Assembly (NCBI RefSeq): GCF_020511115.1 | Contig: NZ_JAJAVH010000004.1 | Span: 62,001 to 126,000 of the forward strand | DNA from: Luteimonas panaciterrae | Lineage (GTDB): Bacteria > Pseudomonadota > Gammaproteobacteria > Xanthomonadales > Xanthomonadaceae | Length of the DNA: 64,000 bases | Direction: 5' to 3' | Shown: positions 1 through 64,000 of the stretch, piece by piece | Position numbering within the stretch: position 1 is the first letter of the stretch | How the letters are laid out: the number at the start of each line of letters is the position of its first letter | Translations under genes and position numbers: made by a program | The notes under the pieces: generated by a model | Databases searched by the model: none | What the model was told of the DNA's origin: nothing | What the model saw: only the letters and a program-made list of their open reading frames with translations

Positions 1-803
1 GGCAGGCGCAACATGTGGCCGACGACATTGCCGACCCACTGAACGCCGAGCTTCATGCCCAGTACCGTGACGGCCCAGGAGCGGGCGGCACCGACGGCGA
101 TCTGCAAGGCCAGGATGGTGAGGAATCCCAGGCAGAGCAGGGTGAGCAGATCGCGATCGGCTGATGGCAGCACCTGATCCATGATCCATTGCATGAAGAA
201 TGGACTGGTCAGGGCAAAGGCTTCGAGCGCCAGCGCCAGCAGCGCGATCTGCACCAGAAAAGGCACGACGCCATGCATCGTGCCGGTGAGCTGCCTGAGT
301 GAAACGGACAGGCGCTGCTGCACGGGTTCGAAGCCGGCCGCGGGCAGCAGTTCCAACGCGATGCCGGTGAAAGCGGCGGAGGCTTCGGCGAAAGTGAGCC
401 GGCGCTCGCCGCGCGCGGGATCGTGAATGACGATGCCGCGCTTGTCGACTTTCTTCAGCACGACGAAGTGATTGAGCTCCCAGTGCAGCACGCAGGGCGT
501 GTTGAGCTTGGACAGCTCGTCCATGTCCAGCCTGAGCGGGCGGCCGCTCATGTGCAGTGCGGATGCCATCGACATCAGCTGCGCGAGATTGCTTCCCTTC
601 AGCGACGTGGGGAAGCGGCGGCGCAGTCCGGCGAGATCGACGTCGTGACCGTGGTAGCTGGCGATCATCGTCAGACAGGCCAGCGCGCACTCGGTGGCCT
701 CGGTCTGCAGGATCATCGGCAGATGACGGCCCCAGCCGAACTGCAGCGGACGTACCGCCGTGTTCGGAGAGCCGTCGGACTGGCGCGGGCTACCGTCCGC
801 CAT
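1..803 (-). CDS. C39 peptidase-containing ABC exporter (colicin V/CvaB type), N-terminal part
   Basis: The reading frame is open from an ATG at 803 to the left edge, giving the first 267 residues. The N-terminal 140 residues form a C39 double-glycine leader peptidase: TEATECALACL carries the conserved Gln/Thr-Glu lead-in and catalytic Cys, NHFVVL carries the His and HDPARG the Asp. Membrane segments begin at about residue 165, and the ATPase domain should lie beyond the window. Such proteins cut the leader from bacteriocins or microcins and export them through the inner membrane with an HlyD adaptor and TolC. The start lies 14 bp inside the end of the HlyD gene, so the two are co-translated. 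No precursor peptide gene was seen. Confidence 0.9.
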   Translation of the reverse strand, partial: MADGSPRQSDGSPNTAVRPLQFGWGRHLPMILQTEATECALACLTMIASYHGHDVDLAGLRRRFPTSLKGSNLAQLMSMASALHMSGRPLRLDMDELSKLNTPCVLHWELNHFVVLKKVDKRGIVIHDPARGERRLTFAEASAAFTGIALELLPAAGFEPVQQRLSVSLRQLTGTMHGVVPFLVQIALLALALEAFALTSPFFMQWIMDQVLPSADRDLLTLLCLGFLTILALQIAVGAARSWAVTVLGMKLGVQWVGNVVGHMLRL

Positions 804-2076
804 TGTCCGTCTCGCGTGCGGCGTATTGATTGCTCAGGCCGTAGAGCGGTTCGAACAACCACTCCATCAGACGTCGGCGTTCCAGCAGGATGTCGGCGTC
901 CAGCGTCATGCCGGCACGCAATGATTCGGACTTGCCGTACACACGGATCTGCTGCTTCTCCAACGCCACATCGATGCGATAGCGCGGCTCCGAAACCTGT
1001 TGTCCCGTCAGCGCCGTGACCTCGGCCGGCGCCAGCGCATTGCGCGAAATCGCGGTGACGCGGCCGTATTGCTGGCCGAACTTCTGGTAGGGATAGGCCT
1101 GATAGCGCAGCACCACGCGATCGCCGGCTTCGATGAAGCCCGCCGCGCGGCTGGGGACGAGCAGTTGTGCTTCGAGCCGTGCGCCTCGCGGCAGGATCGA
1201 CAGCACCGGCTGGCCGGTGCTGAGCGACTGGCCCGGTTTTGGTAACAGCGCGGAAACGACACCGTCCTGCGGCGCGCGCAACAGCAGCGCGCGCTGGACT
1301 TCGTTCTGCGCGAGCGAGCTGTCGGCATCGGACAGCTTGCGTTCCGTTTCGTGGCGCTGGATCGAGGCATCCAGCGGTAATTGCGACAGTTGCTGATCGA
1401 CCGAGGCCAGCTGTTGATGCAATTCAAGCCGCTGACCGCTCATCGCCTTGTATTGGGTCTGCGCGGCGAGCATCGTCGACTCCTGCTGCTGGATCTGGAA
1501 GGCGGAGACGTAGCCTTCCTTGCGCAGCGGCGCGATCCGTTTCAACAAATCCCTGGCGCTGTCGACCTGGCGTTGCTGGATCGCCAGTTGACCTTCGATT
1601 TCCTGCAATTGCGCTTGCAGGAGGCGACGCTTGTCTTGGAGGGAATCCCGTTGCTGCACCTGCGATCGCTGTTGGATCGACAGATCGTCCTTCAAGCGCT
1701 GACGCTGCGATTCCAGTTGTGCGTTCACCCTGGCCAGCGTGCCGCCGAACGCCTCGCTGTCGATTTCTCCGGAGATTTCCAGCAGCGGGTCGCCTTTCCG
1801 GATCTGCTGTCCCTCGCGCACGAGAACGCGGGTGATCCGTCCGCTTTCGGTGGCGGTGATGTTGATCAGGCCGGTGGTGGGGACGAGTTGCCCGGTGACG
1901 CGTTCGCGCCGGGTGTAGTGGCCGAAGCTCAAGAAAAGGATCAGGCAAAGGGCGGCCGCGCTGGCGATGCCGGCGTAAGTCCACAGGGACAGGGATTGCG
2001 CGATATGGATTTCACCCAGCCACCGGCGCTGCTGCGCAGCGATCGCTTCCGGGCGAAAGAAGTCCTTTGCAGCCAT
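790..2076 (-). CDS. HlyD/CvaA-family periplasmic adaptor of the peptide exporter
   Basis: This 428-residue protein has a short cytoplasmic N-terminus beginning MAAKDFFRPEA, one membrane anchor at about residues 30-52, a biotinyl-lipoyl half-motif near 75-105, a long Gln/Arg-rich coiled coil at about 115-255 and a C-terminal beta-barrel part. This is the membrane fusion protein layout, and the N-terminal wording is that of CvaA-type adaptors for bacteriocin export. It should bridge the ABC exporter, whose gene overlaps its 3' end, to an outer-membrane TolC. A terminator-like hairpin lies between it and the upstream protease gene, so it probably has its own promoter in 2077-2225. Confidence 0.9.
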   Translation of the reverse strand: MAAKDFFRPEAIAAQQRRWLGEIHIAQSLSLWTYAGIASAAALCLILFLSFGHYTRRERVTGQLVPTTGLINITATESGRITRVLVREGQQIRKGDPLLEISGEIDSEAFGGTLARVNAQLESQRQRLKDDLSIQQRSQVQQRDSLQDKRRLLQAQLQEIEGQLAIQQRQVDSARDLLKRIAPLRKEGYVSAFQIQQQESTMLAAQTQYKAMSGQRLELHQQLASVDQQLSQLPLDASIQRHETERKLSDADSSLAQNEVQRALLLRAPQDGVVSALLPKPGQSLSTGQPVLSILPRGARLEAQLLVPSRAAGFIEAGDRVVLRYQAYPYQKFGQQYGRVTAISRNALAPAEVTALTGQQVSEPRYRIDVALEKQQIRVYGKSESLRAGMTLDADILLERRRLMEWLFEPLYGLSNQYAARETDNGGR

Positions 2077-2225
2077 TCCCCTGTCTCTTCTCTATGACGT
2101 TCTGACGGTCGAAATCCCATCGACTTGGCAGAACGGGCCAATACACCCCCGGATGGAGGGACAAACCCATTTAAAAGTGAGACTCGTGTAGCAGTTGTGA
2201 TGGACTTTTCATCACATTTTCTTCA

Positions 2226-2260
2226 CCCAAAGAAATCCGCCGCCCTTGCGGGGCGGCGGA
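2226..2260 (-). terminator. rho-independent terminator after the matrixin gene
   Basis: Read on the minus strand, a 10-bp GC-rich stem (2236-2245 with 2251-2260, loop of 5 nt) is followed by the T-rich stretch ATTTCTTTG. It separates the protease transcript from the HlyD gene. Confidence 0.65.
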
Positions 2261-2297
2261 GGATGTTCCGGAGTTTCGACGCGTTGCCGGCAACGGC

Positions 2298-3389
2298 TTA
2301 ATTGACGCGGATGCCGATGTACGAAGCGTTCTCGTAGTCGTTGTCGTAGGACTCGGAGTGCGCGGCGGGATCATCGATCGATGCACCGAGCCAGCGCAGC
2401 GAGCCGCTCGCCAGGGTGGTCGGGATCGTGATGGTCCGCGTCGTGAGGAACGGCACATCGCGCGACTGGCTGACCCAGAAGTTTTCCATCACCGTGTCCA
2501 GCGAGGTGATGCAATTGTTGGTCGACAGATAAACGCGAGCATCGGCCAGCAGCGGGGTGGTCTTGCCCATGTTCTCGTAAGTCAGTTCGAGACGGACGGA
2601 CTGCCCGGCGTTGACCCGGTAGACGGGCTCGGGGAAGCTCGACCACAACGGCAGTTCCGCGCCGGTAGCGGCGTCGAACAGGCGCGTGCGGCTGTGATCG
2701 CTGTAGCCACCGCCCAGCACGCCCGTGCGGCGCCAGTTGGCGACACCCAGTTCCTCCAGCGCACCGGCCCATGCTCCGTACAAGGCCACGACACCGCTCA
2801 CCGCATCTTCGCCGGGATAGGCGTAGGCGAGGCCGCAGTTGGCGTGAATGTGCGTCCAGTCCTCGCCCATGATGTTGTAAACGTCGCCTTCGTGACCAAG
2901 ACCCGCGACGTGGCCGAGTTCATGCATCGCCGTGGTCTGGAACGGACGCGAGCCACCGCCATAGGGCCACAGGCTGCTGGCCGTGTGCGTGAAGTGATAG
3001 GCCACGGTGTTGTCGAAGCGGACGTCGGCTTCGGTGAAGGTGCAGGTTTGCGTGTTGTACCAAAAGTTGGTGATCGCCGGCGCGCCGAAGTTCGAGGACC
3101 ACCACACTTCGTTCTGTCCGTTGCCGAGGCCGACGGAGGCGTCGTCCCAGCTCATGGAAATGCTGAAGTTGCTGGGCTGGTTGTACCACTTCGACACGGT
3201 CTCGCTGAGCGCGTTACGCCAGTCGCCGACGGGGAATCCGACGCCCGATGCGCTCATCGAGGCATTCGAGCTGGACCACTTCACGTTCTGGCCGTTGCAG
3301 GTGGCGATCGGTACCCAGGCGAACGATTGGCCGCTGACGAAAAAGCCGGCCAGGACGGCGAAGAGATAAAAAATTCTGTTCAAGCGCAT
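2298..3389 (-). CDS. secreted matrixin-like zinc metalloprotease with C-terminal CARDB-like domain
   Basis: The 363-residue protein starts with a signal peptide (MRLNRIFYLFAVLAGFFVSG, cut likely near QSFA). The catalytic core holds HELGHVAGLGHEGDVYNIMG at about residues 158-177: HExxHxxGxxH supplies three zinc-binding His and the Met is the Met-turn, as in matrixins and other metzincins. The last 120 residues resemble a CARDB/Ig-like cell-adhesion fold (NAGQSVRLELTYENMG, ending near SYDNDYENASYIG). An AGGAG lies 8 nt before the ATG. Only 52 bp separate it from the upstream secreted protein gene, so they probably form one operon. The substrate is unknown. No pro-domain cysteine switch is evident. 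Confidence 0.85.
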   Translation of the reverse strand: MRLNRIFYLFAVLAGFFVSGQSFAWVPIATCNGQNVKWSSSNASMSASGVGFPVGDWRNALSETVSKWYNQPSNFSISMSWDDASVGLGNGQNEVWWSSNFGAPAITNFWYNTQTCTFTEADVRFDNTVAYHFTHTASSLWPYGGGSRPFQTTAMHELGHVAGLGHEGDVYNIMGEDWTHIHANCGLAYAYPGEDAVSGVVALYGAWAGALEELGVANWRRTGVLGGGYSDHSRTRLFDAATGAELPLWSSFPEPVYRVNAGQSVRLELTYENMGKTTPLLADARVYLSTNNCITSLDTVMENFWVSQSRDVPFLTTRTITIPTTLASGSLRWLGASIDDPAAHSESYDNDYENASYIGIRVN

Positions 3390-3441
3390 GATGGTTTCTC
3401 CTGATATCTACGGATATTCCTTGAGGATGCTCGGACCGCTG

Positions 3442-4338
3442 TCAGGGCCGCTTGGGTTGTTTCGGTCCCTGCGGGGCTTTCAGCGTGCGACGCAGTTTTT
3501 CTTCCACCAGTCGCTGTTCGATGAGATCCGGTTCGCCACGCAGCGTTACGGCGGGCGCGACAGCGGGGCGCTTCGGCGCCGGCAAGGGCGCGGATGCCGC
3601 GATCCGGAACGGCAGCCCAGGCTTGGCGCTCGGCTGCGGTGCCGCGGCCTTGAGCGCTTCGGGACGATTGGTCGTGGTGATCAATCTCTGCACCGCGCGC
3701 ACGAATTCGCTTTCAGTGGCCCGGCGGGCACCGCTCGGCGGAGAGAACGGAGTGGCCGAACTCGGCGCGGCGAAGCCGATTTCGACCTTGCCCATGCGGT
3801 GCGTCAACACCTCGGGGAGCGGGCGGGCCTGTCCGCGGATGAAGCGGTTTTGCGGGTCGAGAAAGATTTCATGCCCGTCATCGCTGTAGACCAGACCGTT
3901 GACGACGCGAAACCGGCCCTGGTCCCAGCCCACGAGCGGAGCAATGGCCTGGCCGTTGCCCCGCACGAACAGAAGGTCGCGATCGCCGACATCGAAGGTC
4001 GGCATGCCGGCGACCATCATGGCCATGTGGCCGCCCTGCATCGGGCCGCCCTGCATGCGCAGCACGATGATGTTTCCGTCTTGCGATGCGCCTTTCAGCA
4101 GGCGATCGATCCGGTACGTCACGAAGGTATGCGGCAGCGATGGGGCGCCGTTGCCGGGTTCGGACATGCGATAGTCGACGGAGATCACCTCGCCCTCGAA
4201 AACCAGTTCGGCGTCCTTGGAGAGCTGTTGAGGCGTGACCGGATCGATGATCGAGGCACCGACCGGCAACATCGTCAAGGCGTACAACATCAGGCCCGCC
4301 AGAGCGTTTCTGGCGGCGCTTTTGGGTGTCGAAATCAT
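3442..4338 (-). CDS. secreted protein of unknown function, upstream of the matrixin gene
   Basis: I do not recognise a named family. The 298-residue protein has a signal peptide with a hydrophobic core at residues 11-29. A beta-rich region follows (FEGEVISVDY, FVTYRIDRLLKG, NIIVLRMQGG, DRDLLFVRG, LVGWDQGRFRV), then a Pro/Ala-rich tail from about 190 ending in KQPKRP. The beta pattern could be an OB/NTR-like fold, which would suit a protease partner or inhibitor, but that is only a pattern guess. The start has a GAGGAG 4 nt upstream. It lies 52 bp before the matrixin gene in the same direction, so a shared function is likely. Confidence 0.7.
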   Translation of the reverse strand: MISTPKSAARNALAGLMLYALTMLPVGASIIDPVTPQQLSKDAELVFEGEVISVDYRMSEPGNGAPSLPHTFVTYRIDRLLKGASQDGNIIVLRMQGGPMQGGHMAMMVAGMPTFDVGDRDLLFVRGNGQAIAPLVGWDQGRFRVVNGLVYSDDGHEIFLDPQNRFIRGQARPLPEVLTHRMGKVEIGFAAPSSATPFSPPSGARRATESEFVRAVQRLITTTNRPEALKAAAPQPSAKPGLPFRIAASAPLPAPKRPAVAPAVTLRGEPDLIEQRLVEEKLRRTLKAPQGPKQPKRP

Positions 4339-4517
4339 GATGCTCCTCGCTTTGAGCCGTGTGATCGGCTCATAGGTCCATGGGTGATTGAAGAGCTGCA
4401 GTCCCTTCCCGTATCTAGTGACGACCGGGCGCCGAGCGTTTCACCCCAAATGCGAGGATTGGATTTCGGAGGCCGACTTCGGCACGATCGCGGCTTGCCA
4501 GTGCCCGGGCCTCCTGC

Positions 4518-5078
4518 GTGACCACAATGCTGTATGACGCCACCGTGCCGATCTTGTCGCGCTACTTGCAGCGCCTGGACGGTTTGCTCGCGCTGGCCGA
4601 GGTGCAAGTGCGTGATGGCGGCCTGTCGGAACGAGAAGTATTGGAGGCGAGGCTGGTCGAGGACATGTTCCCGCTCGCGCAACAGGTGCGGAGCGCATGC
4701 GGCTTCGCATTCCGCACCGTCTTTCCGCTGATGGGACGCGAAGTTCCAGAGATGTCAGGAGAGCAGGGCTCGCTCGCGGATCTGCGCCTGCTCGCGCGGG
4801 AGACACGGCAGGCCTTGCAGGGATTGCCGGCGGATGCGTTCGAGACGGACGCGGCCTCGGTGACGGGAGAGGCCGGATTCACGTCGCTCACCCTTCCGTC
4901 GCGTGAATATGCCTTGCACTACGCCATGCCGAACTTCTTCTTTCACCTGTCGATGACGTATGCGGTGCTGCGCTTCCTCGGCGTTCTCGTGGGGAAACCC
5001 GACTTCGACGGGTATCATGTCTACCCGCCAGGATTCCGTTTTCCGCCGGCGGACGCTGGATCGATGCCGGACGATTGA
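4518..5078 (+). CDS. DUF1993 family protein
   Basis: This 186-residue cytoplasmic protein matches the DUF1993 pattern: an N-terminal MLYDATVPILSRYLQRLDGL helix, a central RTVFPLMGRE segment and the C-terminal HYAMPNFFFHLSMTYAVLRF with LVGKPDFDGY. The family is thought to have a DinB/YfiT-like four-helix fold; no reaction is established. The GTG start at 4518 fits family length; an ATG at 4527 is possible. It ends 9 bp before the FMN oxidoreductase gene and is probably co-transcribed. It diverges from the matrixin operon across 4339-4517. Confidence 0.85.
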   Translation: MTTMLYDATVPILSRYLQRLDGLLALAEVQVRDGGLSEREVLEARLVEDMFPLAQQVRSACGFAFRTVFPLMGREVPEMSGEQGSLADLRLLARETRQALQGLPADAFETDAASVTGEAGFTSLTLPSREYALHYAMPNFFFHLSMTYAVLRFLGVLVGKPDFDGYHVYPPGFRFPPADAGSMPDD

Positions 5079-5087
5079 GGAGACAGC

Positions 5088-6710
5088 ATGTCGCGTTATC
5101 TCGCCTACGTCATCAGCGTTCTGTTGGCGATTCTCTGCATCATGCTGGCATTGCGACACCCCGGCTGGTGGTGGGGCGCGGGTGTCTTCACGTTTCTCGC
5201 GCTCTCTGGAACCTGGGACTTGCTGCAGACGCGCAGCACGCTGCGCCGCAACTATCCGCTGCTGGCGAATTTCCGCTATTTCCTCGAATCGATCGGGCCG
5301 GAAATCCGCCAGTATTTCGTCCAGAGCGACACCCAGGAGGCACCGTTCTCGCGCCAGCAGCGCGCCCTGGTGTATCAGCGCGCCAAGCACGTATCCGACG
5401 TGGTGCCGTTCGGCACCGAGCAGGACGTGTACGGCGTGGACTACGAATGGATCAACCATTCGCTGGCACCGACCGAGATCGCCTCGCACGATTTCCGCGT
5501 GCGCATCGGCGAGAATGCGGCGCAGCCATACGACGCCAGCGTCTTCAACATCTCGGCGATGAGTTTCGGCGCGCTGTCGGCCAACGCCATCCGTTCGCTC
5601 AACGCCGGCGCCAAGCGCGGCGGCTTCTATCACGACACGGGCGAGGGCTCGATCTCGCCGTATCACCGCGAGGGCGGCGGCGATCTCGTCTGGGAGATCG
5701 GGTCCGGCTATTTCGGATGCCGTGACGAAGAAGGTCGCTTCAACGAAGAACGCTTCGTCGCCAACGCCCGCGATCCGCAAGTGAAGATGATCGAGATCAA
5801 GCTCTCCCAGGGCGCCAAGCCCGGGCACGGCGGCGTGCTGCCGGCGGCGAAGGTGAGCCCGGAAATCGCCGCCACGCGCGGCGTGCGCGTCGGCGTGGAC
5901 TGCGTGTCGCCGGCACGGCACACGGCATTCTCCACGCCGGCTGGATTGCTGGAGTTCGTCGCACGATTGCGCGAGCTGTCGGGCGGCAAGCCGACCGGGT
6001 TCAAGCTCGCGATCGGTCATCCCTGGGAATGGTTCGGCGTGGCCAAGGCGATGCGCGAGACGGGAATCCTGCCGGATTTCATCGTCGTCGACGGTGCCGA
6101 GGGCGGCACAGGCGCCGCGCCGGCGGAATTCGTCGACCACATCGGCGTGCCGATGCACGAGGCGTTGATGCTGGTGCACAACACCCTAGTCGGGCTCGAT
6201 CTGCGCGATCGAATCAGGATCGGCGGCGCGGGCAAGATCACCAGCGCGTTCGACATCGCGCGCACGCTGGCGATGGGCGCGGACTGGTGCAATGCGGCGC
6301 GCGGCTACATGTTCGCGCTCGGCTGCATCCAGTCATTGAGCTGCCATACCGATCGCTGTCCCACCGGCATCGCCACGCAGGACCCGGCGCGCTGGCGCAA
6401 GCTCGACACCGGCGACAAGACGGCACGTGTGCACCAGTTCCACGAGAACACCTTGAAGGCACTGCGCGATCTGCTGTGCGCATCGGGGCTCAACCATCCG
6501 AGCGAATTGGGACCGGAACACATCGTGCGACGCGTCTCGCCGATCGAAGTGCGCTCGCTCGCGGCGCTGTACCGGTTCCTAGAACCAGGCGAACTGCTGA
6601 AGGGAATCCCTGAACACGCGGTCTTCAAGGAGTTCTGGTCAGTCGCGCGCAGCGACAGTTTCGCGGCGCCAGAGCGCGTGATGGCGATGCGCGCGGCGAA
6701 AACGTTCTGA
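5088..6710 (+). CDS. FMN-binding glutamate synthase family protein
   Basis: The 540-residue protein has two N-terminal membrane segments (about residues 5-45), then a TIM barrel like the large subunit of glutamate synthase. FMN/2-oxoglutarate-site motifs include SFGALSANAI, GAKRGGFYHDTGEGS, IEIKLSQGAKPGHGG and DGAEGGTGAAP. The Cys motif SCHTDRCPTGIATQ corresponds to the 3Fe-4S ligands. There is no glutaminase domain, so it is not a full GltB but a stand-alone, membrane-anchored FMN/Fe-S oxidoreductase (YerD-type) of unknown physiological substrate. GGAGACAGC precedes the ATG. Its upstream neighbour is the DUF1993 gene. Confidence 0.9.
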   Translation: MSRYLAYVISVLLAILCIMLALRHPGWWWGAGVFTFLALSGTWDLLQTRSTLRRNYPLLANFRYFLESIGPEIRQYFVQSDTQEAPFSRQQRALVYQRAKHVSDVVPFGTEQDVYGVDYEWINHSLAPTEIASHDFRVRIGENAAQPYDASVFNISAMSFGALSANAIRSLNAGAKRGGFYHDTGEGSISPYHREGGGDLVWEIGSGYFGCRDEEGRFNEERFVANARDPQVKMIEIKLSQGAKPGHGGVLPAAKVSPEIAATRGVRVGVDCVSPARHTAFSTPAGLLEFVARLRELSGGKPTGFKLAIGHPWEWFGVAKAMRETGILPDFIVVDGAEGGTGAAPAEFVDHIGVPMHEALMLVHNTLVGLDLRDRIRIGGAGKITSAFDIARTLAMGADWCNAARGYMFALGCIQSLSCHTDRCPTGIATQDPARWRKLDTGDKTARVHQFHENTLKALRDLLCASGLNHPSELGPEHIVRRVSPIEVRSLAALYRFLEPGELLKGIPEHAVFKEFWSVARSDSFAAPERVMAMRAAKTF

Positions 6711-6806
6711 GTCGGATTGCCTGACTTGGATTGCGGTAACGCGTTCACAGCATTCCACTTCGAGTTGAGATAGAACGAATCTCATCATCCCAGCGGGAGT
6801 GTCGTC

Positions 6807-8078
6807 ATGCGCGGAATCTGGTTGGCCGCCATTTGTTCCTGTGTCCTGCTGACGTCTTGCGACAAGCTCAGCCTCACCGGCAAGGATGGATTGATTGCCG
6901 TGCTGAAGATCGGTTCCGATTCGCCACAGCCGCTTGCCGCGGTGCGAGCGGGGCCGCAGGAAGCCGCGCCACCCGCCGCCGCCACGGCACCGATCTACAC
7001 CGGCGGCAAGCTGCCGTCGATCCAGTTGTTCGTCAGCACGGAATTCGCGCGCTTCGCCGAACCCTGGGCAATGACGTTCCTTCCCGACGGCCGCCTGCTG
7101 GTGACGGAAAAACAAGGGAAGCTGAAAGTCTTCGATCTCGCCAGCCGGCAGACCAGCGAGATTTCCGGCGTCCCCACCGTCGCCTACGGTGGGCAGGGCG
7201 GTCTTGGCGATGTGGTGCTGCATCCGCAGTTCAACAGCAACCGGCTCGTCTATCTCAGTTATGCGGAGCAGGGCACGAACGACACACGTGGCGCGGCGGT
7301 GGCGCGCGCGGTGCTGAATTTGAACCCGGGCGGCGGCGGAAGCCTGTCCAACGTGCAGGTGGTCTGGCGGCAGGTGCCGAAGGTGACGGGCGAGGGCCAC
7401 TACAGCCATCGCATCGCCTTCGATGGCAGCGGCAAGCTCTGGATCACCTCGGGCGATCGGCAGAAATTCGATCCGGCGCAGGACATGCAATCGAATCTCG
7501 GCAAGATCATCCGCCTCAATGCGGACGGTTCGATTCCATCCGACAATCCCTTCGTCAATCAAGGCGGCGTGGCCGCGCAGGTGTGGTCGCTCGGGCATCG
7601 CAACGTGCTCGGCCTGGCCTTCGATCCGCAAGGCCGCCTGTGGGCGCACGAGATGGGGCCGATGGGCGGTGACGAACTGAACCTGATCGAGCGCGGCTCC
7701 AATTACGGATGGCCGATCGTCTCCAATGGCGACCACTACGACGGGACACCCATCCCCGATCATCCCACGCGTCCGGAATTCAACGCGCCGGAAGCCTGGT
7801 GGAACCCAGTGATCGCGCCGGCCGGTTTCATCATCTACACCGGCAGGATGTTCCCGTACTTCCGCGGCGATGGATTCATGGGCGGATTGGCGTCGCAGGC
7901 TTTAGTCCGCGTCAAGCTCGGCGGCGCGGCATCGCCGCCCTGGGCGCGGGAAGCGGCCCGCTATCCGCGAGGACAGCGCATCCGTGAAGTGGAGCAGGGA
8001 CCGGATGGTGCGATCTGGCTGCTGGAGGATGGCGGGAATGCGCGTCTTCTGAAACTCACCCCCGGGATTGGAATCTAA
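6807..8078 (+). CDS. PQQ-dependent sugar dehydrogenase, lipoprotein (YliI/Asd type)
   Basis: The 423-residue protein has a lipoprotein signal with lipobox LTSC at about residues 15-18. A six-bladed beta-propeller of the soluble glucose/sorbosone dehydrogenase family follows: [52 protein letters not shown] (its His is the likely catalytic base), [18 protein letters not shown] and [12 protein letters not shown]. The family oxidises aldose sugars with pyrroloquinoline quinone in the periplasm. Here it would be anchored to a membrane. No pqq genes lie in the window, so the cofactor must come from elsewhere. A GGGAG lies upstream of the ATG. Confidence 0.9.
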
Positions 8079-8102
8079 GTTCTCGCGGTTGAATCAACTG
8101 CA

Positions 8103-8134
8103 CACGACATCCCGGCCGAAGCCGGGATGTCGTG
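8103..8134. terminator. hairpin between convergent genes
   Basis: A perfect 14-bp stem (8103-8116 with 8121-8134, CGAA tetraloop) lies between the sugar dehydrogenase gene and the converging metalloprotease-like gene. The T-tract is weak on both sides, so it is a probable but not certain bidirectional terminator. Confidence 0.55.
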
Positions 8135-8142
8135 CGTTGCAA

Positions 8143-9348
8143 TCAATTGGCGTCCGGTTTCACGAGGATTGGCAGCTCACGTTCGAACAGATCACTGACG
8201 GTCAAAGAAGGCAGGATGTGTCCCTTCTTCTGCGCGCTGGCGGCCAGATCCGAACCCCATATCGACGCGTTGAATCTTTGATCGGGCGTTCCGTGATGGT
8301 TGGAACTACTGAAGTTGCAATCGCCGATTTGATAGAAAGAGTTCAGCGAAGGCAGTAGCCGCTTCGCGTTCAAGGTCGCGCCACGCTTGTGCGTGAGGAA
8401 GTAGGTGCTGAACGCATCCGCCATCAGCTCGGTGCGTCGCGTGGCCTCGGCGCCGGTCAGATCGGATTCGAACAGGTCGTTGTCGTACTGCACCTGATGG
8501 CCGAATTCGTGACCGAGAACAGCGCGCGGCGCGACGTCGCCAAAACCGATCGCAGCCATGCCCTGCATCATGCCATCGCCCATGATGATGCGATCACCCA
8601 GGTCTTCCAGTCCGCTGCCGGGCTTCGGGCTGAAAGCGAACGCGTTGAAGGTGAACAAGGGATGGTTGCCGCCCTTCAAGGAAGGATAGGCGTGGATGTG
8701 GTCGTACACGCTTTGCGCCGCGAGCTTCGCCACCTCGTCTGAAACACCGTACAGGGCCTTGATCACGCGCTCCAGACGCTCGACGCTACTGAAGACGTCG
8801 GCGCCGTGGAAGGGCAGCAGCTGGATCTTTGAGGAGTCGATATCCCAGAAGCGCTTCAGATCCTTCATCTCCGAAGTCAGTAGATGGGTGTACTCGCCAT
8901 TGACACCGAAGTAGTTGCTGCTGGATTCGGAGCCGAACAGCAGCGCATCGTATTGCGGGAAATCGAGCACGGAGTTGGCGAAGTTCGAACCGAGCTCACT
9001 GCCGATTCCCCGGATCGCTGAAATCAAGTCTGGCGTGACGGTGCCGTCGATCCACAGCGAGAGATCGGTCGTCTCGCAGCGATAGTCGCCGGGGTTGATG
9101 GCGCTATCGACGAGCTGCGACCACGGGGATTCCGGAATGCCCAGGCGCGTGCTGACGCTTTGGACGCGGCGTTCCCAGTCGTCCGGCAGGGCGTTCAAGG
9201 TGGCTTCGAGACGCTGCAGCGATCGCAGTTCTGTAGCCGATGTGGTGGTGGATTGTGGCTGCGACGATGCGGCGCCGACGATGGTCGTCGTGGCGCAAAG
9301 TGCGGAGGCGATTAGCAGCTGCCTGGTGAGGGTCTTGAGTCTGATCAT
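8143..9348 (-). CDS. secreted HEFGH-motif metalloprotease-like protein
   Basis: The chosen ATG at 9348 has GGGGAAAG 4 nt upstream and gives 401 residues; an upstream in-frame start at 9417 would add a charged extension before the signal peptide. Residues 1-27 (MIRLKTLTRQLLIASALCAT) form a signal peptide. The zinc motif is AVLGHEFGHQVQYDNDLFES, followed about 20 residues later by ELMADAFSTYFLTHKRG, which could give the third ligand. The closing part contains GTPDQRFNASIWG. I cannot name a specific peptidase family. It is a single gene with its own AT-rich upstream region. Confidence 0.75.
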   Translation of the reverse strand: MIRLKTLTRQLLIASALCATTTIVGAASSQPQSTTTSATELRSLQRLEATLNALPDDWERRVQSVSTRLGIPESPWSQLVDSAINPGDYRCETTDLSLWIDGTVTPDLISAIRGIGSELGSNFANSVLDFPQYDALLFGSESSSNYFGVNGEYTHLLTSEMKDLKRFWDIDSSKIQLLPFHGADVFSSVERLERVIKALYGVSDEVAKLAAQSVYDHIHAYPSLKGGNHPLFTFNAFAFSPKPGSGLEDLGDRIIMGDGMMQGMAAIGFGDVAPRAVLGHEFGHQVQYDNDLFESDLTGAEATRRTELMADAFSTYFLTHKRGATLNAKRLLPSLNSFYQIGDCNFSSSNHHGTPDQRFNASIWGSDLAASAQKKGHILPSLTVSDLFERELPILVKPDAN

Positions 9349-9711
9349 GGTCTTTCCCCAATGCTTTGGATTCGTTTTTCCATACGTATGTGCAACGGGC
9401 GCTTTCCAGCGACCCATTGCATGTAACGGGGATGTGAAGGAAGACCCTACTTGTACTGTGCTGGTCTTGCTCGCGTGTGCCGTTGAGGCAACTGCTGTGA
9501 TGCAGCGATTTCTTATGATTTGTTGCTATCGAATCACCTGGATGTCGCGCTGCGAATGATTTGTTGCGGATGCACAACACGAAAGCGAGTCATTGAACGT
9601 CGAGAGGCCCAGAGTTTTCCACAATGCTTGAGCAAGTCTGGATAGGTGTTTTCAGACCAGACTCTCGAGCGATTTATTTTTTCTGAGTAGCCGGAGAATA
9701 TTCCGGGCAAC
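9349..9711. other. 363-bp intergenic region without a recognisable gene
   Basis: This stretch is lower in GC than its surroundings and holds the promoter and leader of the secreted HEFGH protein (minus strand). Open frames crossing it have no supported start and no family resemblance. An imperfect inverted repeat (AGTCTGG near 9632 with CCAGACT near 9657) is present. I see no RNA gene here. Confidence 0.5.
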
Positions 9712-9737
9712 AAAAAGGCCACCGGTGAAGGTGGCCT
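9712..9737 (-). terminator. rho-independent terminator of tRNA-Val
   Basis: On the minus strand, the 8-bp stem AGGCCACC/GGTGGCCT (9716-9723 with 9730-9737, 6-nt loop) runs straight into TTTTTG. It lies 6 bp past the tRNA 3' end. Confidence 0.85.
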
Positions 9738-9743
9738 AATCGT

Positions 9744-9818
9744 TGGTGGGCGGTGCAGGGATCGAACCTGCGACCCTTGCCGTGTGAAGGCAATGCTCTA
9801 CCGCTGAGCTAACCGCCC
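9744..9818 (-). tRNA. tRNA-Val (anticodon CAC)
   Basis: The 75-nt cloverleaf has acceptor GGGCGGT paired with ACCGCCC, discriminator A and an encoded CCA (9744-9746). The D arm is GCTCAGCGGTAGAGC, the anticodon stem TTGCC/GGCAA with loop TTCACAC (CAC, reading GUG), and the T arm GCAGGTTCGATCCCTGC. A terminator follows directly. Confidence 0.97.
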
Positions 9819-9974
9819 AAGTCGTGGCATGACGCTGCCGCGAGCGAGCCGCGAATTCTAAAGGGGAGGTGGCGGTTCGGGCAAGCCGGGAGGCCATCCG
9901 GGGCCGATCCGGTCAGGAAACGGCCCTCGACTCCGGTGGAAGCGCTCCTTGCCCCGGCGGCATCCGCCTTCGCC

Positions 9975-10826
9975 TTATTCGATCTCCGAGCGCGCGTAGG
10001 CCACATCCAGCGCTTCCATGGCATCGGCGGGCTTGAGCTTGGCCGCCTTCTCGTAGGCCGCGGCCGCGGCGTCCTCCTTCTTGTCGCCGTGCAGCAAGAG
10101 CAGGACGTTGCCGTGCTCGATGTGGGCGATCGGGGAGTCCGGGGTGAACTTGAGGGCGCTCTTGATGTGCGATTCGGCGTCCGCGGCTTTGGCGCCGTAG
10201 GTGAGGCCGCCGATCATGGCGCCGATCTTGTTGATGATCTCGGCGTGGTAGAGGGCGAGGGCGGTGTGGGCTTCGGCGTGCTTGGGGGCGAGTTCGAGGG
10301 TGGTGTCGAGCGCGGAGCGCACCTTGCCGGCGATGCCTTCCTTGAGCGCCTTGGCGATGCTCAGGCCCTGGCTGTAGCGGCCGAGGGCGAAGGCGTGGCG
10401 GTAGTGGCTGTTGGCCTCGTCCGGCAGCGCCTTGATGGCGGCCTCGGCGATCTTGGCGGCCTGTTCGTAGCGCTTGAGCTTCTCGGCCTCGTTGGAGACA
10501 AGATAGGTGGCGTGGATGCCGAGCGCCTTGACGGCGACCGAGGCGCCGACCGGGCCGAGCGCTTCACCGGCGTCGAAGGCGGCCTTGAAGTCGCCGCGAT
10601 GGAATGCCCGCCAGGCGTCCTGGAGCGCGGCGGCGAGGGCGGCGGCGTCGAGCTTTGGCGCGGCCTTGCCGGCCGCCTTGAGCAGGGCGGCGGCGCGCTT
10701 GTCGTCGGGCCAGGGTTCGCAGTCGCCGGCGTGCAGCCGGGGCCAGGCTTTTTTCAGCGCGTCGCCGGCGTAGGCGAAGGGTTTGGCGTCGTGCGGAAAA
10801 GCGGCCCAGGCGGGTTTGGCGGCCAT
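9975..10826 (-). CDS. TPR-like alpha-helical repeat protein, function unknown
   Basis: The start at 10826 is supported by AAAGGA 7 nt upstream; earlier in-frame ATGs lack a ribosome site. The 283-residue protein is rich in Ala, Lys and Leu and shows helical-hairpin repeats typical of tetratricopeptide proteins: AWRAFHRGDFKAAFDAGEAL, ANSHYRHAFALGRYSQG, AEAHTALALYHAEIINKIG and a C-terminal IAHIEHGNVLLLLHGDKK unit. It has no signal peptide or membrane segment, so it is probably cytoplasmic. It stands alone between tRNA-Val and the divergent phasin-like gene. TPRs mediate protein contacts; the partner is unknown. Confidence 0.75.
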   Translation of the reverse strand: MAAKPAWAAFPHDAKPFAYAGDALKKAWPRLHAGDCEPWPDDKRAAALLKAAGKAAPKLDAAALAAALQDAWRAFHRGDFKAAFDAGEALGPVGASVAVKALGIHATYLVSNEAEKLKRYEQAAKIAEAAIKALPDEANSHYRHAFALGRYSQGLSIAKALKEGIAGKVRSALDTTLELAPKHAEAHTALALYHAEIINKIGAMIGGLTYGAKAADAESHIKSALKFTPDSPIAHIEHGNVLLLLHGDKKEDAAAAAYEKAAKLKPADAMEALDVAYARSEIE

Positions 10827-11014
10827 GCGGAATCCTTTTGGCATTGTTTTCGGGGGCGCCAGCATCCCGCGCCGAACGGCGGCTGGCAAGCCGCACAGCG
10901 GCAAGCGGCGGCCGATGAATCGGGCGCGAACGCGTAGTGTGATTGCTCCATGCCCAACCGACAGTCTATGGCCTTGGAAATCGGCCCTATCGGCCGATGT
11001 CAGGAGTTCCGAAC

Positions 11015-11404
11015 ATGGTGGCCAAGAAGCAAACCCGCTCCTCCGGCAAGGAAACCTCGCTGCGCCACGTCTGGCTGGCTTCGCTGGGCGCGGTGGTTGT
11101 CGCCCGTCGCGAGATCCGCAACGCCGCGCTCAAGACCGTGAACCGTCTGAGCCGTCGCGCCAACGACGTGCAGAGCATCGCCCGCGGCGGCCTGATCAGC
11201 GTGCGCGAGCAGGTCGAGCCCAAGGTCGAGCAGTTCAGTGCCGAGATCGAGGCCCGTCTGCATCCGGTACTGGTGAAGCTCGGCATCGCCCCGAAGGCGG
11301 CCAAGCCGGCCCGCAAGGCGGCGAAGAAGACCACGCGTCGCACCGGTACCGCGACACGTCGCCCGGTCGCGCGCCGCACAGGTGCGCGCAAGGCACGTGC
11401 CTGA
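11015..11404 (+). CDS. phasin-like granule-associated protein with histone-like basic tail
   Basis: The ATG at 11015 has AGGAG 8 nt upstream; in-frame starts further up lack this. The 129-residue protein has an N-terminal helix (HVWLASLGAVVVARREIRNA) like the start of PhaF/PhaI phasins, a helical middle and a Lys/Arg/Ala/Thr-rich tail from about residue 92 (KAAKPARKAAKKTTRRTG) that can bind DNA. Phasins coat polyhydroxyalkanoate granules, and PhaF-type tails tie them to the nucleoid. It shares this neighbourhood with a second phasin (15138-15662) and a PHA-system protein (17931-18206). A histone-like protein is the alternative. Confidence 0.75.
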   Translation: MVAKKQTRSSGKETSLRHVWLASLGAVVVARREIRNAALKTVNRLSRRANDVQSIARGGLISVREQVEPKVEQFSAEIEARLHPVLVKLGIAPKAAKPARKAAKKTTRRTGTATRRPVARRTGARKARA

Positions 11405-11455
11405 GCGCATTGAGCTGATCAGTCAGGCGCGGCCGGCGATCGCCGCCGCGCCGAT

Positions 11456-12085
11456 TCAGTCGAGATAGGCCTGCATCAGGGTGTTCAGATGCACCCGCTC
11501 GGCGTCGCGCAGGAACGGCGCGAGCAGCATCATCACCTGCACGATCCCTTCGCGGATCGCCGTCTGCTCGTCCTTGTCGCCTCGCACCGAGGCGTAGTTC
11601 AGCCAGAACGTGGCCAGGACCAGGACATTGGTCGAGGCGGCATCGAGTTCGGCCGCCGAGGCGCGGATCACGCCGGCCTGCGTCAATCCCCGCATGACTT
11701 CGTGGGCGCTGTCGTCGGCGCGCTTGAGGATGCGCGCGAAGCGGATGCGCAAGCGCCGGTTGCGGCTGAGGATTTCGACCAGGTCGCGATAGAGGAAGCG
11801 GTAGTCCCAGATGCACTCGAAGACGAGATGCAGCTGCAACCAGATGTCCTCCAGCCCCGGCAGGCGCCCCTCCGGCGGGGTCAGCGCTTCATCCATGCGC
11901 GTATCGAAGCGGCTGAACAGCTGCTCGATGATGTCGTCCTTGTTACGGAAGTGGTAATACAGGTTGCCCGGGCTGATCTCCAGCTCGTCGGCGATGTGAT
12001 TGGTGGTGACGTTGGGCTCGCCCTGCGCATTGAACATCGCGAGCGAAGCATCGAGGATGCGCTGGCGCGTTTGTCGCGATGCCAT
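11456..12085 (-). CDS. TetR/AcrR family transcriptional regulator
   Basis: The 209-residue protein starts with a TetR helix-turn-helix (residues 7-50): RQRILDASLAMFNAQGEPNV, then IADELEISPGNLYYHFRNKD. The all-helical C-terminal ligand domain (LEDIWLQLHLVFECIWDYRF, and LNYASVRGDKDE) is a type seen in regulators of fatty-acid metabolism, but the ligand cannot be read from sequence. It lies 28 bp after the acyl-CoA-binding protein gene on the same strand, so the two are probably co-transcribed. It may control the divergent fatty acyl reductase gene. Confidence 0.9.
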   Translation of the reverse strand: MASRQTRQRILDASLAMFNAQGEPNVTTNHIADELEISPGNLYYHFRNKDDIIEQLFSRFDTRMDEALTPPEGRLPGLEDIWLQLHLVFECIWDYRFLYRDLVEILSRNRRLRIRFARILKRADDSAHEVMRGLTQAGVIRASAAELDAASTNVLVLATFWLNYASVRGDKDEQTAIREGIVQVMMLLAPFLRDAERVHLNTLMQAYLD

Positions 12086-12113
12086 CGGGCGAGGCCCCTG
12101 TCGTCCCGCGCCG

Positions 12114-12371
12114 TCAGCCGGCCAGCTTCTTCACCAGGTCGATGTATTGCTGCTTGGCGGCGTCCTGCGAGGTGCCCTTGAGCTTGGCCCAGGCTTCGTA
12201 CTTGGCGGTGCCGACGAAATCGAAGAAACCCGGCTTTTCGCCGCTGACATCACCCGCGGAGCCCTGTTTGTAGAGGGCGTAGAGTTGCAGTAGCGTGTCG
12301 TTGTCCGGACGTTCCGACAGCCCCTTCACATCCAGCTGGGCCTGGTCAAACTGGGTTTGCAGATCGCTCAT
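12114..12371 (-). CDS. acyl-CoA-binding protein
   Basis: The 85-residue protein (start MSDLQTQFDQ at 12371) is full length for the ACBP family. It shows the four-helix pattern and signature residues LLQLYALYKQGSAGDVSGEK, PGFFDFVGTAKYEAWAKLKG and a closing YIDLVKKLAG. It binds medium and long-chain acyl-CoA esters in the cytoplasm and delivers them to enzymes. It lies back to back with the fatty acyl reductase gene across 156 bp and ahead of a TetR gene, which suggests it hands acyl-CoA to the reductase. Confidence 0.93.
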   Translation of the reverse strand: MSDLQTQFDQAQLDVKGLSERPDNDTLLQLYALYKQGSAGDVSGEKPGFFDFVGTAKYEAWAKLKGTSQDAAKQQYIDLVKKLAG

Positions 12372-12527
12372 GGTGCCTAGTCTCCCGGGTTGGACCGGCA
12401 TGACACCATGCAACCGCCGAGGGGGTCAATACGCTCGCGAATTGGCGCGGCAATTGTCGCGAGCCTCCGCCTCTGGCAACGTAGCCGGCTACAGCCGCCA
12501 TGCGCGGCGCGACTCATGAGGAAGGGC

Positions 12528-14516
12528 ATGAGCTATTTCGTCACTGGTGCCACCGGGTTCATTGGACGTTTCCTGATCGGCAACCTGCTCAAGCGCAAGG
12601 GGACGATCCATGTGCTGGTGCGTCCGGATTCGCAGAAGAAATTCGACGCCATCGCCAAGAAGATGGGATGGGATCTCAAACGGATAGTCGTGGTGCCGGG
12701 GGACATGACGGCGGCCAAATGCGGCGTTTCGGCGGCGCAGGTGCGCGCGCTGAAGGGCAAGGTCCGGCATTTCTTCCATCTTGCCGCGATCTACGACATG
12801 GAGGCCAGTGCCGAGTCGCAGCATGCGGCCAATGTCGACGGCACCCAGCATGCGCTCGATCTGGCCGCCGCGATCGAGGCGGGGTGTTTCCATCACACCA
12901 GTTCGATCGCCGCTGCCGGTCTGTATCCGGGCATCTTCCGTGAGGACATGTTCGACGAGGCGGAGGGATTGAAGGATCCCTACCTGCGCACCAAGCACGA
13001 CTCCGAGGGCCTGGTGCGCGAGGAAACGCGCATCAAGTGGCGCATCTATCGTCCCGGCATGGTAGTCGGCCACTCGCAGACCGGCGAGATGGACAAGATC
13101 GACGGGCCGTACTACTTCTTTACCTTGATCAAGAAGCTGCGCCAGATGTTGCCGCCGTGGATGCCGACGCTGGGCATCGAGGGCGGGCGCATCAATATCG
13201 TGCCGGTGGATTACGTCGTCGATGCGATGGACCACATCGCGCACAAGCCCAAGCTCGACGGGCACACCTTCCATCTCACCGACCCCGAGCCGCTACGCGT
13301 GGGCGAAGTGCTCAACGTGTTCTGCCGCGCCGGCCACGCGCCGGAGATGACGATGCGGCTGGATGCGCGCATGTTCGCCTTCGTCCCGAGCGGCTTGCGC
13401 AGTGCGATCACGAACCTGCCTCCGGTGAAGCGTTTCACCGGCATGCTGCTGAAGGATTTCAAGATCCCGAAGAGCGTGATGAAGTTCATCACCTATCCGA
13501 CGCGCTTCGACAGCCGCGAGGCCGAGCGCGCGCTGAAAGGCAGCGGCATCACGGTGCCGCCGCTGGAAAGCTACGCGTGGCGGCTGTGGGACTACTGGGA
13601 ACGCCACCTTGACCCCGACCTGTTCGTCGACCGCACGCTCAAAGGCAAGGTGCGCAACAAGGTGGTGGTGATCACCGGCGGCTCGTCCGGTATCGGCCTG
13701 TCGACCGCGCAGCGCGTGGCCGAGGCCGGTGCCGTTACCGTGATCGTCGCGCGCGGCAAGGAGGAATTGTTCAAGGCGCGCGACGAGATGAAGGCGAAGG
13801 GCGGCAAGGTGTTCGCCTATACGGCCGATCTTGCCGACATGGCCGACTGCGATCGCCTGGTGCAGACGATATTGAAGGAACACGGCCACGTCGATGTGCT
13901 GATCAACAACGCGGGCCGCTCGATCCGCCGCTCGATCGAACTGAGTTACGACCGCTTCCATGACTTCGAACGCACCATGCAGCTGAACTACTTCGGCAGC
14001 CTGCGCCTGATCATGGGTTTCATGCCGGCGATGATCCATCGGCGCAAAGGTCACATCATCAACATCAGCTCGATCGGCGTGCTGGCAAACTCGCCGCGCT
14101 TCTCCGCCTATGTCGCCTCCAAGGCGGCGTTGGACGCGTTCAGCCGCTGCGCCCAGGGCGAACTCTCGGGCAAGGGCATCTCCTTCACCACCATCAACAT
14201 GCCGCTGGTGAAGACCCCGATGATCGCCCCGACCAAGATGTACGAGAGCGTGCCCACGCTGACGCCGGACGAAGCGGCCGATCTGTTGGTGAAAGCGATC
14301 ATCGAAAAACCGAGCCGCATCGCCACGCGCCTGGGTATCTTCTCGGCACTGCTGAATGCAGTGGCGCCGAAGGCCTACGAAGTGATCATGAGCACCGCCT
14401 TCGAATTGTTCCCGGATTCCGCCGCGGCGAAGGGCGACAAGAAGGGGCTGAAGGAAGAGCACACCAGCAGCGAGCAGATGGCGTTCGCGGCGTTGATGCG
14501 TGGGGTGCATTGGTGA
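12528..14516 (+). CDS. fatty acyl-CoA/ACP reductase, two-domain SDR (Marinobacter type)
   Basis: The ATG at 12528 follows GAGGAAGGGC and gives 662 residues, the usual length of Marinobacter-type fatty acyl reductases as I recall them. The N-terminal half is an extended SDR: TGATGFIGRFL binds NAD(P)H, and HFFHLAAIYDM and YRPGMVVGHS match the acyl-CoA reductase half. The C-terminal half is a classical SDR: VVVITGGSSGIG, INNAGRS, and the catalytic pair in YVASKAALDAF. The protein ends in FAALMRGVHW. The family reduces acyl-CoA or acyl-ACP to the aldehyde and then the fatty alcohol, a precursor of wax esters. It is divergent from the ACBP/TetR operon. No wax ester synthase lies in the window. Confidence 0.92.
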   Translation: MSYFVTGATGFIGRFLIGNLLKRKGTIHVLVRPDSQKKFDAIAKKMGWDLKRIVVVPGDMTAAKCGVSAAQVRALKGKVRHFFHLAAIYDMEASAESQHAANVDGTQHALDLAAAIEAGCFHHTSSIAAAGLYPGIFREDMFDEAEGLKDPYLRTKHDSEGLVREETRIKWRIYRPGMVVGHSQTGEMDKIDGPYYFFTLIKKLRQMLPPWMPTLGIEGGRINIVPVDYVVDAMDHIAHKPKLDGHTFHLTDPEPLRVGEVLNVFCRAGHAPEMTMRLDARMFAFVPSGLRSAITNLPPVKRFTGMLLKDFKIPKSVMKFITYPTRFDSREAERALKGSGITVPPLESYAWRLWDYWERHLDPDLFVDRTLKGKVRNKVVVITGGSSGIGLSTAQRVAEAGAVTVIVARGKEELFKARDEMKAKGGKVFAYTADLADMADCDRLVQTILKEHGHVDVLINNAGRSIRRSIELSYDRFHDFERTMQLNYFGSLRLIMGFMPAMIHRRKGHIINISSIGVLANSPRFSAYVASKAALDAFSRCAQGELSGKGISFTTINMPLVKTPMIAPTKMYESVPTLTPDEAADLLVKAIIEKPSRIATRLGIFSALLNAVAPKAYEVIMSTAFELFPDSAAAKGDKKGLKEEHTSSEQMAFAALMRGVHW

Positions 14517-14596
14517 CATTGCTGCGAGGTTAGGGGCAATGTCGCTGATTGACTGACTGTGGTCCCGGCGGAAGCCGGGATTCATTTGGCTGTTGG

Positions 14597-14649
14597 TCGT
14601 CATTGCGGCGAAAGCCGGGTTTTTAACAGCCGGATGGCTGGTCATCCAG
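14597..14649. repeat. dispersed repeat, copy 1
   Basis: This 53-bp stretch recurs in inverted orientation at 26671-26723 with only about six differences. Both copies contain a GGGTTTTTAACA core and a CTGGTCATCCAG end. Confidence 0.8.
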
Positions 14650-14881
14650 CTTCTCGCTTGATCGTCATCCCAGCCTAAGCTGGGATCCATTTCGCCTTTG
14701 CTGTTGCTGTTGAAAATCCAAAGCGTTTCGTCCGCTACGCGGCCGAGTTCATTTCTTTTGGTAAGCCCCAAAAGAAATGAACTCGCCCCGAAGGGGCGAA
14801 ACGCCTTTGATCTTCACATGCAACAGCAAAGGCAAAATGGGTTCCAGCTTCCGCTGGGATGACGATGCCCCGAGAAGCTGG
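14646..14881. repeat. large nested palindrome of REP-like units
   Basis: Successive arms pair around a centre at 14762-14767: CCAGCTTCTCG (14646-14656) with 14871-14881, ATCGTCATCCCAGC (14661-14674) with 14853-14866, GCCTTTGCTGTTG (14694-14706) with 14821-14833, CGTTTCG (14724-14730) with CGAAACG (14798-14804) and a perfect 17-bp arm (14745-14761) with 14768-14784. The arms are interrupted by non-pairing stretches. Confidence 0.85.
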
Positions 14882-14989
14882 ATTCCCGCCTTCGCGGGAA
14901 TGACGAGTAAAGCTAACGCCAATCCCATGCATGGGTTCCCGCATTCACGGGAACGACACCCAGTCAAAACAACAAACCCCAGAAACTAG

Positions 14990-15053
14990 AAGCCCGCCAA
15001 CCCGAAGCCGTAAGGGGAGGGAGCATACGGTCTTCTGATGGGTTGGCGGGCGA
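14990..15053 (-). terminator. long stem-loop with C-rich loop, downstream of the phasin gene
   Basis: On the minus strand a perfect 12-bp stem (14992-15003 with 15040-15051) encloses an inner 5-bp stem (15008-15012 with 15026-15030) whose loop reads TGCTCCCTCCCCT. It is followed by TTCTAGTTTCTG. It probably ends the phasin transcript; a small regulatory RNA is an alternative. Confidence 0.55.
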
Positions 15054-15137
15054 AAACGCTTACAGCTACATCTTTACCGGGGAATCCTACAGGATCAAGT
15101 CCCAAGATCAGCCGGCATTGGGTTTGTCGAATTCAGA

Positions 15138-15662
15138 TCAGCGCGCGCGCTTGGCGGTTGCCTTCTTCGCCGACTTGCGAACAGCCTTCTTGGCCGGCGC
15201 CTTGGCGGCCGCGGACTTGCGCGACGTCGGACCCTGGCGACGCAGTTCGGCGGTCAGCGCTTCGACGCGCTTGCTCAGATCGGTGAGATCGTCACGGCCC
15301 GGCACGCCGAGCTTGGTGAGCGCGCGCTGCACGCGATCCTCGAACACCTTCTCGAGACGGTCCCAGGTGTCGGTGGCGCGGCCGCGGGCCTGCTCGACGC
15401 GCTGGTCGACGGCGTCGCGGACCACATCGGCGCGGCCACCGGCGATCTTGCGCGCGGTCTGCTCGAGGTTGAGGCCTTCCTTGACGAGGGTTTCGAACAG
15501 CTTGCCGCCCTCGGCCTGCGCGCGGGCGAAGGCGCCGACGCCGGCGTGCCAGATCTGCTGGGCGGATTCGCTCAGCGACTTCGACAGCTTGTCGGCCTGG
15601 GCCTGCAGATCAGGCTTGCTGGAGGCAGTCTTCTTGCTTGCGGTTTTCTTGAACTTGGCCAT
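15138..15662 (-). CDS. phasin family protein (PhaF-like)
   Basis: The ATG at 15662 has GGAGGGC upstream and gives 174 residues. After a Lys/Thr-rich start, the phasin helix follows at about residues 25-75 (SESAQQIWHAGVGAFARAQA, GGKLFETLVKEGLNLEQTAR), then an amphipathic coiled coil with a VFEDRVQRALTKLGVP motif and a Lys/Ala-rich tail from about 145 (AAKAPAKKAVRKSAKKATAK). This is the layout of PhaF-type phasins: the helix coats polyester granules and the basic tail binds DNA. With the phasin-like gene at 11015 and the PHA-system gene at 17931 it marks a storage-polymer neighbourhood. No phaC lies in the window. Confidence 0.88.
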   Translation of the reverse strand: MAKFKKTASKKTASSKPDLQAQADKLSKSLSESAQQIWHAGVGAFARAQAEGGKLFETLVKEGLNLEQTARKIAGGRADVVRDAVDQRVEQARGRATDTWDRLEKVFEDRVQRALTKLGVPGRDDLTDLSKRVEALTAELRRQGPTSRKSAAAKAPAKKAVRKSAKKATAKRAR

Positions 15663-15774
15663 GTTGCCCTCCCGGGCGCTCGTATGCATTTGCATGCATC
15701 GTCCGCGTCTTGTCTAGAGCATTCACACGACCAGCACACAATGCATGCTCGGGCGCCGCAGCGCCCGCCCATGG

Positions 15775-17043
15775 TTATGCGGACAAACGCCGGCTACGAC
15801 GGCGGTGCGTGCGCTTGGCGATGACGCGTTCGGTGTCTTCCAGGGCGCGGCGCAGCCTGGCGGTGGTTTCGGTGCCGCGCGGCGGCAAGGGTGCCAGCCC
15901 GCTCAGGATGGTGCGGTGGGGATCGTTGAGGATCTCGTCGCGCAGGCGGATGCCGTTCGCGGCCAGCGCCGGGCGCAGTTCGTCGGCGCGACGGCGCAGT
16001 TCCTCCAGCGTGTGGCGATAGGCCTGCTGGCAGACGCGGCGGCGCGAGGCGAAGCTGAAGAGATTGGTGTGGAACAGCTCGCCGTCGTCGGAATTGGCTT
16101 CGAACACGAGCTGGTCGACGTCGGGATACTGCTGCGTGTATTTCGCCAGACCGACCTGCATGCGTGATTGCAGCAGGCTCCGGAAGGTCTGCGAGAGCAC
16201 CGCCGGCAGGCCGCCTTCGGCAAGTCGGTGGTGCATGGCGTTCTTCGCGCCATTGCCGCTGCTGTTGAAGGGCACCAGCGGATTGATGCCGATCAGCAGG
16301 TCGATGCCGCGCTCCAGCAGCACCGAGGCATGCAGGGTGCGGCGCAGGGCGCCGTCGACGTAGTGGCGACCGCGTAGCTCCACCGGCGGATACAGGCCGG
16401 GCAGGGCGGCGCTGGCCTGTACCGCCTGCGAGATCGGCACGTCGTCCCAGCCTTCGCTGCCGAAGACAACGGGTTCGCCGTTGTCGAGTTCGACGGCGAC
16501 GACGAACAGCTTGTTGGGCAATTCGCGGAAATCGTTGCTGCGACCGCGGCGGTTGAATACGCCGCGCATGAAGCGTTCGACTTCGGTGTTGTCGAACAGT
16601 CCGGTCGGGACCAGGCCGCCGAAGCGTTCGATGATGTCGGACCAGCGCGCGTTGCGCGGGTCGAGCAGCAGGCCGCGCCACCAGTCGATGGTCAGGCGCG
16701 GCAGGCTGGCGGCGCGCTGCAGGTATTCGTAGAGCGCCGGGCGTAGGAAGGTTTCGGGGCGGAACTGGATGTCGCGACTGTCACCGGTGATGAAGACCCG
16801 GCACATCTCGTCGGTGGTGATGCGATTGGCGAGCCCGGCGGCCAGGAAAGCGCCGCTGCTGACACCGACGTAGCCGTCGAGATCGTTGATGTCGAGGCCT
16901 TCGAACGCCTCGTCGAGGGCGCGCAGCGCGCCGAGTTCGTACATGCCCCCGATCGGGCCGCCGCCGGCGATGGCCAGGCCGATCCTGGCCGGCTGACGCT
17001 TGCGGGAAGGGGCGCGTCTCTGCGCCGTATGGAGTGAAAGCAT
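15775..17043 (-). CDS. patatin-like phospholipase family protein
   Basis: I chose the ATG at 17043 (422 residues); the frame stays open further upstream but would collide with the divergent gene's leader. The patatin triad elements are present: oxyanion loop AGGGPIGGMYELGALRAL, nucleophile motif GVSSG with its Ser, and the Asp motif VDGALRRT. The enzyme is a serine lipid acyl hydrolase acting on phospholipids or neutral lipids. There is no signal peptide, so it is probably cytoplasmic or peripherally membrane-bound. Patatins occur near storage-lipid genes, and here it sits between a phasin gene and a PHA-system gene, which suggests a depolymerase or lipase role; this is inference. Confidence 0.85.
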   Translation of the reverse strand: MLSLHTAQRRAPSRKRQPARIGLAIAGGGPIGGMYELGALRALDEAFEGLDINDLDGYVGVSSGAFLAAGLANRITTDEMCRVFITGDSRDIQFRPETFLRPALYEYLQRAASLPRLTIDWWRGLLLDPRNARWSDIIERFGGLVPTGLFDNTEVERFMRGVFNRRGRSNDFRELPNKLFVVAVELDNGEPVVFGSEGWDDVPISQAVQASAALPGLYPPVELRGRHYVDGALRRTLHASVLLERGIDLLIGINPLVPFNSSGNGAKNAMHHRLAEGGLPAVLSQTFRSLLQSRMQVGLAKYTQQYPDVDQLVFEANSDDGELFHTNLFSFASRRRVCQQAYRHTLEELRRRADELRPALAANGIRLRDEILNDPHRTILSGLAPLPPRGTETTARLRRALEDTERVIAKRTHRRRSRRLSA

Positions 17044-17125
17044 GCCGACCGTCACGTTCCTGGGATGGCGGAGTTTAGCCGATCCGCCGGGATAAACCGG
17101 CTCGCCTTGGGCACCGGTAGCATGG

Positions 17126-17854
17126 ATGATAAGCATCATGGCCCGATCGCCCCTAGCCGCCCGAATCGCGCGCCGGCTCGCTTGGCACCTGCGGCTGCAG
17201 GATCCTAAACGGGAGCCGCGCAACAAATCGCCCTGGCTGCCTGAATTGCGGCGCTGGCAGGCCGAACGCCTGAAACGAAGTTTCCAGCGCTTCCTGACCG
17301 ACCCCAAGCGCCGGCCGGCGGCCGAATTCTTCCTCAGCGACGTTTACGGCGACCGCGATTTCACCCGCCGCGACGCCGACATCGCGCGGGTGTTGCCGAT
17401 GATGCAGCGGCTGCTGCCCAAGCGCCTGCTGGAAACGGTGGCCGATGCGATGGAGCTGGGCGTGCTGTCGCATGCGCTCGATCTGCGCATGGCCGAGGCA
17501 TTGCAGGCGCTGGCGCCGCGCCGGAAGCGGCTGGACGAGGCGCTGTACGCGGAGGCGTATCGCGAGATCGGCCTACCGCGGTTGCGGGCGCGGCAGATCG
17601 CGCTGATCCGTAGTGTGGGCGCCGGATTCGGGCGTGCCCTGAAGATGCCCGGCGTATCGGCGCTGCTGGCGTTCTCGCGCGGGCCGGCCAAGCTGGCGGG
17701 GCTCAGCGAATTGCAGGGGTTCCTGGAGCGCGGCTACGCCGCGTTCGAGGCGCTGGGGAATCCCGACAAGTTCGTGGCCGAGATCGAGCGTGACGAGCGG
17801 GAGGTGTCGCGGCGGTTGTTCGAGGGCGAGGACGATCCGTTTTTGCTGGATTGA
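17126..17854 (+). CDS. FFLEELY motif protein, function unknown
   Basis: This 242-residue, mostly helical cytoplasmic protein matches the lysobacterial family named for a FFLEELY motif, here present as AAEFFLSDVYGDRDFTRRD at about residues 65-83. Other recognisable parts are RWQAERLKRSFQRFLTDPKR before the motif, and RARQIALIRSVGAGFGRAL, a short amphipathic helix that may touch a membrane. No catalytic motif is visible. It diverges from the patatin gene across 82 bp and converges with the PHA-system gene. A link to lipid storage is suggested only by position. Confidence 0.75.
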   Translation: MISIMARSPLAARIARRLAWHLRLQDPKREPRNKSPWLPELRRWQAERLKRSFQRFLTDPKRRPAAEFFLSDVYGDRDFTRRDADIARVLPMMQRLLPKRLLETVADAMELGVLSHALDLRMAEALQALAPRRKRLDEALYAEAYREIGLPRLRARQIALIRSVGAGFGRALKMPGVSALLAFSRGPAKLAGLSELQGFLERGYAAFEALGNPDKFVAEIERDEREVSRRLFEGEDDPFLLD

Positions 17855-17930
17855 TTGGCTGGATTGAATTGCCGAATCCGGTTCGTATCCGGTCCGTCGC
17901 GAGATTCGCGCCAGCTCAATAAAAGATGTG

Positions 17931-18206
17931 CTACGAGAATTTCTCGTCGAGCACGCGCCGGATTTCCTTCTCGACCGTGCCTTGCAGCGCCGAGAGCAGG
18001 AACCCCAGCTTGGCGGTGACATGCAGCTGCTTCGCCGTCAGCGCGATCTTGCCGTCGACGCCGCTGCGCGTGAAGTTCATGGTGTCGCCGTCCCAGCCGT
18101 ATTCGAAATCGAAACGGTCGGCGAGCTTCTTCGCCACGTCTTCCACGGCCTTGCGTGCCTTGGTGAGGGGCATGGAATGTTTGTGTCGGATGTCGATACC
18201 GGCCAT
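17931..18206 (-). CDS. polyhydroxyalkanoic acid system family protein
   Basis: The 91-residue protein begins MAGIDIRHKHSMPLTKARKA and ends with GTVEKEIRRVLDEKF. Between lie DFEYGWDGDTMNFTRSGVDG and a beta strand reading ITAK/LHVTAKLGFLLSAL-like text. This matches the small PHA granule-region proteins (PHA_gran_rgn family) found near phasin and PHA genes, whose exact role is unclear. The start has GGAG at the right distance. It diverges from the FHA gene across 113 bp. Confidence 0.85.
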   Translation of the reverse strand: MAGIDIRHKHSMPLTKARKAVEDVAKKLADRFDFEYGWDGDTMNFTRSGVDGKIALTAKQLHVTAKLGFLLSALQGTVEKEIRRVLDEKFS

Positions 18207-18319
18207 GCGTGGCTCCGTGCTGCGTCGGTGGGCGTATTTGATGGGTGTTTCGGTGGACGTATTCTGCGGCGTCGCGCCACGGCCTCCAAGTCTGGACGGC
18301 CATGATAGATTGCCGCCGC

Positions 18320-19144
18320 ATGGATCCCCTGAAACTGCGCTTCGTCGGCCGCGACCAGCCCGAGCTGATGCTCGGCGCCGGCATGCATGGCATCGGCCGC
18401 GCGAACGGCCGCGCTGATACCCTTGGTCTGCTGGATGAAGCGCAGGCGCCGCTGGTGCGGTTCTTCGTGGACCGCCGCGGCGTCTGGCTGACGGTGGCCG
18501 ACGGCGTGCGCGGCGTGCACGTCAACGGGCGCGAGATTCGTCGCATGGCCATGCTGCGCGTGGGCGATGCGGTCTATATCGACGGTATCGAGATGCGGCT
18601 GGTGGGCGCGCGGCCGCCGCAGGTGCCCGAGAAGCTGCCGAAGGACGCGGGCGACGTGGACGTCGCCGATGGAACTCGCGTGCTGCTGCGCGGCGTTGGC
18701 GGGCAGTACCACGGACGCAGCTTCACGCTGGAGCGCTCGCGCCTGGTCGGACGCACCGAGGAGGCGGACATCCGTATCGACGATCCCGCCTTCGCCGATC
18801 GCCATGCGCGCCTGGAGTTGGTGGGCGATCGCATCATCCTGCGTGATCTCGGCTCGGTGGACGGCAGCGTGGTCAACGGCGAGTCGGTGCGCAATGCCTG
18901 GCTGCAGCCGGGCGATCAGATCGTCTTCGACGCGCACCATCGCTTCGTGGTGGAGGCGCCGGCATTGCGGCGGGCGGAGCGCGAAACCCGGTTGACGCCG
19001 GTCGATGAGCACATCTTCGAACTCGAAACCCCGGCCGATGCGGGGAAGGGGCGCTCGACCGCGTGGCGTCTGCCATGGCTGCTGCTGGCGGCGCTGGTGC
19101 TGGCGGGATTGCTGGCGCTGCTACTGCTGTTCGGCAGCGCCTGA
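18320..19144 (+). CDS. FHA domain protein with C-terminal membrane anchor
   Basis: From the ATG at 18320 the protein has 274 residues. Residues 1-95 look like a degenerate FHA fold (GRANGRADTLGL, VHVNGREI). Residues 115-215 form a clearer FHA domain: RLVGRTEEADIRIDDPAFAD, RHARLEL, LRDLGSVDGSVVNGE. FHA domains bind phosphothreonine peptides. In the second domain the usual Ser of the SxxH loop is replaced by Asp (FADRHARL), so binding may be altered. A membrane helix lies at about 245-270, just before the C-terminus, so the domains face the cytoplasm. Its last 24 bp overlap the 3' end of the converging msrQ gene. Confidence 0.88.
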   Translation: MDPLKLRFVGRDQPELMLGAGMHGIGRANGRADTLGLLDEAQAPLVRFFVDRRGVWLTVADGVRGVHVNGREIRRMAMLRVGDAVYIDGIEMRLVGARPPQVPEKLPKDAGDVDVADGTRVLLRGVGGQYHGRSFTLERSRLVGRTEEADIRIDDPAFADRHARLELVGDRIILRDLGSVDGSVVNGESVRNAWLQPGDQIVFDAHHRFVVEAPALRRAERETRLTPVDEHIFELETPADAGKGRSTAWRLPWLLLAALVLAGLLALLLLFGSA

Positions 19145-19789
19145 TCGCACCGGCGATCGCCGCGGGGAAGGGGCGGCACGCCGCTTCGCCCCCCATTTCC
19201 AGGCACGCCATCCGAGCAGCACAGCCAGGATCGCCGCGTACAGCAGCGGCTCGCGGATGTCGGACTTCACCAGCCACCAGAAGTGCAGCACGGCCAGCAC
19301 GCCGATGAGGTAGACCAGCTTGTGCAGGCGCCCCCAGTTGCGTCCCAGGCGCTTGATCCAGCCCTTGGTGGAGGTGATCGCCAGCGGCAACAGCAGCAGC
19401 CAGGCGGCGAAGCCGACGGTGATGTACGGGCGCTTGGCGATCCCCTCGAAGATCTGCGTCCAGTAGTTGCGCAGGTCCAGGAACAGATAGGCCGAGAAGT
19501 GCAGTGTGGCGTAGGCGAACGCGTACAGGCCGAGCATGCGGCGGAAGCGGATCAGCACGGCCTGTCCGGTCAGCTGGCGCAGCGGCGTGATCGCCAACGC
19601 GATCATGAGGAAGCGCAGCGCCCACAGACCGAGGCGATGTTCGATCTCGGCGACCGGATCGGCGCCGAGGGCATCGCTTCCCGTGTTGTAGACGTCCCAG
19701 AACTGCCAGGCGAGGATCGCGAGTGGCGTCAGCGCGGCGAGATGGACGGCGGTCTTGGTGGCGATGATGGCTGTGGAAGTCTTCGGCAT
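19121..19789 (-). CDS. msrQ: MsrQ, heme-binding membrane subunit of the MsrPQ methionine sulfoxide reductase
   Basis: The 222-residue protein has six predicted membrane helices and the ferric-reductase-like core of MsrQ/YedZ. Heme-coordinating His candidates sit in EHRLGLWALRFLMIALAITP, YATLHFSAYLFLD and GRLHKLVYLIGVLAVLHFWW. MsrQ passes electrons from the quinone pool or flavin reductase to MsrP in the periplasm, which repairs oxidised methionines in envelope proteins. It lies 13 bp downstream of msrP on the same strand, forming the msrPQ operon. Its 3' end overlaps the FHA gene. Confidence 0.95.
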   Translation of the reverse strand: MPKTSTAIIATKTAVHLAALTPLAILAWQFWDVYNTGSDALGADPVAEIEHRLGLWALRFLMIALAITPLRQLTGQAVLIRFRRMLGLYAFAYATLHFSAYLFLDLRNYWTQIFEGIAKRPYITVGFAAWLLLLPLAITSTKGWIKRLGRNWGRLHKLVYLIGVLAVLHFWWLVKSDIREPLLYAAILAVLLGWRAWKWGAKRRAAPSPRRSPVRSGAAEQQ

Positions 19790-19802
19790 CGGCGCGGGGC
19801 GT

Positions 19803-20783
19803 TCAGAACCACTTCTTCAAATCCAGGCCCGTGTATAGCGAGGCGACCTGCGGCGCGTAGCCGTTGAAGATTCGGGTGGGGATGCGCTCGGCGAACAGGT
19901 TGCCGGTCTTGCCGGCGATGCGGCGTTCGGTCTTCTGGCTCCAGCGTGGGTGATCGACGTTCGGATTGACGTTGCTGAAGAAGCCATATTCCGACGGCTG
20001 CAGGTCGTGCCAGGCGGTTTCCGGCATCGTCTCGACGAAGTTGATCTCGATGATCGACTTGATGCCCTTGAAGCCGTACTTCCACGGCACCACCAGCCGC
20101 AGCGGCGCGCCGTTCTGCTGCGGCAGCGCCTTGCCGTACAGGCCGGTGGCCAGGATCGTGAGCGGATGCATGGCCTCGTCGATGCGCAGGCCCTCGCGAT
20201 ACGGCCAATTGATCGAGCGGTAGCGCACTTCCGGCATCTGCTTGGGATCGGCGAGCGAGGTGAAGGCGACGTACTTCGCCTTCGAGGTCGGTTCGAATTT
20301 CTTCAGCACGTCGGCCAGCGGCACGCCGAGCCAGGGGATCACCATCGACCAGCCCTCCACGCAGCGCATGCGGTAGATGCGCTCCTCGGGCTTCAGGCCC
20401 TTGAGCAGGTCTTCCAGCGAAATCTTGCCGGGCTTGGCGCATTCACCGCCCACGGTCACCGTCCACGGCGAGGTGCGCAGCGTGCGCGGCGCGCGCGAGG
20501 GGTCGTTCTTGCCGGTGCCGAATTCGTAGAAATTGTTGTAGCTGGTGACGTCCTGGTAGCGGGTGAGTTCCTCGTCCGTGCGGAACCCGGATTTGGCTTG
20601 TGCCGGTGTGATGGCGACTTTCGGCGGTGCCGGCGGCTCCGCGCGCGAGCAGGCGCTGAGCGCGAGCGCCGGGGTTCCGACCAATGCGGTCAGCAGCCGG
20701 CGGCGCTGGCGGTAAACCGTTTCGTCGGTGACTTCCGCGGCGGGGATGCGGAGGGCGTCGCGCAGGACGTGTCTGGGGAACAT
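19803..20783 (-). CDS. msrP: MsrP, periplasmic protein-methionine-sulfoxide reductase catalytic subunit
   Basis: The ATG at 20783 is preceded by GGAG and gives 327 residues, the normal MsrP length; the frame continues upstream through an unrelated repeat. A twin-arginine signal ([20 protein letters not shown]) lies at about residues 24-43. The molybdopterin-binding sulfite-oxidase fold follows, with the ligand Cys in [20 protein letters not shown]. Further matches are [16 protein letters not shown] and [17 protein letters not shown]. It reduces both diastereomers of methionine sulfoxide in periplasmic proteins with electrons from MsrQ, whose gene follows 13 bp downstream. It needs a molybdenum cofactor. 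Confidence 0.95.
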
Positions 20784-20810
20784 GGCATGACTCCGGAAAA
20801 AACAATTCGC

Positions 20811-20956
20811 TTTTCCTTCTCCCATCGGGAGAAGGTGGCGCGGAGCGCCGGATGAGGGAAGGAGAACGACTTGCCAGGAAGAGTTCTCGTGAGCGGGAAT
20901 TATTCCGCCCTCATCCGCCCCTACGGGGCACCTTCTCCCGGCGGGAGAAGGGAAAG
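20811..20956. repeat. inverted pair of dispersed repeats upstream of msrP and serC
   Basis: The left unit (20811-20858, containing CCTTCTCCCATCGGGAGAAGG) and the right unit (20908-20956, containing CCTTCTCCCGGCGGGAGAAG) are inverted copies joined by 49 bp. Each unit is itself a hairpin. This type is common between genes in Xanthomonadales. Together with 20957-21085 it fills the 302-bp gap between the divergent msrP and serC genes; I see no gene there. Confidence 0.8.
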
Positions 20957-21085
20957 CAAGAGCATAGAGGCGGTACCTGGGCAAAAAGTTGCGCGGAAAA
21001 CCATTGCAGCAGCCCTGCTGCACTGCGGCATACTAGCCGGCCACGCCACCAGCGGACGAACCGCAAGATTAGGGGATCCCCAACG

Positions 21086-22186
21086 ATGTCGCGCGCCTAC
21101 AACTTCGCTGCTGGACCCGCCGCGCTGCCTGAAGCGGTCCTGAAAACGGCGCAGGAAGAATTGCTCGAATGGCGCGATGCCGGCGCCTCGATCGTGGAAC
21201 TGAGCCATCGCGGCCCCGAGTTCCTCGAAGTGGCGCGTGAAGCCGAGGCCGATCTGCGCCGTCTGCTGACGATCCCCGACGACTACGCCGTGCTGTTCCT
21301 GGCCGGCGGCGCCACCACGCAACAGGCGTTGATCGCGCTGAATTTCGCTTCGCCCGGGCAGAAGGCCGACTACGTCGTCACCGGACACTGGGGCAAGACC
21401 GCGCTGAAGCAGGTGACGCCCTACGTCGACATCAACATCGCCGCGAGCGGCGAGGACGGTGGTTTCCGCACCATCCCGGCGCGCGAGACCTGGCGTTTGT
21501 CGAAGGACGCCGCTTACGTCCACATCACCGCCAACGAAACGATCCACGGCGTCGAATTCCGCCCGGCCTGGGGAGAGACGCCGCCCGACGTCGGCGACGT
21601 GCCGCTGTTCGCCGACTTCAGCTCCAGCATCGCTTCCGAGCCGATCGACATCACGCGCTACGGCCTGATCTACGGCGGTGCGCAGAAGAACCTCGGCCCG
21701 GTGGGCGTGAGCGTGCTGATCGTGCGTCGCGACCTGCTCGAACGCACCGGCCAGCCGCGCGCCAACATCTTCAACTACGCCTCGCACCTGCAGGCGGAGT
21801 CGATGCTCAACACGCCGCCGAGCTACAACTGGTATCTGGCCGGATTGGTATTCAAGTGGATGCTGGCAGAGGGCGGGGTGGAGGAGTTCGCGCGCCGCAG
21901 CGAGGAGAAATCGCGGCTGCTGTACACGACGATCGACACCTCCGGTGGCTTCTACCGCAACGACGTCGATCCGGCGGTGCGTTCGCGCATGAACGTGCCG
22001 TTCTTCCTGCGCGACGAATCGCTCAACGACAAGTTCCTCATCGAGGCCAAAGACGCCGGCCTGATCTCGCTGAAAGGCCACAAGGTGCTGGGCGGCATGC
22101 GCGCCTCGATCTACAACGCGATGCCGGTCGAAGGCGTTCGCGTGCTCGCCGCTTTCATGAAGGATTTCCAGAATCGCCATGGTTGA
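21086..22186 (+). CDS. serC: phosphoserine aminotransferase
   Basis: The ATG at 21086 follows AGGGGA and gives 366 residues, standard SerC length; the open frame upstream is the repeat region. Family marks include [15 protein letters not shown] at the N-terminus, [24 protein letters not shown] for phosphate binding and [14 protein letters not shown] with the PLP-binding Lys. It converts 3-phosphohydroxypyruvate to phosphoserine with glutamate and also serves pyridoxine synthesis. It heads a serC-pheA-hisC-aroA operon in which each gene overlaps the next; the overlap with pheA is 8 bp. Confidence 0.97.
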
Positions 22187-23372
22187 CCGTACACGCAAAT
22201 CTGCCGGAAAGACTTCGGCCAAAAAACCGGCTGCGAAAAAGCCTACGATCAAGAAGCAGAAAACCGCGGCTGTCGAAGCGCCGCAGGAAACGGCCAAGCC
22301 CGATCTGCTCGCCGTCCGCGCCCAGATCGATGGGATCGACCACCGGATTCAATCCCTGATCGCCGAACGCGCGCAGTTCGCGCAGCAGGTGGGCAGGGCC
22401 AAGGGCAAGCTCGCCGCCGCGGTCGAGTACTACCGTCCCGAGCGCGAAGCGCAGGTGCTGCGCCGCGTGGTGGATCGCAACGACGGCCCGCTGTCGGACG
22501 AAGTGCTGGTGCGCCTGTTCCGCGAAATCATGTCGGCCTGTCTGGCGCAGCAGGAGCCGCTCAAGATCGGCTACCTCGGGCCGGAAGGCACGTTCTCGCA
22601 GCAGGCGGTGCACAAGCACTTCGGCCATTCCGCGAAGGGCCTGCCGCTGTCGAGCGTGGAAGAGGTGTTCAACGAAGTCGCTTCCGGCGCCGCCGATTTC
22701 GGTGTGGTGCCGGTGGAGAATTCCAGCCAGGGCACGATCCAGTCCACGCTCGATCTGTTCCTGACCTCGCCGCTGCACATCTGCGGCGAAGTCGAACTGC
22801 GCGTACACCAGTACCTGATGTCGCGCAGCGGCCATATCGAGGACATCGAGCGCGTGTACTCGCACCGCCTGTCGCTGGCCCAGTGCGGCGGCTGGTTGCG
22901 CCGCAATTTGCCGAAGGCGCAGAAGGAAGCCGTCGTCAGCAACGCCGACGCCGCCCGCCGCGCGCGCAATGCCGACGATGCCGCTGCCATCGCCAGCGAG
23001 AACGCCGCGCATGTCTACGGCCTGAAAGTCATCGCAGGGCCGATCGAGGACCATAGCGACAACACCACGCGCTTCCTGGTGATCGGCCGCAGTACCTTCC
23101 CGCCGTCCGGCAACGATCGCACTTCGCTGCTGGTGTTCATCCGCGACCAGCCCGGCGCGCTCTACAAGATCCTCGAGCCGCTGGCGCGCCGCAACATCAG
23201 CATGAACCGCATCGAGTCGCGTCCCGATCACGGTGCGCTGTGGCAATACGCATTCTTCATCGACGTCAGCGGCCATGCCGAGGAGTCGCCGCTGAAGGAT
23301 GCGCTGTCCGAGATCGATCGCTTCGCTGGTGACGTGCGCGTGCTCGGTTCCTACCCGGTCGCGGTGCCGTGA
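22179..23372 (+). CDS. pheA: bifunctional chorismate mutase / prephenate dehydratase (P-protein)
   Basis: The 397-residue protein has an unusual Lys/Ala-rich N-terminal extension (about residues 1-38), then an AroQ-type chorismate mutase ([31 protein letters not shown]), the prephenate dehydratase domain ([33 protein letters not shown], and [10 protein letters not shown] with the catalytic Thr) and a C-terminal ACT domain ([14 protein letters not shown], with ESRP for phenylalanine binding). It turns chorismate into phenylpyruvate and should be inhibited by phenylalanine. It overlaps serC by 8 bp and hisC by 4 bp, so translation is coupled. Confidence 0.97.
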
Positions 23373-24589
23373 GCGCGCAGCCACGGCCTTCCGGCACGAC
23401 GGATGTTGCAACGATGAACTCCGATACGGCCGCTGAAGATCGCGCATTCTTCGCGAGCCTGGCACGGCCGGCGATCCGCGATCTGCGCGCTTACGACCCG
23501 GGTCATGACCTGGTCGCGCTACGCCGCGAATTCGCGCAGCGTGTGCCGCAGCAGATGCTGCAGAACGAACTGATCGAACTCGGTTCCAACGAGAATCCCT
23601 ACGGCCCGAGCCCGCGCGCGCGTGAGGCGGCGCTGGCGGCGATCGACGAGATGTACCGCTATCCCGATCCGCGCGGCGGTGATCTCAAGCGCGCATTGGC
23701 CGCGACGCATGACGTCGACCAGTCGCAGATCTCGCTCGGCAATGGTTCTCACGAATTGCTGATGCATCTCGCGCAGGTGTTCGCCGGACCGGGTGTCGAT
23801 GTGGTGCTGCCGCAATATGGCTTCGCCGTGTTCGTGATCGCGGCACGCGCGGCCGGTGCGAACGCGGTGATCGTCCCGGCGCTGCCGGCCGACGACGCGA
23901 TGCCGTACGGCCACGACCTCGATGCGCTCCTGGCCGCGGTCACGCCGGACACGCGCTTGCTGTACGTCGCCAATCCGAACAACCCGACCGGCACCTGGTA
24001 TCCGGCCGACGCCTTCGAACATTTCATCGCCGCCGTGCCGGAGCGCACCCTCGTGGTGGTGGACGAAGCCTACGCCGAATGCGCCGACGCGCCCGACTAC
24101 GCGAGCGCGCTCGCGCTGCTCGGGAAACATCGCAACCTTATCGTCACCCGGACCTTCAGCAAGGCCTATGCATTGGCGGGATTGCGGGTCGGGTATGCGA
24201 TCGGGCATCCGGAACTGATCGCCATCCTCGAGCGCATGCGCGAGAGCTTCAACATCAACAACGTGGCACTCGCGGCGGCGGAAGCGGCGCTTGGCGACGA
24301 GGCCTATTTGCGCACGACACTCGCGCGCAACGCGGAACAGCGCGCACGCCTCGCCGAAGCCCTGCGCGAGCGCGGCTGGCGGGTATCGCCGTCGCAGACG
24401 AACTTCCTGCTGGTCGAATTCGGCGGGGCCACGGTCGCGATCGAGGCAGCGCTGCGCGAAGCCGGCGTCGTGCTGCGTCCGATGGGCGGCTATGGCCTGC
24501 CTGGGCATCTGCGCATCAGCGTGGGTGACGAGAACGAGAATCGCGGCTTGCTCGCCGCGCTCGATCGCATCGCGGGCACCGTGGCATGA
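23369..24589 (+). CDS. hisC: histidinol-phosphate aminotransferase-like (HisC-type) aminotransferase
   Basis: The GTG at 23369 overlaps the pheA stop; an ATG at 23414 is an alternative. The 406-residue fold-type I PLP enzyme shows LGSNENPYGPSPRAREA, NGSHELLMHLAQVF, YVANPNNPTGTW, VVVDEAYAECAD and the PLP-Lys motif TRTFSKAYALAGLRVG. These are HisC-family marks. Its place between pheA and aroA matches the HisC-like gene of the serC-pheA-hisC-tyrA-aroA supraoperon known in pseudomonads, whose product can transaminate phenylpyruvate and prephenate as well as imidazole-acetol phosphate. So an aromatic role is likely, either instead of or besides histidine synthesis. Confidence 0.9.
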   Translation: MSAQPRPSGTTDVATMNSDTAAEDRAFFASLARPAIRDLRAYDPGHDLVALRREFAQRVPQQMLQNELIELGSNENPYGPSPRAREAALAAIDEMYRYPDPRGGDLKRALAATHDVDQSQISLGNGSHELLMHLAQVFAGPGVDVVLPQYGFAVFVIAARAAGANAVIVPALPADDAMPYGHDLDALLAAVTPDTRLLYVANPNNPTGTWYPADAFEHFIAAVPERTLVVVDEAYAECADAPDYASALALLGKHRNLIVTRTFSKAYALAGLRVGYAIGHPELIAILERMRESFNINNVALAAAEAALGDEAYLRTTLARNAEQRARLAEALRERGWRVSPSQTNFLLVEFGGATVAIEAALREAGVVLRPMGGYGLPGHLRISVGDENENRGLLAALDRIAGTVA

Positions 24590-25899
24590 GCGGAGGCGGG
24601 CAGTCCTGGGTAGCCTCCACGGGCGCGGCCCTGCATGGCGCGGCGACGGTGCCCGGCGACAAGTCGATCTCGCATCGTGCGGTGATGCTGGGCGCGATCG
24701 CGGACGGCGTATCCAAGGTCGAAGGTTTCCTGGAAGGCGAGGACACGCGCGCCACCGCCGCGATCTTCGCCAGGCTCGGTGTGCGCATCGAAACGCCGTC
24801 GCCGTCCACGCGCATCGTGCATGGCGTGGGCATCGACGGTTTGCAGGCACCGAAGGAAGCGCTGGATTGCGGCAACGCCGGCACGGGCATGCGCCTGCTG
24901 GCGGGTTTGCTCGCGGGGCAGCGCTTCGACAGCGTGCTGGTCGGCGATGCTTCGCTGTCGAAGCGGCCGATGCGGCGCGTGATCGATCCCCTGACGCAAA
25001 TGGGCGCGCAATGCGACGCCGAGACCGGCGGCCTGCCGCCGCTGCGCATCCGTGGCGGCAGGCAATTGCACGGAATCGATTTCGCGAGCGAGGTCGCCAG
25101 CGCGCAGGTCAAGTCCGCGGTGCTGCTGGCGGGGCTGTACGCAGAAGGCGAGACGAGCGTGCGCGAGCCGCATCCCACACGCGATTACACCGAGCGCATG
25201 TTGTCGGCGTTCGGCGTCGAGATCGAGTACGCGCCGGGCTACGCGCGCCTGCGCGGCGGGCAGCGCCTGCGCGCGCACGATGTCTCGGTACCGGCGGATT
25301 TCTCTTCCGCGGCGTTTTTCCTGGTGGCGGCGAGCATCATTCCCGGTTCCGAATTGCGTCTGCGCGCCGTCGGCCTGAATCCGCGCCGCACCGGATTGTT
25401 GGCCGCGTTGCGCGCGATGGGCGCCGATATCCGCGAGGAAAACGCGGGCGTGCATGCCGGTGAGGCGGTCACCGATCTCATCGTGCGTCACGCGCCGCTG
25501 CACGGAATCGAGGTGCCGGTGGAGCTGGTGCCGGACATGATCGACGAGTTCCCGGCGCTGATGGTGGCCGCCGCTTGTGCCGAAGGCACGACGGTGATCC
25601 GCGGTGCCGCGGAATTGCGAGTGAAGGAATCCGATCGTCTCGCCGCGATGGCGACCGGTCTGCAAGCGCTCGGTGTCGTGGTGGAGGAAACGCCCGATGG
25701 CGCGATCATCCAGGGCGGCGCGTTGCGTGGCGGACGAATCGACAGTCGCGGCGATCACCGCATCGCCATGTCCTTCGCGGTGGCGGGACAACTCGCGACC
25801 GGCGAGGTGCGGATCGACGATGTCGCCAACGTAGCGACATCGTTCCCGGGGTTCGATGCGCTCGCGCGCGAGACCGGGTTCGGTCTGCGCGCCCTCTGA
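24586..25899 (+). CDS. aroA: 3-phosphoshikimate 1-carboxyvinyltransferase (EPSP synthase)
   Basis: The 437-residue protein overlaps hisC by ATGA. It shows VPGDKSISHRAVMLGAIADG near the N-terminus, the GNAGTGMRLLAGLLAG loop for phosphoenolpyruvate binding, ATVELVPDMIDEFPAL-type text (VELVPDMIDEFPALMVAA) with the catalytic Asp, and RVKESDR followed by GDHRIAMSFAVAG. It makes EPSP in the shikimate pathway. In the sequenced relatives I remember, aroA is followed by cmk and rpsA; here a TonB gene converges 30 bp downstream, so the operon ends with aroA. Confidence 0.97.
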   Translation: MSGGGQSWVASTGAALHGAATVPGDKSISHRAVMLGAIADGVSKVEGFLEGEDTRATAAIFARLGVRIETPSPSTRIVHGVGIDGLQAPKEALDCGNAGTGMRLLAGLLAGQRFDSVLVGDASLSKRPMRRVIDPLTQMGAQCDAETGGLPPLRIRGGRQLHGIDFASEVASAQVKSAVLLAGLYAEGETSVREPHPTRDYTERMLSAFGVEIEYAPGYARLRGGQRLRAHDVSVPADFSSAAFFLVAASIIPGSELRLRAVGLNPRRTGLLAALRAMGADIREENAGVHAGEAVTDLIVRHAPLHGIEVPVELVPDMIDEFPALMVAAACAEGTTVIRGAAELRVKESDRLAAMATGLQALGVVVEETPDGAIIQGGALRGGRIDSRGDHRIAMSFAVAGQLATGEVRIDDVANVATSFPGFDALARETGFGLRAL

Positions 25900-25929
25900 G
25901 GAAATGCGATCTGGCGGCGGTCGCCCAAA

Positions 25930-26505
25930 CTACTGTCGATCGCTCAATCGATAGTCGACCGGCACCCGGACACTGGAGGCGATGGTCCTGCCATCCCGCA
26001 TCGCCGGCTTGAATTTCCAGCGCCGGATTTCACTCATCGCCGCGCGGTCGAGCACACGCGAACCGCTGCGTTGCGCGAGCCGCACGCTGCTCACGCGGCC
26101 CGCCGCATCGATATGGGCCACCACCATCACCGTGCCTTCCTCGCCGGCGCGGAAGGCGTCGCGTGGATAGTCGATCCGCGGACGGCCGACCAGGGCGACG
26201 TCGCGATCGCGACGCTTGACGGCGGATTTGGCGATCGGTGAGGTCGACTTCGACGGCGTCGCTTTCGTATCTTCCGATGCAGGCGACTTGATGTCTTGCT
26301 CGTTCGCATCCGGCTCCACGAGCGCGCTGTCGGTATTGGGTGGCACCGCGTCGAGCGGGCCCAGCGCTGTGCGTTGGTTGTAGAAGTACCAGGCGAATGC
26401 GATCAGAGCGATCAGCAGCAGAATCCAGATCAGTGGACTGACGCTTCTGTTCGGTTCCTCTTCAAGCAGCGGCGGATCGTTGGAGAGCCGGTGGGGATCC
26501 GACAT
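25930..26505 (-). CDS. TonB-family protein
   Basis: The start at 26505 has AAGGAG 8 nt upstream and gives 191 residues. A cytoplasmic N-terminus with EEEPNRSVSPL leads into one membrane helix (LIWILLLIALIAFAWYFY, about 29-46). A charged/Pro linker and a TonB C-terminal domain (PRIDYPRDAFRAGEEGTVMV, VSSVRLAQRSGSRVLDRAAM, EIRRWKFKPAMRDG) follow. Such proteins energise outer-membrane receptors by contact through the C-terminal domain, working with ExbB/ExbD. It is shorter in the linker than classic TonB. A paralogue lies about 310 bp upstream on the same strand. Confidence 0.88.
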   Translation of the reverse strand: MSDPHRLSNDPPLLEEEPNRSVSPLIWILLLIALIAFAWYFYNQRTALGPLDAVPPNTDSALVEPDANEQDIKSPASEDTKATPSKSTSPIAKSAVKRRDRDVALVGRPRIDYPRDAFRAGEEGTVMVVAHIDAAGRVSSVRLAQRSGSRVLDRAAMSEIRRWKFKPAMRDGRTIASSVRVPVDYRLSDRQ

Positions 26506-26814
26506 GGGGTGACTCCTTCTCTTGCAGGAGACGCGAGCACGCCGACGCCTCCCTGGACAACGTGGAGAGGGTTCCACATGGATCGTTTCGGTTCCGTTAT
26601 GCGCGTGAAGTGCGTTCAGCTTCTGCTATGTGAACGCGCGAGGTCAGTGAGTGCATGACGTTCAGAAAAGCTGGATGACCAGCTATCCGGTTGTTAAAAA
26701 CCCCGCTTCCGCCGCAATCACGATCGCGGTCAGGCGTTCTGAAAACTCCATGCTCGATCCGAACATTCGATCCGAGCATTGGGGAACGCTGAATCAGCGT
26801 TCGAATTTCCCGTG
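26506..26814. other. 309-bp gap between two TonB-family genes
   Basis: It holds the promoter of the downstream TonB gene (minus strand), the second copy of the dispersed repeat (26671-26723), an imperfect inverted repeat TGCTCGATC/GATCCGAGCA (about 26750-26780) and an AACGCTGA/TCAGCGTT hairpin (26785-26801) just past the end of the upstream TonB gene. I see no gene in it. Confidence 0.6.
26671..26723. repeat. dispersed repeat, copy 2 (inverted)
   Basis: The reverse complement of this stretch matches 14597-14649 with about six differences over 53 bp, including the GGGTTTTTAACA core. Confidence 0.8.
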
Positions 26815-27447
26815 CTATTGCGCGCTGTTGAAAGCGATCGGCACCTGCACCTCGCCGGGAATCGGCTGCCCGTCACGTCGCGCGGGCTGGAAACGCCACT
26901 TGCGCACGGCATCGGTTGCGGCGCGATCGAGCGAGCGCGAGCCGCTGCTGCGGACCAGATCGATGTCGCCGGGCACACCATCGGCGCCGACGTGGATGCG
27001 CAGCAGTGCTTCGCCGGATTCTCCGCGGCGCAGGGCCTCGCGCGGATAGTGCGGCGCCGGGCTGGAGATGGGGACGGGCGTCGTGTCCGCCGCGCCCGTC
27101 GTCGCGGTGCTCGGAGCAGGGCGGGGGGCGGGGGGCGGCAATTGCTCGCGCGGCGGTGGCGGGGCCGGCGTTTCATCGACGATGCGAGCCTCCTCGCCGG
27201 AATCCTCTTCGTTCGCCGCGGGCGCGCCGGTGCTGCCGGGCGCATCGGTATCGGGCACGGGCAGCGGCTCGAACTGGTGGCCTTCCGTGCTCTGCGTGGC
27301 GCCGTCGACGCGGTAGAAGTCGTGTTCGTTGCGCTGTTTCGCCCAGATCAGGAGGAACAGCAGCAGCCCCGCGAGGAAGGCGATGCCGATGCCGAGCCAG
27401 GCGCGGCGTGTGGGGGCGAAGCGAGCAAGACGGGATGTCGTGGACAT
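26815..27447 (-). CDS. TonB-family protein with proline-rich linker
   Basis: The start at 27447 (MSTTSRLARFAPTRRAWLG) gives 210 residues; longer upstream forms would run into the serS promoter. A membrane helix lies at about 18-36 (LGIGIAFLAGLLLFLLIW). The linker is rich in Pro/Glu/Ala (ETPAPPPPREQLPPPAPRPA). The TonB C-terminal domain includes APHYPREALRRGESGEALLR, LVRSSGSRSLDRAATDAVRK and WRFQPARRDGQPIPGEVQVP. It is a paralogue of the 25930-26505 protein. It diverges from serS across 86 bp. Confidence 0.88.
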   Translation of the reverse strand: MSTTSRLARFAPTRRAWLGIGIAFLAGLLLFLLIWAKQRNEHDFYRVDGATQSTEGHQFEPLPVPDTDAPGSTGAPAANEEDSGEEARIVDETPAPPPPREQLPPPAPRPAPSTATTGAADTTPVPISSPAPHYPREALRRGESGEALLRIHVGADGVPGDIDLVRSSGSRSLDRAATDAVRKWRFQPARRDGQPIPGEVQVPIAFNSAQ

Positions 27448-27491
27448 TCTCGCATTCTGGCACAGCCGCGATGCCCCAATCCGGGCGCTGA

Positions 27492-28814
<1,323 letters not shown>

Positions 28815-28907
28815 GACGGCGTCGGGATCCGTCCGTCGAGATCAGGTCGCCGAGCCGCTCGAATGTCGCCTTGCGATCAGTGCGGAAGCGGACTGGGCCG
28901 CGAGGTC

Positions 28908-29486
28908 TCAGGCGGCCGCCGCGCAGCGCTCCGACACTTCGGCCAGGGCACGATCGATGGCCTCGCTGCGGTGCCGCGGCGACATCGCGACGCCTTCGGC
29001 ACGCACGAACTCGATCTGGGTGATGCCCAGGAAGCCGAACAGGGTGCGCAGATACGGCTCGATGAAATCGCTCGGGCCGCCGGCATGCAGGCCGCCGGAA
29101 CCGATCGCCACGACCACGCGCTTGTCGCCGGCCAGGCCGACCGGCCCGGATTCGGTGTAGCGGAAGGTCTTGCCGGCGACCGCGATGCGGTCGATCCAGG
29201 CCTTCAGCTTCGAGGGGATGGTGAAGTTGTACATCGGCGCGCCGACGACGATCACATCGGCCTCCAGGAACTGCTGCATCGTGCGTTCCGCGTCGGCCCG
29301 TTCGCCCGCGTCGGCGCCGGTGAAGGAGCCTCCGCTCAGGTGGCAGATCGGCTCGGCCTCGAGATCGCGGTATTCGACCACCAGGTCGCGGTCGCGCTTG
29401 CGCGCCTCCGCGACGACGGCGGCGGTCAGCTGGCGGGTGACGGAATTGGCGCCGAGGGCGCTGGAATCGATGTGCAGGAGCTTCAT
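28908..29486 (-). CDS. azoR: FMN-dependent NADH:quinone oxidoreductase / azoreductase
   Basis: The 192-residue flavodoxin-like protein begins MKLLHIDSSALGANSVTRQL (FMN phosphate site) and contains VIVVGAPMYNFTIPSKLKAW, RYTESGPVGLAGDKRV and FLGITQIEFVRAEG, all AzoR marks. It reduces quinones, and azo compounds by side activity, with NADH, protecting against quinone stress. A perfect GGAGG lies before the ATG. It is divergently transcribed from a LysR gene, the usual layout for a regulator and its target. Confidence 0.95.
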   Translation of the reverse strand: MKLLHIDSSALGANSVTRQLTAAVVAEARKRDRDLVVEYRDLEAEPICHLSGGSFTGADAGERADAERTMQQFLEADVIVVGAPMYNFTIPSKLKAWIDRIAVAGKTFRYTESGPVGLAGDKRVVVAIGSGGLHAGGPSDFIEPYLRTLFGFLGITQIEFVRAEGVAMSPRHRSEAIDRALAEVSERCAAAA

Positions 29487-29557
29487 GGGACCTCCGGAAA
29501 TGGACGGCGGCTGCCGTGACGGAGGTCAACTTATGTTGTTGCGTGTGTGGAATAAAG

Positions 29558-29572
29558 GTGATTAAATATCAC
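29558..29572. promoter_or_regulatory. LysR-type operator (T-N11-A box)
   Basis: GTGATTAAATATCAC is a perfect 5-bp dyad with 5-nt spacer, and its T and A are 11 nt apart, the LysR recognition pattern. It lies in the 114-bp azoR/lysR divergent gap, 28 bp before the LysR start, so it probably serves autorepression and azoR activation. Confidence 0.65.
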
Positions 29573-29600
29573 GGATCGTTCCGTTTTTGGAGCAAAACTC

Positions 29601-30623
29601 ATGCAAGACCTCAATGATCTCTATTACTTCGCCATGGTCGTCGACCACGGCGGTTTCGCCGCGGCCGAGCGCACGCTGGGCATTCCCAAGTCGCGTCTGA
29701 GCCGCCGCATCAGCCAGCTCGAGAACGATCTGGGCGTGCGCCTGCTGCAGCGTTCGACGCGCCGATTCGCGGTCACCGACGTCGGCCAGAGCGTGCATCG
29801 TCATGCCCAGTCGATGCTGGCCGAGGCCACCGCCGCGCGCGAAGTGGTCGACCGCCTCAGCGCGGAGCCGCGCGGGGTGGTGCGGGTCAGCGTGCCGGTC
29901 GGGATCGCCCAGCAGCTGATTCCGCAGATGCTGCCGGAGTTCCTGGCCAAGTACCCGCAGGTGCGGGTGCAGATGCACGTGAGCAATCGCCGCGTCGATG
30001 TGATCAACGAAGGCTTCGACATCGCCCTGCGCGTGCGTTCCAAGCTGGACGACGATGGCAGCCTGGTGATGCGCAGCTTCGGGCAGATCCAGGAATTGCT
30101 GGTCGCCAGCCCGAAATACCTCGATCGCGCCGGACGCCCCACGCAGCCGGAAGAACTGCACGACCACGTCACCCTCACCATGAACGAGGACGAGGTGCGG
30201 CAGCGCTGGGAACTGCAGGGCAAGGACGGCGAGATCCGCCGCGTCGAACTCAAGCCACGCGTGTCCGGCTTCGATTTCCCGATGCTGATGGCGCTGGCCA
30301 AGCAGGGACTGGGCATCACCATGCTGCCGGAAACCCTGTGCGCCGATGCCGTGCGCAACGGCGAACTGGAAGTGGTGCTGCCGGATTGGCGCCTGCCGCA
30401 GGGCATCGCCCATGTCGTGTTCGCCTCGCGTCGCGGCCTGCTGCCGGCGGTGCGCGTCTTCATCGACTTCCTGGCCGAGAAGCTGCCGCCGTTGATCGAG
30501 GAGTCGCGCCTGAACTGCGAGAATTGCAAGGGCAAGTCCTCCAGCAACAAGACCAACGGCGCGGGCGGCAACGGCGCCTCGCGCAAGCCGACGAACGACA
30601 CGCCGCATGCGACAATGCGCTGA
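29601..30623 (+). CDS. LysR family transcriptional regulator
   Basis: The 340-residue protein has the LysR winged helix-turn-helix at residues 1-60 (MQDLNDLYYFAMVVDHGGFA, ERTLGIPKSRLSRRISQLEN) and the periplasmic-binding-like effector domain from about 90 (RGVVRVSVPVGIAQQLIPQM, GFDIALRVRS). The C-terminus carries an unusual extra tail of about 40 residues rich in Asn, Lys and Gly (NCENCKGKSSSNKTNGAGGN). The N-terminus resembles regulators next to quinone reductase genes. It is divergent from azoR and probably controls it through the dyad at 29558-29572. Confidence 0.93.
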   Translation: MQDLNDLYYFAMVVDHGGFAAAERTLGIPKSRLSRRISQLENDLGVRLLQRSTRRFAVTDVGQSVHRHAQSMLAEATAAREVVDRLSAEPRGVVRVSVPVGIAQQLIPQMLPEFLAKYPQVRVQMHVSNRRVDVINEGFDIALRVRSKLDDDGSLVMRSFGQIQELLVASPKYLDRAGRPTQPEELHDHVTLTMNEDEVRQRWELQGKDGEIRRVELKPRVSGFDFPMLMALAKQGLGITMLPETLCADAVRNGELEVVLPDWRLPQGIAHVVFASRRGLLPAVRVFIDFLAEKLPPLIEESRLNCENCKGKSSSNKTNGAGGNGASRKPTNDTPHATMR

Positions 30624-30688
30624 GGGACATCGAACGGGCTAACCCGCCGCTCGGTCCCGGCATGGACGACGCAAGACGCAATCAATAG

Positions 30689-30778
30689 GGAGAGATGGCC
30701 GAGCGGTTTAAGGCACCGGTCTTGAAAACCGGCGAAGGGTCAAACCTTCCGTGGGTTCGAATCCCACTCTCTCCGCCA
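30689..30778 (+). tRNA. tRNA-Ser (anticodon TGA)
   Basis: The 90-nt class II tRNA has acceptor GGAGAGA paired with TCTCTCC, discriminator G and encoded CCA. The anticodon loop is CTTGAAA between ACCGG-type stems (TGA, reading UCA), followed by a long variable arm, as expected for tRNA-Ser, and the T arm GTGGGTTCGAATCCCAC. Confidence 0.97.
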
Positions 30779-30796
30779 CTCGGCCAAGAGATCGCC

Positions 30797-31528
30797 ATGC
30801 ATCGAAGGGCGCCTGCGAAGACAACTTCAGAGATGTCGCAATCTCGCCGGGTCGTGTGGCGTCATGTCGGTAGCCTGGTGGTTGCGTTGCCGTTGTTGAG
30901 CCAGGCATGGCCTTTGTCGGCGCGGCCGCCCAATGCCTGGCCCGGTAGTTATACGGCCAAGGTGGAAGCGCTGGCGCTGCTGCAGTCCTTCAACGCCGAT
31001 CTGCTGAGCCATGACAGCGCCACCCTGACGCTGGAACGCTGGTGCGGTGCGCACGCGATGGCGGCTCCGCCGAAAATCACGGCCCATGTCGTCTCGGGTG
31101 CGCAAGCGCCTTTGCCTGACGATCTGCGCGAACGCTTGAAGTTGGCGCGTGGCGAGAAGATCAAGTATCGGCAGGTGGAGTTGCGCTGCGGCGATCACAC
31201 CTTGTCGATCGCGGACAACTGGTATGTGCCTTCGCGGTTGACGCGTGCCATGAATCGTCTGCTGGACACCACGACCACGCCGTTCGGCAAGGTCGTGCAG
31301 CCTCTGCACTTCAGACGTCAGACGTTGTCCGCGCAGATGCTCTGGTCGCCTTTGCCCGACGGGTGGGAAATGTCGCCACCCGAGTCGGTGCCGACGCAGG
31401 AGCCGCTGATGATTCCGCCGCGCATCCTGCAGCATCGCGCCATTCTTTATAGCGGTGCCAACGTTCCCTTCAGCGCGGTGCGCGAAACGTATACGGATCA
31501 GGTTTTGCGATTTTCACGCAATCCCTAG
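30797..31528 (+). CDS. secreted protein of uncertain family (possible chorismate-lyase-like fold)
   Basis: From the ATG at 30797 there are 243 residues (a start at 30833 would give 231). A hydrophobic segment (VGSLVVALPLLSQAWPLSA) looks like a signal peptide, so the protein is probably periplasmic. The middle reads IKYRQVELRCGDHTLSIADN, WYVPSRLTRAMNRLLDTTTT and PFGKVVQPLHFRRQTLSA. This order resembles, from memory, small secreted proteins with a chorismate pyruvate-lyase/UTRA-like fold, but I cannot confirm it and infer no reaction. It follows the tRNA-Ser gene by 18 bp and precedes the polysaccharide locus. Confidence 0.65.
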   Translation: MHRRAPAKTTSEMSQSRRVVWRHVGSLVVALPLLSQAWPLSARPPNAWPGSYTAKVEALALLQSFNADLLSHDSATLTLERWCGAHAMAAPPKITAHVVSGAQAPLPDDLRERLKLARGEKIKYRQVELRCGDHTLSIADNWYVPSRLTRAMNRLLDTTTTPFGKVVQPLHFRRQTLSAQMLWSPLPDGWEMSPPESVPTQEPLMIPPRILQHRAILYSGANVPFSAVRETYTDQVLRFSRNP

Positions 31529-32117
31529 GAACGCGCGGAACACAGAGGAAGCCGTCCCCTGCATGCGGCCGTTTCCGACGGGAACATCACGATCGCCCAG
31601 ATACCGTCATGACACGGCAGGCGCTGGTGCTGTTTCCCAGGCACGAGCCTGCGCGCAACAGCCGTGACCGTGATTGCCTTGACGACGAGGCGGCGAGCCC
31701 ACTCGGCAGCCATTTCGAGCGAGTGACAAAAAAGAGCAGGTAGCCATTTGGATGCCGCTCCGCCTGCACACGAACTTCACATTGAAAATGTGATCTGTGT
31801 TGACCGCAAAACCGAGAATCGACGAGACTGGTGAGGACCAGATCACACGATCCACGGTTTCTGTAGCCAAAGGCGGCGATGCGCTCCAGCGCGCGTCGAC
31901 ATGTCGGGGATCGCGATGTCGGTCGAACCAAGTTCACGCTCGAAGGGGGCTATCGCCCCGTCCATTCGAATCCTTCCCGGTCCCGCCTTCGCGGCGCGCT
32001 GCAGGCGGGGGACCCATCATTGGGGCGGGGCGGCTGACGTCGATGCGTTCGTGATGCCGGCGGGCGGGGGATGACGTGCTCGCAGACGATCTTCCCCGCG
32101 GCTCCCGCTCGACGACC
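31529..32117. other. 589-bp gap before the exopolysaccharide operon
   Basis: No gene is supported. It contains a GGTCCCGCC/GGCGGGGGACC stem-loop (about 31979-32014) some 100 bp before the first polysaccharide gene, which could act in a transcript leader. It should also contain the promoter of the operon. I searched for an ops/JUMPstart GGCGGTAG element and found none. Confidence 0.5.
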
Positions 32118-33554
32118 ATGAAGCTTCCCTTCTCGAACGCGATCTTCGCATTCGCGCAGCCGGCGACGATCCGCTACACGATCGTGATGGCGCGGCTGGC
32201 GCATTTCGCCATTGCCGCGCTGCCAGGGCTGTTGATCGGCTTGGTGCCCACGACGGCGGCATCCATCGAATTCCCGCAGGCGTTGGCCCTGTCGATCATC
32301 GCCGGCCTGCTTTGCGTGCTGATACTCGGCATCGTCGGCGTCTACGGCGGCCTCTTGTTCAGCAACCGGCTGCTGATCCGGCGGTTCTTTTTCGCGTGGA
32401 CGGCCTCGTTCGGCCTGTTGCTGGCGGTGCATTACCCCTTCCGCTTCCTCGAGCACGTGCCGCGCAATTCGCTGTTGGCCTGGTATCTGCTGTCCTTGTC
32501 GCTGCTGGTGCTCAGCCGGCTGACGATGCTGGCGTTCTTCCAGCGACGGGTCCAACGCGGCAAGTTCATCCAGCACTCGGTGATCCTCGGCATGACCGAG
32601 AACGCGATGCATCTGGCCGACCACGTGCTCAGCCACGCGGATGTGGGGGCCGGCCTGATCGGGTTCATCGACGATCGCCATCCTTCGCGTCTGCCTCCGC
32701 ACCAGTTGCCGCACCTGGGCGGGATGGACACGCTGGAGCGCTTGGTGCGGAACGGCGAAGTCGACCAGATCCTGCTGGCGCTGCCGATCTCGGCGTACGA
32801 GCGCAACCATCATTACGTGCAACGCCTGCGGCAACTGCCGGTGCAGGTGCTGCTGGTACCGGACATGGCGATGTTCCGCATCGCGCACCGTCGCGTGGTG
32901 CCGGTGGCCGGGGCGCCGATGTTCGTGATCGCCGAGCCGCCGCTGCAGGGCTGGGCACCTCTGATCAAGCGCTGTGAGGACATCGCCATCTCGACTCTGG
33001 CGTTGCTGCTGCTGTCGCCGCTGATGCTGCTGGTGGCGATCGCGGTGAAGCTGGAATCGCGCGGACCGGTGCTGTTCCGGCAGAAACGCTACGGCTACAA
33101 CCACCGCCTGATCGAGGTCTACAAGTTCCGCTCGATGTACCACCACCTGCGCGACGAGCATGCCGGCGTACAGACCGGCAAGAACGATCCGCGTGTCACC
33201 CGGGTCGGGCGCTTCATCCGCAAGACCAGCCTGGACGAGCTGCCGCAGCTGTTCAACGTGCTCGCCGGCAGCATGTCGATGGTGGGGCCGCGCCCGCACG
33301 CGACGGCGACGAAGGCGGCCAACGTCCTGTTCGAGGACGCGGTGAAGGAATACGTCGCCCGTCACCGGGTCAAGCCGGGCATCACCGGCCTGGCTCAGGT
33401 CCATGGCTACCGCGGCGAGACCGACACGATCGAGAAGATCCAGCGGCGGGTCGAGTACGACCTGGAATACATCGAGAACTGGTCGCTGTGGTTGGACCTG
33501 TCGATCCTGCTGCGGACGCTTCCGGCCGTCTTGTCGGCCAGGGCTGCGTACTGA
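32118..33554 (+). CDS. undecaprenyl-phosphate glucose phosphotransferase (GumD/WcaJ type)
   Basis: From the ATG at 32118 there are 478 residues; a GTG at 32076 behind a G-rich stretch is an alternative. Four N-terminal membrane helices (about 20-130), a nucleotide-binding-like middle ([26 protein letters not shown]) and a fifth helix near 285 precede the catalytic PHPT domain: [43 protein letters not shown] and GPRPHA. The enzyme starts repeat-unit assembly by moving a sugar phosphate, usually glucose-1-P, to undecaprenyl phosphate at the inner membrane. It opens the polysaccharide operon. Confidence 0.93.
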
Positions 33555-33658
33555 TAGGTGGTCCAGACGACGAAAGGCCCCCGAATTAAGGAATAATAGT
33601 GATGAATGTCACAAAATAAGCTGGATATGAATCTCATGGACTCGCGAGAACGCTCGAG

Positions 33659-34372
33659 ATGATCTTCGCCTCCCACTTTGGCAAATTCCCGGCGTGCTGG
33701 GCATTGCTTCTGGCCGTCGCGCTGTCGACGCCGGTTCCCGCCCAGCAGGCGGTGCCGGCGAGCGCGCCCGCGGAAGCGGTACAGACGGCCGACTACCGGA
33801 TCACCCAGGGCGACGAGCTGGCGCTGAAGTTCTTCTACGTGCCCGAACTCAACGAGACCGCGACGGTGCGGCCGGACGGCAAGATCAATCTGGCGCTGAT
33901 CGGCGACATCCAAGCCGCCGAGCTGACGCCCGAGCAGTTCGCGCAACACCTGCGCGTGGCCTATGCGAACCATCTCCGCCATCCGGAGGTGACGGTCGAG
34001 ATCGAAAAAGGTTTCGCCCGGCAGCAGGTGTTCGTCGGTGGCGAGGTGGCGCATCCGGGCATGCAGCCGCTGACGCCGTCGTTGACCCTGATGCGCGCGC
34101 TGATCGTCGCGCAGGGATTGAAGGACACCGCGGCGCCCAACCGTGTGGTGATCCTGCGCCGCGATGCCACGGGCGCCTCGCAGGTGATCGAAACGAATTT
34201 CGCCAGGCAGATGCGCGGCAAGGGCGGCGCCGATCCGGTGCTGCAACCCTACGACGTGGTGTTGGTGCCGCCATCCCGCGTCGCGGGCTTGAACAAGTGG
34301 ATCGATCTGTACATCCGCCGCAACCTGCCGATCGGTTTTTCCTACAACATCAACGATCGCGGGGAGTACTAG
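33659..34372 (+). CDS. polysaccharide export protein (Wza/GumB type)
   Basis: The 237-residue protein has a signal peptide (to about residue 28, cut near VPAQQ) and no lipobox Cys, so like GumB variants it may not be lipidated. The Poly_export domain spans DYRITQGDELALKFFYVPEL and VRPDGKINLALIGDIQAAEL; an SLBB domain follows (QVFVGGEVAHPGMQPLTPSL). The tail LNKWIDLYIRRNLPIGFSYN is typical of the family. It should form the periplasmic/outer-membrane conduit for the polymer together with the co-polymerase encoded 3 bp downstream. Confidence 0.93.
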   Translation: MIFASHFGKFPACWALLLAVALSTPVPAQQAVPASAPAEAVQTADYRITQGDELALKFFYVPELNETATVRPDGKINLALIGDIQAAELTPEQFAQHLRVAYANHLRHPEVTVEIEKGFARQQVFVGGEVAHPGMQPLTPSLTLMRALIVAQGLKDTAAPNRVVILRRDATGASQVIETNFARQMRGKGGADPVLQPYDVVLVPPSRVAGLNKWIDLYIRRNLPIGFSYNINDRGEY

Positions 34373-34375
34373 CGC

Positions 34376-35866
34376 ATGGATGATGCGAACCCCGGTTCGG
34401 CAGGCGTGAGCGGCAACGGCGTCCTGTCGCGGCCGTACACGCTGCGCGAGGCGCTCGAAATTCTTTTCAGGGATCGTCGCCGCATCCTGCTTGCGTTCGC
34501 GATCAGTCTTGGCGTGGTCCTGATCGCGGCATTGCTGATGCCCGCGCGTTACGTGTCCGACGCCAGCCTGCTGGTGCGGCTCGGGCAGGAATATGTCTAC
34601 GTGGCCGAAGCCAGCAGCGGCAACAGCGGCGCCATGCCGCTGGCCTTCAGCCGCGACGAGGCCTTGAATGCGGAAGCGCAAATCCTGGCAAGCCGCGATC
34701 TGATCGGCCGCGCGATCGGCAAGATCGGCATCGCGCGGTTGTATCCCTCGCTCGCCAAGGGCGAGGACGATCCACGCAAGCCGAAGCTCGACCAGGCGGT
34801 GGAACAGTTCCGCAAGAGCTTCGAAGCCGAGCTGCTCAAGGATTCGACCGTGCTGCACCTGAGCTTCGCGCACAAGGATCCGGCGGTGGCGCAGCAAGCG
34901 TTGCGCGTGCTGGTGGAAACGTACCTGGATCGCCGCCGCGCGATCTTCTCCGATGCCCATGTGCGTTTCCTCGGTGAGCAGGTGGCCGAGGCGGGCAAGC
35001 GCCTGCAAGCGGCGGAAGCGCGCCTGGCCGATTTCAAGCAGGAACACGGCATCGTCAATTACGAACAGCAGCTCGCGCTCCTGCTGCAGCAGGGCAACGA
35101 TCTGGAAAACCGCCTCAACGAAACCAGCCAGCAGGCGGAAACCGCCAGCGCGCGCGCCAAGAAGCTCAAGCAGCTGGCGGACAAGACGCCGGCGAATCTG
35201 GTCGTCTACAGCGAGACCCTCGGTGATCCGCAGACGCCGCGACAGTTGCTCGATCTGCGTCTGAAAGAGCAGGGGCTGAGCGCGCGTTATGTCGACGACA
35301 ACCCGCTGGTGCAGAACGCCAGGAAGGATGTGGCGACCGCCGAGAGCTTCCTATCGCAGCAGCAGCGCAATCCGCCCAAGAACGTCCGCACCGCTCGCAA
35401 CCAGGTGCTCGATCAGGCCGAACTGGACCTGATGCGCGCCGCATCCGACGAGTCGGCGCTCGCCGGCGCACGCAAGGCGTTGCAGGCGCGCCTGGAACAG
35501 CTCCGTCGTCGTGCCGAAACGCTCTCCGAGCAGCAGGCGCGCCTGAACGCGCTGAGCCTGGAACAGAAGCTGCTCGAGGAGAACTACGGCAACTACGCCC
35601 GCAAGCTGGAAAACGCGCGCATCGACGAGGCGCGCGAGCAGAAGGAGCGCACCAACGTCAGCGTCTTGCAGAGCGCGAGCCGGCCGCTTGCATCGAAGAG
35701 CATGCGCCTGCCGCTGCTGGCGATCGGATTCCTCTTCAGCCTGGGCGTGGCGCTGGTCGTGGCGTTCCTGTCCGAGGCCTTGCGCACGAGTTTCCAGATG
35801 CCGGAACAGGTGGAACGCGGTCTGGGGGTTCCGGTGCTCGCGACATTGCCACGAGTGGGAGGTTGA
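34376..35866 (+). CDS. polysaccharide co-polymerase / chain-length determinant (Wzz/GumC type)
   Basis: The 496-residue inner-membrane protein has an N-terminal helix at about 35-55 (ILLAFAISLGVVLIAALLMP), a large periplasmic part with long coiled coils (about 190-430; EQVAEAGKRLQAAEARLADF, LEQLRRRAETLSEQQARLNA) and a C-terminal helix near 445-465 (LPLLAIGFLFSLGVALVVAF). This is the Wzz-GNVR layout. It lacks a cytoplasmic tyrosine-kinase domain, as GumC does; a kinase-like domain is found instead in the 39495-41681 protein. It sets chain length and links polymerisation to export. Confidence 0.93.
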   Translation: MDDANPGSAGVSGNGVLSRPYTLREALEILFRDRRRILLAFAISLGVVLIAALLMPARYVSDASLLVRLGQEYVYVAEASSGNSGAMPLAFSRDEALNAEAQILASRDLIGRAIGKIGIARLYPSLAKGEDDPRKPKLDQAVEQFRKSFEAELLKDSTVLHLSFAHKDPAVAQQALRVLVETYLDRRRAIFSDAHVRFLGEQVAEAGKRLQAAEARLADFKQEHGIVNYEQQLALLLQQGNDLENRLNETSQQAETASARAKKLKQLADKTPANLVVYSETLGDPQTPRQLLDLRLKEQGLSARYVDDNPLVQNARKDVATAESFLSQQQRNPPKNVRTARNQVLDQAELDLMRAASDESALAGARKALQARLEQLRRRAETLSEQQARLNALSLEQKLLEENYGNYARKLENARIDEAREQKERTNVSVLQSASRPLASKSMRLPLLAIGFLFSLGVALVVAFLSEALRTSFQMPEQVERGLGVPVLATLPRVGG

Positions 35867-35867
35867 G

Positions 35868-36986
35868 ATGCGACATCTAGTCCGGATTCTCTGCGCGCTG
35901 CTGCTGGTGGCGAATGTCGGAACAGCGATGGCCGCGGGTACCTTCCAGCGCGGCGTCAATCTGAGCCGATGGCTGGATACCTACGCCAAGCTGCCGATGT
36001 CGGATCAGGAGTTGCGCGACTTGCGCGCCGCGGGATTCGATCACGTGCGCCTGCCGATCGATCCCGTCGCGCTGGGATGGTCGCCGGAGCAGGGACCGGG
36101 TCTGCGCGATGCGCCGAAGTTGCGCGCGGCGATCGCCGCCGTGCTGGCCGCGGACCTGGATGTCATCGTCGACATGCATCCGGAGCCCGGGATTCAACAG
36201 CCGATCATCGAAGACGAGCATGCCGACGACTTCGTGGCCTTGTGGACCTGGTTGGCCACGCAGCTCAAACACACGCCGTCCAATCGCGTGGCTTTGGAGT
36301 TGCTCAATGAGCCGCAGTACAGCGGATTCGGCGGTTCGATCCGGTGGAGCCGATACCAGAAGCGTCTGCTGCAGGCGGTGCGCGCCGTGCTGCCGCGGCA
36401 TCAGGTCATCGTCAGCGGCCGTCAGACCGGTTCGCTGGAAGGGCTGCTCGAACTGTCTCCACTCGCTGATGCAAACCTGATCTACAGCTTCCATTTCTAT
36501 CTTCCGGGCATCTTCACGCATCAAGGCGCGGACTGGATGCGGGACGTGCCCTGGACCACAGCGGGGCATTGGCGCAACGTGCGCTATCCGTCCATGTTGG
36601 CGATGTTGTTGCTCCCGCACATGGACGGGACCGGCGACCGGAGGCAGGCAAGGGAAGAAATCTTCCAGTATTTCAAGACCGGTTGGGACCGCAGGGAAAT
36701 CGCGGCGCAGTGGCGGCCGCTGGTGGAGTGGGCGCGGAAATACCCGGGCGTGCGCATTCGTCTGGGCGAGTTCGGCGTGATTCGCGCCGGTGTCGATCCG
36801 CTGTCGCGTTACCTCTGGATCGCGGACGTGCGTTCGCAGGCGGAAGCCAATGGCTGGGGCTGGACGCTATGGGACTACGGCGCCAATTTCGGTATCACCA
36901 CTCGCAGCAATGACAACGGCATGCCGCGCGGTGTGCTGGAACCACAAGCGCTCTCCGCACTCGGGTTGGGCCGGCACCGGCGATGA
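35868..36986 (+). CDS. secreted glycoside hydrolase family 5 (cellulase-like)
   Basis: The ATG at 35868 directly follows the co-polymerase stop and gives 372 residues. The signal peptide is MRHLVRILCALLLVANVGTA. The GH5 core shows RGVNLSRWLDTY, LRAAGFDHVRLPID, acid/base Glu148 in LELLNEPQY, YSFHFYLPGIFTHQG and nucleophile Glu301 in RIRLGEFGVIRAG. The family cleaves beta-1,4-glucans and related polymers. Inside this operon it probably trims or releases the exported polymer in the periplasm, as polysaccharide lyases and hydrolases do in other exopolysaccharide loci. This hints at a beta-1,4-glucan-like backbone. Its end overlaps the polymerase gene by 4 bp. Confidence 0.92.
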   Translation: MRHLVRILCALLLVANVGTAMAAGTFQRGVNLSRWLDTYAKLPMSDQELRDLRAAGFDHVRLPIDPVALGWSPEQGPGLRDAPKLRAAIAAVLAADLDVIVDMHPEPGIQQPIIEDEHADDFVALWTWLATQLKHTPSNRVALELLNEPQYSGFGGSIRWSRYQKRLLQAVRAVLPRHQVIVSGRQTGSLEGLLELSPLADANLIYSFHFYLPGIFTHQGADWMRDVPWTTAGHWRNVRYPSMLAMLLLPHMDGTGDRRQAREEIFQYFKTGWDRREIAAQWRPLVEWARKYPGVRIRLGEFGVIRAGVDPLSRYLWIADVRSQAEANGWGWTLWDYGANFGITTRSNDNGMPRGVLEPQALSALGLGRHRR

Positions 36987-38314
36987 ATATCGCACTGGCC
37001 AATGCCGGAGTCATGCATCGGCGCGCGGTGTACGCGCTGACGCTGCTCGCCTTGGCGGTCTACATGACGCTGGCATCGCCGGCATTGACGGCATTGGGCA
37101 TTCCTTATTCGTCGTCCAACGGCAGCATCGTCTTCAAGTTGCATCCGGGAACCTACCTGCTTTGGCTGACCTTGGCGTTGTCGTTGTTCGCCGAGGGAAA
37201 TCCGTTGACGGCGCTGGTCAGGCGCCTGCGCGAGATGCCGCTGCTGGTCGCTTATGCCTCCGGCATCGCAGTGGCCTGCCTTTACTCGTTGTCGCGTTAC
37301 GGCATGTCCGGAATGGCTTTCTACGTCGACACGTTGACGATGCCGGCGGTGATCGTATTGATCCTGTGCCGCTTCGATCAGGCGCAATTGCGGGGCGTCT
37401 TCCGTCTGATGCTGTCGCTATTGGTGATCAATGCGGTGATTGCCCTCGGGGAAGCCGCGGTGCGGCGGACACTGATCCCGTTCAGCATTGGCGACGCGGT
37501 CGTGACCTTCAACAGCGGCAGCGACTTTCGCGCCACGGCACTGCTCGGACATCCGCTCGAGAACGCACTGGTGACCAGCGTCATGCTGCTGGCGGCGCTG
37601 GATGTGCCGATGCTGGCCATGCGTCGGCTGGGGATCAGTATTTTGTTCGTATTGTCGCTGCTGGCGTTCGGCGGTCGTACCAGCTTCCTGTTGAGCACGA
37701 TCGTGTTGCTGGCGTACGCGACGGTGCGATGCTTGTGGGGCCTGCGGACAGGCAAGTACAGCTATTTCCGAACCGTTGGCGTGTTGACCGTCGTGGTATT
37801 GGCGTCGCCGGTGGCGACAGCATTGGTGTGGGCGAGCGGCTTGGGCGAGCGCGTGTTGAGCAAGCTGTATCTGGACGACAGCGCGGAGGTGCGCCTGCGC
37901 ATCTACGATGTCTTCGACTACATCGATGCCTCGGGGCTGTTCTTCGGCTTGTCTCCCGAAAGGATCCAGCTCGTGTCCGCCTGGATCGGGCTGGACCCGA
38001 CCTTCGAGACGATCGAGAACTTTTGGCTGTTGATGCTGCTGCAGCTCGGCGTGTTCGTCTTCATCGTGTTTTGCGCGGGATTGCTGAGCGGCATGCTGCT
38101 GCTCTGGCGGCGCAGCGGTCTGGGAGGGCGTCTGGCGCTGTTCGTGTTCTTGCTTACCGCGTCGACGACCAACTCGCTCGCGTCCAAGAGCAGTTCGCTC
38201 ACCGAGTTGTTCGCGATCCTGTATTGCCTGGCTGCCTTCGCCGTTCCCACCGTCATGTCGGGTGGCACGCGCGGCACCGGAATTCGTCCTTCCTTCCGCA
38301 CGGCGACGATCTGA
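36983..38314 (+). CDS. putative polysaccharide polymerase (Wzy/VpsF-like membrane protein)
   Basis: The 443-residue protein has about 11 membrane helices and a large loop between later helices (residues about 285-345, LGERVLSKLYLDDSAEVRLR with SWIGLDPTFETIENFW). This is the topology of O-antigen polymerases and ligases. VpsF-like proteins of exopolysaccharide loci have similar size and text. It overlaps the GH5 gene by ATGA and the next glycosyltransferase gene by 1 bp. Polymerase is the most likely role because no other Wzy candidate is present in the locus, while initiating transferase, flippase and co-polymerase are. Confidence 0.82.
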   Translation: MNIALANAGVMHRRAVYALTLLALAVYMTLASPALTALGIPYSSSNGSIVFKLHPGTYLLWLTLALSLFAEGNPLTALVRRLREMPLLVAYASGIAVACLYSLSRYGMSGMAFYVDTLTMPAVIVLILCRFDQAQLRGVFRLMLSLLVINAVIALGEAAVRRTLIPFSIGDAVVTFNSGSDFRATALLGHPLENALVTSVMLLAALDVPMLAMRRLGISILFVLSLLAFGGRTSFLLSTIVLLAYATVRCLWGLRTGKYSYFRTVGVLTVVVLASPVATALVWASGLGERVLSKLYLDDSAEVRLRIYDVFDYIDASGLFFGLSPERIQLVSAWIGLDPTFETIENFWLLMLLQLGVFVFIVFCAGLLSGMLLLWRRSGLGGRLALFVFLLTASTTNSLASKSSSLTELFAILYCLAAFAVPTVMSGGTRGTGIRPSFRTATI

Positions 38315-39498
38315 TGAACGCCATCCATCTCCTGCCGCTGGAGGAAGAAGCTTCGGCCGAACGGCAGAAGCGTGCCTTGTTCCTGATCAACGGCGAGCAC
38401 TATGCCGGCGCAGAGCGCGTACAGGATCTGCTCGCGCTGCATCTGCCTTCGTTCGGATGGCGGGTCGACTTCGTCTGCCTGAAGCCGCGCGCGTTCGCGG
38501 ATGCGCGCGAGGCGCGTGGCAGCAATGTGATCGACTTGCCGATGCGCTCGCATTTTGATCTGGCGCCGGTACGCGAAGTCGCGCACCTGCTGCGACAAGG
38601 CGGTTACGACGTGCTGCATACGCACACCGTTCGGTCCCTGTTGATCGGCTATTTCGCATCGGGCCGCTCCGGGAAACCGATGGTGCATCACGTCCATAGC
38701 CGCACCGATCGCGATACCGAGAACGCGCGTCGCAACGCATTCAACAGCATGGTCCAGCGTTTTGGACTGCGCCGTGCACGGCGTCTGATCGCGGTATCAG
38801 GTAGCACGGGCGAGTACCTGCGGGAGCTCGGCTACGAAGATTCGCGCATCAGCGTGATTCCCAATGGAGTGCCGTCCGCGAAGGTGGCGCGGGACTGGCA
38901 TGCACCACGGTCGACGTGGACGATCGGAATGGCGGCATTGTTCCGGCCGCGCAAGGGCGTCGAAGTATTGATCGAGGCGTTGGCGGCCTTGCATGCACAA
39001 GGGCGTCCAGTGCGCTTGCGTGCGGTCGGTGGTTTCGAGAACGAAGCCTATCGTCAGCAGGTATTGGCCTTCGCCGAGGCCAAGGGTGTGTCGGCGCTGA
39101 TCGATTGGACAGGATTTACCCGCGATGTCACCGGAGAGTTGGCCAGGATGGATCTGTTCGTGGTGCCGAGCCTGTATGGCGAAGGATTGCCGATGGTGAT
39201 GCTCGAGGCGATGGCGGCCGGGTTGCCGGTGGTGGCGAGTAGCAACGAGGGCATGCCGGAAGTGCTCGATTACGGTGCCACGGGCGTCCTGGTGCCGCCC
39301 GGCGACGTCGTGGCGTTGACGCGGGCGCTCGATCGGCTGATCGAAAGTCCGGACCACGCCCGTGTCCTGTCGCAAGCCGGGTTGCAACGGCAGCGCGAAC
39401 GTTATTCCGAAACGGCGATGGCGAGGCAAGTCGCGGCGGTCTACCGCGAACTGTGTCAGCAGTCATCGCATCAAGAAAATCGCAGGAAGGCGGGATGA
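38314..39498 (+). CDS. glycosyltransferase family 4
   Basis: The ATG at 38314 overlaps the previous stop (TGATG) and gives 394 residues. GT-B fold marks are ALFLINGEHYAGAERVQDLL near the N-terminus, YDVLHTHTVRSLL, ISVIPNGVPS, GMAALFRPRKGVEVLIEALA and the donor-binding ELARMDLFVVPSLYGEGLPM, MLEAMAAGLPVVASSNEGMP. It should add one sugar to the lipid-linked repeat unit at the cytoplasmic face. The donor sugar and linkage cannot be read from sequence. Confidence 0.93.
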   Translation: MNAIHLLPLEEEASAERQKRALFLINGEHYAGAERVQDLLALHLPSFGWRVDFVCLKPRAFADAREARGSNVIDLPMRSHFDLAPVREVAHLLRQGGYDVLHTHTVRSLLIGYFASGRSGKPMVHHVHSRTDRDTENARRNAFNSMVQRFGLRRARRLIAVSGSTGEYLRELGYEDSRISVIPNGVPSAKVARDWHAPRSTWTIGMAALFRPRKGVEVLIEALAALHAQGRPVRLRAVGGFENEAYRQQVLAFAEAKGVSALIDWTGFTRDVTGELARMDLFVVPSLYGEGLPMVMLEAMAAGLPVVASSNEGMPEVLDYGATGVLVPPGDVVALTRALDRLIESPDHARVLSQAGLQRQRERYSETAMARQVAAVYRELCQQSSHQENRRKAG

Positions 39499-41681
39499 AT
39501 CCGCTTGCATCGGCACCCAGCATCGCCTTTCTTCTGGGCGTTCCGTTTCATGACGTCAGCATGGAGGAGACGCTCTCGCACATCGACGGGATGATCCAAG
39601 CCGGCAAACCGGGATACCTGGCCACGGCCAATCTCGATTTCGCCGAGCAGGCGAGCCGCGATGTGGAATTGCAGCGCATCCTTTTCGATGCCGATCTGGT
39701 GTTGTGCGATGGGACGCCACTGGTCTGGATCTCGCGCTGGTTCGGCGCCGGGCTGCGGGAGCGCGTGGCAGGCGCAGACTTGTTGCCGGAACTGTTCGCG
39801 CATGCGGCAGACAAGGGGTATCGCGTGTTCTTTCTCGGCGGCACGGAAGATGTCCTGGAAGCCGCTCGCAAGAAGATGGAGGACGCGCATCCCGATCTCG
39901 TGATCTGCGGTACGTACTCGCCGCCTTTCTCCGGGCTGATGGACATGGACGACGAGCAGATCCGTCAACGTGTCGTGGAAGCCCGGCCGGATCTTCTTCT
40001 GGTCGCGTTCGGTTGTCCGAAACAGGAGAAGTGGATCTATCGCAACTATCGCGCGCTGGGCGTGCCGTGTTCGATCGGAATCGGTGCCAGCCTCGACTTC
40101 GTCGCGGGAAAATTCAAGCGTGCTCCGGTGTGGATGCGCAAGGCCGGGTTGGAGTGGCTGTTCCGATGGCTGCAGGAACCCAAGCGCCTGTTCAAGCGCT
40201 ACGCCCGGGACTTGGCGTTCCTGGCGCATATGCTGCCGAAGCAGCAATGGATGTCACTTCGCATGCCGTGGACGGCGCAGTCCTCACCGCCGGATCCCGC
40301 GGGGCTGGATGCGGCGGAATATCTGAGTTGGCGCGGCGCGATCGATACGTCGGCCGTATCGCAGAACAAGTTGCAGCAACCCGCCAACCGCGACAAGTCT
40401 TCCATCCTGCTCGATTTGTCTGCCGCCACTGTTATCGATAGCGCCGGGCTTGGGGCGCTGGTCGAATTGAACAGGAAAACCGAGCAGGCGGGCGGGCAAC
40501 TTGTGGTCTATCGGCCGGCTCCGCCCGTGGCCGAGGTCATGCATTTGCTCAACATCGATCGGCTGATCCAGATCGCTCCGGACGATGCCACGGCGAGCGC
40601 GTTGTTGAAGCAGGGCGGACATGCCTTGTCCAGCCAGTTTCACCATGACGGGGCGAATCGGAATCTGCTCTGCACATTGCAGGGCGTGCTGACGGAGCGG
40701 ACCTTGGCCGGGCAGCACGAGAACGTTTTTCGGCAGTGGGCGCAGGCACACGATGCCGTCACGTTGGCGTTCGATCTGTCGGCGATTCGGTTTATGGACA
40801 GCAGTGGTCTGGAATTCCTGCTGGGATGCGTCGAGATGGCGAAGCAGCGTCCAGGAGGGTCGTGCCGTATCGACGGCATCAGCCCGAATGCATTGAACGT
40901 GATCGGACTGGCCGGGCTTGAAGGCAGTTTCGGCCTGGGCAAGACAGTGCGAAGCCGGGGCGATTCCGGAAAACGCCGTGAGCGGGATATGCCGAGGATG
41001 GAAGCCCGGGAACTCGAAGCTGCGGTACGCAATGGAGCCGTAGGAAATAAGACAGGAGTTTTACAAGTGTCTTCGAATGTGGAGTGCGGCGAGGCGACAT
41101 TCCCGGCAGCCAGCGGCTATCTGGTGAATCTGCTGCAGCGTATCGATCAGGCGATCGGTGTCGTTCCCGGCAGACTCGTGCAATTCATCGCGGCCGGGCG
41201 TTGCGAGGGTGTGAGTTCCATCGCCGGGAGTTACGCCGCGGCGTCTGCGCAAATGTATCGACGCAAGGTACTGCTGTTGTCGGACGAATTCGGCGGCCAA
41301 GAGGAGATCGCCTTGCCCGATCTGGCGCAAGGCGATGGGTTTGCGGAAGTGGTTTCCCGCGCTGCCGGCGTCACGCGGATGTGCCTGCTCAGTCGCAACG
41401 CCGGATACGAAAGCAGCTATGCGGTCCTGGCCGACGGGAACGCGTGGAAGCGGCTGTGCTCGTCGTTCGATGAAGTGGTGATCGACGCCAAATCACCGTT
41501 CGCGATGCTGTTGGCGCCTCGTGCCGACGGCGTGGTCGTCGTGATCGAAGCCGACGCCACGCCCGCATCGGCGGCGCGCAAGTTGCTCGAAGACCTCGCG
41601 GCGGTGAACGCCAAGGTGCTGGGCACCATTCTCAACAAGCAGCGCTCCTATTTGCCGCGGGTGTTGCGTGAGCGTTTCTGA
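39495..41681 (+). CDS. fusion: GT26 (WecG/TagA/CpsF) glycosyltransferase, two STAS domains, degenerate BY-kinase-like domain
   Basis: The ATG at 39495 overlaps the preceding stop and gives 728 residues. Residues about 8-235 are a GT26 transferase (GVPFHDVSMEETLSHID, TANLDFAEQA, DLVLCDGTPLVWISRWFGAG, RVFFLGGTEDVLEAA, FGCPKQEKWIYRN). Residues about 278-370 are STAS 1 (ILLDLSAATVIDSAGLGALV) and 389-480 STAS 2 (LAFDLSAIRFMDSSGLEFLL), each with the Ser that can be phosphorylated. Residues about 529-728 look like a Wzc/CpsD ATPase: LVQFIAAGRCEGVSSIAGSY sits where a Walker A (EGKTT) belongs, VLLLSDEF where VLLIDAD belongs, FDEVVIDAKSP at Walker B and VLGTILNKQRSYLP at the end. The P-loop Lys is lost, so it is probably a pseudo-kinase. 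It may couple sugar transfer to regulation. Confidence 0.88.
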   Translation: MNPLASAPSIAFLLGVPFHDVSMEETLSHIDGMIQAGKPGYLATANLDFAEQASRDVELQRILFDADLVLCDGTPLVWISRWFGAGLRERVAGADLLPELFAHAADKGYRVFFLGGTEDVLEAARKKMEDAHPDLVICGTYSPPFSGLMDMDDEQIRQRVVEARPDLLLVAFGCPKQEKWIYRNYRALGVPCSIGIGASLDFVAGKFKRAPVWMRKAGLEWLFRWLQEPKRLFKRYARDLAFLAHMLPKQQWMSLRMPWTAQSSPPDPAGLDAAEYLSWRGAIDTSAVSQNKLQQPANRDKSSILLDLSAATVIDSAGLGALVELNRKTEQAGGQLVVYRPAPPVAEVMHLLNIDRLIQIAPDDATASALLKQGGHALSSQFHHDGANRNLLCTLQGVLTERTLAGQHENVFRQWAQAHDAVTLAFDLSAIRFMDSSGLEFLLGCVEMAKQRPGGSCRIDGISPNALNVIGLAGLEGSFGLGKTVRSRGDSGKRRERDMPRMEARELEAAVRNGAVGNKTGVLQVSSNVECGEATFPAASGYLVNLLQRIDQAIGVVPGRLVQFIAAGRCEGVSSIAGSYAAASAQMYRRKVLLLSDEFGGQEEIALPDLAQGDGFAEVVSRAAGVTRMCLLSRNAGYESSYAVLADGNAWKRLCSSFDEVVIDAKSPFAMLLAPRADGVVVVIEADATPASAARKLLEDLAAVNAKVLGTILNKQRSYLPRVLRERF

Positions 41682-43290
41682 GACAAGGCGGGATTTCAGG
41701 CTCGTCGTGCTGTTGCCCGCCGGGCAGGGGCGCGTTTGGCAAGCGCGAGCCGCGCAGGTATTAGCCGCGTTTCCGGGCATTGAGGTGCAGGTTTGCCATG
41801 TGGATGTCGACTCCGCTGGCGAAGACAGGGATTGGACCGAGTGCGCGAGGGCGATGCCGGAACTGCGCGAGATCCCCATGCCGCCAGCCGACGAGGTGCC
41901 GCGAGGGATGCATTGGAATGTCGTCGTGGATCTCGCCGGTGTTGAGTCTTCCGAGGTGGAGGCATGGAAAGCGCGAGGCCGGCACGGCCTCTGGCAGCCA
42001 CGCGATGCGCAAGGCAGGCATCTGGCGGATGCCTTCGCCTGTCATGCGTCGATCTGTTCCGGAAGTGGCGGCGAACTGTTTCTGGTGCGCAATGGCGTGG
42101 ATGTGCTCAATACGGTTCGCTTCCATGCGAGTCCGGACTATCGGCGCTCCTTGACGCGGTTGTACGCGCAGACCGAGTGGTTGATCAAGGGCGCGCTGCG
42201 CCCCTTGTTGCTGGGCGGCGGAAGAGCGATTGCGACGAAATTCTCGCCGCGCCCGGCGCCGAGTCGATTGCGACGCAAGCTGCAAGGCAGGGCAGGTGCC
42301 GTGCGCGCGCGGCTGCGTCGGATCGCCGCGAAATGCTTGAGCGAGAACTGGATGATCGGAGTCATCGAGGCGCCGATCCACAGTCTATTGTCGTCGTCGT
42401 CACAACCGAAAGTGAAATGGCTCGGCAAGCGCGCCTCAACTCACTATCACGCCGACCCGTTCGGGATTCCCGGGCAGACGAACAAGCTGTATTGCGAGAC
42501 ATTCGACTACCACAACGGTGATGGACGCATCGAACTGCTCGAACTGGATGGGCGGGATGCCATCGAAGCCATCGCGCCGGCTTCCTTGCCGCTGTCCGGA
42601 CATTTGTCCTATCCGTATTTGTTCAATCATGAGGGGCGTCTCTACGGCATTCCCGAGACGGCGAAACAGCGACACTGCAAGCTCTACGAGATCGACGGTA
42701 ACGGGCACTGGCACTTCGTCACCACGCTGTTGGAAGACGTCGCCGCCGCCGATGCCACGCTGTTCTTCTGGGATGGGTTGTTCTGGCTGGCCTACACCGA
42801 TATCGCGCTAGGCGAATTCGACAACCTGTGCCTGAGCTGGTCGCGGAATCTGACCGGTCCATGGCAGCCGCACGCCGGCAATCCGGTCAAGATCGATCAC
42901 CGCAACTCGCGCTCGGCCGGAACGCCGTTCGTGCACGATGGTGTGCTGTACCGACCCGCGCAAGATTGTAGGTCCGCCTATGGGCAGGCGACGGTGATCA
43001 ACAGGGTGGTGCAGTGCACGCCGTATCAGTATCTGGAAGAGCCCGTGCGGCGCCTCTGTCCTGATCCGTTCGGAGCCAATCCCCATGGCCTGCATACGCT
43101 TTCGGCCTGGGGTAGCCGCACTTTGGTCGACGGCAAGCGCTATGTGATGAATCTGCATGAGCTGCGTCGCAAGATCAATCGCAGGTTGCGAGGACGTGGG
43201 AGGGCCGACGAGGGGCTGGTGCCGAAGCTCGCCGGCAAGGATACGACCACCAATGAGCGCGCTGGCCCGCTCTGGAAGAACGTGCCGTGA
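41668..43290 (+). CDS. protein with GINT1-N-like five-bladed propeller domain, probable sugar-active enzyme
   Basis: The GTG at 41668 overlaps the previous gene by 14 bp and gives 540 residues. Residues 1-230 have a Rossmann-like start (FRLVVLLPAGQGRVWQARAA) of no clear family. Residues about 250-500 form a beta-propeller like glycoside hydrolase family 43 and the N-terminal domain of glucosamine inositolphosphorylceramide transferase: HYHADPFGIPGQTNKLYCET, LSYPYLFNHEGRLYGIPETA, DATLFFWDGLFWLAYTDIAL and RSAGTPFVHDGVLYRPAQDC. Related proteins occur beside glycosyltransferases in polysaccharide loci. No signal peptide is seen. A role as glycosyltransferase or modifying enzyme is inference. Confidence 0.72.
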   Translation: MSVSETRRDFRLVVLLPAGQGRVWQARAAQVLAAFPGIEVQVCHVDVDSAGEDRDWTECARAMPELREIPMPPADEVPRGMHWNVVVDLAGVESSEVEAWKARGRHGLWQPRDAQGRHLADAFACHASICSGSGGELFLVRNGVDVLNTVRFHASPDYRRSLTRLYAQTEWLIKGALRPLLLGGGRAIATKFSPRPAPSRLRRKLQGRAGAVRARLRRIAAKCLSENWMIGVIEAPIHSLLSSSSQPKVKWLGKRASTHYHADPFGIPGQTNKLYCETFDYHNGDGRIELLELDGRDAIEAIAPASLPLSGHLSYPYLFNHEGRLYGIPETAKQRHCKLYEIDGNGHWHFVTTLLEDVAAADATLFFWDGLFWLAYTDIALGEFDNLCLSWSRNLTGPWQPHAGNPVKIDHRNSRSAGTPFVHDGVLYRPAQDCRSAYGQATVINRVVQCTPYQYLEEPVRRLCPDPFGANPHGLHTLSAWGSRTLVDGKRYVMNLHELRRKINRRLRGRGRADEGLVPKLAGKDTTTNERAGPLWKNVP

Positions 43291-44429
43291 TCGACCGATT
43301 CTTGCCACGCACCGTCTTGTTCTATCTGCCCCAGATGAAGGTGGGCGGTGCCGAGATTTCATTGTTGCGTCTGGCGAAGGGGTTGCACGAGCGCGGCGTG
43401 CAAACTGCTTTCGTCACGCATCGCGCCGATGATGCCGCCCGCGCCTTGACGGGCGATATCGAACTGCTGTCCCTGGACGTGGATCGTTCGCTCGCGGCCT
43501 GGCATCGTCTCAGCGGCTTATTGCGCCAGCGCAGGCCGGACGTCCTGGTCTCGGCCCTGACGCATAGCAACATCATCGCCGCCGTCGCCGCGAAACTGTC
43601 CGGGACGCGGACGCGGGTGGTCGTCACCGAGCACGCGCCGGCATCCTCGATGCGTCAGCTCGATACCTCGCGAACGTATCGCATCACGCTGCAACTGGTG
43701 CCTTGGATCTATCGCCTCGCGGACGCGATCGTCGCGGTCTCCAAGGGCGTGTACAAGGATTTCCTGCCCATGCTTTCGACCAGCACCCAGCGAAGGCTCA
43801 CGGTCATCCCCAATCCCGTGCTGCGTGCGAACTGGTGGATTCAATCGCAGGTGCAGATCAACGATCCCTGGTTTCGCGCGGGGGCACCGCCGGTGATCCT
43901 CTCGGTGGGGAGGCTCAGTCCCGAGAAGAATTTCAGTCTGCTGATCCGGTCATTCGCGCAGCTGCGGCCACAGGCGTCGCCGCCGCGTCTGGCGATCATC
44001 GGTGATGGCCCCGAACGGCCGGCATTGCAGAAGTTGATCGACAGACTCGGGCTCAGCGAGCGGGTGCGTCTTCTCGGACAGTGCGAAAACCCATTCGCCT
44101 ACATGCGGCGTGCCGCCATGTTCGTGCTCGCATCGCGTTTCGAAGGGTTCGGCAACGTGTTGATCGAAGCGATGGCCTGCGGCATTCCCGTCATCAGCAC
44201 CGATTGTCCGGTTGGCCCTCACGAGATCCTCGAGGGCGGTCGCTACGGCACGCTGGTCGCGACCGACGATGCGGATGCCCTGACGGAAGCCATCGAGGCA
44301 CGGCTGCGGGATTTGCGGCCGGAACCGGAAGCAGTGGCGCGCGCGCTGGAATTCACCGCGGAGCGCAGCGTGGAGGATTACCTGGCGCTGTTCTCGCGCG
44401 TGGCGCGCAAGGCAGGGGGATATCGATGA
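43287..44429 (+). CDS. glycosyltransferase family 4
   Basis: The GTG at 43287 overlaps the previous stop and gives 380 residues. The N-terminal domain starts TVLFYLPQMKVGGAEISLLR; the C-terminal donor domain shows LTVIPNPVLR, ILSVGRLSPEKNFSLLIRSF, RLAIIGDGPERPALQKLID, and the nucleotide-sugar loop FVLASRFEGFGNVLIEAMAC with GIPVISTDCPVGPHEIL. This last pattern is typical of GT4 galactosyl/N-acetylgalactosaminyl transferases but is not diagnostic. It should extend the repeat unit on the lipid carrier. Confidence 0.93.
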   Translation: MIDRFLPRTVLFYLPQMKVGGAEISLLRLAKGLHERGVQTAFVTHRADDAARALTGDIELLSLDVDRSLAAWHRLSGLLRQRRPDVLVSALTHSNIIAAVAAKLSGTRTRVVVTEHAPASSMRQLDTSRTYRITLQLVPWIYRLADAIVAVSKGVYKDFLPMLSTSTQRRLTVIPNPVLRANWWIQSQVQINDPWFRAGAPPVILSVGRLSPEKNFSLLIRSFAQLRPQASPPRLAIIGDGPERPALQKLIDRLGLSERVRLLGQCENPFAYMRRAAMFVLASRFEGFGNVLIEAMACGIPVISTDCPVGPHEILEGGRYGTLVATDDADALTEAIEARLRDLRPEPEAVARALEFTAERSVEDYLALFSRVARKAGGYR

Positions 44430-45553
44430 TGCAGAGTGTCGAGCAGCAATACGCCGCCAAGCCGGCGCCGCAGCGGAACAGCACGATCGACATCGCCAAG
44501 GGGTTAATGATCCTGCTGGTGGTGTTCGCCCACAATCCGCTGCTGCTCCAGTACGAGAGTGAACTGCAGCGGGTGATCTTTTCCTTTCCGCTGGCGTTGT
44601 TCTTCCTGGTCACGGGATTCTTCCTGAAAGCGGACGCGCCGATGCCCGCCTTCGTGCGTTCGCGTGCGTCTTCGCTGCTGAAGCCATTCTTCGTCGTATT
44701 GCTGGCATTGGCAGTGATGAAGGTGGGCAAGCAGGTTCTGCTGCCGCCGGAAGGCGAGAGTCCGTTGGGCCTGAAATATTTCGCCGGAATCCTGTACGGC
44801 ACGGGCCCGACGATCGATTGGACGCCGCTCTGGTTCCTGCCCAGCCTGTTCGTCACCTCGGTCTTCAGCCTCGTGGTGCTGAAGCTGATCGGGAAGAGAC
44901 CCAGGATCATCGTGGCGCTGGCGGCGGCGCTGATCGTGATCGGTGCCACGGTCGCCAGTCATTTCTGGAGCGGCGGACTCTGCACGGAATCGGCAAAGGC
45001 GGCGGCGATTCTTCCAGGGCTGCCTTGGAGCCTGGACCTGTTGCCCATCACTGCGTCCTTCATGCTGATCGGATACGTGCTGGGGCCGTGGGCGAGGTCG
45101 TTCGAGTTCAATGCGCTTGGATTCGTGTTGTCGTTGGCGGCTTTTATCGCCATGCACGTGTTCTTCAACGAGACGATGGATCTCAATTGCAGAATCTATG
45201 GGAACATTTTCGTTTCCACGATCCAGGCCTATGCAGGAAGCTATCTCGCGCTCAGCGTGTCTTCGTTGCTCGGGCGGGTTCCGGTGTGCAGGACCTTGTT
45301 GACCTACATCGGCACGGGAACGATCTTCATCTTGCTTTTTCATGTCTACATCGAGAACACGTCGATCCGTGTCCTGTCCGCCTACCTGACGAATCCTTAT
45401 GCGATCGCGGCGCTGAGCTTCCTGGCGGCAAGCCTGGGTCCGTTGGTGATCATGGAAATCGCCAAACGCAGCGCGCTCCTGAGCGCGGCGCTACTTCCAA
45501 GGCAGCCGCAACGGCAGCGCGAAAGCCGGCCCGTCAACGACGCGGCGGGTTAG
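44426..45553 (+). CDS. acyltransferase family 3 membrane protein
   Basis: The ATG at 44426 overlaps the previous stop and follows AGGCAGGGGG; the protein has 375 residues and about ten membrane helices. The N-terminal IDIAKGLMILLVVFAHNPLL carries the family's early His, and FPLALFFLVTGFFLKADAPM follows. Acyltransferase 3 proteins (like GumF/GumG and OafA) add acetyl or other acyl groups to sugars at the membrane. In this operon it most likely acetylates the repeat unit. The final 20 residues are polar and cytoplasmic. Confidence 0.9.
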   Translation: MMQSVEQQYAAKPAPQRNSTIDIAKGLMILLVVFAHNPLLLQYESELQRVIFSFPLALFFLVTGFFLKADAPMPAFVRSRASSLLKPFFVVLLALAVMKVGKQVLLPPEGESPLGLKYFAGILYGTGPTIDWTPLWFLPSLFVTSVFSLVVLKLIGKRPRIIVALAAALIVIGATVASHFWSGGLCTESAKAAAILPGLPWSLDLLPITASFMLIGYVLGPWARSFEFNALGFVLSLAAFIAMHVFFNETMDLNCRIYGNIFVSTIQAYAGSYLALSVSSLLGRVPVCRTLLTYIGTGTIFILLFHVYIENTSIRVLSAYLTNPYAIAALSFLAASLGPLVIMEIAKRSALLSAALLPRQPQRQRESRPVNDAAG

Positions 45554-45561
45554 GAGCGAGC

Positions 45562-46572
45562 ATGAAGGTGATGGTATGCGGCGGTGCGGGGTATATCGGC
45601 TCGCATACGGTCGTGGAGCTGATCGCGAGCGGACATGCGGTGGTCGTGGTCGACAGTCATGCCAATTCGTCTCCGAAGGCGCTCGAGCGCGTGGAACGCA
45701 TCACCGGCGAGAAAGTGGAGAATGCGTGTGTGGATGTCCGTGACGCCGCCGCGCTCGCCGGCGTGTTTTCACGTCATGATTTCGATGCCGTGATCCACTT
45801 CGCGGCACTGAAGTCCGTCGGGGAATCCTGGCAGAAGCCGTTGACGTACTTCGACAACAACATCTCCGGCACCATCGTGCTGATGCAGGAGATGGCACGC
45901 GCGGGTGTGGGGAAGTTCGTGTTCAGTTCCTCCGCCACCGTGTACGGCGCGCCGGATTTCAGCCCGATCCCGGAATCGGCGGCGCTGCGAACCGCCAGTC
46001 CTTACGGGCGCACAAAACTGATCGCCGAGGAATTGATCGAAGAACTCAGCCATGTCGATCCGGGGTTCAAGGCCGCGGTACTGCGTTATTTCAATCCGGT
46101 CGGTGCCCACCAGAGTGGATTGATCGGAGAGGACCCGAGCGGAACTCCCAACAACCTCATGCCCTACATCTGCCAGGTGGCGGTGGGGCGGCGGCCATAC
46201 CTGCAGATTTTCGGCAACGACTATCCCACGCGCGATGGCACCGGTGTGCGCGATTACGTGCATGTCGTCGATCTCGCGCGTGCGCATGTGCGAGCCGTCG
46301 AGCATCTTGGCAAGGGCGGGGAGACGTTCACCGTCAATCTCGGCACCGGATGCGGCCACAGCGTGCTGGAGGTCGTCGCCGCGTTCGAACGAGTCAGCGG
46401 TCGGCAGGTGCCGCTGTCCTATGCGCCGAGACGCGCGGGTGATGTCGCGGAGTATTTCGCCTCGCCCGAACTGGCGCGTCGTCTGCTGGGTTGGAAGGCG
46501 GAATACGATCTGGACAGGATGTGCGAGGACGCGTGGCGCTGGCAGTCGATGTCCCCCGACGGATACGTTTGA
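45562..46572 (+). CDS. galE: UDP-glucose 4-epimerase
   Basis: The ATG at 45562 gives 336 residues, the normal GalE length. Marks are the NAD site MKVMVCGGAGYIGSHTVVEL, HFAALKSVGESWQKPLTYFD, the catalytic Ser region KFVFSSSATVYGAPD, the YxxxK pair in SPYGRTKLIAEE, LRYFNPVGAHQSGLIGEDP and GTGVRDYVHVVDLARAH. It interconverts UDP-glucose and UDP-galactose (or the GlcNAc forms). As the last gene of the plus-strand operon it suggests that the polymer contains galactose or GalNAc. It converges with the minus-strand group, 12 bp apart. Confidence 0.95.
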   Translation: MKVMVCGGAGYIGSHTVVELIASGHAVVVVDSHANSSPKALERVERITGEKVENACVDVRDAAALAGVFSRHDFDAVIHFAALKSVGESWQKPLTYFDNNISGTIVLMQEMARAGVGKFVFSSSATVYGAPDFSPIPESAALRTASPYGRTKLIAEELIEELSHVDPGFKAAVLRYFNPVGAHQSGLIGEDPSGTPNNLMPYICQVAVGRRPYLQIFGNDYPTRDGTGVRDYVHVVDLARAHVRAVEHLGKGGETFTVNLGTGCGHSVLEVVAAFERVSGRQVPLSYAPRRAGDVAEYFASPELARRLLGWKAEYDLDRMCEDAWRWQSMSPDGYV

Positions 46573-46584
46573 TCGGAAGCGGAC

Positions 46585-47742
46585 TCAATTTCCCGTTTGC
46601 TTGACCGGGAGCGCAGGGCTTTCTCCGGCTTGAATCGGCGGTCTGCTCTTCAAGCGAATCTTGAGCTCATGCTTGAGTCTGAGGAACGCGGCATAGGGCA
46701 TCCCTTTCCAGGACAAGGCGGTCGTCAGCTCGTACAGCGGAAGTTCTTCGGGTCTGAAACCCTTCTTGTACGGGTAGTCGCCGATGGTGAAATCGAAATC
46801 CCGCACACCCTGCGCATGCAGTGCCGCCATCGTGCGTTCGATCACCAGACGGCCGGGCGAACAGTTGCGCCACTCGCCGCCAGCGTTGCCGATGCGGATC
46901 ATCGCGTAATGATGATCGCGGCGCACGCCTAGCAGAGCACCGACGACTTCGTCGCCAGCGATCAATGCGCTCAGCACGGTATCGCCGGAAGCGAGGCCAT
47001 CGACGATCAGGCGGCGATAGAAATCGCGATATCCCGGCTCGTCGAGGATATAGGCCCAGCCCTTGTTGGCGATCGCGCTGCGCTGATAGGTCTCAAGCGC
47101 GTCCATGATCCGTGTCGCGTCGGCGATGTCGGTGATCAGGCGGAATTCGGCATCCGGATGGCGGGTGAAGACGCGCCACGATCGCTCCAGCTCCTTGCGA
47201 TGGGTCTTCTCGCGACTGAAACGCCAGGCATCGAAATCTCCATCGACCGTGACGAGGTTTCCGAACAGGGACGACGGACGCGTGCCGCGCAATCGCTGCA
47301 AGGGATTGGGCCGTCCGCCCACGAGCGCGGGCATCTTGTGAGCGCAAAACACGTCCGCGGATGGCAGCGCGCGTCGCAACGCCGCGAACATGGCGCGCAC
47401 GTGTTCGGGGTCATCGGGACAATCGACAGCCAGCAGCGGAGCGACGTAGTCCGTGACACCGAGATCCGCGAACTCGATCCGGCGCAGCCCGCCACGGCGA
47501 TGCAGCAGCAACGGCAGGGCCATCAATGGCCGGCCGTCATCACGACGCACGATGCTGGCAAACAAAGGCTGCCGGCCGGGTTGCGCGCCAAGCGTGGCAT
47601 ACCAGGCAGTGAGCCATCGCGGCGTCTGGAACAAACCAGCCGTGAGATCGCCAGCCGCGATCCATTCGTGCCAGCGGACGATGGCGGAGGCGGGATTGGT
47701 GTCGACTGTCGCGAGATAACAATCGACGGTCGAAGGACTCAC
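46585..47742 (-). CDS. GNAT/FemAB-type acyltransferase (BioF2-like, CelD family)
   Basis: A GTG at 47742 overlaps the upstream stop (GTGA) and gives 385 residues; the longer upstream frame lies inside the neighbour gene. The fold is a double GNAT of the Acetyltransf_6 type: an N-terminal LFQTPRWLTAWYATLGAQPG with LPLLLHRRGGLRRIEFADLG, a central FSREKTHRKELERSWRVFTR, and the C-terminal GDEVVGALLGVRRDHHYAMI and SPGRLVIERTMAALHAQGVR. IGDYPYKKGFRPEE closes the domain. Such proteins sit in many exopolysaccharide loci and probably transfer acyl or aminoacyl groups. It is co-translated with the JmjC-like gene. Confidence 0.85.
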   Translation of the reverse strand: MSPSTVDCYLATVDTNPASAIVRWHEWIAAGDLTAGLFQTPRWLTAWYATLGAQPGRQPLFASIVRRDDGRPLMALPLLLHRRGGLRRIEFADLGVTDYVAPLLAVDCPDDPEHVRAMFAALRRALPSADVFCAHKMPALVGGRPNPLQRLRGTRPSSLFGNLVTVDGDFDAWRFSREKTHRKELERSWRVFTRHPDAEFRLITDIADATRIMDALETYQRSAIANKGWAYILDEPGYRDFYRRLIVDGLASGDTVLSALIAGDEVVGALLGVRRDHHYAMIRIGNAGGEWRNCSPGRLVIERTMAALHAQGVRDFDFTIGDYPYKKGFRPEELPLYELTTALSWKGMPYAAFLRLKHELKIRLKSRPPIQAGESPALPVKQTGN

Positions 47743-48707
47743 GCCGCGTGTCCTTCGTTCGCCAGTGCCGAACCGAGGTCGATGATGCCGCCTGGAGTAT
47801 CGGGGTCGAGGCGGAAATCGATCGGACGGGCGTGCTTCCGCAGCACGTCCAGGCGGCCGCTGCGACGCCACAACGCTTGCAATGCGGTCTTGGCATGGAA
47901 AGCACCGCCCGTGATCGCGCGCGATCGCGGCGCGTGGCCGAAGTTGTGGCGCAGGATGCCGTTGGCGAGATTGACGATGTGCTTGCGGCGGATGTCCTGG
48001 GTCCAGTATTCCAAGGTCATCGAGACGTTGAGGCAGTCGTGGTTCTCGATCCGGTGCGGTGCATTGAGCGGCCAGAATAGTCCCTGGCCCGGCTCCAGTT
48101 CGAAGACTTCCGCTTCCGCGTCGAAAGCGGGGTCATAGCGCAGCCCGACTTCCAGTTGTTTGAGCGCGATGTTCTCCAATCCTTCCTCGGTGAGGAAAGG
48201 CGCGCGCGGCGGATAGATGTAGATGCGCTTCCTGCCCTGCAGTTGCAGCAGGCCCTGGCCGGGCAGATCGGCGTGGTAGTAGACCTGCGCGCCCGGGGAG
48301 GACACCAGGATGCCCATGAGGTGGTCGTAGCTGGAAACCGGCGGCGCCAGCGCGTGCGCTTCCGTGAAAATTCCGGTCACCAGCTCGCGCAGCTGTGGAA
48401 CCACTTCGGGAGCATTGCGCAGGTTCAACCACAGCCTGCCGTGCTCGATCGCATCCAGTACTTGCTGGCCGGAGAGCGCGCCGATATCGCCTTCGCGCCA
48501 GACCCGTCTGCCTCCCGCGCCTTGTTCGCCCATGTGCACGATGGCGTAATGCTCGCGTGGATAGCGTTCGATCAGAGCGGAGAGGCCGTCGCGCGCGAAG
48601 CGCGGGTCGAGGTGCAGGCGGTGCTGGAACAGATGCGGCCGCAACTGCCACTGTCGTGGCGAATCGGCGCTCAGCGAGGTCAGCGGGACGCTTGTGCTGT
48701 TAGCCAT
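47739..48707 (-). CDS. cupin-like / JmjC-domain Fe(II)-2-oxoglutarate oxygenase-like protein
   Basis: The 322-residue protein has a jelly-roll core with metal-ligand candidates: the HxD pair in QVYYHADLPGQGLLQLQG and the distal His in WPLNAPHRIENHDCLNVSM. Other text is RKRIYIYPPRAPFLTEEGLE and SSYDHLMGILVSSPGA. This resembles cupin_8/JmjC hydroxylases, which use 2-oxoglutarate and oxygen to hydroxylate proteins or small molecules. Its position, coupled by GTGA overlap to an acyltransferase gene and 90 bp downstream of the flippase gene, is unusual. The substrate is unknown; a role in decorating the polymer or a nucleotide sugar is inference. Confidence 0.82.
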   Translation of the reverse strand: MANSTSVPLTSLSADSPRQWQLRPHLFQHRLHLDPRFARDGLSALIERYPREHYAIVHMGEQGAGGRRVWREGDIGALSGQQVLDAIEHGRLWLNLRNAPEVVPQLRELVTGIFTEAHALAPPVSSYDHLMGILVSSPGAQVYYHADLPGQGLLQLQGRKRIYIYPPRAPFLTEEGLENIALKQLEVGLRYDPAFDAEAEVFELEPGQGLFWPLNAPHRIENHDCLNVSMTLEYWTQDIRRKHIVNLANGILRHNFGHAPRSRAITGGAFHAKTALQALWRRSGRLDVLRKHARPIDFRLDPDTPGGIIDLGSALANEGHAA

Positions 48708-48797
48708 GAACCTTCAACTCCCTGATGCTGTGTGTCGCATTTGCGATGAAGAAGACGTGACGCGGTTGTTGCCTTCCATGATGGAAGTGCATGAAAT

Positions 48798-50213
48798 TCA
48801 GAGCGTGCGCAGCTTTCCCAGATGGCCGCGATAACCGAGCGCGAGCGTGGCGATGTACACCAGGCCTCCCAAGGCGACGGCCGCGAGCAATTGCATCCAG
48901 CCAGTCAGCGGTGGCAGCACGGACAACGCGAGCGACATCACGGCGGTCGCCAGCACGATGCGGAGCAGGTGGCGGCCCGGGAACGGCATCTTCAATCTGC
49001 CGATCGCGATCGCGAAGGCGAGCAGGGCGCCGACCGACACCGCGATCAGCGCGCCCCAGGCCGCGCCCACCACGCCGAGGGTGCGCAATCCGACCGCGGC
49101 ACCGATCAGGAACAGCAGCGTTTCCAGGATGTCGAGCGCCAGCGTCCAATTGGTTTTCTGCGCGAGCAGGAACGCCTGGTTGGCGAAGTGACTGCGCAGG
49201 TTCTTGACCAGGCCCGCGAGTGCGGCCAGTGGCAGGATTTGCAACGTCACCGCCACGTAGGGCTCGGACACCGCGACTTTCGTCAGTGCGGGCGTCAGCA
49301 GGATCAACCCCGCGACAGTCGGTAGCAGCACACTGCACAGCAGTACGCCGTTCAAGGACAGCTGATGCATCGCGCGATCACGCGCGCCGCTGGCTTCCAG
49401 CCGCAGAGCGAGAGGAAACGCGGCCGCCGTGACCAGCATCGCCGCGAACGAGCAGGCGCGCTGTCCCAGCGTCCAGCCCACCGAGAACATGCCCACCGCG
49501 GCGATGCCCAGCTCGTGTTCCACCACGAAGCGGCTGCCATTGCCGGGCACCCATGCGAGCAGGCCGCTGGCGGCCAGCGGCAGTCCATAGCGATAGGCGT
49601 GATGCAGTGTCGCCGGATCGGCGGCCTGCAAGCGAAAATTCACGCGCAGCTTGGGAAGGGCTAGGATCAGCGAAATCGTCTGCGCGATCGCATACGACGC
49701 CAGCACATGCATCGGCTCCACCGGCACCAGACTGGCCCAGAGCACGCCGATCAGCAGACCAACCACCGGGCCGACGGTCTGCAGCACGGTATAAGTGCCG
49801 ACGATGCCATCGGCACGGGCACGTTCGGCCAGATGCGTGCAGTACGAGCGCGTGAAGGAGAAAGCGAACAGAACAACCAGCAGTTCGCGGCTGGGCCATT
49901 CGTGCATGACGTAGCGCATCAGCATCAGCAGCGCGGCCGCCTGCAGCATCGCATTGGCGAGGAACAGCCGTGTCTCTATGACGTCCATCCGCTGTCGCAA
50001 AGCGGTATCGGCGCTGGGCAGGAATCGCAGCAGGAAGTACGACCAGAACGACAGCAGCAACAGATACACCGCTTCCTGCGCCGCCATCGCAAGCGTGAAC
50101 AGGCCGAATGCGTCGGGATCGAGCCAGTGCGTCCACAGCACGATGGCCACGAGCTGCGCCAGCGGCCCCAACAACTGGGCCGGCAGGTACAGGACGGTTT
50201 GACGGATCAGCAC
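48798..50213 (-). CDS. oligosaccharide flippase (Wzx/MOP superfamily)
   Basis: The 471-residue protein has about 12-14 membrane helices of the polysaccharide transporter family: LLGPLAQLVAIVLWTHWLDP at the N-terminus, GLPLAASGLLAWVPGNGSRF in the middle, and LLPTVAGLILLTPALTKVAV. It should flip the undecaprenyl-linked repeat unit to the periplasm before polymerisation. It is the only Wzx candidate, though it is on the opposite strand to the rest of the locus, heading a group with the JmjC-like and GNAT genes. Confidence 0.9.
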   Translation of the reverse strand: MLIRQTVLYLPAQLLGPLAQLVAIVLWTHWLDPDAFGLFTLAMAAQEAVYLLLLSFWSYFLLRFLPSADTALRQRMDVIETRLFLANAMLQAAALLMLMRYVMHEWPSRELLVVLFAFSFTRSYCTHLAERARADGIVGTYTVLQTVGPVVGLLIGVLWASLVPVEPMHVLASYAIAQTISLILALPKLRVNFRLQAADPATLHHAYRYGLPLAASGLLAWVPGNGSRFVVEHELGIAAVGMFSVGWTLGQRACSFAAMLVTAAAFPLALRLEASGARDRAMHQLSLNGVLLCSVLLPTVAGLILLTPALTKVAVSEPYVAVTLQILPLAALAGLVKNLRSHFANQAFLLAQKTNWTLALDILETLLFLIGAAVGLRTLGVVGAAWGALIAVSVGALLAFAIAIGRLKMPFPGRHLLRIVLATAVMSLALSVLPPLTGWMQLLAAVALGGLVYIATLALGYRGHLGKLRTL

Positions 50214-50505
50214 GTCGCCACGCCGGCTTCGACAAGACGCGACATCGTGCCGGTGATGAGGTCACTGCCCAAGGTGGGTTCGAGCAGCTTTCCGATATTT
50301 CCCATGCATTGACAGCGCGGCCAGGAGAGTGATGATTATCACATTTTTGACGCCCGTAAACGGGCGCTGACGTCGGCCGTCAAGGCGTTCATCGAACGTG
50401 GTTCCAGTCCGTCGTTTTGCCCGAGAAGCCGTCGGCGAGCCGTGAAACGGCCAGTCGGTTGCTGAACGTGCCGAGGGTTTCGCTAGCCGCGTTGCACGCG
50501 ACGTG
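50214..50505. other. 292-bp gap upstream of the flippase gene
   Basis: It should contain the promoter of the wzx group (minus strand). An AT-rich stretch GTGATAATCATC and a CGCCCG/CGGGCG hairpin (50351-50356 with 50361-50366) are visible. No T-tract follows the hairpin in either direction, so it is not a clear terminator. No gene is seen. Confidence 0.45.
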
Positions 50506-50817
50506 TCAGGGAGCTTCGCCTTTGGCGACGGAGAGCAGCAGGCGCACGAACGTCAGCGTCTGCGCGCTGATCCGGCCGCAGCCGACGCAGCCCCTGTCGT
50601 CATATTCGTCGGAGACCCGCTGCAGCGCGCCTCGCAATTCCTCAGCGATCTTTTGCTCGCCGGAGAGCAGGGCGCGCAGCGGATGTTCAGGCGAGCCGTC
50701 GCCGGTCAGGTCGACATCGCCGGCATAGTTGCAGTCCAGCGATACCGAGCCGTCCGAGAAATGGGTCGCGACGTAGGTCACCTCGCGGCGCGCCAATACG
50801 CTTTTGTCGTGCTTCAA
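50506..50817 (-). CDS. small hypothetical protein with C-terminal Cys pair
   Basis: I do not recognise this protein. A TTG at 50817 has a strong GGGGGGAAGG ribosome site and gives 103 residues (LKHDKSVLARREVTYVATHF). An ATG at 50871 would give 121 residues but lacks a ribosome site. The central DCNYAGDVDLTGDGSPEHPL and the late YDDRGCVGCGRI, with a CxxC, could bind a metal. The end is LTFVRLLLSVAKGEAP. It stands alone between the flippase leader and the methyltransferase gene. Confidence 0.6.
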   Translation of the reverse strand: MKHDKSVLARREVTYVATHFSDGSVSLDCNYAGDVDLTGDGSPEHPLRALLSGEQKIAEELRGALQRVSDEYDDRGCVGCGRISAQTLTFVRLLLSVAKGEAP

Positions 50818-50956
50818 TGGCCTTCCCCCCTGTAGCAGGCCCAGTGTAAGCAATCCCTGGAAGCGCGACATCCATCCGTATCGCGTGCCGGTGAGAAACG
50901 CCGGTATCGGGGGAGATTGGGGGATTATCGAAGCGGTTCCATCCTGTTGAGTGGGC

Positions 50957-51547
50957 TCAGAACACCGGAAAGCGGAACGGCATGCGTCGTGAAATCCGAT
51001 AAACGGCGGCGGGCGGCACATTGAACAGGGTTCCGCCGATGCGGGTCGCCTTCAATCCGAGGCGGTCCAGCACCGCGCGCGACACCGGGCAGCGCGGCCC
51101 GTACGTGAACTGATAGAACGCTGCGCCCGGCCGGGCATAGCCGAAGGCGCCGGCGAGGATCGCGATGACCTTGCGCGTGGGCATGGAGAGCAACGGCAAC
51201 CCGCTGACGATGGCGCCGACCGGCGTGCCTTCGAAGATCCTGTCCTGGGCGAGACGGGCGGCATCCATCCTCAGAACGCGCGTGCCGCGGAACCTGTGCT
51301 CGAGCAGCTGCGCGAAGTCGGGCGCCGATTCGACCAGGGTGAGGGCACTCTCGTCGACGCCGCGGGCCAGCAACGCGCGCGTGAACGCGCCGGTGCCCGC
51401 GCCGAGTTCGAGAACGGCACCGGATCGCGGCGACACTTCACTCGTGATGAGTTCCGCGAGCGCGTTGCCTGATGGAGCCACCGCGGCGATCTGCAACGGA
51501 CTGGTGATCCAGGCGCGGAAGAAGGGAAAGAAGTCGGCGGTGGACAT
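50957..51547 (-). CDS. class I SAM-dependent methyltransferase (phospholipid N-methyltransferase-like)
   Basis: The 196-residue protein begins MSTADFFPFFRAWITSPLQI, as PmtA-like methyltransferases do. The SAM motif I is VLELGAGTGAFTRALLARG, followed by VESAPDFAQLLEHRFRGTRV and SGLPLLSMP, then a YQFTYGPRCPVSRAVLDRLG-type C-terminal strand. PmtA enzymes methylate phosphatidylethanolamine toward phosphatidylcholine; rRNA KsgA-like relatives are the alternative, but the SGLPLLSMP text favours PmtA. It lies 21 bp downstream of the SDR gene and is probably co-transcribed. Confidence 0.85.
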   Translation of the reverse strand: MSTADFFPFFRAWITSPLQIAAVAPSGNALAELITSEVSPRSGAVLELGAGTGAFTRALLARGVDESALTLVESAPDFAQLLEHRFRGTRVLRMDAARLAQDRIFEGTPVGAIVSGLPLLSMPTRKVIAILAGAFGYARPGAAFYQFTYGPRCPVSRAVLDRLGLKATRIGGTLFNVPPAAVYRISRRMPFRFPVF

Positions 51548-51568
51548 CGGACGCGGTTCCCGTGGCTT

Positions 51569-52486
51569 TCAGAAGGTGGGCGATACGCCGGTGAGGCGTT
51601 CCGAAAGCTCCCAGAGCTTTCGGGCGAGTTCGGCATCCCGTGCCGAGGCGACAGGCTGGACGAAGGTGGGGTGTCCCTTCTTTTCGTTGCGTCCGTCCGG
51701 CCCGATGAACTGGCCGCTTTCGACATCGGGCGCGGTCGTCGCGTAAAGCAGATTCAGTGCGCCCATCTCGGCGCTTTGCGCCAGCAGGCGATTGCCGATG
51801 CGCATGAAGAGATGAAGCAGGCCGGTCGGGCCGCTGAGCTGCAGATTGGTGGCCGAATAACCGGGATGCGCGAGGATGCTGCGGATCGGCAGCCCGGCCG
51901 ATCGCAGTCTGCGATCGAGTTCCAGGCCGAACAGGACATTGGCGAATTTCGACTGCGCGTAGAACGCCACGCGGCCGTAATGTCTGGTGCCGTCGAGATC
52001 GTCGAAATGGATCGTGCCGCGCTTGTGCAGATCGGACGATACCGTGATCACGCGCGGGTCACGGCCCGCTTTCAATCGCTCGAGCAGCAATCCGGTCAGC
52101 GCGAAGTGCGCGAGATGATTGACGCCGAATTGCAGTTCAAATCCCTGCCGCGTGAGCGAGCGCGGCGGCATCATGATGCCCGCGTTGTTCACGAGCACAT
52201 CGATGGGCGTGCGTTCGGCGAGAAGGCCGCGCGCGAAGGCCTTGACCTGATCGAGATCGGCAAGATCGAGCAGACGCACGTCCAGCCGTGCGCCACGCAC
52301 CTGGGATCGGATGCGTTCGGCGGCTTGCCGGCCCTTGGTCTCGTCGCGGACCGCCATCAGGACGCGCGCGCCGCGTCGGGCGAGTTCGAGGCTGGTGACG
52401 TAACCGAGGCCGCTGTTGGCGCCGGTGACGAGGATGGTGCGTCCGGATTGGTCCAGGATGTTTTCGGCGGTCCAGGGAGTCATCAT
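51569..52486 (-). CDS. SDR family oxidoreductase (retinol-dehydrogenase-like)
   Basis: The 305-residue classical SDR shows TILVTGANSGLGYVTSLELA for NAD(P) binding, LLDLADLDQVKAFA, DVLVNNAGIMMPPRS, VITVSSDLHKRG with the catalytic Ser and YAQSKFANVLFGLEL with Tyr and Lys, then HPGYSATNLQ. It belongs to the group close to WW-domain oxidoreductases and retinol dehydrogenases; bacterial substrates are mostly unknown. It is divergently transcribed from a TetR gene across 111 bp and followed by the methyltransferase gene. The TetR protein probably controls it. Confidence 0.9.
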   Translation of the reverse strand: MMTPWTAENILDQSGRTILVTGANSGLGYVTSLELARRGARVLMAVRDETKGRQAAERIRSQVRGARLDVRLLDLADLDQVKAFARGLLAERTPIDVLVNNAGIMMPPRSLTRQGFELQFGVNHLAHFALTGLLLERLKAGRDPRVITVSSDLHKRGTIHFDDLDGTRHYGRVAFYAQSKFANVLFGLELDRRLRSAGLPIRSILAHPGYSATNLQLSGPTGLLHLFMRIGNRLLAQSAEMGALNLLYATTAPDVESGQFIGPDGRNEKKGHPTFVQPVASARDAELARKLWELSERLTGVSPTF

Positions 52487-52540
52487 TGCCTCGATCGGGA
52501 GTCCGGGGTGTCGGCACGCCTGACTGAATCTTCGGGAAGA

Positions 52541-52593
52541 ATCTAAACAGTGTTAAATTGCATCATGACAGATAATTTGAACGATGTATAGAT
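52541..52593. promoter_or_regulatory. imperfect dyad, candidate TetR operator
   Basis: In the AT-rich SDR/tetR gap, GTTAAATT (52552-52559) and AATTTGAAC (52574-52582) form an imperfect dyad, framed by ATCTA (52541-52545) and TAGAT (52589-52593). Its place just before the TetR start suits an autoregulatory operator; this is a visual guess. Confidence 0.4.
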
Positions 52594-52597
52594 TGAG

Positions 52598-53245
52598 ATG
52601 GTGGCGATGAAACCTTCCTCGTCCGGCGGCTCTGGCGGACCCCGCGACAGCTATCACCACGGCGCGCTGCGCGATGCCCTGATCGTGGCGGCGGACCAGA
52701 TCCTGGAAGAGCGCGGCCCCGAAGGGTTTTCGCTGCGGGAGGCCGCGCGCCGGGCGGGCGTGTCCGCGGGAGCGCCGGCGCATCATTTCGGCAGCACGGC
52801 CGGGCTGCTAACCGAGGTCGCCATCCTGGGATTCGACGGCCTCCGCAATGCACTACACGAAGCGGGCGAGGCGGCATCGACGCCGGGCGCCCGCTTGCGC
52901 GCACAAGGCGTCGCCTACGTGTGCTTCGCACTCGCGCATCGGGGGCGTTTCCAGTTGATGTTCCGTCACGACTTGCTGCAGCCCGACAACGAACGTCTGG
53001 AGTCCGTCGGAAGCGCCGCGCTCGCCGAACTCGAAACCAGCATCCGGACCTATCTCGGCGCCGACAAAACCGCGAACCCGAAGGTGTTGCGCGCGATGGT
53101 GCTCAATGCCTGGTCGACCGTGCATGGATTCGCGCATCTCGCGCTCGACGGCAAGTTTTCCTCATTCGCGCACCCGCAGTCGTTGAACGATTTCGTGTCG
53201 GAGACCTTGGACGAGATGCTCGGGATCGCCTGGCCCGACTCATGA
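52598..53245 (+). CDS. TetR/AcrR family transcriptional regulator
   Basis: The 215-residue protein has an N-terminal TetR HTH: DSYHHGALRDALIVAADQIL, ERGPEGFSLREAARRAGVSA and GAPAHHFGSTAGLLTEVAIL. The C-terminal domain (AHRGRFQLMFRHDLLQPDNE, LNAWSTVHGFAHLALDGKF) is of the WHG type seen in many TetR proteins. A start at 52607 is possible. It probably represses the divergent SDR-methyltransferase operon and itself. Confidence 0.92.
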   Translation: MVAMKPSSSGGSGGPRDSYHHGALRDALIVAADQILEERGPEGFSLREAARRAGVSAGAPAHHFGSTAGLLTEVAILGFDGLRNALHEAGEAASTPGARLRAQGVAYVCFALAHRGRFQLMFRHDLLQPDNERLESVGSAALAELETSIRTYLGADKTANPKVLRAMVLNAWSTVHGFAHLALDGKFSSFAHPQSLNDFVSETLDEMLGIAWPDS

Positions 53246-53329
53246 AACGTCGTGCGTTGGACACGATGCATCGCCGCGCACGGCGTGGCGTCTATCCAGA
53301 TACATCGGCGATATGGTGAGATTGTTCGC

Positions 53330-54223
53330 ATGCATACCCCGAACCTGCCACCCGCTGCCGCGCTGCGCCGTCTACTCGGTTTCGGCATCGTGGTATTCGG
53401 CTTGTTCGCGGCGCTGCAGATGGGATGGCAGCACCTGCAATCCGAATATCCCGCACCTGTCTTCAATGCACTGCTCGCCGGATTGATGACGGCGGCGGCG
53501 ACCGCGCTCGGCGCGTTGCCGGTGGCGTTTCCACAGCGCGTCTCCGAGCGTGTGCAGGACAGCCTGTTCGGTTTCGGGGCGGGCGTAATGCTGGCGGTGT
53601 GCGCGTTCTCGCTGATCGTGCCGGGCATCGACGCGGCGAAGGCGCAGGGCATCGGTACATGGAATTCTAGTTTTGTCGTGGGCGGCGGCATCCTGCTCGG
53701 CGCGGCGGCGCTGCTGGCCGTGGAGCGCTTTCTGCCGCACGAGCATTTCATCAAGGGCCGTGAGTGGCAGTCGAACACGACGCTGCGGCGCGCCTGGTTG
53801 TTCGTCTTCGCGATCCTGTTGCACAACCTGCCCGAGGGATTGGCGATCGGCGTGGCCTATGCGGGCATCGGCGAGGCGCGCGCCGGCGCGCTGGCGACGG
53901 GCATCGCGATTCAGGACATTCCCGAAGGGCTGGTCGTCGCCGCGGCACTGGTGGCGGCCGGTTATCGACGCAGGACGTCGGTGTTGATCGGCATGGCATC
54001 CGGACTGATCGAACCGGTCGGCGCCGTGCTCGGTGCCATCGTGATCCGGTATTCGATGCCGCTGTTGCCGTGGGGATTGGCGTTCGCGGCCGGCGCGATG
54101 TTATTCGTGATTAGTCATGAGATCATTCCAGAATCTCATCGCAAGGGACACGAAGCCTTCGCCACCGGCGGTTTGATCCTGGGCTTCGTGCTGATGATGA
54201 TTCTGGATGCGTCGTTTCGCTGA
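53330..54223 (+). CDS. ZIP family metal (zinc) transporter
   Basis: The ATG at 53330 gives 297 residues and about eight membrane helices. Metal-site motifs of ZIP/ZupT proteins are plain: LLHNLPEGLAIGVAYAG in helix 4, IAIQDIPEGLVVAAALVA in helix 5 and FVISHEIIPESHRKGHEAFA near the end. A His-containing loop (FLPHEHFIKGREW) lies between helices 3 and 4. It imports zinc and possibly other divalent metals into the cytoplasm. No Zur-type operator was recognised upstream. Confidence 0.92.
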   Translation: MHTPNLPPAAALRRLLGFGIVVFGLFAALQMGWQHLQSEYPAPVFNALLAGLMTAAATALGALPVAFPQRVSERVQDSLFGFGAGVMLAVCAFSLIVPGIDAAKAQGIGTWNSSFVVGGGILLGAAALLAVERFLPHEHFIKGREWQSNTTLRRAWLFVFAILLHNLPEGLAIGVAYAGIGEARAGALATGIAIQDIPEGLVVAAALVAAGYRRRTSVLIGMASGLIEPVGAVLGAIVIRYSMPLLPWGLAFAAGAMLFVISHEIIPESHRKGHEAFATGGLILGFVLMMILDASFR

Positions 54224-54296
54224 CTCCGTCTTCACCTTTGAGCATGAAAATGCGTGTTAGCCTGATTTGCAGGAATTTTGGGGGCAGGGGAGCAGC

Positions 54297-54944
54297 ATGA
54301 CCATCCGTGTGTTTCTGGTCGATGACCATGCTTTGGTGCGAACCGGCATGCGCATGATCTTGTCCGGCGAGGACGACATCGAAGTGATCGGTGAAGCCGC
54401 CAGCGGCGAGGAGGCCTTGCCACTGATCCGCAAGCTGAAACCGGACGTGGTGCTGTGCGATTTGCATCTGCCGGGCGTGAGCGGAATGGAAGTGACCGAA
54501 CGCATCGTCAAGGGCGATCACGGCACGCGCGTGGTGGTGGTGTCGGTGCTGGAGGATGGGCCGATTCCCAAGCGTGTGATCGAAGCGGGCGCATCCGGTT
54601 ACGTGGGCAAGGGCGGCGATTCCGCGGAGCTGGTCCGTGCGGTGCGCGATGTGGCGCGCGGCAAGCGTTATCTGGCCAGCAATGTCGCGCAGAAACTGGC
54701 GCTGTCGGGCCTGGGCGGCGACGGCACGCCATTCGATGCCTTGTCTCCGCGCGAGTTGGAAGTGGCGATGTTGTTGCTGCAGGGGTTGCGGCAGGAGGAC
54801 ATCGCCAAGAAGCTCAGCCTGAGCGCGAAGACCGTCAACACGCACAAGGCGCGACTGTTCGAGAAACTGGCGATCCAGGACAACATCGCGCTCGCGCGGC
54901 TGGCCGGGCAGTACGGGCTCAACGATCCCGCGCAGGCGTTCTAG
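54297..54944 (+). CDS. NarL/GacA-type response regulator
   Basis: The ATG at 54297 gives 215 residues. The receiver domain (residues 1-120) has the acidic pair in RVFLVDDHALVRTGMRMIL, phospho-acceptor Asp in PDVVLCDLHLPGVSGMEVTE, and a Lys in GASGYVGKGGDS. The LuxR-type HTH (about 148-205) reads LSPRELEVAMLLLQGLRQED, IAKKLSLSAKTVNTHKARLF. Length and HTH are those of GacA/UvrY, the partner of the BarA/GacS kinase controlling small RNAs. No kinase gene lies nearby, which is also usual for gacA, so the assignment is probable. Confidence 0.88.
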   Translation: MTIRVFLVDDHALVRTGMRMILSGEDDIEVIGEAASGEEALPLIRKLKPDVVLCDLHLPGVSGMEVTERIVKGDHGTRVVVVSVLEDGPIPKRVIEAGASGYVGKGGDSAELVRAVRDVARGKRYLASNVAQKLALSGLGGDGTPFDALSPRELEVAMLLLQGLRQEDIAKKLSLSAKTVNTHKARLFEKLAIQDNIALARLAGQYGLNDPAQAF

Positions 54945-54972
54945 GCGTCTGCATCAAATATCTATCGTTATC

Positions 54973-55001
54973 GATCTGATCTGATCTGATCTGATCTGAT
55001 C
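54973..55001. repeat. GATCT pentanucleotide tandem repeat
   Basis: The unit GATCT is repeated 5.8 times without error between the response regulator stop and the RNase E terminator. Confidence 0.95.
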
Positions 55002-55025
55002 GTGGCCGTTGCTTTGTCGCGGCCG

Positions 55026-55058
55026 AAAAAAAGCCGGCCCGATGTGTTCGGGCCGGCT
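55026..55058 (-). terminator. rho-independent terminator of the RNase E gene
   Basis: On the minus strand an 11-bp stem (55032-55042 with 55048-55058, 5-nt loop) leads directly into seven T residues, 18 bp past the rne stop. Confidence 0.92.
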
Positions 55059-55075
55059 GAGTGGAGCTTCGAAAT

Positions 55076-58000
55076 TTACGCGCTGCGTGACGTCGGCGGC
55101 TGATCGTCGTCGTTGGCGCCGTCTTCGTGAGCGACGTTGCGCACGGCTTCCGCAGGCGTCTCCAGTGTCGTCGGTTCGACCACCGGATCGGGCAGGGGGC
55201 TCACGTCGAAGAGACCGGCCATGCGCGGTTCCGTGGTGACGCGATCTGTCGCGGGCCGATCTTCATGCGCGGGCGCCGGCGAGGATGCGCTATCGAACGA
55301 TGTCGCTGTTTCATTGACGACTTGTTCGGTGGTCGGGGCTTCCGCAACGGGTGCTTCCACGATCGATGCTTCGACGGTGGGGGCTTCAACGCTCGGCGCT
55401 TCCACGATCGGAGCTTCTGCTACCGGGGCTTCTGCGACTGGTGCTTCTGCAATCGGTGCCGTCGTGGTTTCCGTCGATGCCGCTGAAGTCGTGGACTCGA
55501 CTTCGACCGGCTCCGCATGCACGGAAGTCCAAGACGTCGTCGACGCGATGGGCTCGCGAACGGGCGTCGCATCTTCCACGGGTGCTGCCGAGGCAGGCGT
55601 GTGATCAGCTTCGACAGGTTCGGATACGGCGATGACCGGAGTGCTCGGCTCCGAAGGTGTGGTCACCGGCGCTGCCTCCAATCGAGGCGCTTGCGCGACA
55701 TTGGCATCGGTCGTTTGCTTGACCGGCGCGGGCGTCGCTTCAACGGAAGCGCGAGGCGCGGGAGCATCCGATTCGTCATCGAAATCGAACTCGGGCTGCG
55801 AACGGTCCATGCCGATTTCCACTTCTTCACCGGCACCGACATCATCCGCAATGTCGTCCGCCGCGGCACCCGCGCCGGCCGCGGCTTCACCGCCACGACG
55901 ACGACGACGTCCACCGCGACGACCGCGACGGCGACGGCCGCCGGCTTCGCCGTTTTCCGTTTTTTCCTGCTGCGCATCGGTGCTGGATGCCGGTTGTGCG
56001 GCATCGGCGGTGACGGCGGCCGCGGGCGGTGTCGCCAATGCCTGTTCAGCGGCGACAGCGGTGGCCGCGATCACCGTGGGCTCGGCGACATTCGCGCTCG
56101 CGGGCTTCACGACGTTTTCCGCGGACACCGGTGCCGGAGTGGCGACAGTGACGTCCTTGCGGGGCTCGTCGTTCTGCTTCTGCGCGTTTTGCTTCTGAGC
56201 GTTCTGCTGTTGCGGCGCCTGCGGTTGTTTCTGCTGATTCTGCTGCGGCGGGCGCTGCTGTTGCTGCGGCTTGTTCTGTTGCGGTTGCTTCTGCTGCTGC
56301 CCCTTGCCTTGGCCTTGCTGGCCCTGGGAGGGCTGCTGGCCGGCAGGCTGGGCGTTTTGCTGGCGTGCTTCGCCACCGCTACGCGATTCGTCGCGACGGT
56401 TGCGATCGCCACGGTCGCGGTCACGATCACGGCCTTGCGGCTTGCCGCCGCGCTGATCACGACGCTGCTGCTGATTGCCGCCACGATCGTTGCGATCACC
56501 GCGTGCTTGCGCATCCGTCCGTGCCGGCGTGGGTGCAGGCGTGGGCTCGGATCCGAACAGGCCCTTCAGCCATCCGATCAGGCCACCACTGGTCGGTGCG
56601 ACCTGCGGAACGGCCGCGACCGGAGCCGGTGCGGGCACCGGTGCCGGCGGCGCCGGACGCGGTTCGCGCAAGGGCGCGGGCTGCGTGGGTTTGACGTTCT
56701 TCACCACGGGCGCGGTCGGAACGTTGAGGTTGGCTTTGGTCAGTGCGATGGTCGCGAGCCGGCGCGGCGTGCCGCGCTGGTAGCTGGGCTTGGCGGTTTC
56801 CTCGGTCAGTTCGTTTTCGCGCAGACGCGTGACTTCGTAGTGCGGCGTGTGCAGCTGTTCGTCGGCGACGATGACGATCGGCGCGTCGTGGCGCTGTTCG
56901 ATCTCGGCGAGCGCGCGGCGCTTCTCGTTGAGCAGGTAGTTGGCGATCTCCACCGGCGCCTGCACCAGCACCTGGCCGGTGTTGTCCTTCATCGCGTGCT
57001 CTTCGGCGAGGCGGACGATCGACAGCGACAGCGATTCGATGCTGCGCATGCGGCCGTGGCCTTCGCAGCGCGGGCAAACAATCTGGCTGGATTCGCCCAG
57101 CGACGGACGCAGACGCTGGCGCGACATCTCCATCAGGCCGAACTTGGAGATGCGGCCGAGCTGCACGCGCGCGCGGTCGAAGCGCAGGGCGTTCTGCAGG
57201 CGGTTCTCGACCTCGCGCTGGTGCTTGTTCGAGGTCATGTCGATGAAGTCGATCACCACCAGGCCGCCGAGGTCGCGCAGGCGCATCTGGCGGGCCACTT
57301 CGTCGGCCGCCTCGAGGTTGGTGTTGAACGCGGTCTCCTCGATGTCGCCGCCCTTGGTGGCGCGCGCCGAGTTGACGTCGATGGCGGTCAGCGCCTCGGT
57401 CTGGTCGATCACCAGCGCGCCGCCGGAGGGCAGGCGCACGGTGCGCTCGTAGGCGCTCTCGATCTGCGATTCGATCTGGAAGCGGTTGAACAGCGGCGTG
57501 TCGTCGGTGTAGTGCTTGAGCTTGCGCAGGTTGTGCGGCATCACCTGCTCGACGAATTCCTTGGCCTCGGCGTACATCTCCGGGGTGTCGACCAGGATCT
57601 CGCCGATGTCCGAGCGCATGTAGTCGCGCAGGGCGCGGATGATCAGGCGCGATTCCTGATAGATCAGGAACGGCGACGGCTTGGACAGGGCGGCGTCGGC
57701 GACGGCCTTCCAGATCGACAGCAGATAGTCGAGATCCCACTGCAGTTCTTCGGCATCGCGACCGACGCCGGCGGTGCGGATGATTACACCCATGTCGTCG
57801 GGGATGGTGAGCTTGTCCATCGCCTCCTTGAGGGCGGCGCGGTCGTCACCCTCGATGCGCCGCGAGACGCCGCCGGCGGTGGGCGAGTTCGGCATCAGCA
57901 CCATGTAGCGGCCGGCCAGCGAGATGAACGTGGTCAGGGCGGCGCCCTTGTTGCCGCGTTCCTCCTTGTCGACCTGGACCACGATTTCCTGGCCCTCGCG

Positions 58001-58279
58001 CAGCAGTTCGCGGATGCCGGCCTTGTGATGGTCGACACCGGACTGGAAGTAGTCGCGGGAGATTTCCTTCAGCGGCAGGAAGCCGTGGCGCTCGCCGCCG
58101 TATTCGACGAAGGCGGCTTCGAGGGAGGGTTCGAGCCGGGTGATGCGGCCCTTGTAGATGTTGGATTTCTTCTGTTCTTTCGACGGTTGTTCGATGTCGA
58201 TGTCGTAAAGCGTCTGTCCATCGACGATGGCCACGCGCAGTTCTTCAGCCTGCGTGGCATTGATCAGCATGCGTTTCAT
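55076..58279 (-). CDS. rne: ribonuclease E
   Basis: The ATG at 58279 follows AGGAA and gives 1067 residues. Residues 1-510 are the catalytic half: [20 protein letters not shown], an S1 domain ([20 protein letters not shown]), the DNase I-like part with metal-binding Asp in [14 protein letters not shown] and [20 protein letters not shown], and the Zn-link Cys pair in [12 protein letters not shown]. The C-terminal half is a disordered scaffold: an amphipathic segment ([15 protein letters not shown]) that could anchor it to the membrane, Arg/Asp-rich and Gln/Asn-rich blocks, and a run of EAP pentapeptides. It makes the key cuts in mRNA decay and rRNA/tRNA processing and scaffolds the degradosome. 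It diverges from rluC. Confidence 0.97.
55335..55464 (-). repeat. 15-bp tandem repeats coding EAPVA-like pentapeptides in rne
   Basis: About eight units of 15 bp encode [20 protein letters not shown] and variants in the disordered C-terminal scaffold of RNase E. The units have drifted in sequence. Confidence 0.85.
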
Positions 58280-58755
58280 TGTTGCGTTCCTCGCGCGCTT
58301 CCTCCTGCCCGGGGGCAGGGCACGCGGCAACGCCTTGGCGTGACGCCTGGATCGGCCTGATGGTGCCAGCCTATTGGAGCAGGCCTGATCGCCAGCCGCG
58401 CAAGCGCAGCGGCGACCTGGTTTGCCATCCAGCGCTACAACACCACGGCGGGCCGCGGGAGCGCTTGTTACATAAAGTGTTACAGGGCCGGCGGCTTCGG
58501 CTCATGCCGGTCAGGGCAGAGCTTGTGCCACGCGGGACATGTTCAGCGCGAATGGGATGACCATCCGACGAAGCGCGGAGCCGCTGGGCCGTCGCTGTTA
58601 ACATCAATGCCCCGGGGGCAGTGATGTCGCGCGGACCTATCCGCGGGGAGGCGGGCTTTCGGCCCTCGCCGACGTGCCTGTTGGCACATGGCGGTAACTC
58701 CCTGCGAAATCAGAACCTTACCTCGCCTCGCGAGTGTAGCAGACGAAAAGCATCG
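58280..58755. promoter_or_regulatory. divergent rne/rluC leader region
   Basis: This 476-bp gap should contain both promoters and the long rne 5' leader. On the minus strand, a direct repeat TGTAACA-N5-TGTAACA (about 58465-58484) and a strong GC hairpin (about 58391-58420) lie upstream of rne. On the plus strand, two adjacent hairpins precede rluC: a GGCGGGC/GCCC-CGCC stem (about 58650-58670) and GTGCC-TGTT-GGCAC (58674-58687). In enterobacteria the rne leader mediates autoregulation by RNase E; whether this holds here is inference. Confidence 0.5.
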
Positions 58756-59715
58756 ATGGCCCATTCAGCTTCTCCCGCTTCATCGACCGGTGGTGTTCGC
58801 ATGGTCCGCGTGGCCGACGACCGCGACGGACAGCGCCTCGACAACTTCCTCCTCGGGCAGCTCAAGGGCGCGCCCAAATCCTTGATCTACAAGCTGGTCC
58901 GCAGCGGCCAGGTGCGGGTGAACGGCGGTCGCGCCAAAGCCGACACGCGGTTGCAGGGCGGGGACGAGGTCCGAATCCCGCCGGTGCGCCTGGGCGAGGC
59001 GGCGGACAAGGGCACGCCGGCCCGGGGACTGCTGGAGGCGATGGAGGCCAGCATCGTCTTCGAGGATGCACGCCTGTTGGCGATCAGCAAGCCGTCGGGC
59101 GTCGCCAGCCATGGCGGGAGCGGGATTAGTTTTGGCGCGATCGAGACCTTGCGTGCGCTGCGGCCCAATCAGTCATTGGAATTGGTGCATCGTTTGGACC
59201 GGGACACCTCCGGCCTGCTGGTGATCGCCAAGAAGCGTTCGGCGCTGGCCGAACTGCAAGCGCTGATGCGTGAGGATGGTGGTATCACCAAGCGTTACCT
59301 GGCCCTGCTGGTCGGACGCATGCCGGATGGCGTGATGAGCGTCGATGCGCCCCTGCACATCGGCCTGCGCCAGGGCGGCGAGCGGCATGTGCAGGTCAAC
59401 GCGGCCGGCAAGCCCTCGCTCAGCCACTTCAAGGTGCTGGAGCGCCGCGGCGGACATTCCTATTGCGAGGTGCGAATCGAGACCGGGCGCACGCACCAGA
59501 TCCGTGTGCATGCCAAGCACATCGGGCATCCTGTCGCCGGCGACGACAAGTACGGCGATGTGGCGGTGAATGCGCGCTTGCGCGAGCAGATCGGGTTGAA
59601 GCGCATGTTCCTGCATGCCGCCTCGCTGGAGTTCGCGCTCGATGGCGGCAAGGCGCCGTACGTGTTGAATGCGCCGCTGGCGACGGAACTGGTCGAGACG
59701 CTGGACCGCTTGTAG
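58756..59715 (+). CDS. rluC: 23S rRNA pseudouridine synthase RluC
   Basis: The ATG at 58756 gives 319 residues; an open frame further upstream covers the leader. An S4 RNA-binding domain comes first (GQRLDNFLLGQLKGAPKSLI, LVRSGQVRVNGGRAKADTRL). The RluA-type catalytic domain shows LLAISKPSGVASHGGSG, the active-site Asp in LVHRLDRDTSGLLVIAKK, and ETGRTHQIRVHAKHIGHPVA with GDDKYGD. In the RluC position it modifies U955, U2504 and U2580 of 23S rRNA. It is divergent from rne, as in E. coli. Confidence 0.95.
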   Translation: MAHSASPASSTGGVRMVRVADDRDGQRLDNFLLGQLKGAPKSLIYKLVRSGQVRVNGGRAKADTRLQGGDEVRIPPVRLGEAADKGTPARGLLEAMEASIVFEDARLLAISKPSGVASHGGSGISFGAIETLRALRPNQSLELVHRLDRDTSGLLVIAKKRSALAELQALMREDGGITKRYLALLVGRMPDGVMSVDAPLHIGLRQGGERHVQVNAAGKPSLSHFKVLERRGGHSYCEVRIETGRTHQIRVHAKHIGHPVAGDDKYGDVAVNARLREQIGLKRMFLHAASLEFALDGGKAPYVLNAPLATELVETLDRL

Positions 59716-60183
59716 TTATCGAACTGGCGGATAAAAGGACTTGGCCTGCTCCGATGTCGTATCGGGGTGGGCCTCCCAATATTTTTCCAGATCGAAATCC
59801 ACCGGAATGCGTATGCTGTCGCTTTGTGGCATCCCGTTATAAACGGCGGGGTTGTATCGCCAGTGTCGAGCCGCTTCCAGGGCGGCCTGGTCGAGTTGAC
59901 GATTCTTGGAGGAACGATCAACGAATGCTCTCAGGAATTCTCCGTATTCGTTGACCTTGACGATCACGACCACGGTTCCTTCAATGCTGTCGTGCAACGC
60001 GTCTGGTGGGTAGACGGGCGGATTGGAGTTCTTCGACAGGATATCCACGGAGGCTCCCCGGTCGCTTCCTATTCCTCCAGGCGGAGGCGGCACACGGCCT
60101 TGTGCGTAGCCGAAGTTGCACATGAAGGATCCAGCAATCGCAATGACAGCGATTCCCGGCCAAGCACGCTTGAATTTCATCAT
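59716..60183 (-). CDS. secreted TonB C-terminal domain protein
   Basis: From the ATG pair at 60183/60180 the protein has about 155 residues. A signal-like hydrophobic segment (WPGIAVIAIAGSFMCNFGYA) is followed by a short Pro/Gly stretch and a TonB-C domain: PPVYPPDALHDSIEGTVVVI, VDRSSKNRQLDQAALEAARH and WRYNPAVYNGMPQSDSIRIP. It lacks the usual long Pro linker, so it is not a classic energy transducer; it may be periplasmic or held by an uncut signal anchor. Its stop abuts the rluC stop. Confidence 0.78.
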   Translation of the reverse strand: MMKFKRAWPGIAVIAIAGSFMCNFGYAQGRVPPPPGGIGSDRGASVDILSKNSNPPVYPPDALHDSIEGTVVVIVKVNEYGEFLRAFVDRSSKNRQLDQAALEAARHWRYNPAVYNGMPQSDSIRIPVDFDLEKYWEAHPDTTSEQAKSFYPPVR

Positions 60184-60242
60184 CAGTTGACTCGCTGCTC
60201 CGGGCAAGTCTTTGCAACGCTGGCTTCAGACGACACGATGGA

Positions 60243-60584
60243 TCAGGAAGCGAGCGCCTCGGCCTTCGCCGCGCAAATGAAGTCGTTCTCGCTCAACCCG
60301 CCGACATCGTGGGTGGAGTAGCGCACGACGCAGCGGTTGTAGTGGACGCCGAGGTCGGGGTGATGGTCCTCGCGGTTGGCCACGTGTGCGAGCGCGTTCA
60401 CGAACGACATCGTGTGGTAGTAGTCGTCGAACTTGAAGGTCTTGACGATGGCCGCACCCTCTTCGACGAGCTCCCAGCCCGGCAGTTGCGTTAACAATGC
60501 GTTGGCGCGGGCGGCGTCCAGCCTGTGCGCGGGGCCTTTGCGCGGGACGCAATGGGCTTGGGCGAGTTGGGTAATCTCGGACAT
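60243..60584 (-). CDS. phhB: pterin-4a-carbinolamine dehydratase
   Basis: The 113-residue protein is full length for the PCD/DCoH family. The active-site His motif is REDHHPDLGVHYNRCVVRYS, followed by THDVGGLSENDFICAAK. It dehydrates 4a-hydroxytetrahydrobiopterin, which recycles the cofactor of phenylalanine hydroxylase. No phhA lies in the window. It is divergent from nfuA across 110 bp. Confidence 0.95.
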   Translation of the reverse strand: MSEITQLAQAHCVPRKGPAHRLDAARANALLTQLPGWELVEEGAAIVKTFKFDDYYHTMSFVNALAHVANREDHHPDLGVHYNRCVVRYSTHDVGGLSENDFICAAKAEALAS

Positions 60585-60694
60585 GAGCGGTTCCGGCAGG
60601 CCTGACTGTGTGCAGGATGAACGACGGATGGAAACAGCGACGGGAGAACGGCGTTCGGACGAGCGTAATCTCCGCCGCCCGCTAGAATACGACG

Positions 60695-61291
60695 ATGATT
60701 AATATTTCCGAAACCGCCCAGGCGCATTTCCGCAAGCTGATCGAGCGCGAGGCCATTCCGGGCCTTGGCGTGCGGCTGGCGGCGATGCATGCCGGCACGC
60801 CGAAGGCGGACGTGCGTCTGGAGTTCGCCGAACAGCGCGATCTGCAGGGCGACGAATGGGCGATCGACTGCGAAGGCTTCACGCTGTGGCTGGATGCGCC
60901 AAGCGTGCCGTTCCTCGACGGCGCGGAGATCGATTACACCACGCAGGCGACGGGCGGACAGCTGCAGATTCGCGCGCCGAAGATCAAAGGCGAAGCGCCG
61001 GCCGAATCGGCCTCGCTGGTCGAGCGCGTGCGTTGGACCGTCGAGCACGAGATCAATCCGCAGCTGGCGCAGCATCGCGGCAACGTGGCGGTGCAGGAAG
61101 TCACCTCCGACGGCGTGGTGGTATTGCGCTTTGGCGGTGGATGTCACGGTTGTGGCATGGCCGACGTGACGTTGAAGCAGGGGATCGAGAAGACACTGCT
61201 GACCCGGGTGCCGGGCGTGACCGCGGTTCGCGACGCCACCGATCACGACACCGGGCAGGCGCCTTACATCGCCCGGAACGGCACGGCGTGA
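60695..61291 (+). CDS. nfuA: Fe-S biogenesis protein NfuA
   Basis: The 198-residue protein has the two NfuA parts: a degenerate A-type scaffold domain ([20 protein letters not shown] to about residue 95) and a Nfu domain with the cluster-binding motif [20 protein letters not shown]. The A-type part lacks the usual Cys triad, as in E. coli NfuA. It carries 4Fe-4S clusters to target proteins, especially under iron limitation or oxidative stress. The next gene begins 43 bp downstream. Confidence 0.96.
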
Positions 61292-61334
61292 GTAGACCGA
61301 CGGGCGCAGCCGGACGCGAGCGGGGACGACACGA

Positions 61335-62981
61335 GTGTTTTCCTCCGCCGAACTGATCCAAGCGTTGCGCAGACGCCTGCGCGACGACTCCACGCCACCG
61401 GGGGAATTCCCGCCGGGATGGGCGGCATGGTTCGCGTCGATGCGCGAACGCGTCGGCGCGATCACCGGCGCCACGGTGGAAGCGGTCCTCGCCATTTTCC
61501 TCGCGCGCGAACCGGCGCCGCCACCGCGCGCGAGTGGCGAACTCAATCGCTGGCAGGCCTTCACCACGTTGTGGCGTCAGCAATGGCATCCCGCCAGCGA
61601 GGACGATCGCGGCGTGCGCATCACCGCGAGCGTGATCACGCTGCTGGTGCATCTGTTCTTCGCCGCGTGTCTGATCTATCTCGCCTACGTTCGTTTCATG
61701 GCGTTGCCGACGGAAGCGGCGCGCGAAGGCGAGGAAGTGATCCAGGTCGAATACATCGGCACCGGCACGCCGGAGGAGCAGGGCGGCGGTTCGCCGCAGG
61801 GCGAACCCAATCAGGAGCCCGCGCCGAGCGCGGCGCAGGCCGAGCCCAAACCGACGCCGACGCAGCAGGCGCCGCAACAGGCCAGCGCGTCTCCGCCGCC
61901 TGCCGCCACGACACCGACGCCGCCGACTCCCGAGACACCCGTGGCAGCGGTGCAGCAACCGTTACAGGTCACCGAAACACCGGTGCCCGATCAGACCTTC
62001 GTCCTGCCGCCGGCGCCGCCGGTGGATGTGCCGCAGGCCACCATCCGCACGCCCGAACTTGGCATGCCGTCGCGCGACGTGCAGGTGGTCGAAGTGCCGG
62101 CGCCGATCCAGCCGATCACGCCGCGTGACGTACCGGCGCCACAGATCGCGACACCGCAACTCCAGCAACGTCCGGTGGATGTGAGCGTGCGCGAGGTGCC
62201 GGCGCCGCTGACCCCGGTGCAAGTCCGCGACGTGCCGATGCGTCCGACACCGACGCCGCAGATCGCCGCGCCCGCGCGCAGCGTGACCACGCGCGATGTG
62301 CCGACGCCTCCCACACGGCCCGCGGAAACGCAGACCGGCAGCGCAAGCACGTCCCAGCCCCAGCCAAAGCCCGCGACGGGCACCACGCCTTCGGCAACGA
62401 CGCCACGCCCGCCCGGCGGGACAAGCACTGCCAGCGGTGGTCCCAAAACGCCTGCGCCGAGCGCCGGCAGCGGTCCGAAATCTTCGCCCAAGCCCGGCGC
62501 ATTGCCGTCGCCGAAGCGCGGCGACGATTGGGGACTTGCCGATCGCAATCGCCCCGGCGGCCAGGCGGGACAACCGGGCGGTTTGTTCAATGCCGACGGC
62601 AGTCCGAGGATTCCCGGTGACGGCAGGGTCGGCGGCGGCTTGCCGCCGGGCACGGTGACGGAAGATTTCGAGAAGATCGATCGCCACGGCACCTGGCTCA
62701 AGCGTCCGCCGTTCGATTACGAGCCGACCAGCTTCGACAAGTTCTGGGTGCCGAGCGAAACGCTGCTGCAGGAATGGGTGAGGCGCAGCATCAAGACGGT
62801 GCTGATTCCGATTCCGGGCACATCGAAATCGATCAATTGCTCGGTCGTCCTGCTTGCGCTCGGCGGCGCGTGCAGCATCAGCGATCCCAACAAGCAGGAT
62901 GTGGAAGCCGAGGCGCGTCCGCCGCCGGATGTTCCGTTCAAGCCCGAGCTGCAGGAAGATCAGAATAGCTTGAAGAAATGA
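61335..62981 (+). CDS. transmembrane repetitive (Pro-rich, TonB-like layout) protein
   Basis: A GTG at 61335 gives 548 residues. One membrane helix lies at about 98-117 (ASVITLLVHLFFAACLIYLA). It is followed by VIQVEYIGTGTPEEQGGGSP and a long periplasmic Pro/Ala/Thr region (about 150-400) with repeats of the type RDVPAP, VREVPAP, VRDVPM and TRDVPTP. The C-terminal 120 residues are more ordered (KRPPFDYEPTSFDKFWVPSE) and contain two Cys (SINCSVVLLALGGACSIS). Similar proteins are annotated as transmembrane repetitive proteins in Xanthomonadales. The layout recalls TonB but I see no clear TonB-C domain. Function is unknown. Confidence 0.75.
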   Translation: MFSSAELIQALRRRLRDDSTPPGEFPPGWAAWFASMRERVGAITGATVEAVLAIFLAREPAPPPRASGELNRWQAFTTLWRQQWHPASEDDRGVRITASVITLLVHLFFAACLIYLAYVRFMALPTEAAREGEEVIQVEYIGTGTPEEQGGGSPQGEPNQEPAPSAAQAEPKPTPTQQAPQQASASPPPAATTPTPPTPETPVAAVQQPLQVTETPVPDQTFVLPPAPPVDVPQATIRTPELGMPSRDVQVVEVPAPIQPITPRDVPAPQIATPQLQQRPVDVSVREVPAPLTPVQVRDVPMRPTPTPQIAAPARSVTTRDVPTPPTRPAETQTGSASTSQPQPKPATGTTPSATTPRPPGGTSTASGGPKTPAPSAGSGPKSSPKPGALPSPKRGDDWGLADRNRPGGQAGQPGGLFNADGSPRIPGDGRVGGGLPPGTVTEDFEKIDRHGTWLKRPPFDYEPTSFDKFWVPSETLLQEWVRRSIKTVLIPIPGTSKSINCSVVLLALGGACSISDPNKQDVEAEARPPPDVPFKPELQEDQNSLKK

Positions 62982-63140
62982 TGCGGTGGGCGCGCTGTCA
63001 TGCGCGCCTGCGGCGATGTGATGCGCATCGCGATGCGATCCGGTGTGCCGGAATCCCGCATCTTCCTTTAGAATGCGCGGGCGTTCCCAGCTCGTGGCCA
63101 GGCAAGCGCACTTTCAGCCGCTTCCCTCCCACGAGTCGAC

Positions 63141-64000
63141 ATGACCACGCCACGAATTCCGCGTCGTTCCCTGCGCTTTTCCCTGCTTGCCTTCGGTCTG
63201 CTGCTTTCGCTGCAGGCCGCCGCCGAATCGACCACTATCGAGTCCGCCGCCGATGACGCTGCGGACAAACGTCCGGACGCCAAGACGCTCGACGCCGTCC
63301 AGGTGCGCGGCGAAGCCGAAGGCTATACCGTCGAGCGCACCAGCGCCGGCACCAAGACCAATACGCCGCTCAACGAAGTGCCGCAGGCGATCAGCGTGAT
63401 CACCGCGACGCAGATTCGCGACCAGAACGCGCAGAACCTGCAGGAAGTGCTGCGCTACAGCGCCGGTGTGCGCACCGATCAATATGGGCTGGACAATCGC
63501 GGCGACTGGTTCGCGCTGCGCGGCGGCAGTTCCGGCACCACGTTGCTCGATGGCATGCGCCTGCCGTTGACTGGCTACTACGGCGTGATCCGCGAGGAGC
63601 CTTATGCCTTCGAACGCATCGAGGTCATGCATGGGCCATCCTCGGTGATGGCGGGGCAGACCGCGCCGGGCGGTGTGGTCAATCTCGTCCACAAGCGGCC
63701 GCAGGCGGAGGCTTCGCACGAGATCGCGGTGCAGGTGGGGAGCGATGAGCGTCGCCAGATCGCGGCCGATCTGACCGGTCCCGCGAATGCCGATGGCACG
63801 CTGCTGTACCGCCTCGTCGCGCTCGCGCGCGACAACGAAACGCAGGTCGAATATGCGGACGATCATCGCCGTTACATCGCCCCTTCGCTGACGTGGATTC
63901 CGAACGATGCGAACACGCTGACCGTCTATCTCGAATACCAGAAGGACCTCAATCGCAACACCAACGGGTTCTTCCCGATCGTGGGCACGCTGTATCCCTC
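63141..64000 (+). CDS. TonB-dependent siderophore receptor, N-terminal part
   Basis: The frame is open from the ATG at 63141 to the right edge (286 residues seen). A signal peptide (FSLLAFGLLLSLQAAA) is followed by a TonB-box-like stretch (KTLDAVQVRGE). The plug domain shows TPLNEVPQAISVITATQIRD, NLQEVLRYSAGVRTD, LRGGSSGTTLLDGMRLPLTG, ERIEVMHGPSSVMAGQTAPG and GVVNLVHKRP, the wording of siderophore receptors of the FhuA/FpvA group. Barrel strands then begin. It imports an iron-siderophore complex across the outer membrane with TonB energy. No Fur box was recognised in 62982-63140. Confidence 0.93.
   Translation, partial: MTTPRIPRRSLRFSLLAFGLLLSLQAAAESTTIESAADDAADKRPDAKTLDAVQVRGEAEGYTVERTSAGTKTNTPLNEVPQAISVITATQIRDQNAQNLQEVLRYSAGVRTDQYGLDNRGDWFALRGGSSGTTLLDGMRLPLTGYYGVIREEPYAFERIEVMHGPSSVMAGQTAPGGVVNLVHKRPQAEASHEIAVQVGSDERRQIAADLTGPANADGTLLYRLVALARDNETQVEYADDHRRYIAPSLTWIPNDANTLTVYLEYQKDLNRNTNGFFPIVGTLYP

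Follow-up and report, generated by a model that had tools for sequence, protein, structure and literature searches.

To our knowledge, how bacteria match inner-face synthesis of repeat units to polymerisation and export is still an open question. The closest described systems are pairs of a BY pseudokinase and a co-polymerase (PCP-2) without a kinase domain. The polymer requires both members, and scaffolding without tyrosine phosphorylation has been proposed for EcpK with EpsV and for HfsB with HfsA (PMC12004946; this and the other papers cited are drawn on in excerpt). HfsB of Caulobacterales is BY-kinase-like, with an EGVS P-loop that lacks the lysine, and is partnered by the kinase-less co-polymerase HfsA (PMC12004946). 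EcpK of Myxococcus xanthus, which is coupled to EpsV, has lost its Walker motifs, has no Tyr-rich tail and ends in a basic C-terminus, and the co-polymerase of its pathway carries a short cytoplasmic tail at its end (PMC12004946).

Transferases of the GT26 family offer a second point of comparison. For TagA, control through the dimer-monomer state and membrane association has been proposed, and its catalytic Thr and Asp and the Arg residues of its appendage have been named (PMC6493773). HfsJ is the GT26 gatekeeper of the holdfast pathway, which also includes a BY pseudokinase; it is controlled in trans by c-di-GMP and by the inhibitor HfiA, which its C-terminal residues bind, and the excerpts do not mention a STAS or pseudokinase fusion (PMC3900383, PMC6372794). 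In Anabaena, all4160 joins a STAS domain to a polysaccharide glycosyltransferase (PMC8256260). Our search of the open-access literature turned up neither an account of GT26-STAS control nor one of a fusion between transferase and pseudokinase, and no paper on the structure of PslE; the terms 'STAS domain', 'WecG' and 'exopolysaccharide' never occurred together in one paper. BY pseudokinases described in the excerpts of that literature are stand-alone or fused to a co-polymerase, none to a transferase.

The exopolysaccharide locus

The window is the whole 64,000-nucleotide stretch of DNA that was analysed. It holds the following pathway genes around the fusion gene.

32118..33554, + strand: initiating phosphoglycosyl transferase, WcaJ-like (PF02397, 234 bits)
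33659..34372, + strand: outer-membrane export protein, Wza-like (PF02563, 75 bits)
34376..35866, + strand: GumC-like co-polymerase (PCP-2) without a kinase domain (TIGR03007, PslE 9v75, Wzc)
about 35771-35863, + strand: cytoplasmic tail of the GumC-like protein, presumed docking site (alignment with Wzc and PslE)
36983..38314, + strand: VpsF-family protein, probable Wzy-type polymerase, a role that we infer (NF038256, 264 bits)
38314..39498, + strand: GT4 glycosyltransferase, overlapping the start of the fusion gene (PF00534, 115 bits)
39495..41681, + strand: 728-residue fusion protein of GT26, STAS, STAS and BY pseudokinase domains (one open frame)
41668..43290, + strand: GINT1_N-type protein, overlapping the end of the fusion gene (PF24793, 88.7 bits)
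48798..50213, - strand: Wzx-type flippase (PF01943, 43 bits)

The GumC-like protein matches TIGR03007 with an E value of 1.7e-35, which lies under the profile's own cut-off, PslE (9v75) with 6e-27 and Wzc with 9e-7. These comparisons agree with the original prediction, which had placed a kinase-less co-polymerase at the locus.

The fusion protein and its relatives

The fusion gene is preceded by the ribosome-binding sequence AGGAAGG, with the ATG 4 nt downstream, and its product divides as follows.

39495..40244, + strand: GT26 (WecG/TagA/CpsF) domain with C-terminal appendage, residues 1-250 (PF03808, TagA 7mpk)
40311..40610, + strand: STAS domain 1, residues 273-372, Ser316 at 40440-40442 (PF01740)
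40611..40955, + strand: STAS domain 2, residues 373-487, Ser436 at 40800-40802 (second stretch of PF01740, and PF13466)
40956..41099, + strand: linker, residues 488-535 (low GC3, low identity to P0002)
41054..41069, + strand: possible internal start, AGGAG, 8 nt, GTG, residue 525 (AGGAG spacing; P0002, P0121)
41100..41678, + strand: BY pseudokinase domain, residues 536-728, lost Walker A at 41205-41219

The four-domain fusion that had been read from the sequence is thus recovered in a single frame by the PF03808 and PF01740 profiles together with a BY-kinase fold. A count of proteins with the same domain order, proposed with the original prediction, gave two full-length proteins among the 120 matches listed: the window protein and P0002, which is 89% identical. 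The other 118 listed proteins are GT26-STAS-STAS proteins without the fusion, as the original prediction had suspected when it allowed that GT26-STAS pairs might be known. They stop at about the end of STAS domain 2 (residue 487), share the first 487 residues with the window protein at 43-57% identity, both serines included, and lack the fourth domain. What is distinctive at this locus is therefore the fourth domain, not GT26-STAS-STAS. Some GT26-STAS-STAS proteins carry the source name 'WecB/TagA/CpsF family protein/anti-anti-sigma factor'.

The GT26 domain scores 213.3 bits against PF03808 (cut-off 27.4) and matches Thermoanaerobacter italicus TagA (7mpk) with an E value of 5.5e-41. In the alignment to 7mpk, T37, D65, R214 and R221 of TagA correspond to T44, D72, R224 and R231, and Lys234 stands opposite TagA Arg224. 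Since the TagA residues map onto the fusion protein and all four are identical in 120/120 listed proteins, the domain reads, on its sequence, as an active transferase.

PF01740 matches the protein in two stretches, and Ser316 lines up with the serine motif of SpoIIAA. Serine occupies each site, 316 and 436, in 119 of the 120 listed proteins, so both phosphorylatable serines named in the original prediction are intact. Relative to anti-anti-sigma STAS proteins (SpoIIAA/RsbV), the profile and the serine motif are present, but no cognate RsbW-type kinase was found among the five best of 11 HATPase_c_2 matches in the genome. The STAS domain of all4160, unlike those described here, is N-terminal (PMC8256260).

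A BY pseudokinase fused in cis

In the predicted structure, residues 536-728 adopt a BY-kinase fold, the absence of which would have spoken against the original prediction; the middle of the modelled segment (its residues 111-150) is poorly predicted. The Walker A motif reads EGVSS, with Val573 where Lys is expected in three alignments, and this bears out the P-loop loss that had been claimed. The first Asp of Walker A′ is replaced by Ser596 in 3/3 alignments, and the second is Glu in two and a gap in the third. Walker B Asp664 is retained. The C-terminal tail, NKQRSYLPRVLRERF, holds a single Tyr (Y719) rather than a Tyr-rich stretch, and the last 15 residues contain one Tyr and five Arg/Lys. 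The motif EGVS occurs in 121/123 aligned rows, which comprise the best 120 of 827 plus the window protein, P0002 and P0121, and come mostly from one clade. Identity to P0002 is 90.2% in the fourth domain, as against 70.8% in the linker.

A phmmer search with this domain against 5.8 billion sequences matched two HfsB-like proteins (E 1.4e-4). Aligned with a Brevundimonas protein that bears the name hfsB, the domain shows 29% identity across 231 columns, 53 of which are gaps. Of the marks of an active BY kinase it has the fold, but not the Walker A lysine, the Walker A′ Asp or the Tyr-rich tail. This is the combination seen in BY pseudokinases, the third PCP-2 subfamily (EcpK, HfsB), and a kinase-less PCP-2 partner is present in the pathway (34376-35866). 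As judged from motifs and model, the fourth domain is a dead kinase with a kept fold, of the HfsB kind. It shares the P-loop and the partner type with HfsB, and the motif loss, the missing Tyr-rich tail, the basic end and the short co-polymerase tail of the operon with EcpK, as EcpK is described. It differs in being fused behind GT26-STAS-STAS, whereas EcpK and HfsB (about 233 residues) stand alone. HfsB, moreover, keeps DAD in Walker A′, where the first Asp is Ser here, and EcpK has also lost Walker B, where Asp664 is present here.

Partner-switch genes in the wider family

The original prediction held that the STAS domains could act as a phospho-switch and that polymer assembly could be linked to a signalling kinase from beyond the locus. 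In the classical form of such a switch, an RsbW-type Ser kinase encoded elsewhere would bind and phosphorylate the STAS domains, a PP2C phosphatase would reverse this, and the transferase would be switched. Such control is plausible in kind for the enzyme family, because RsbW-type kinases and SpoIIE phosphatases lie beside GT26-STAS genes in some genomes. SpoIIE and RsbW genes occur together at 10/13 Chloroflexota loci, one of which (L061) also has a STAS-only gene, and at L169, the G708 cassette, a GT26-STAS-STAS gene adjoins REC-SpoIIE and RsbW genes. Both genes lie within 5 kb at 11/66 STAS-bearing loci and at 0/14 GT-only loci, a contrast that is weak taken alone and in which phylum is a confounder; more weight falls on the Chloroflexota loci together with G708, G202 and G345. 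Any SpoIIE or RsbW gene was present in the flank covered at 17/66 STAS-bearing loci, and at most Verrucomicrobia loci the pair is absent within the flank covered, some flanks being short. Serine is found at 316, and likewise at 436, at 16/17 loci with partner-switch genes, and at 34/51 and 24/51, respectively, of the remaining loci, many of which lack STAS2 or belong to Acidobacteria. It is important to note that we set this grouping ourselves, leaving L042 and L050 (SpoIIE gene 9 kb away) among the rest and adding L159 and L169 to the first group. Most Chloroflexota partner-switch loci have lost the Asp preceding Ser436, and the L169 protein has lost Ser316.

The window protein keeps both serines, but its genome (99.99% complete) speaks against the classical switch. 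The top HATPase_c_2 match there reaches 29.5 bits and falls in a histidine kinase, whereas the cassette proteins that were scanned score 56.9 to 88.5 bits; the sole SpoIIE match is PP2C_2, a generic PP2C. No RsbW-type kinase was found: the five best of 11 HATPase_c_2 matches are histidine kinases, the other six lying in frames of 402-1183 residues outside the domain scan. We consider the classical switch improbable for this protein. The proposed link to an outside kinase is not supported either: pseudokinases of this type are known to pair with their own pathway's co-polymerase.

Proposed coupling of transferase and co-polymerase

We propose that the fusion protein is a GT26 glycosyltransferase acting early, at the lipid-II step, in exopolysaccharide synthesis by the Wzx/Wzy route, with the tandem STAS domains as a regulatory platform between this enzyme and the pathway's BY pseudokinase. 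The docking site of the pseudokinase domain would be the short cytoplasmic tail that ends the GumC-like co-polymerase, a product of the same operon without a kinase domain; a docking role, which the original prediction had also assigned to the domain, is suggested by analogy with EcpK and HfsB (PMC12004946). The domain would scaffold the co-polymerase with no need for tyrosine phosphorylation, the mode proposed for EcpK/EpsV and HfsB/HfsA. As one polypeptide carries both the pseudokinase and the GT26 enzyme, the committing transfer of sugar could be held at, or gated by, the complex of co-polymerase and polymerase. The STAS domains directly follow the membrane-binding appendage of GT26, and their most likely role is to modulate the enzyme; in HfsJ, the residues that bind HfiA are C-terminal (PMC3900383, PMC6372794). 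The first and last stages of polymer production may thus be linked physically. We give this coupling an even chance of being right. Against it count the restriction of the full-length fusion to two proteins, the window's included, the retention of Walker B Asp664, the poorly predicted middle of the model, the possible internal start discussed next, and the absence of any transferase fusion among the BY pseudokinases in the literature excerpts.

The linker raises a different reading, in which loss of a stop codon joined a GT26-STAS-STAS gene to a pseudokinase gene downstream; translation from the GTG at 41067 would still yield a free HfsB-like protein as the acting form, and the fusion itself would be tolerated. 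This in-frame GTG has AGGAG 8 nt upstream. AGGAG or GGAGG lies 5-10 nt upstream of 2/67 internal in-frame starts in the fusion frame (the second is a TTG at residue 607), as against 0/344 in nine other operon genes. P0002 has Met at the same position, and P0121 (204 residues) begins exactly there, at residue 525, but its contig spans 1.3 kb, and the protein may just be truncated. The linker is the fastest-diverging part of the protein, with a GC3 of 0.52 against 0.75 for the whole frame, and a stand-alone relative of the pseudokinase exists (P0122, 40%). Against this, two proteins that differ by 11% both have the frame open across the linker, so the open frame has been kept; in addition, a low-confidence helix at residues 504-512 of the model and the N-terminal stretch that P0122 itself bears leave room for an older coding origin of some of the linker. 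We regard read-through as rather unlikely, although the internal start means that the fused form may be neither the sole nor the main product. The added domains could also be purely structural, serving to oligomerise the transferase or to place it at the membrane and gating neither step. The control proposed for TagA (PMC6493773) and the basic, EcpK-like C-terminal end would suit such a role, but the conservation of each STAS serine in all but one of the listed relatives exceeds what it needs, and the family of the fourth domain has a known co-polymerase partner; we find it very improbable.

Significance

A broader scenario would join the family-wide observations to the proposed coupling. GT26-STAS-STAS would be a cross-phylum partner-switch output without a sigma factor; an RsbW-type kinase and a SpoIIE-type phosphatase would act on the STAS domains of the committing enzyme. 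The lineage of the window would have lost the kinase and phosphatase and gained the pseudokinase of the co-polymerase in cis, and the first committed sugar transfer would then be controlled by the state of assembly of the complex for export and polymerisation. This scenario is tentative, and we lean against it. The presence of RsbW and SpoIIE genes next to GT26-STAS genes, in more than one phylum, points to a partner switch that controls an enzyme and not a sigma factor. With a committing transferase and the pseudokinase of the co-polymerase in one chain, the coupling of synthesis to export would become directly testable.

The fusion gene and its operon

The source genome (4.09 Mb, 109 contigs) is 99.99% complete, and the G+C content of the window is 64%. 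Three genes of the operon are listed here.

39495-41681, + strand: fusion gene, open frame of 728 codons
35688-36986: GH5 cellulase-family protein, between the co-polymerase and VpsF-family genes
41668-43290: GINT1_N-type protein (PF24793, 88.7 bits)

The ATG of the fusion gene is preceded at 4 nt by AGGAAGG, with an alternative GTG upstream at 39453. The gene overlaps both the preceding and the following gene and is therefore part of one operon, in which it follows genes for a WcaJ-like initiating transferase, a Wza-like export protein, a GumC-like co-polymerase, a GH5 protein, a VpsF-family protein and a GT4, and precedes those for the GINT1_N protein, a second GT4, an acyltransferase and GalE. 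A Wzx-type flippase is encoded farther along the window on the opposite strand, and we read the operon as a Wzx/Wzy exopolysaccharide locus. In plants, the PF24793 family forms the N-terminal domain of glucosamine inositolphosphorylceramide transferase 1; here it occurs within a bacterial exopolysaccharide operon.

Domains of the fusion protein

The GT26 domain (PF03808, 213 bits) aligns to Thermoanaerobacter italicus TagA (7mpk; E 5.5e-41). Four TagA residues, described in passages of PMC6493773 as catalytic or as active-site appendage arginines, align to T44, D72, R224 and R231, which are invariant in all 120 proteins of the best 120 of 892 relatives (E<=1e-3); a fifth named residue, Arg224 of TagA, pairs with Lys234. 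Judged from its sequence, this enzyme should be active. The same passages describe the C-terminal appendage of TagA as a membrane tether required for activity.

Profile matches define two STAS stretches. Aligning STAS1 to SpoIIAA places Ser316 opposite the first Ser of FMDSSGLG, a position occupied by Ala in chain 1tid_B, which is a phospho-site mutant. As originally predicted, both domains keep the serine: Ser316 and Ser436 are each Ser in 119/120 of the best 120 of 892 relatives.

The prediction of four parts in one frame also holds. P0002, a full-length relative of 728 residues, has the same four parts. Identity between the two proteins is 94.8% in GT26, 88.0% in STAS1, 82.6% in STAS2, 70.8% in the linker (residues 488-535) and 90.2% in the fourth domain; the fourth domain is conserved, the linker less so. 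GC3 is 0.52 in the linker versus 0.74-0.77 in the domains. The pseudokinase may also be made as a free protein, because the linker contains AGGAG 8 nt ahead of an in-frame GTG (residue 525), this residue is Met in P0002 and the first residue of the 204-residue relative P0121, and internal in-frame starts with such an upstream site number 2/67 in the fusion frame versus 0/344 in nine other operon genes. The fused and free readings are mutually compatible.

The fourth domain and the co-polymerase

Passages of PMC12004946 describe EcpK of Myxococcus xanthus as a BY pseudokinase interacting with the kinase-less co-polymerase EpsV, model their contact via a 25-residue tail of EpsV, and regard HfsB/HfsA as a pair of this kind. 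The co-polymerase of the window's operon was predicted to lack a kinase domain, and it does; its C-terminal residues PEQVERGLGVPVLATLP align to Wzc and PslE. The Wzc-type kinase of the genome (P-loop GAGKT, Tyr-rich tail) lies on a different contig, outside the operon.

Contig 15, 23396-24007 (locus L131): Wzc-type BY-kinase

By analogy, we infer that the fourth domain is the operon's EcpK/HfsB equivalent, borne by the GT26 enzyme.

In other genomes, the partners fused in the window occur close together but unfused, as gene order hints. Upstream of the GT26-STAS gene, five loci carry a GumC-like gene as well as a stand-alone BY-kinase that has EGKTT; the distance from the kinase is about 1.2 to 1.5 kb. 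Three of the five (L063, L088 and L109) have titles naming Chthonomonadales or Chthonomonadaceae, and the titles of L062 and L087 read only "bacterium". Like the window's fourth domain, the kinase-like genes found close to GumC-like genes in L080 (Chloroflexaceae; weak GumC match) and L081 (Bryobacterales) lack the P-loop Lys. Each scores about 30 bits with the A2 profile, and both are possible further BY pseudokinases. In the window's own genus, two kinase-like proteins of about 255 residues have the P-loop GEGRSQ, with Lys replaced by Arg.

L080, 1451-2275: kinase-like gene without P-loop Lys
L081, 5280-5915: kinase-like gene without P-loop Lys
L122, 1498-2262: kinase-like protein, window's genus
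L123, 1264-2031: kinase-like protein, window's genus

Spread of GT26-STAS proteins and nearby partner-switch genes

A count of the domain order shows that 118 of the best 120 of 892 relatives have 466-528 residues, with no room for the fourth domain. From 552 stretches of named genomes encoding relatives, 80 loci were retained, by title mainly from Verrucomicrobia, Chloroflexota, Armatimonadota, Acidobacteria and Firmicutes. Profiles cover both STAS domains in 42, one in 24 and GT26 only in 14, some genes being interrupted by contig ends. The GT26-STAS-STAS part is already familiar to annotators, because one source names some relatives "exopolysaccharide biosynthesis WecB/TagA/CpsF family protein/anti-anti-sigma factor"; our literature search did not find a study of such proteins. 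In five Acidobacteria loci (L067, L072, L077, L089, L091), GT26 proteins have a STAS-like tail that has lost the serine motif (TAAGAG, TTTGAG or TAAGLG in the alignment column).

The original prediction suggested that the STAS domains could be a phospho-switch tied to a kinase outside the locus. This stands in part: the family has a partner-switch context, but the link to an outside kinase is not supported by the matches in the source genome. One case of this context is genome G708, whose relative is 46% identical to the window protein across residues 53-243.

L169 (G708 contig 80), 264-3573: GT26-STAS-STAS gene, receiver-SpoIIE phosphatase and stand-alone RsbW-type kinase in tandem
L061, L065, L066, L069, L073, L074, L076, L079, L085, L086: Chloroflexota loci with SpoIIE and RsbW

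In L169, the 521-residue GT26-STAS-STAS protein is followed by the receiver-SpoIIE protein (PF07228, 133 bits) and a 135-residue kinase (PF13581, 88.5 bits), with gaps of 40 and 3 nt going by listed starts. This kinase is the sole strong PF13581 match in G708, the next (33 bits) lying in a 566-residue frame. In 10/13 Chloroflexota loci, the GT26-STAS gene is followed at 2 to 4 kb by a SpoIIE gene with an RsbW gene after it; L064, among the remaining three, stops 2.3 kb past the GT26-STAS gene. In L061, an initiating transferase comes before GT26-STAS-STAS, and behind it stand, in this order, a fusion of a nucleotidyltransferase with a second sugar transferase, a STAS-only protein, SpoIIE and RsbW. 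An RsbW-SpoIIE fusion lies 577 bp, frame to frame, from the GT26-STAS gene in L041 (Verrucomicrobia, genome G202) and 687 bp in L159 (genome G345, which shares its phylum with the genome of L035); a receiver gene lies between in L041 and a STAS-only gene in L159. The fusion is the sole strong PF13581 match in G202 and one of two in G345. Both SpoIIE and RsbW occur within 5 kb in 11/66 STAS-bearing versus 0/14 GT-only loci among the 80, a contrast that is weak by itself. We regard this count and the gene contexts in G708, Chloroflexota, L041 and L159, taken together, as fair evidence for partner-switch kinases targeting the family's STAS domains.

The PF13581 search of the source genome gave 11 matches, the five best all histidine kinases, and the single SpoIIE match is a PP2C_2 protein; on these matches, the window's STAS serines are retained without a visible kinase in the genome. 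The one further STAS match lies in a 654-residue frame, by its length probably a SulP transporter. Either the window's STAS domains are served by a different kinase, or the pair now acts via the fused pseudokinase. In the window protein, a GT26-STAS transferase and a BY pseudokinase, both of known kinds, are joined in one chain, and this fusion offers a testable mechanism.
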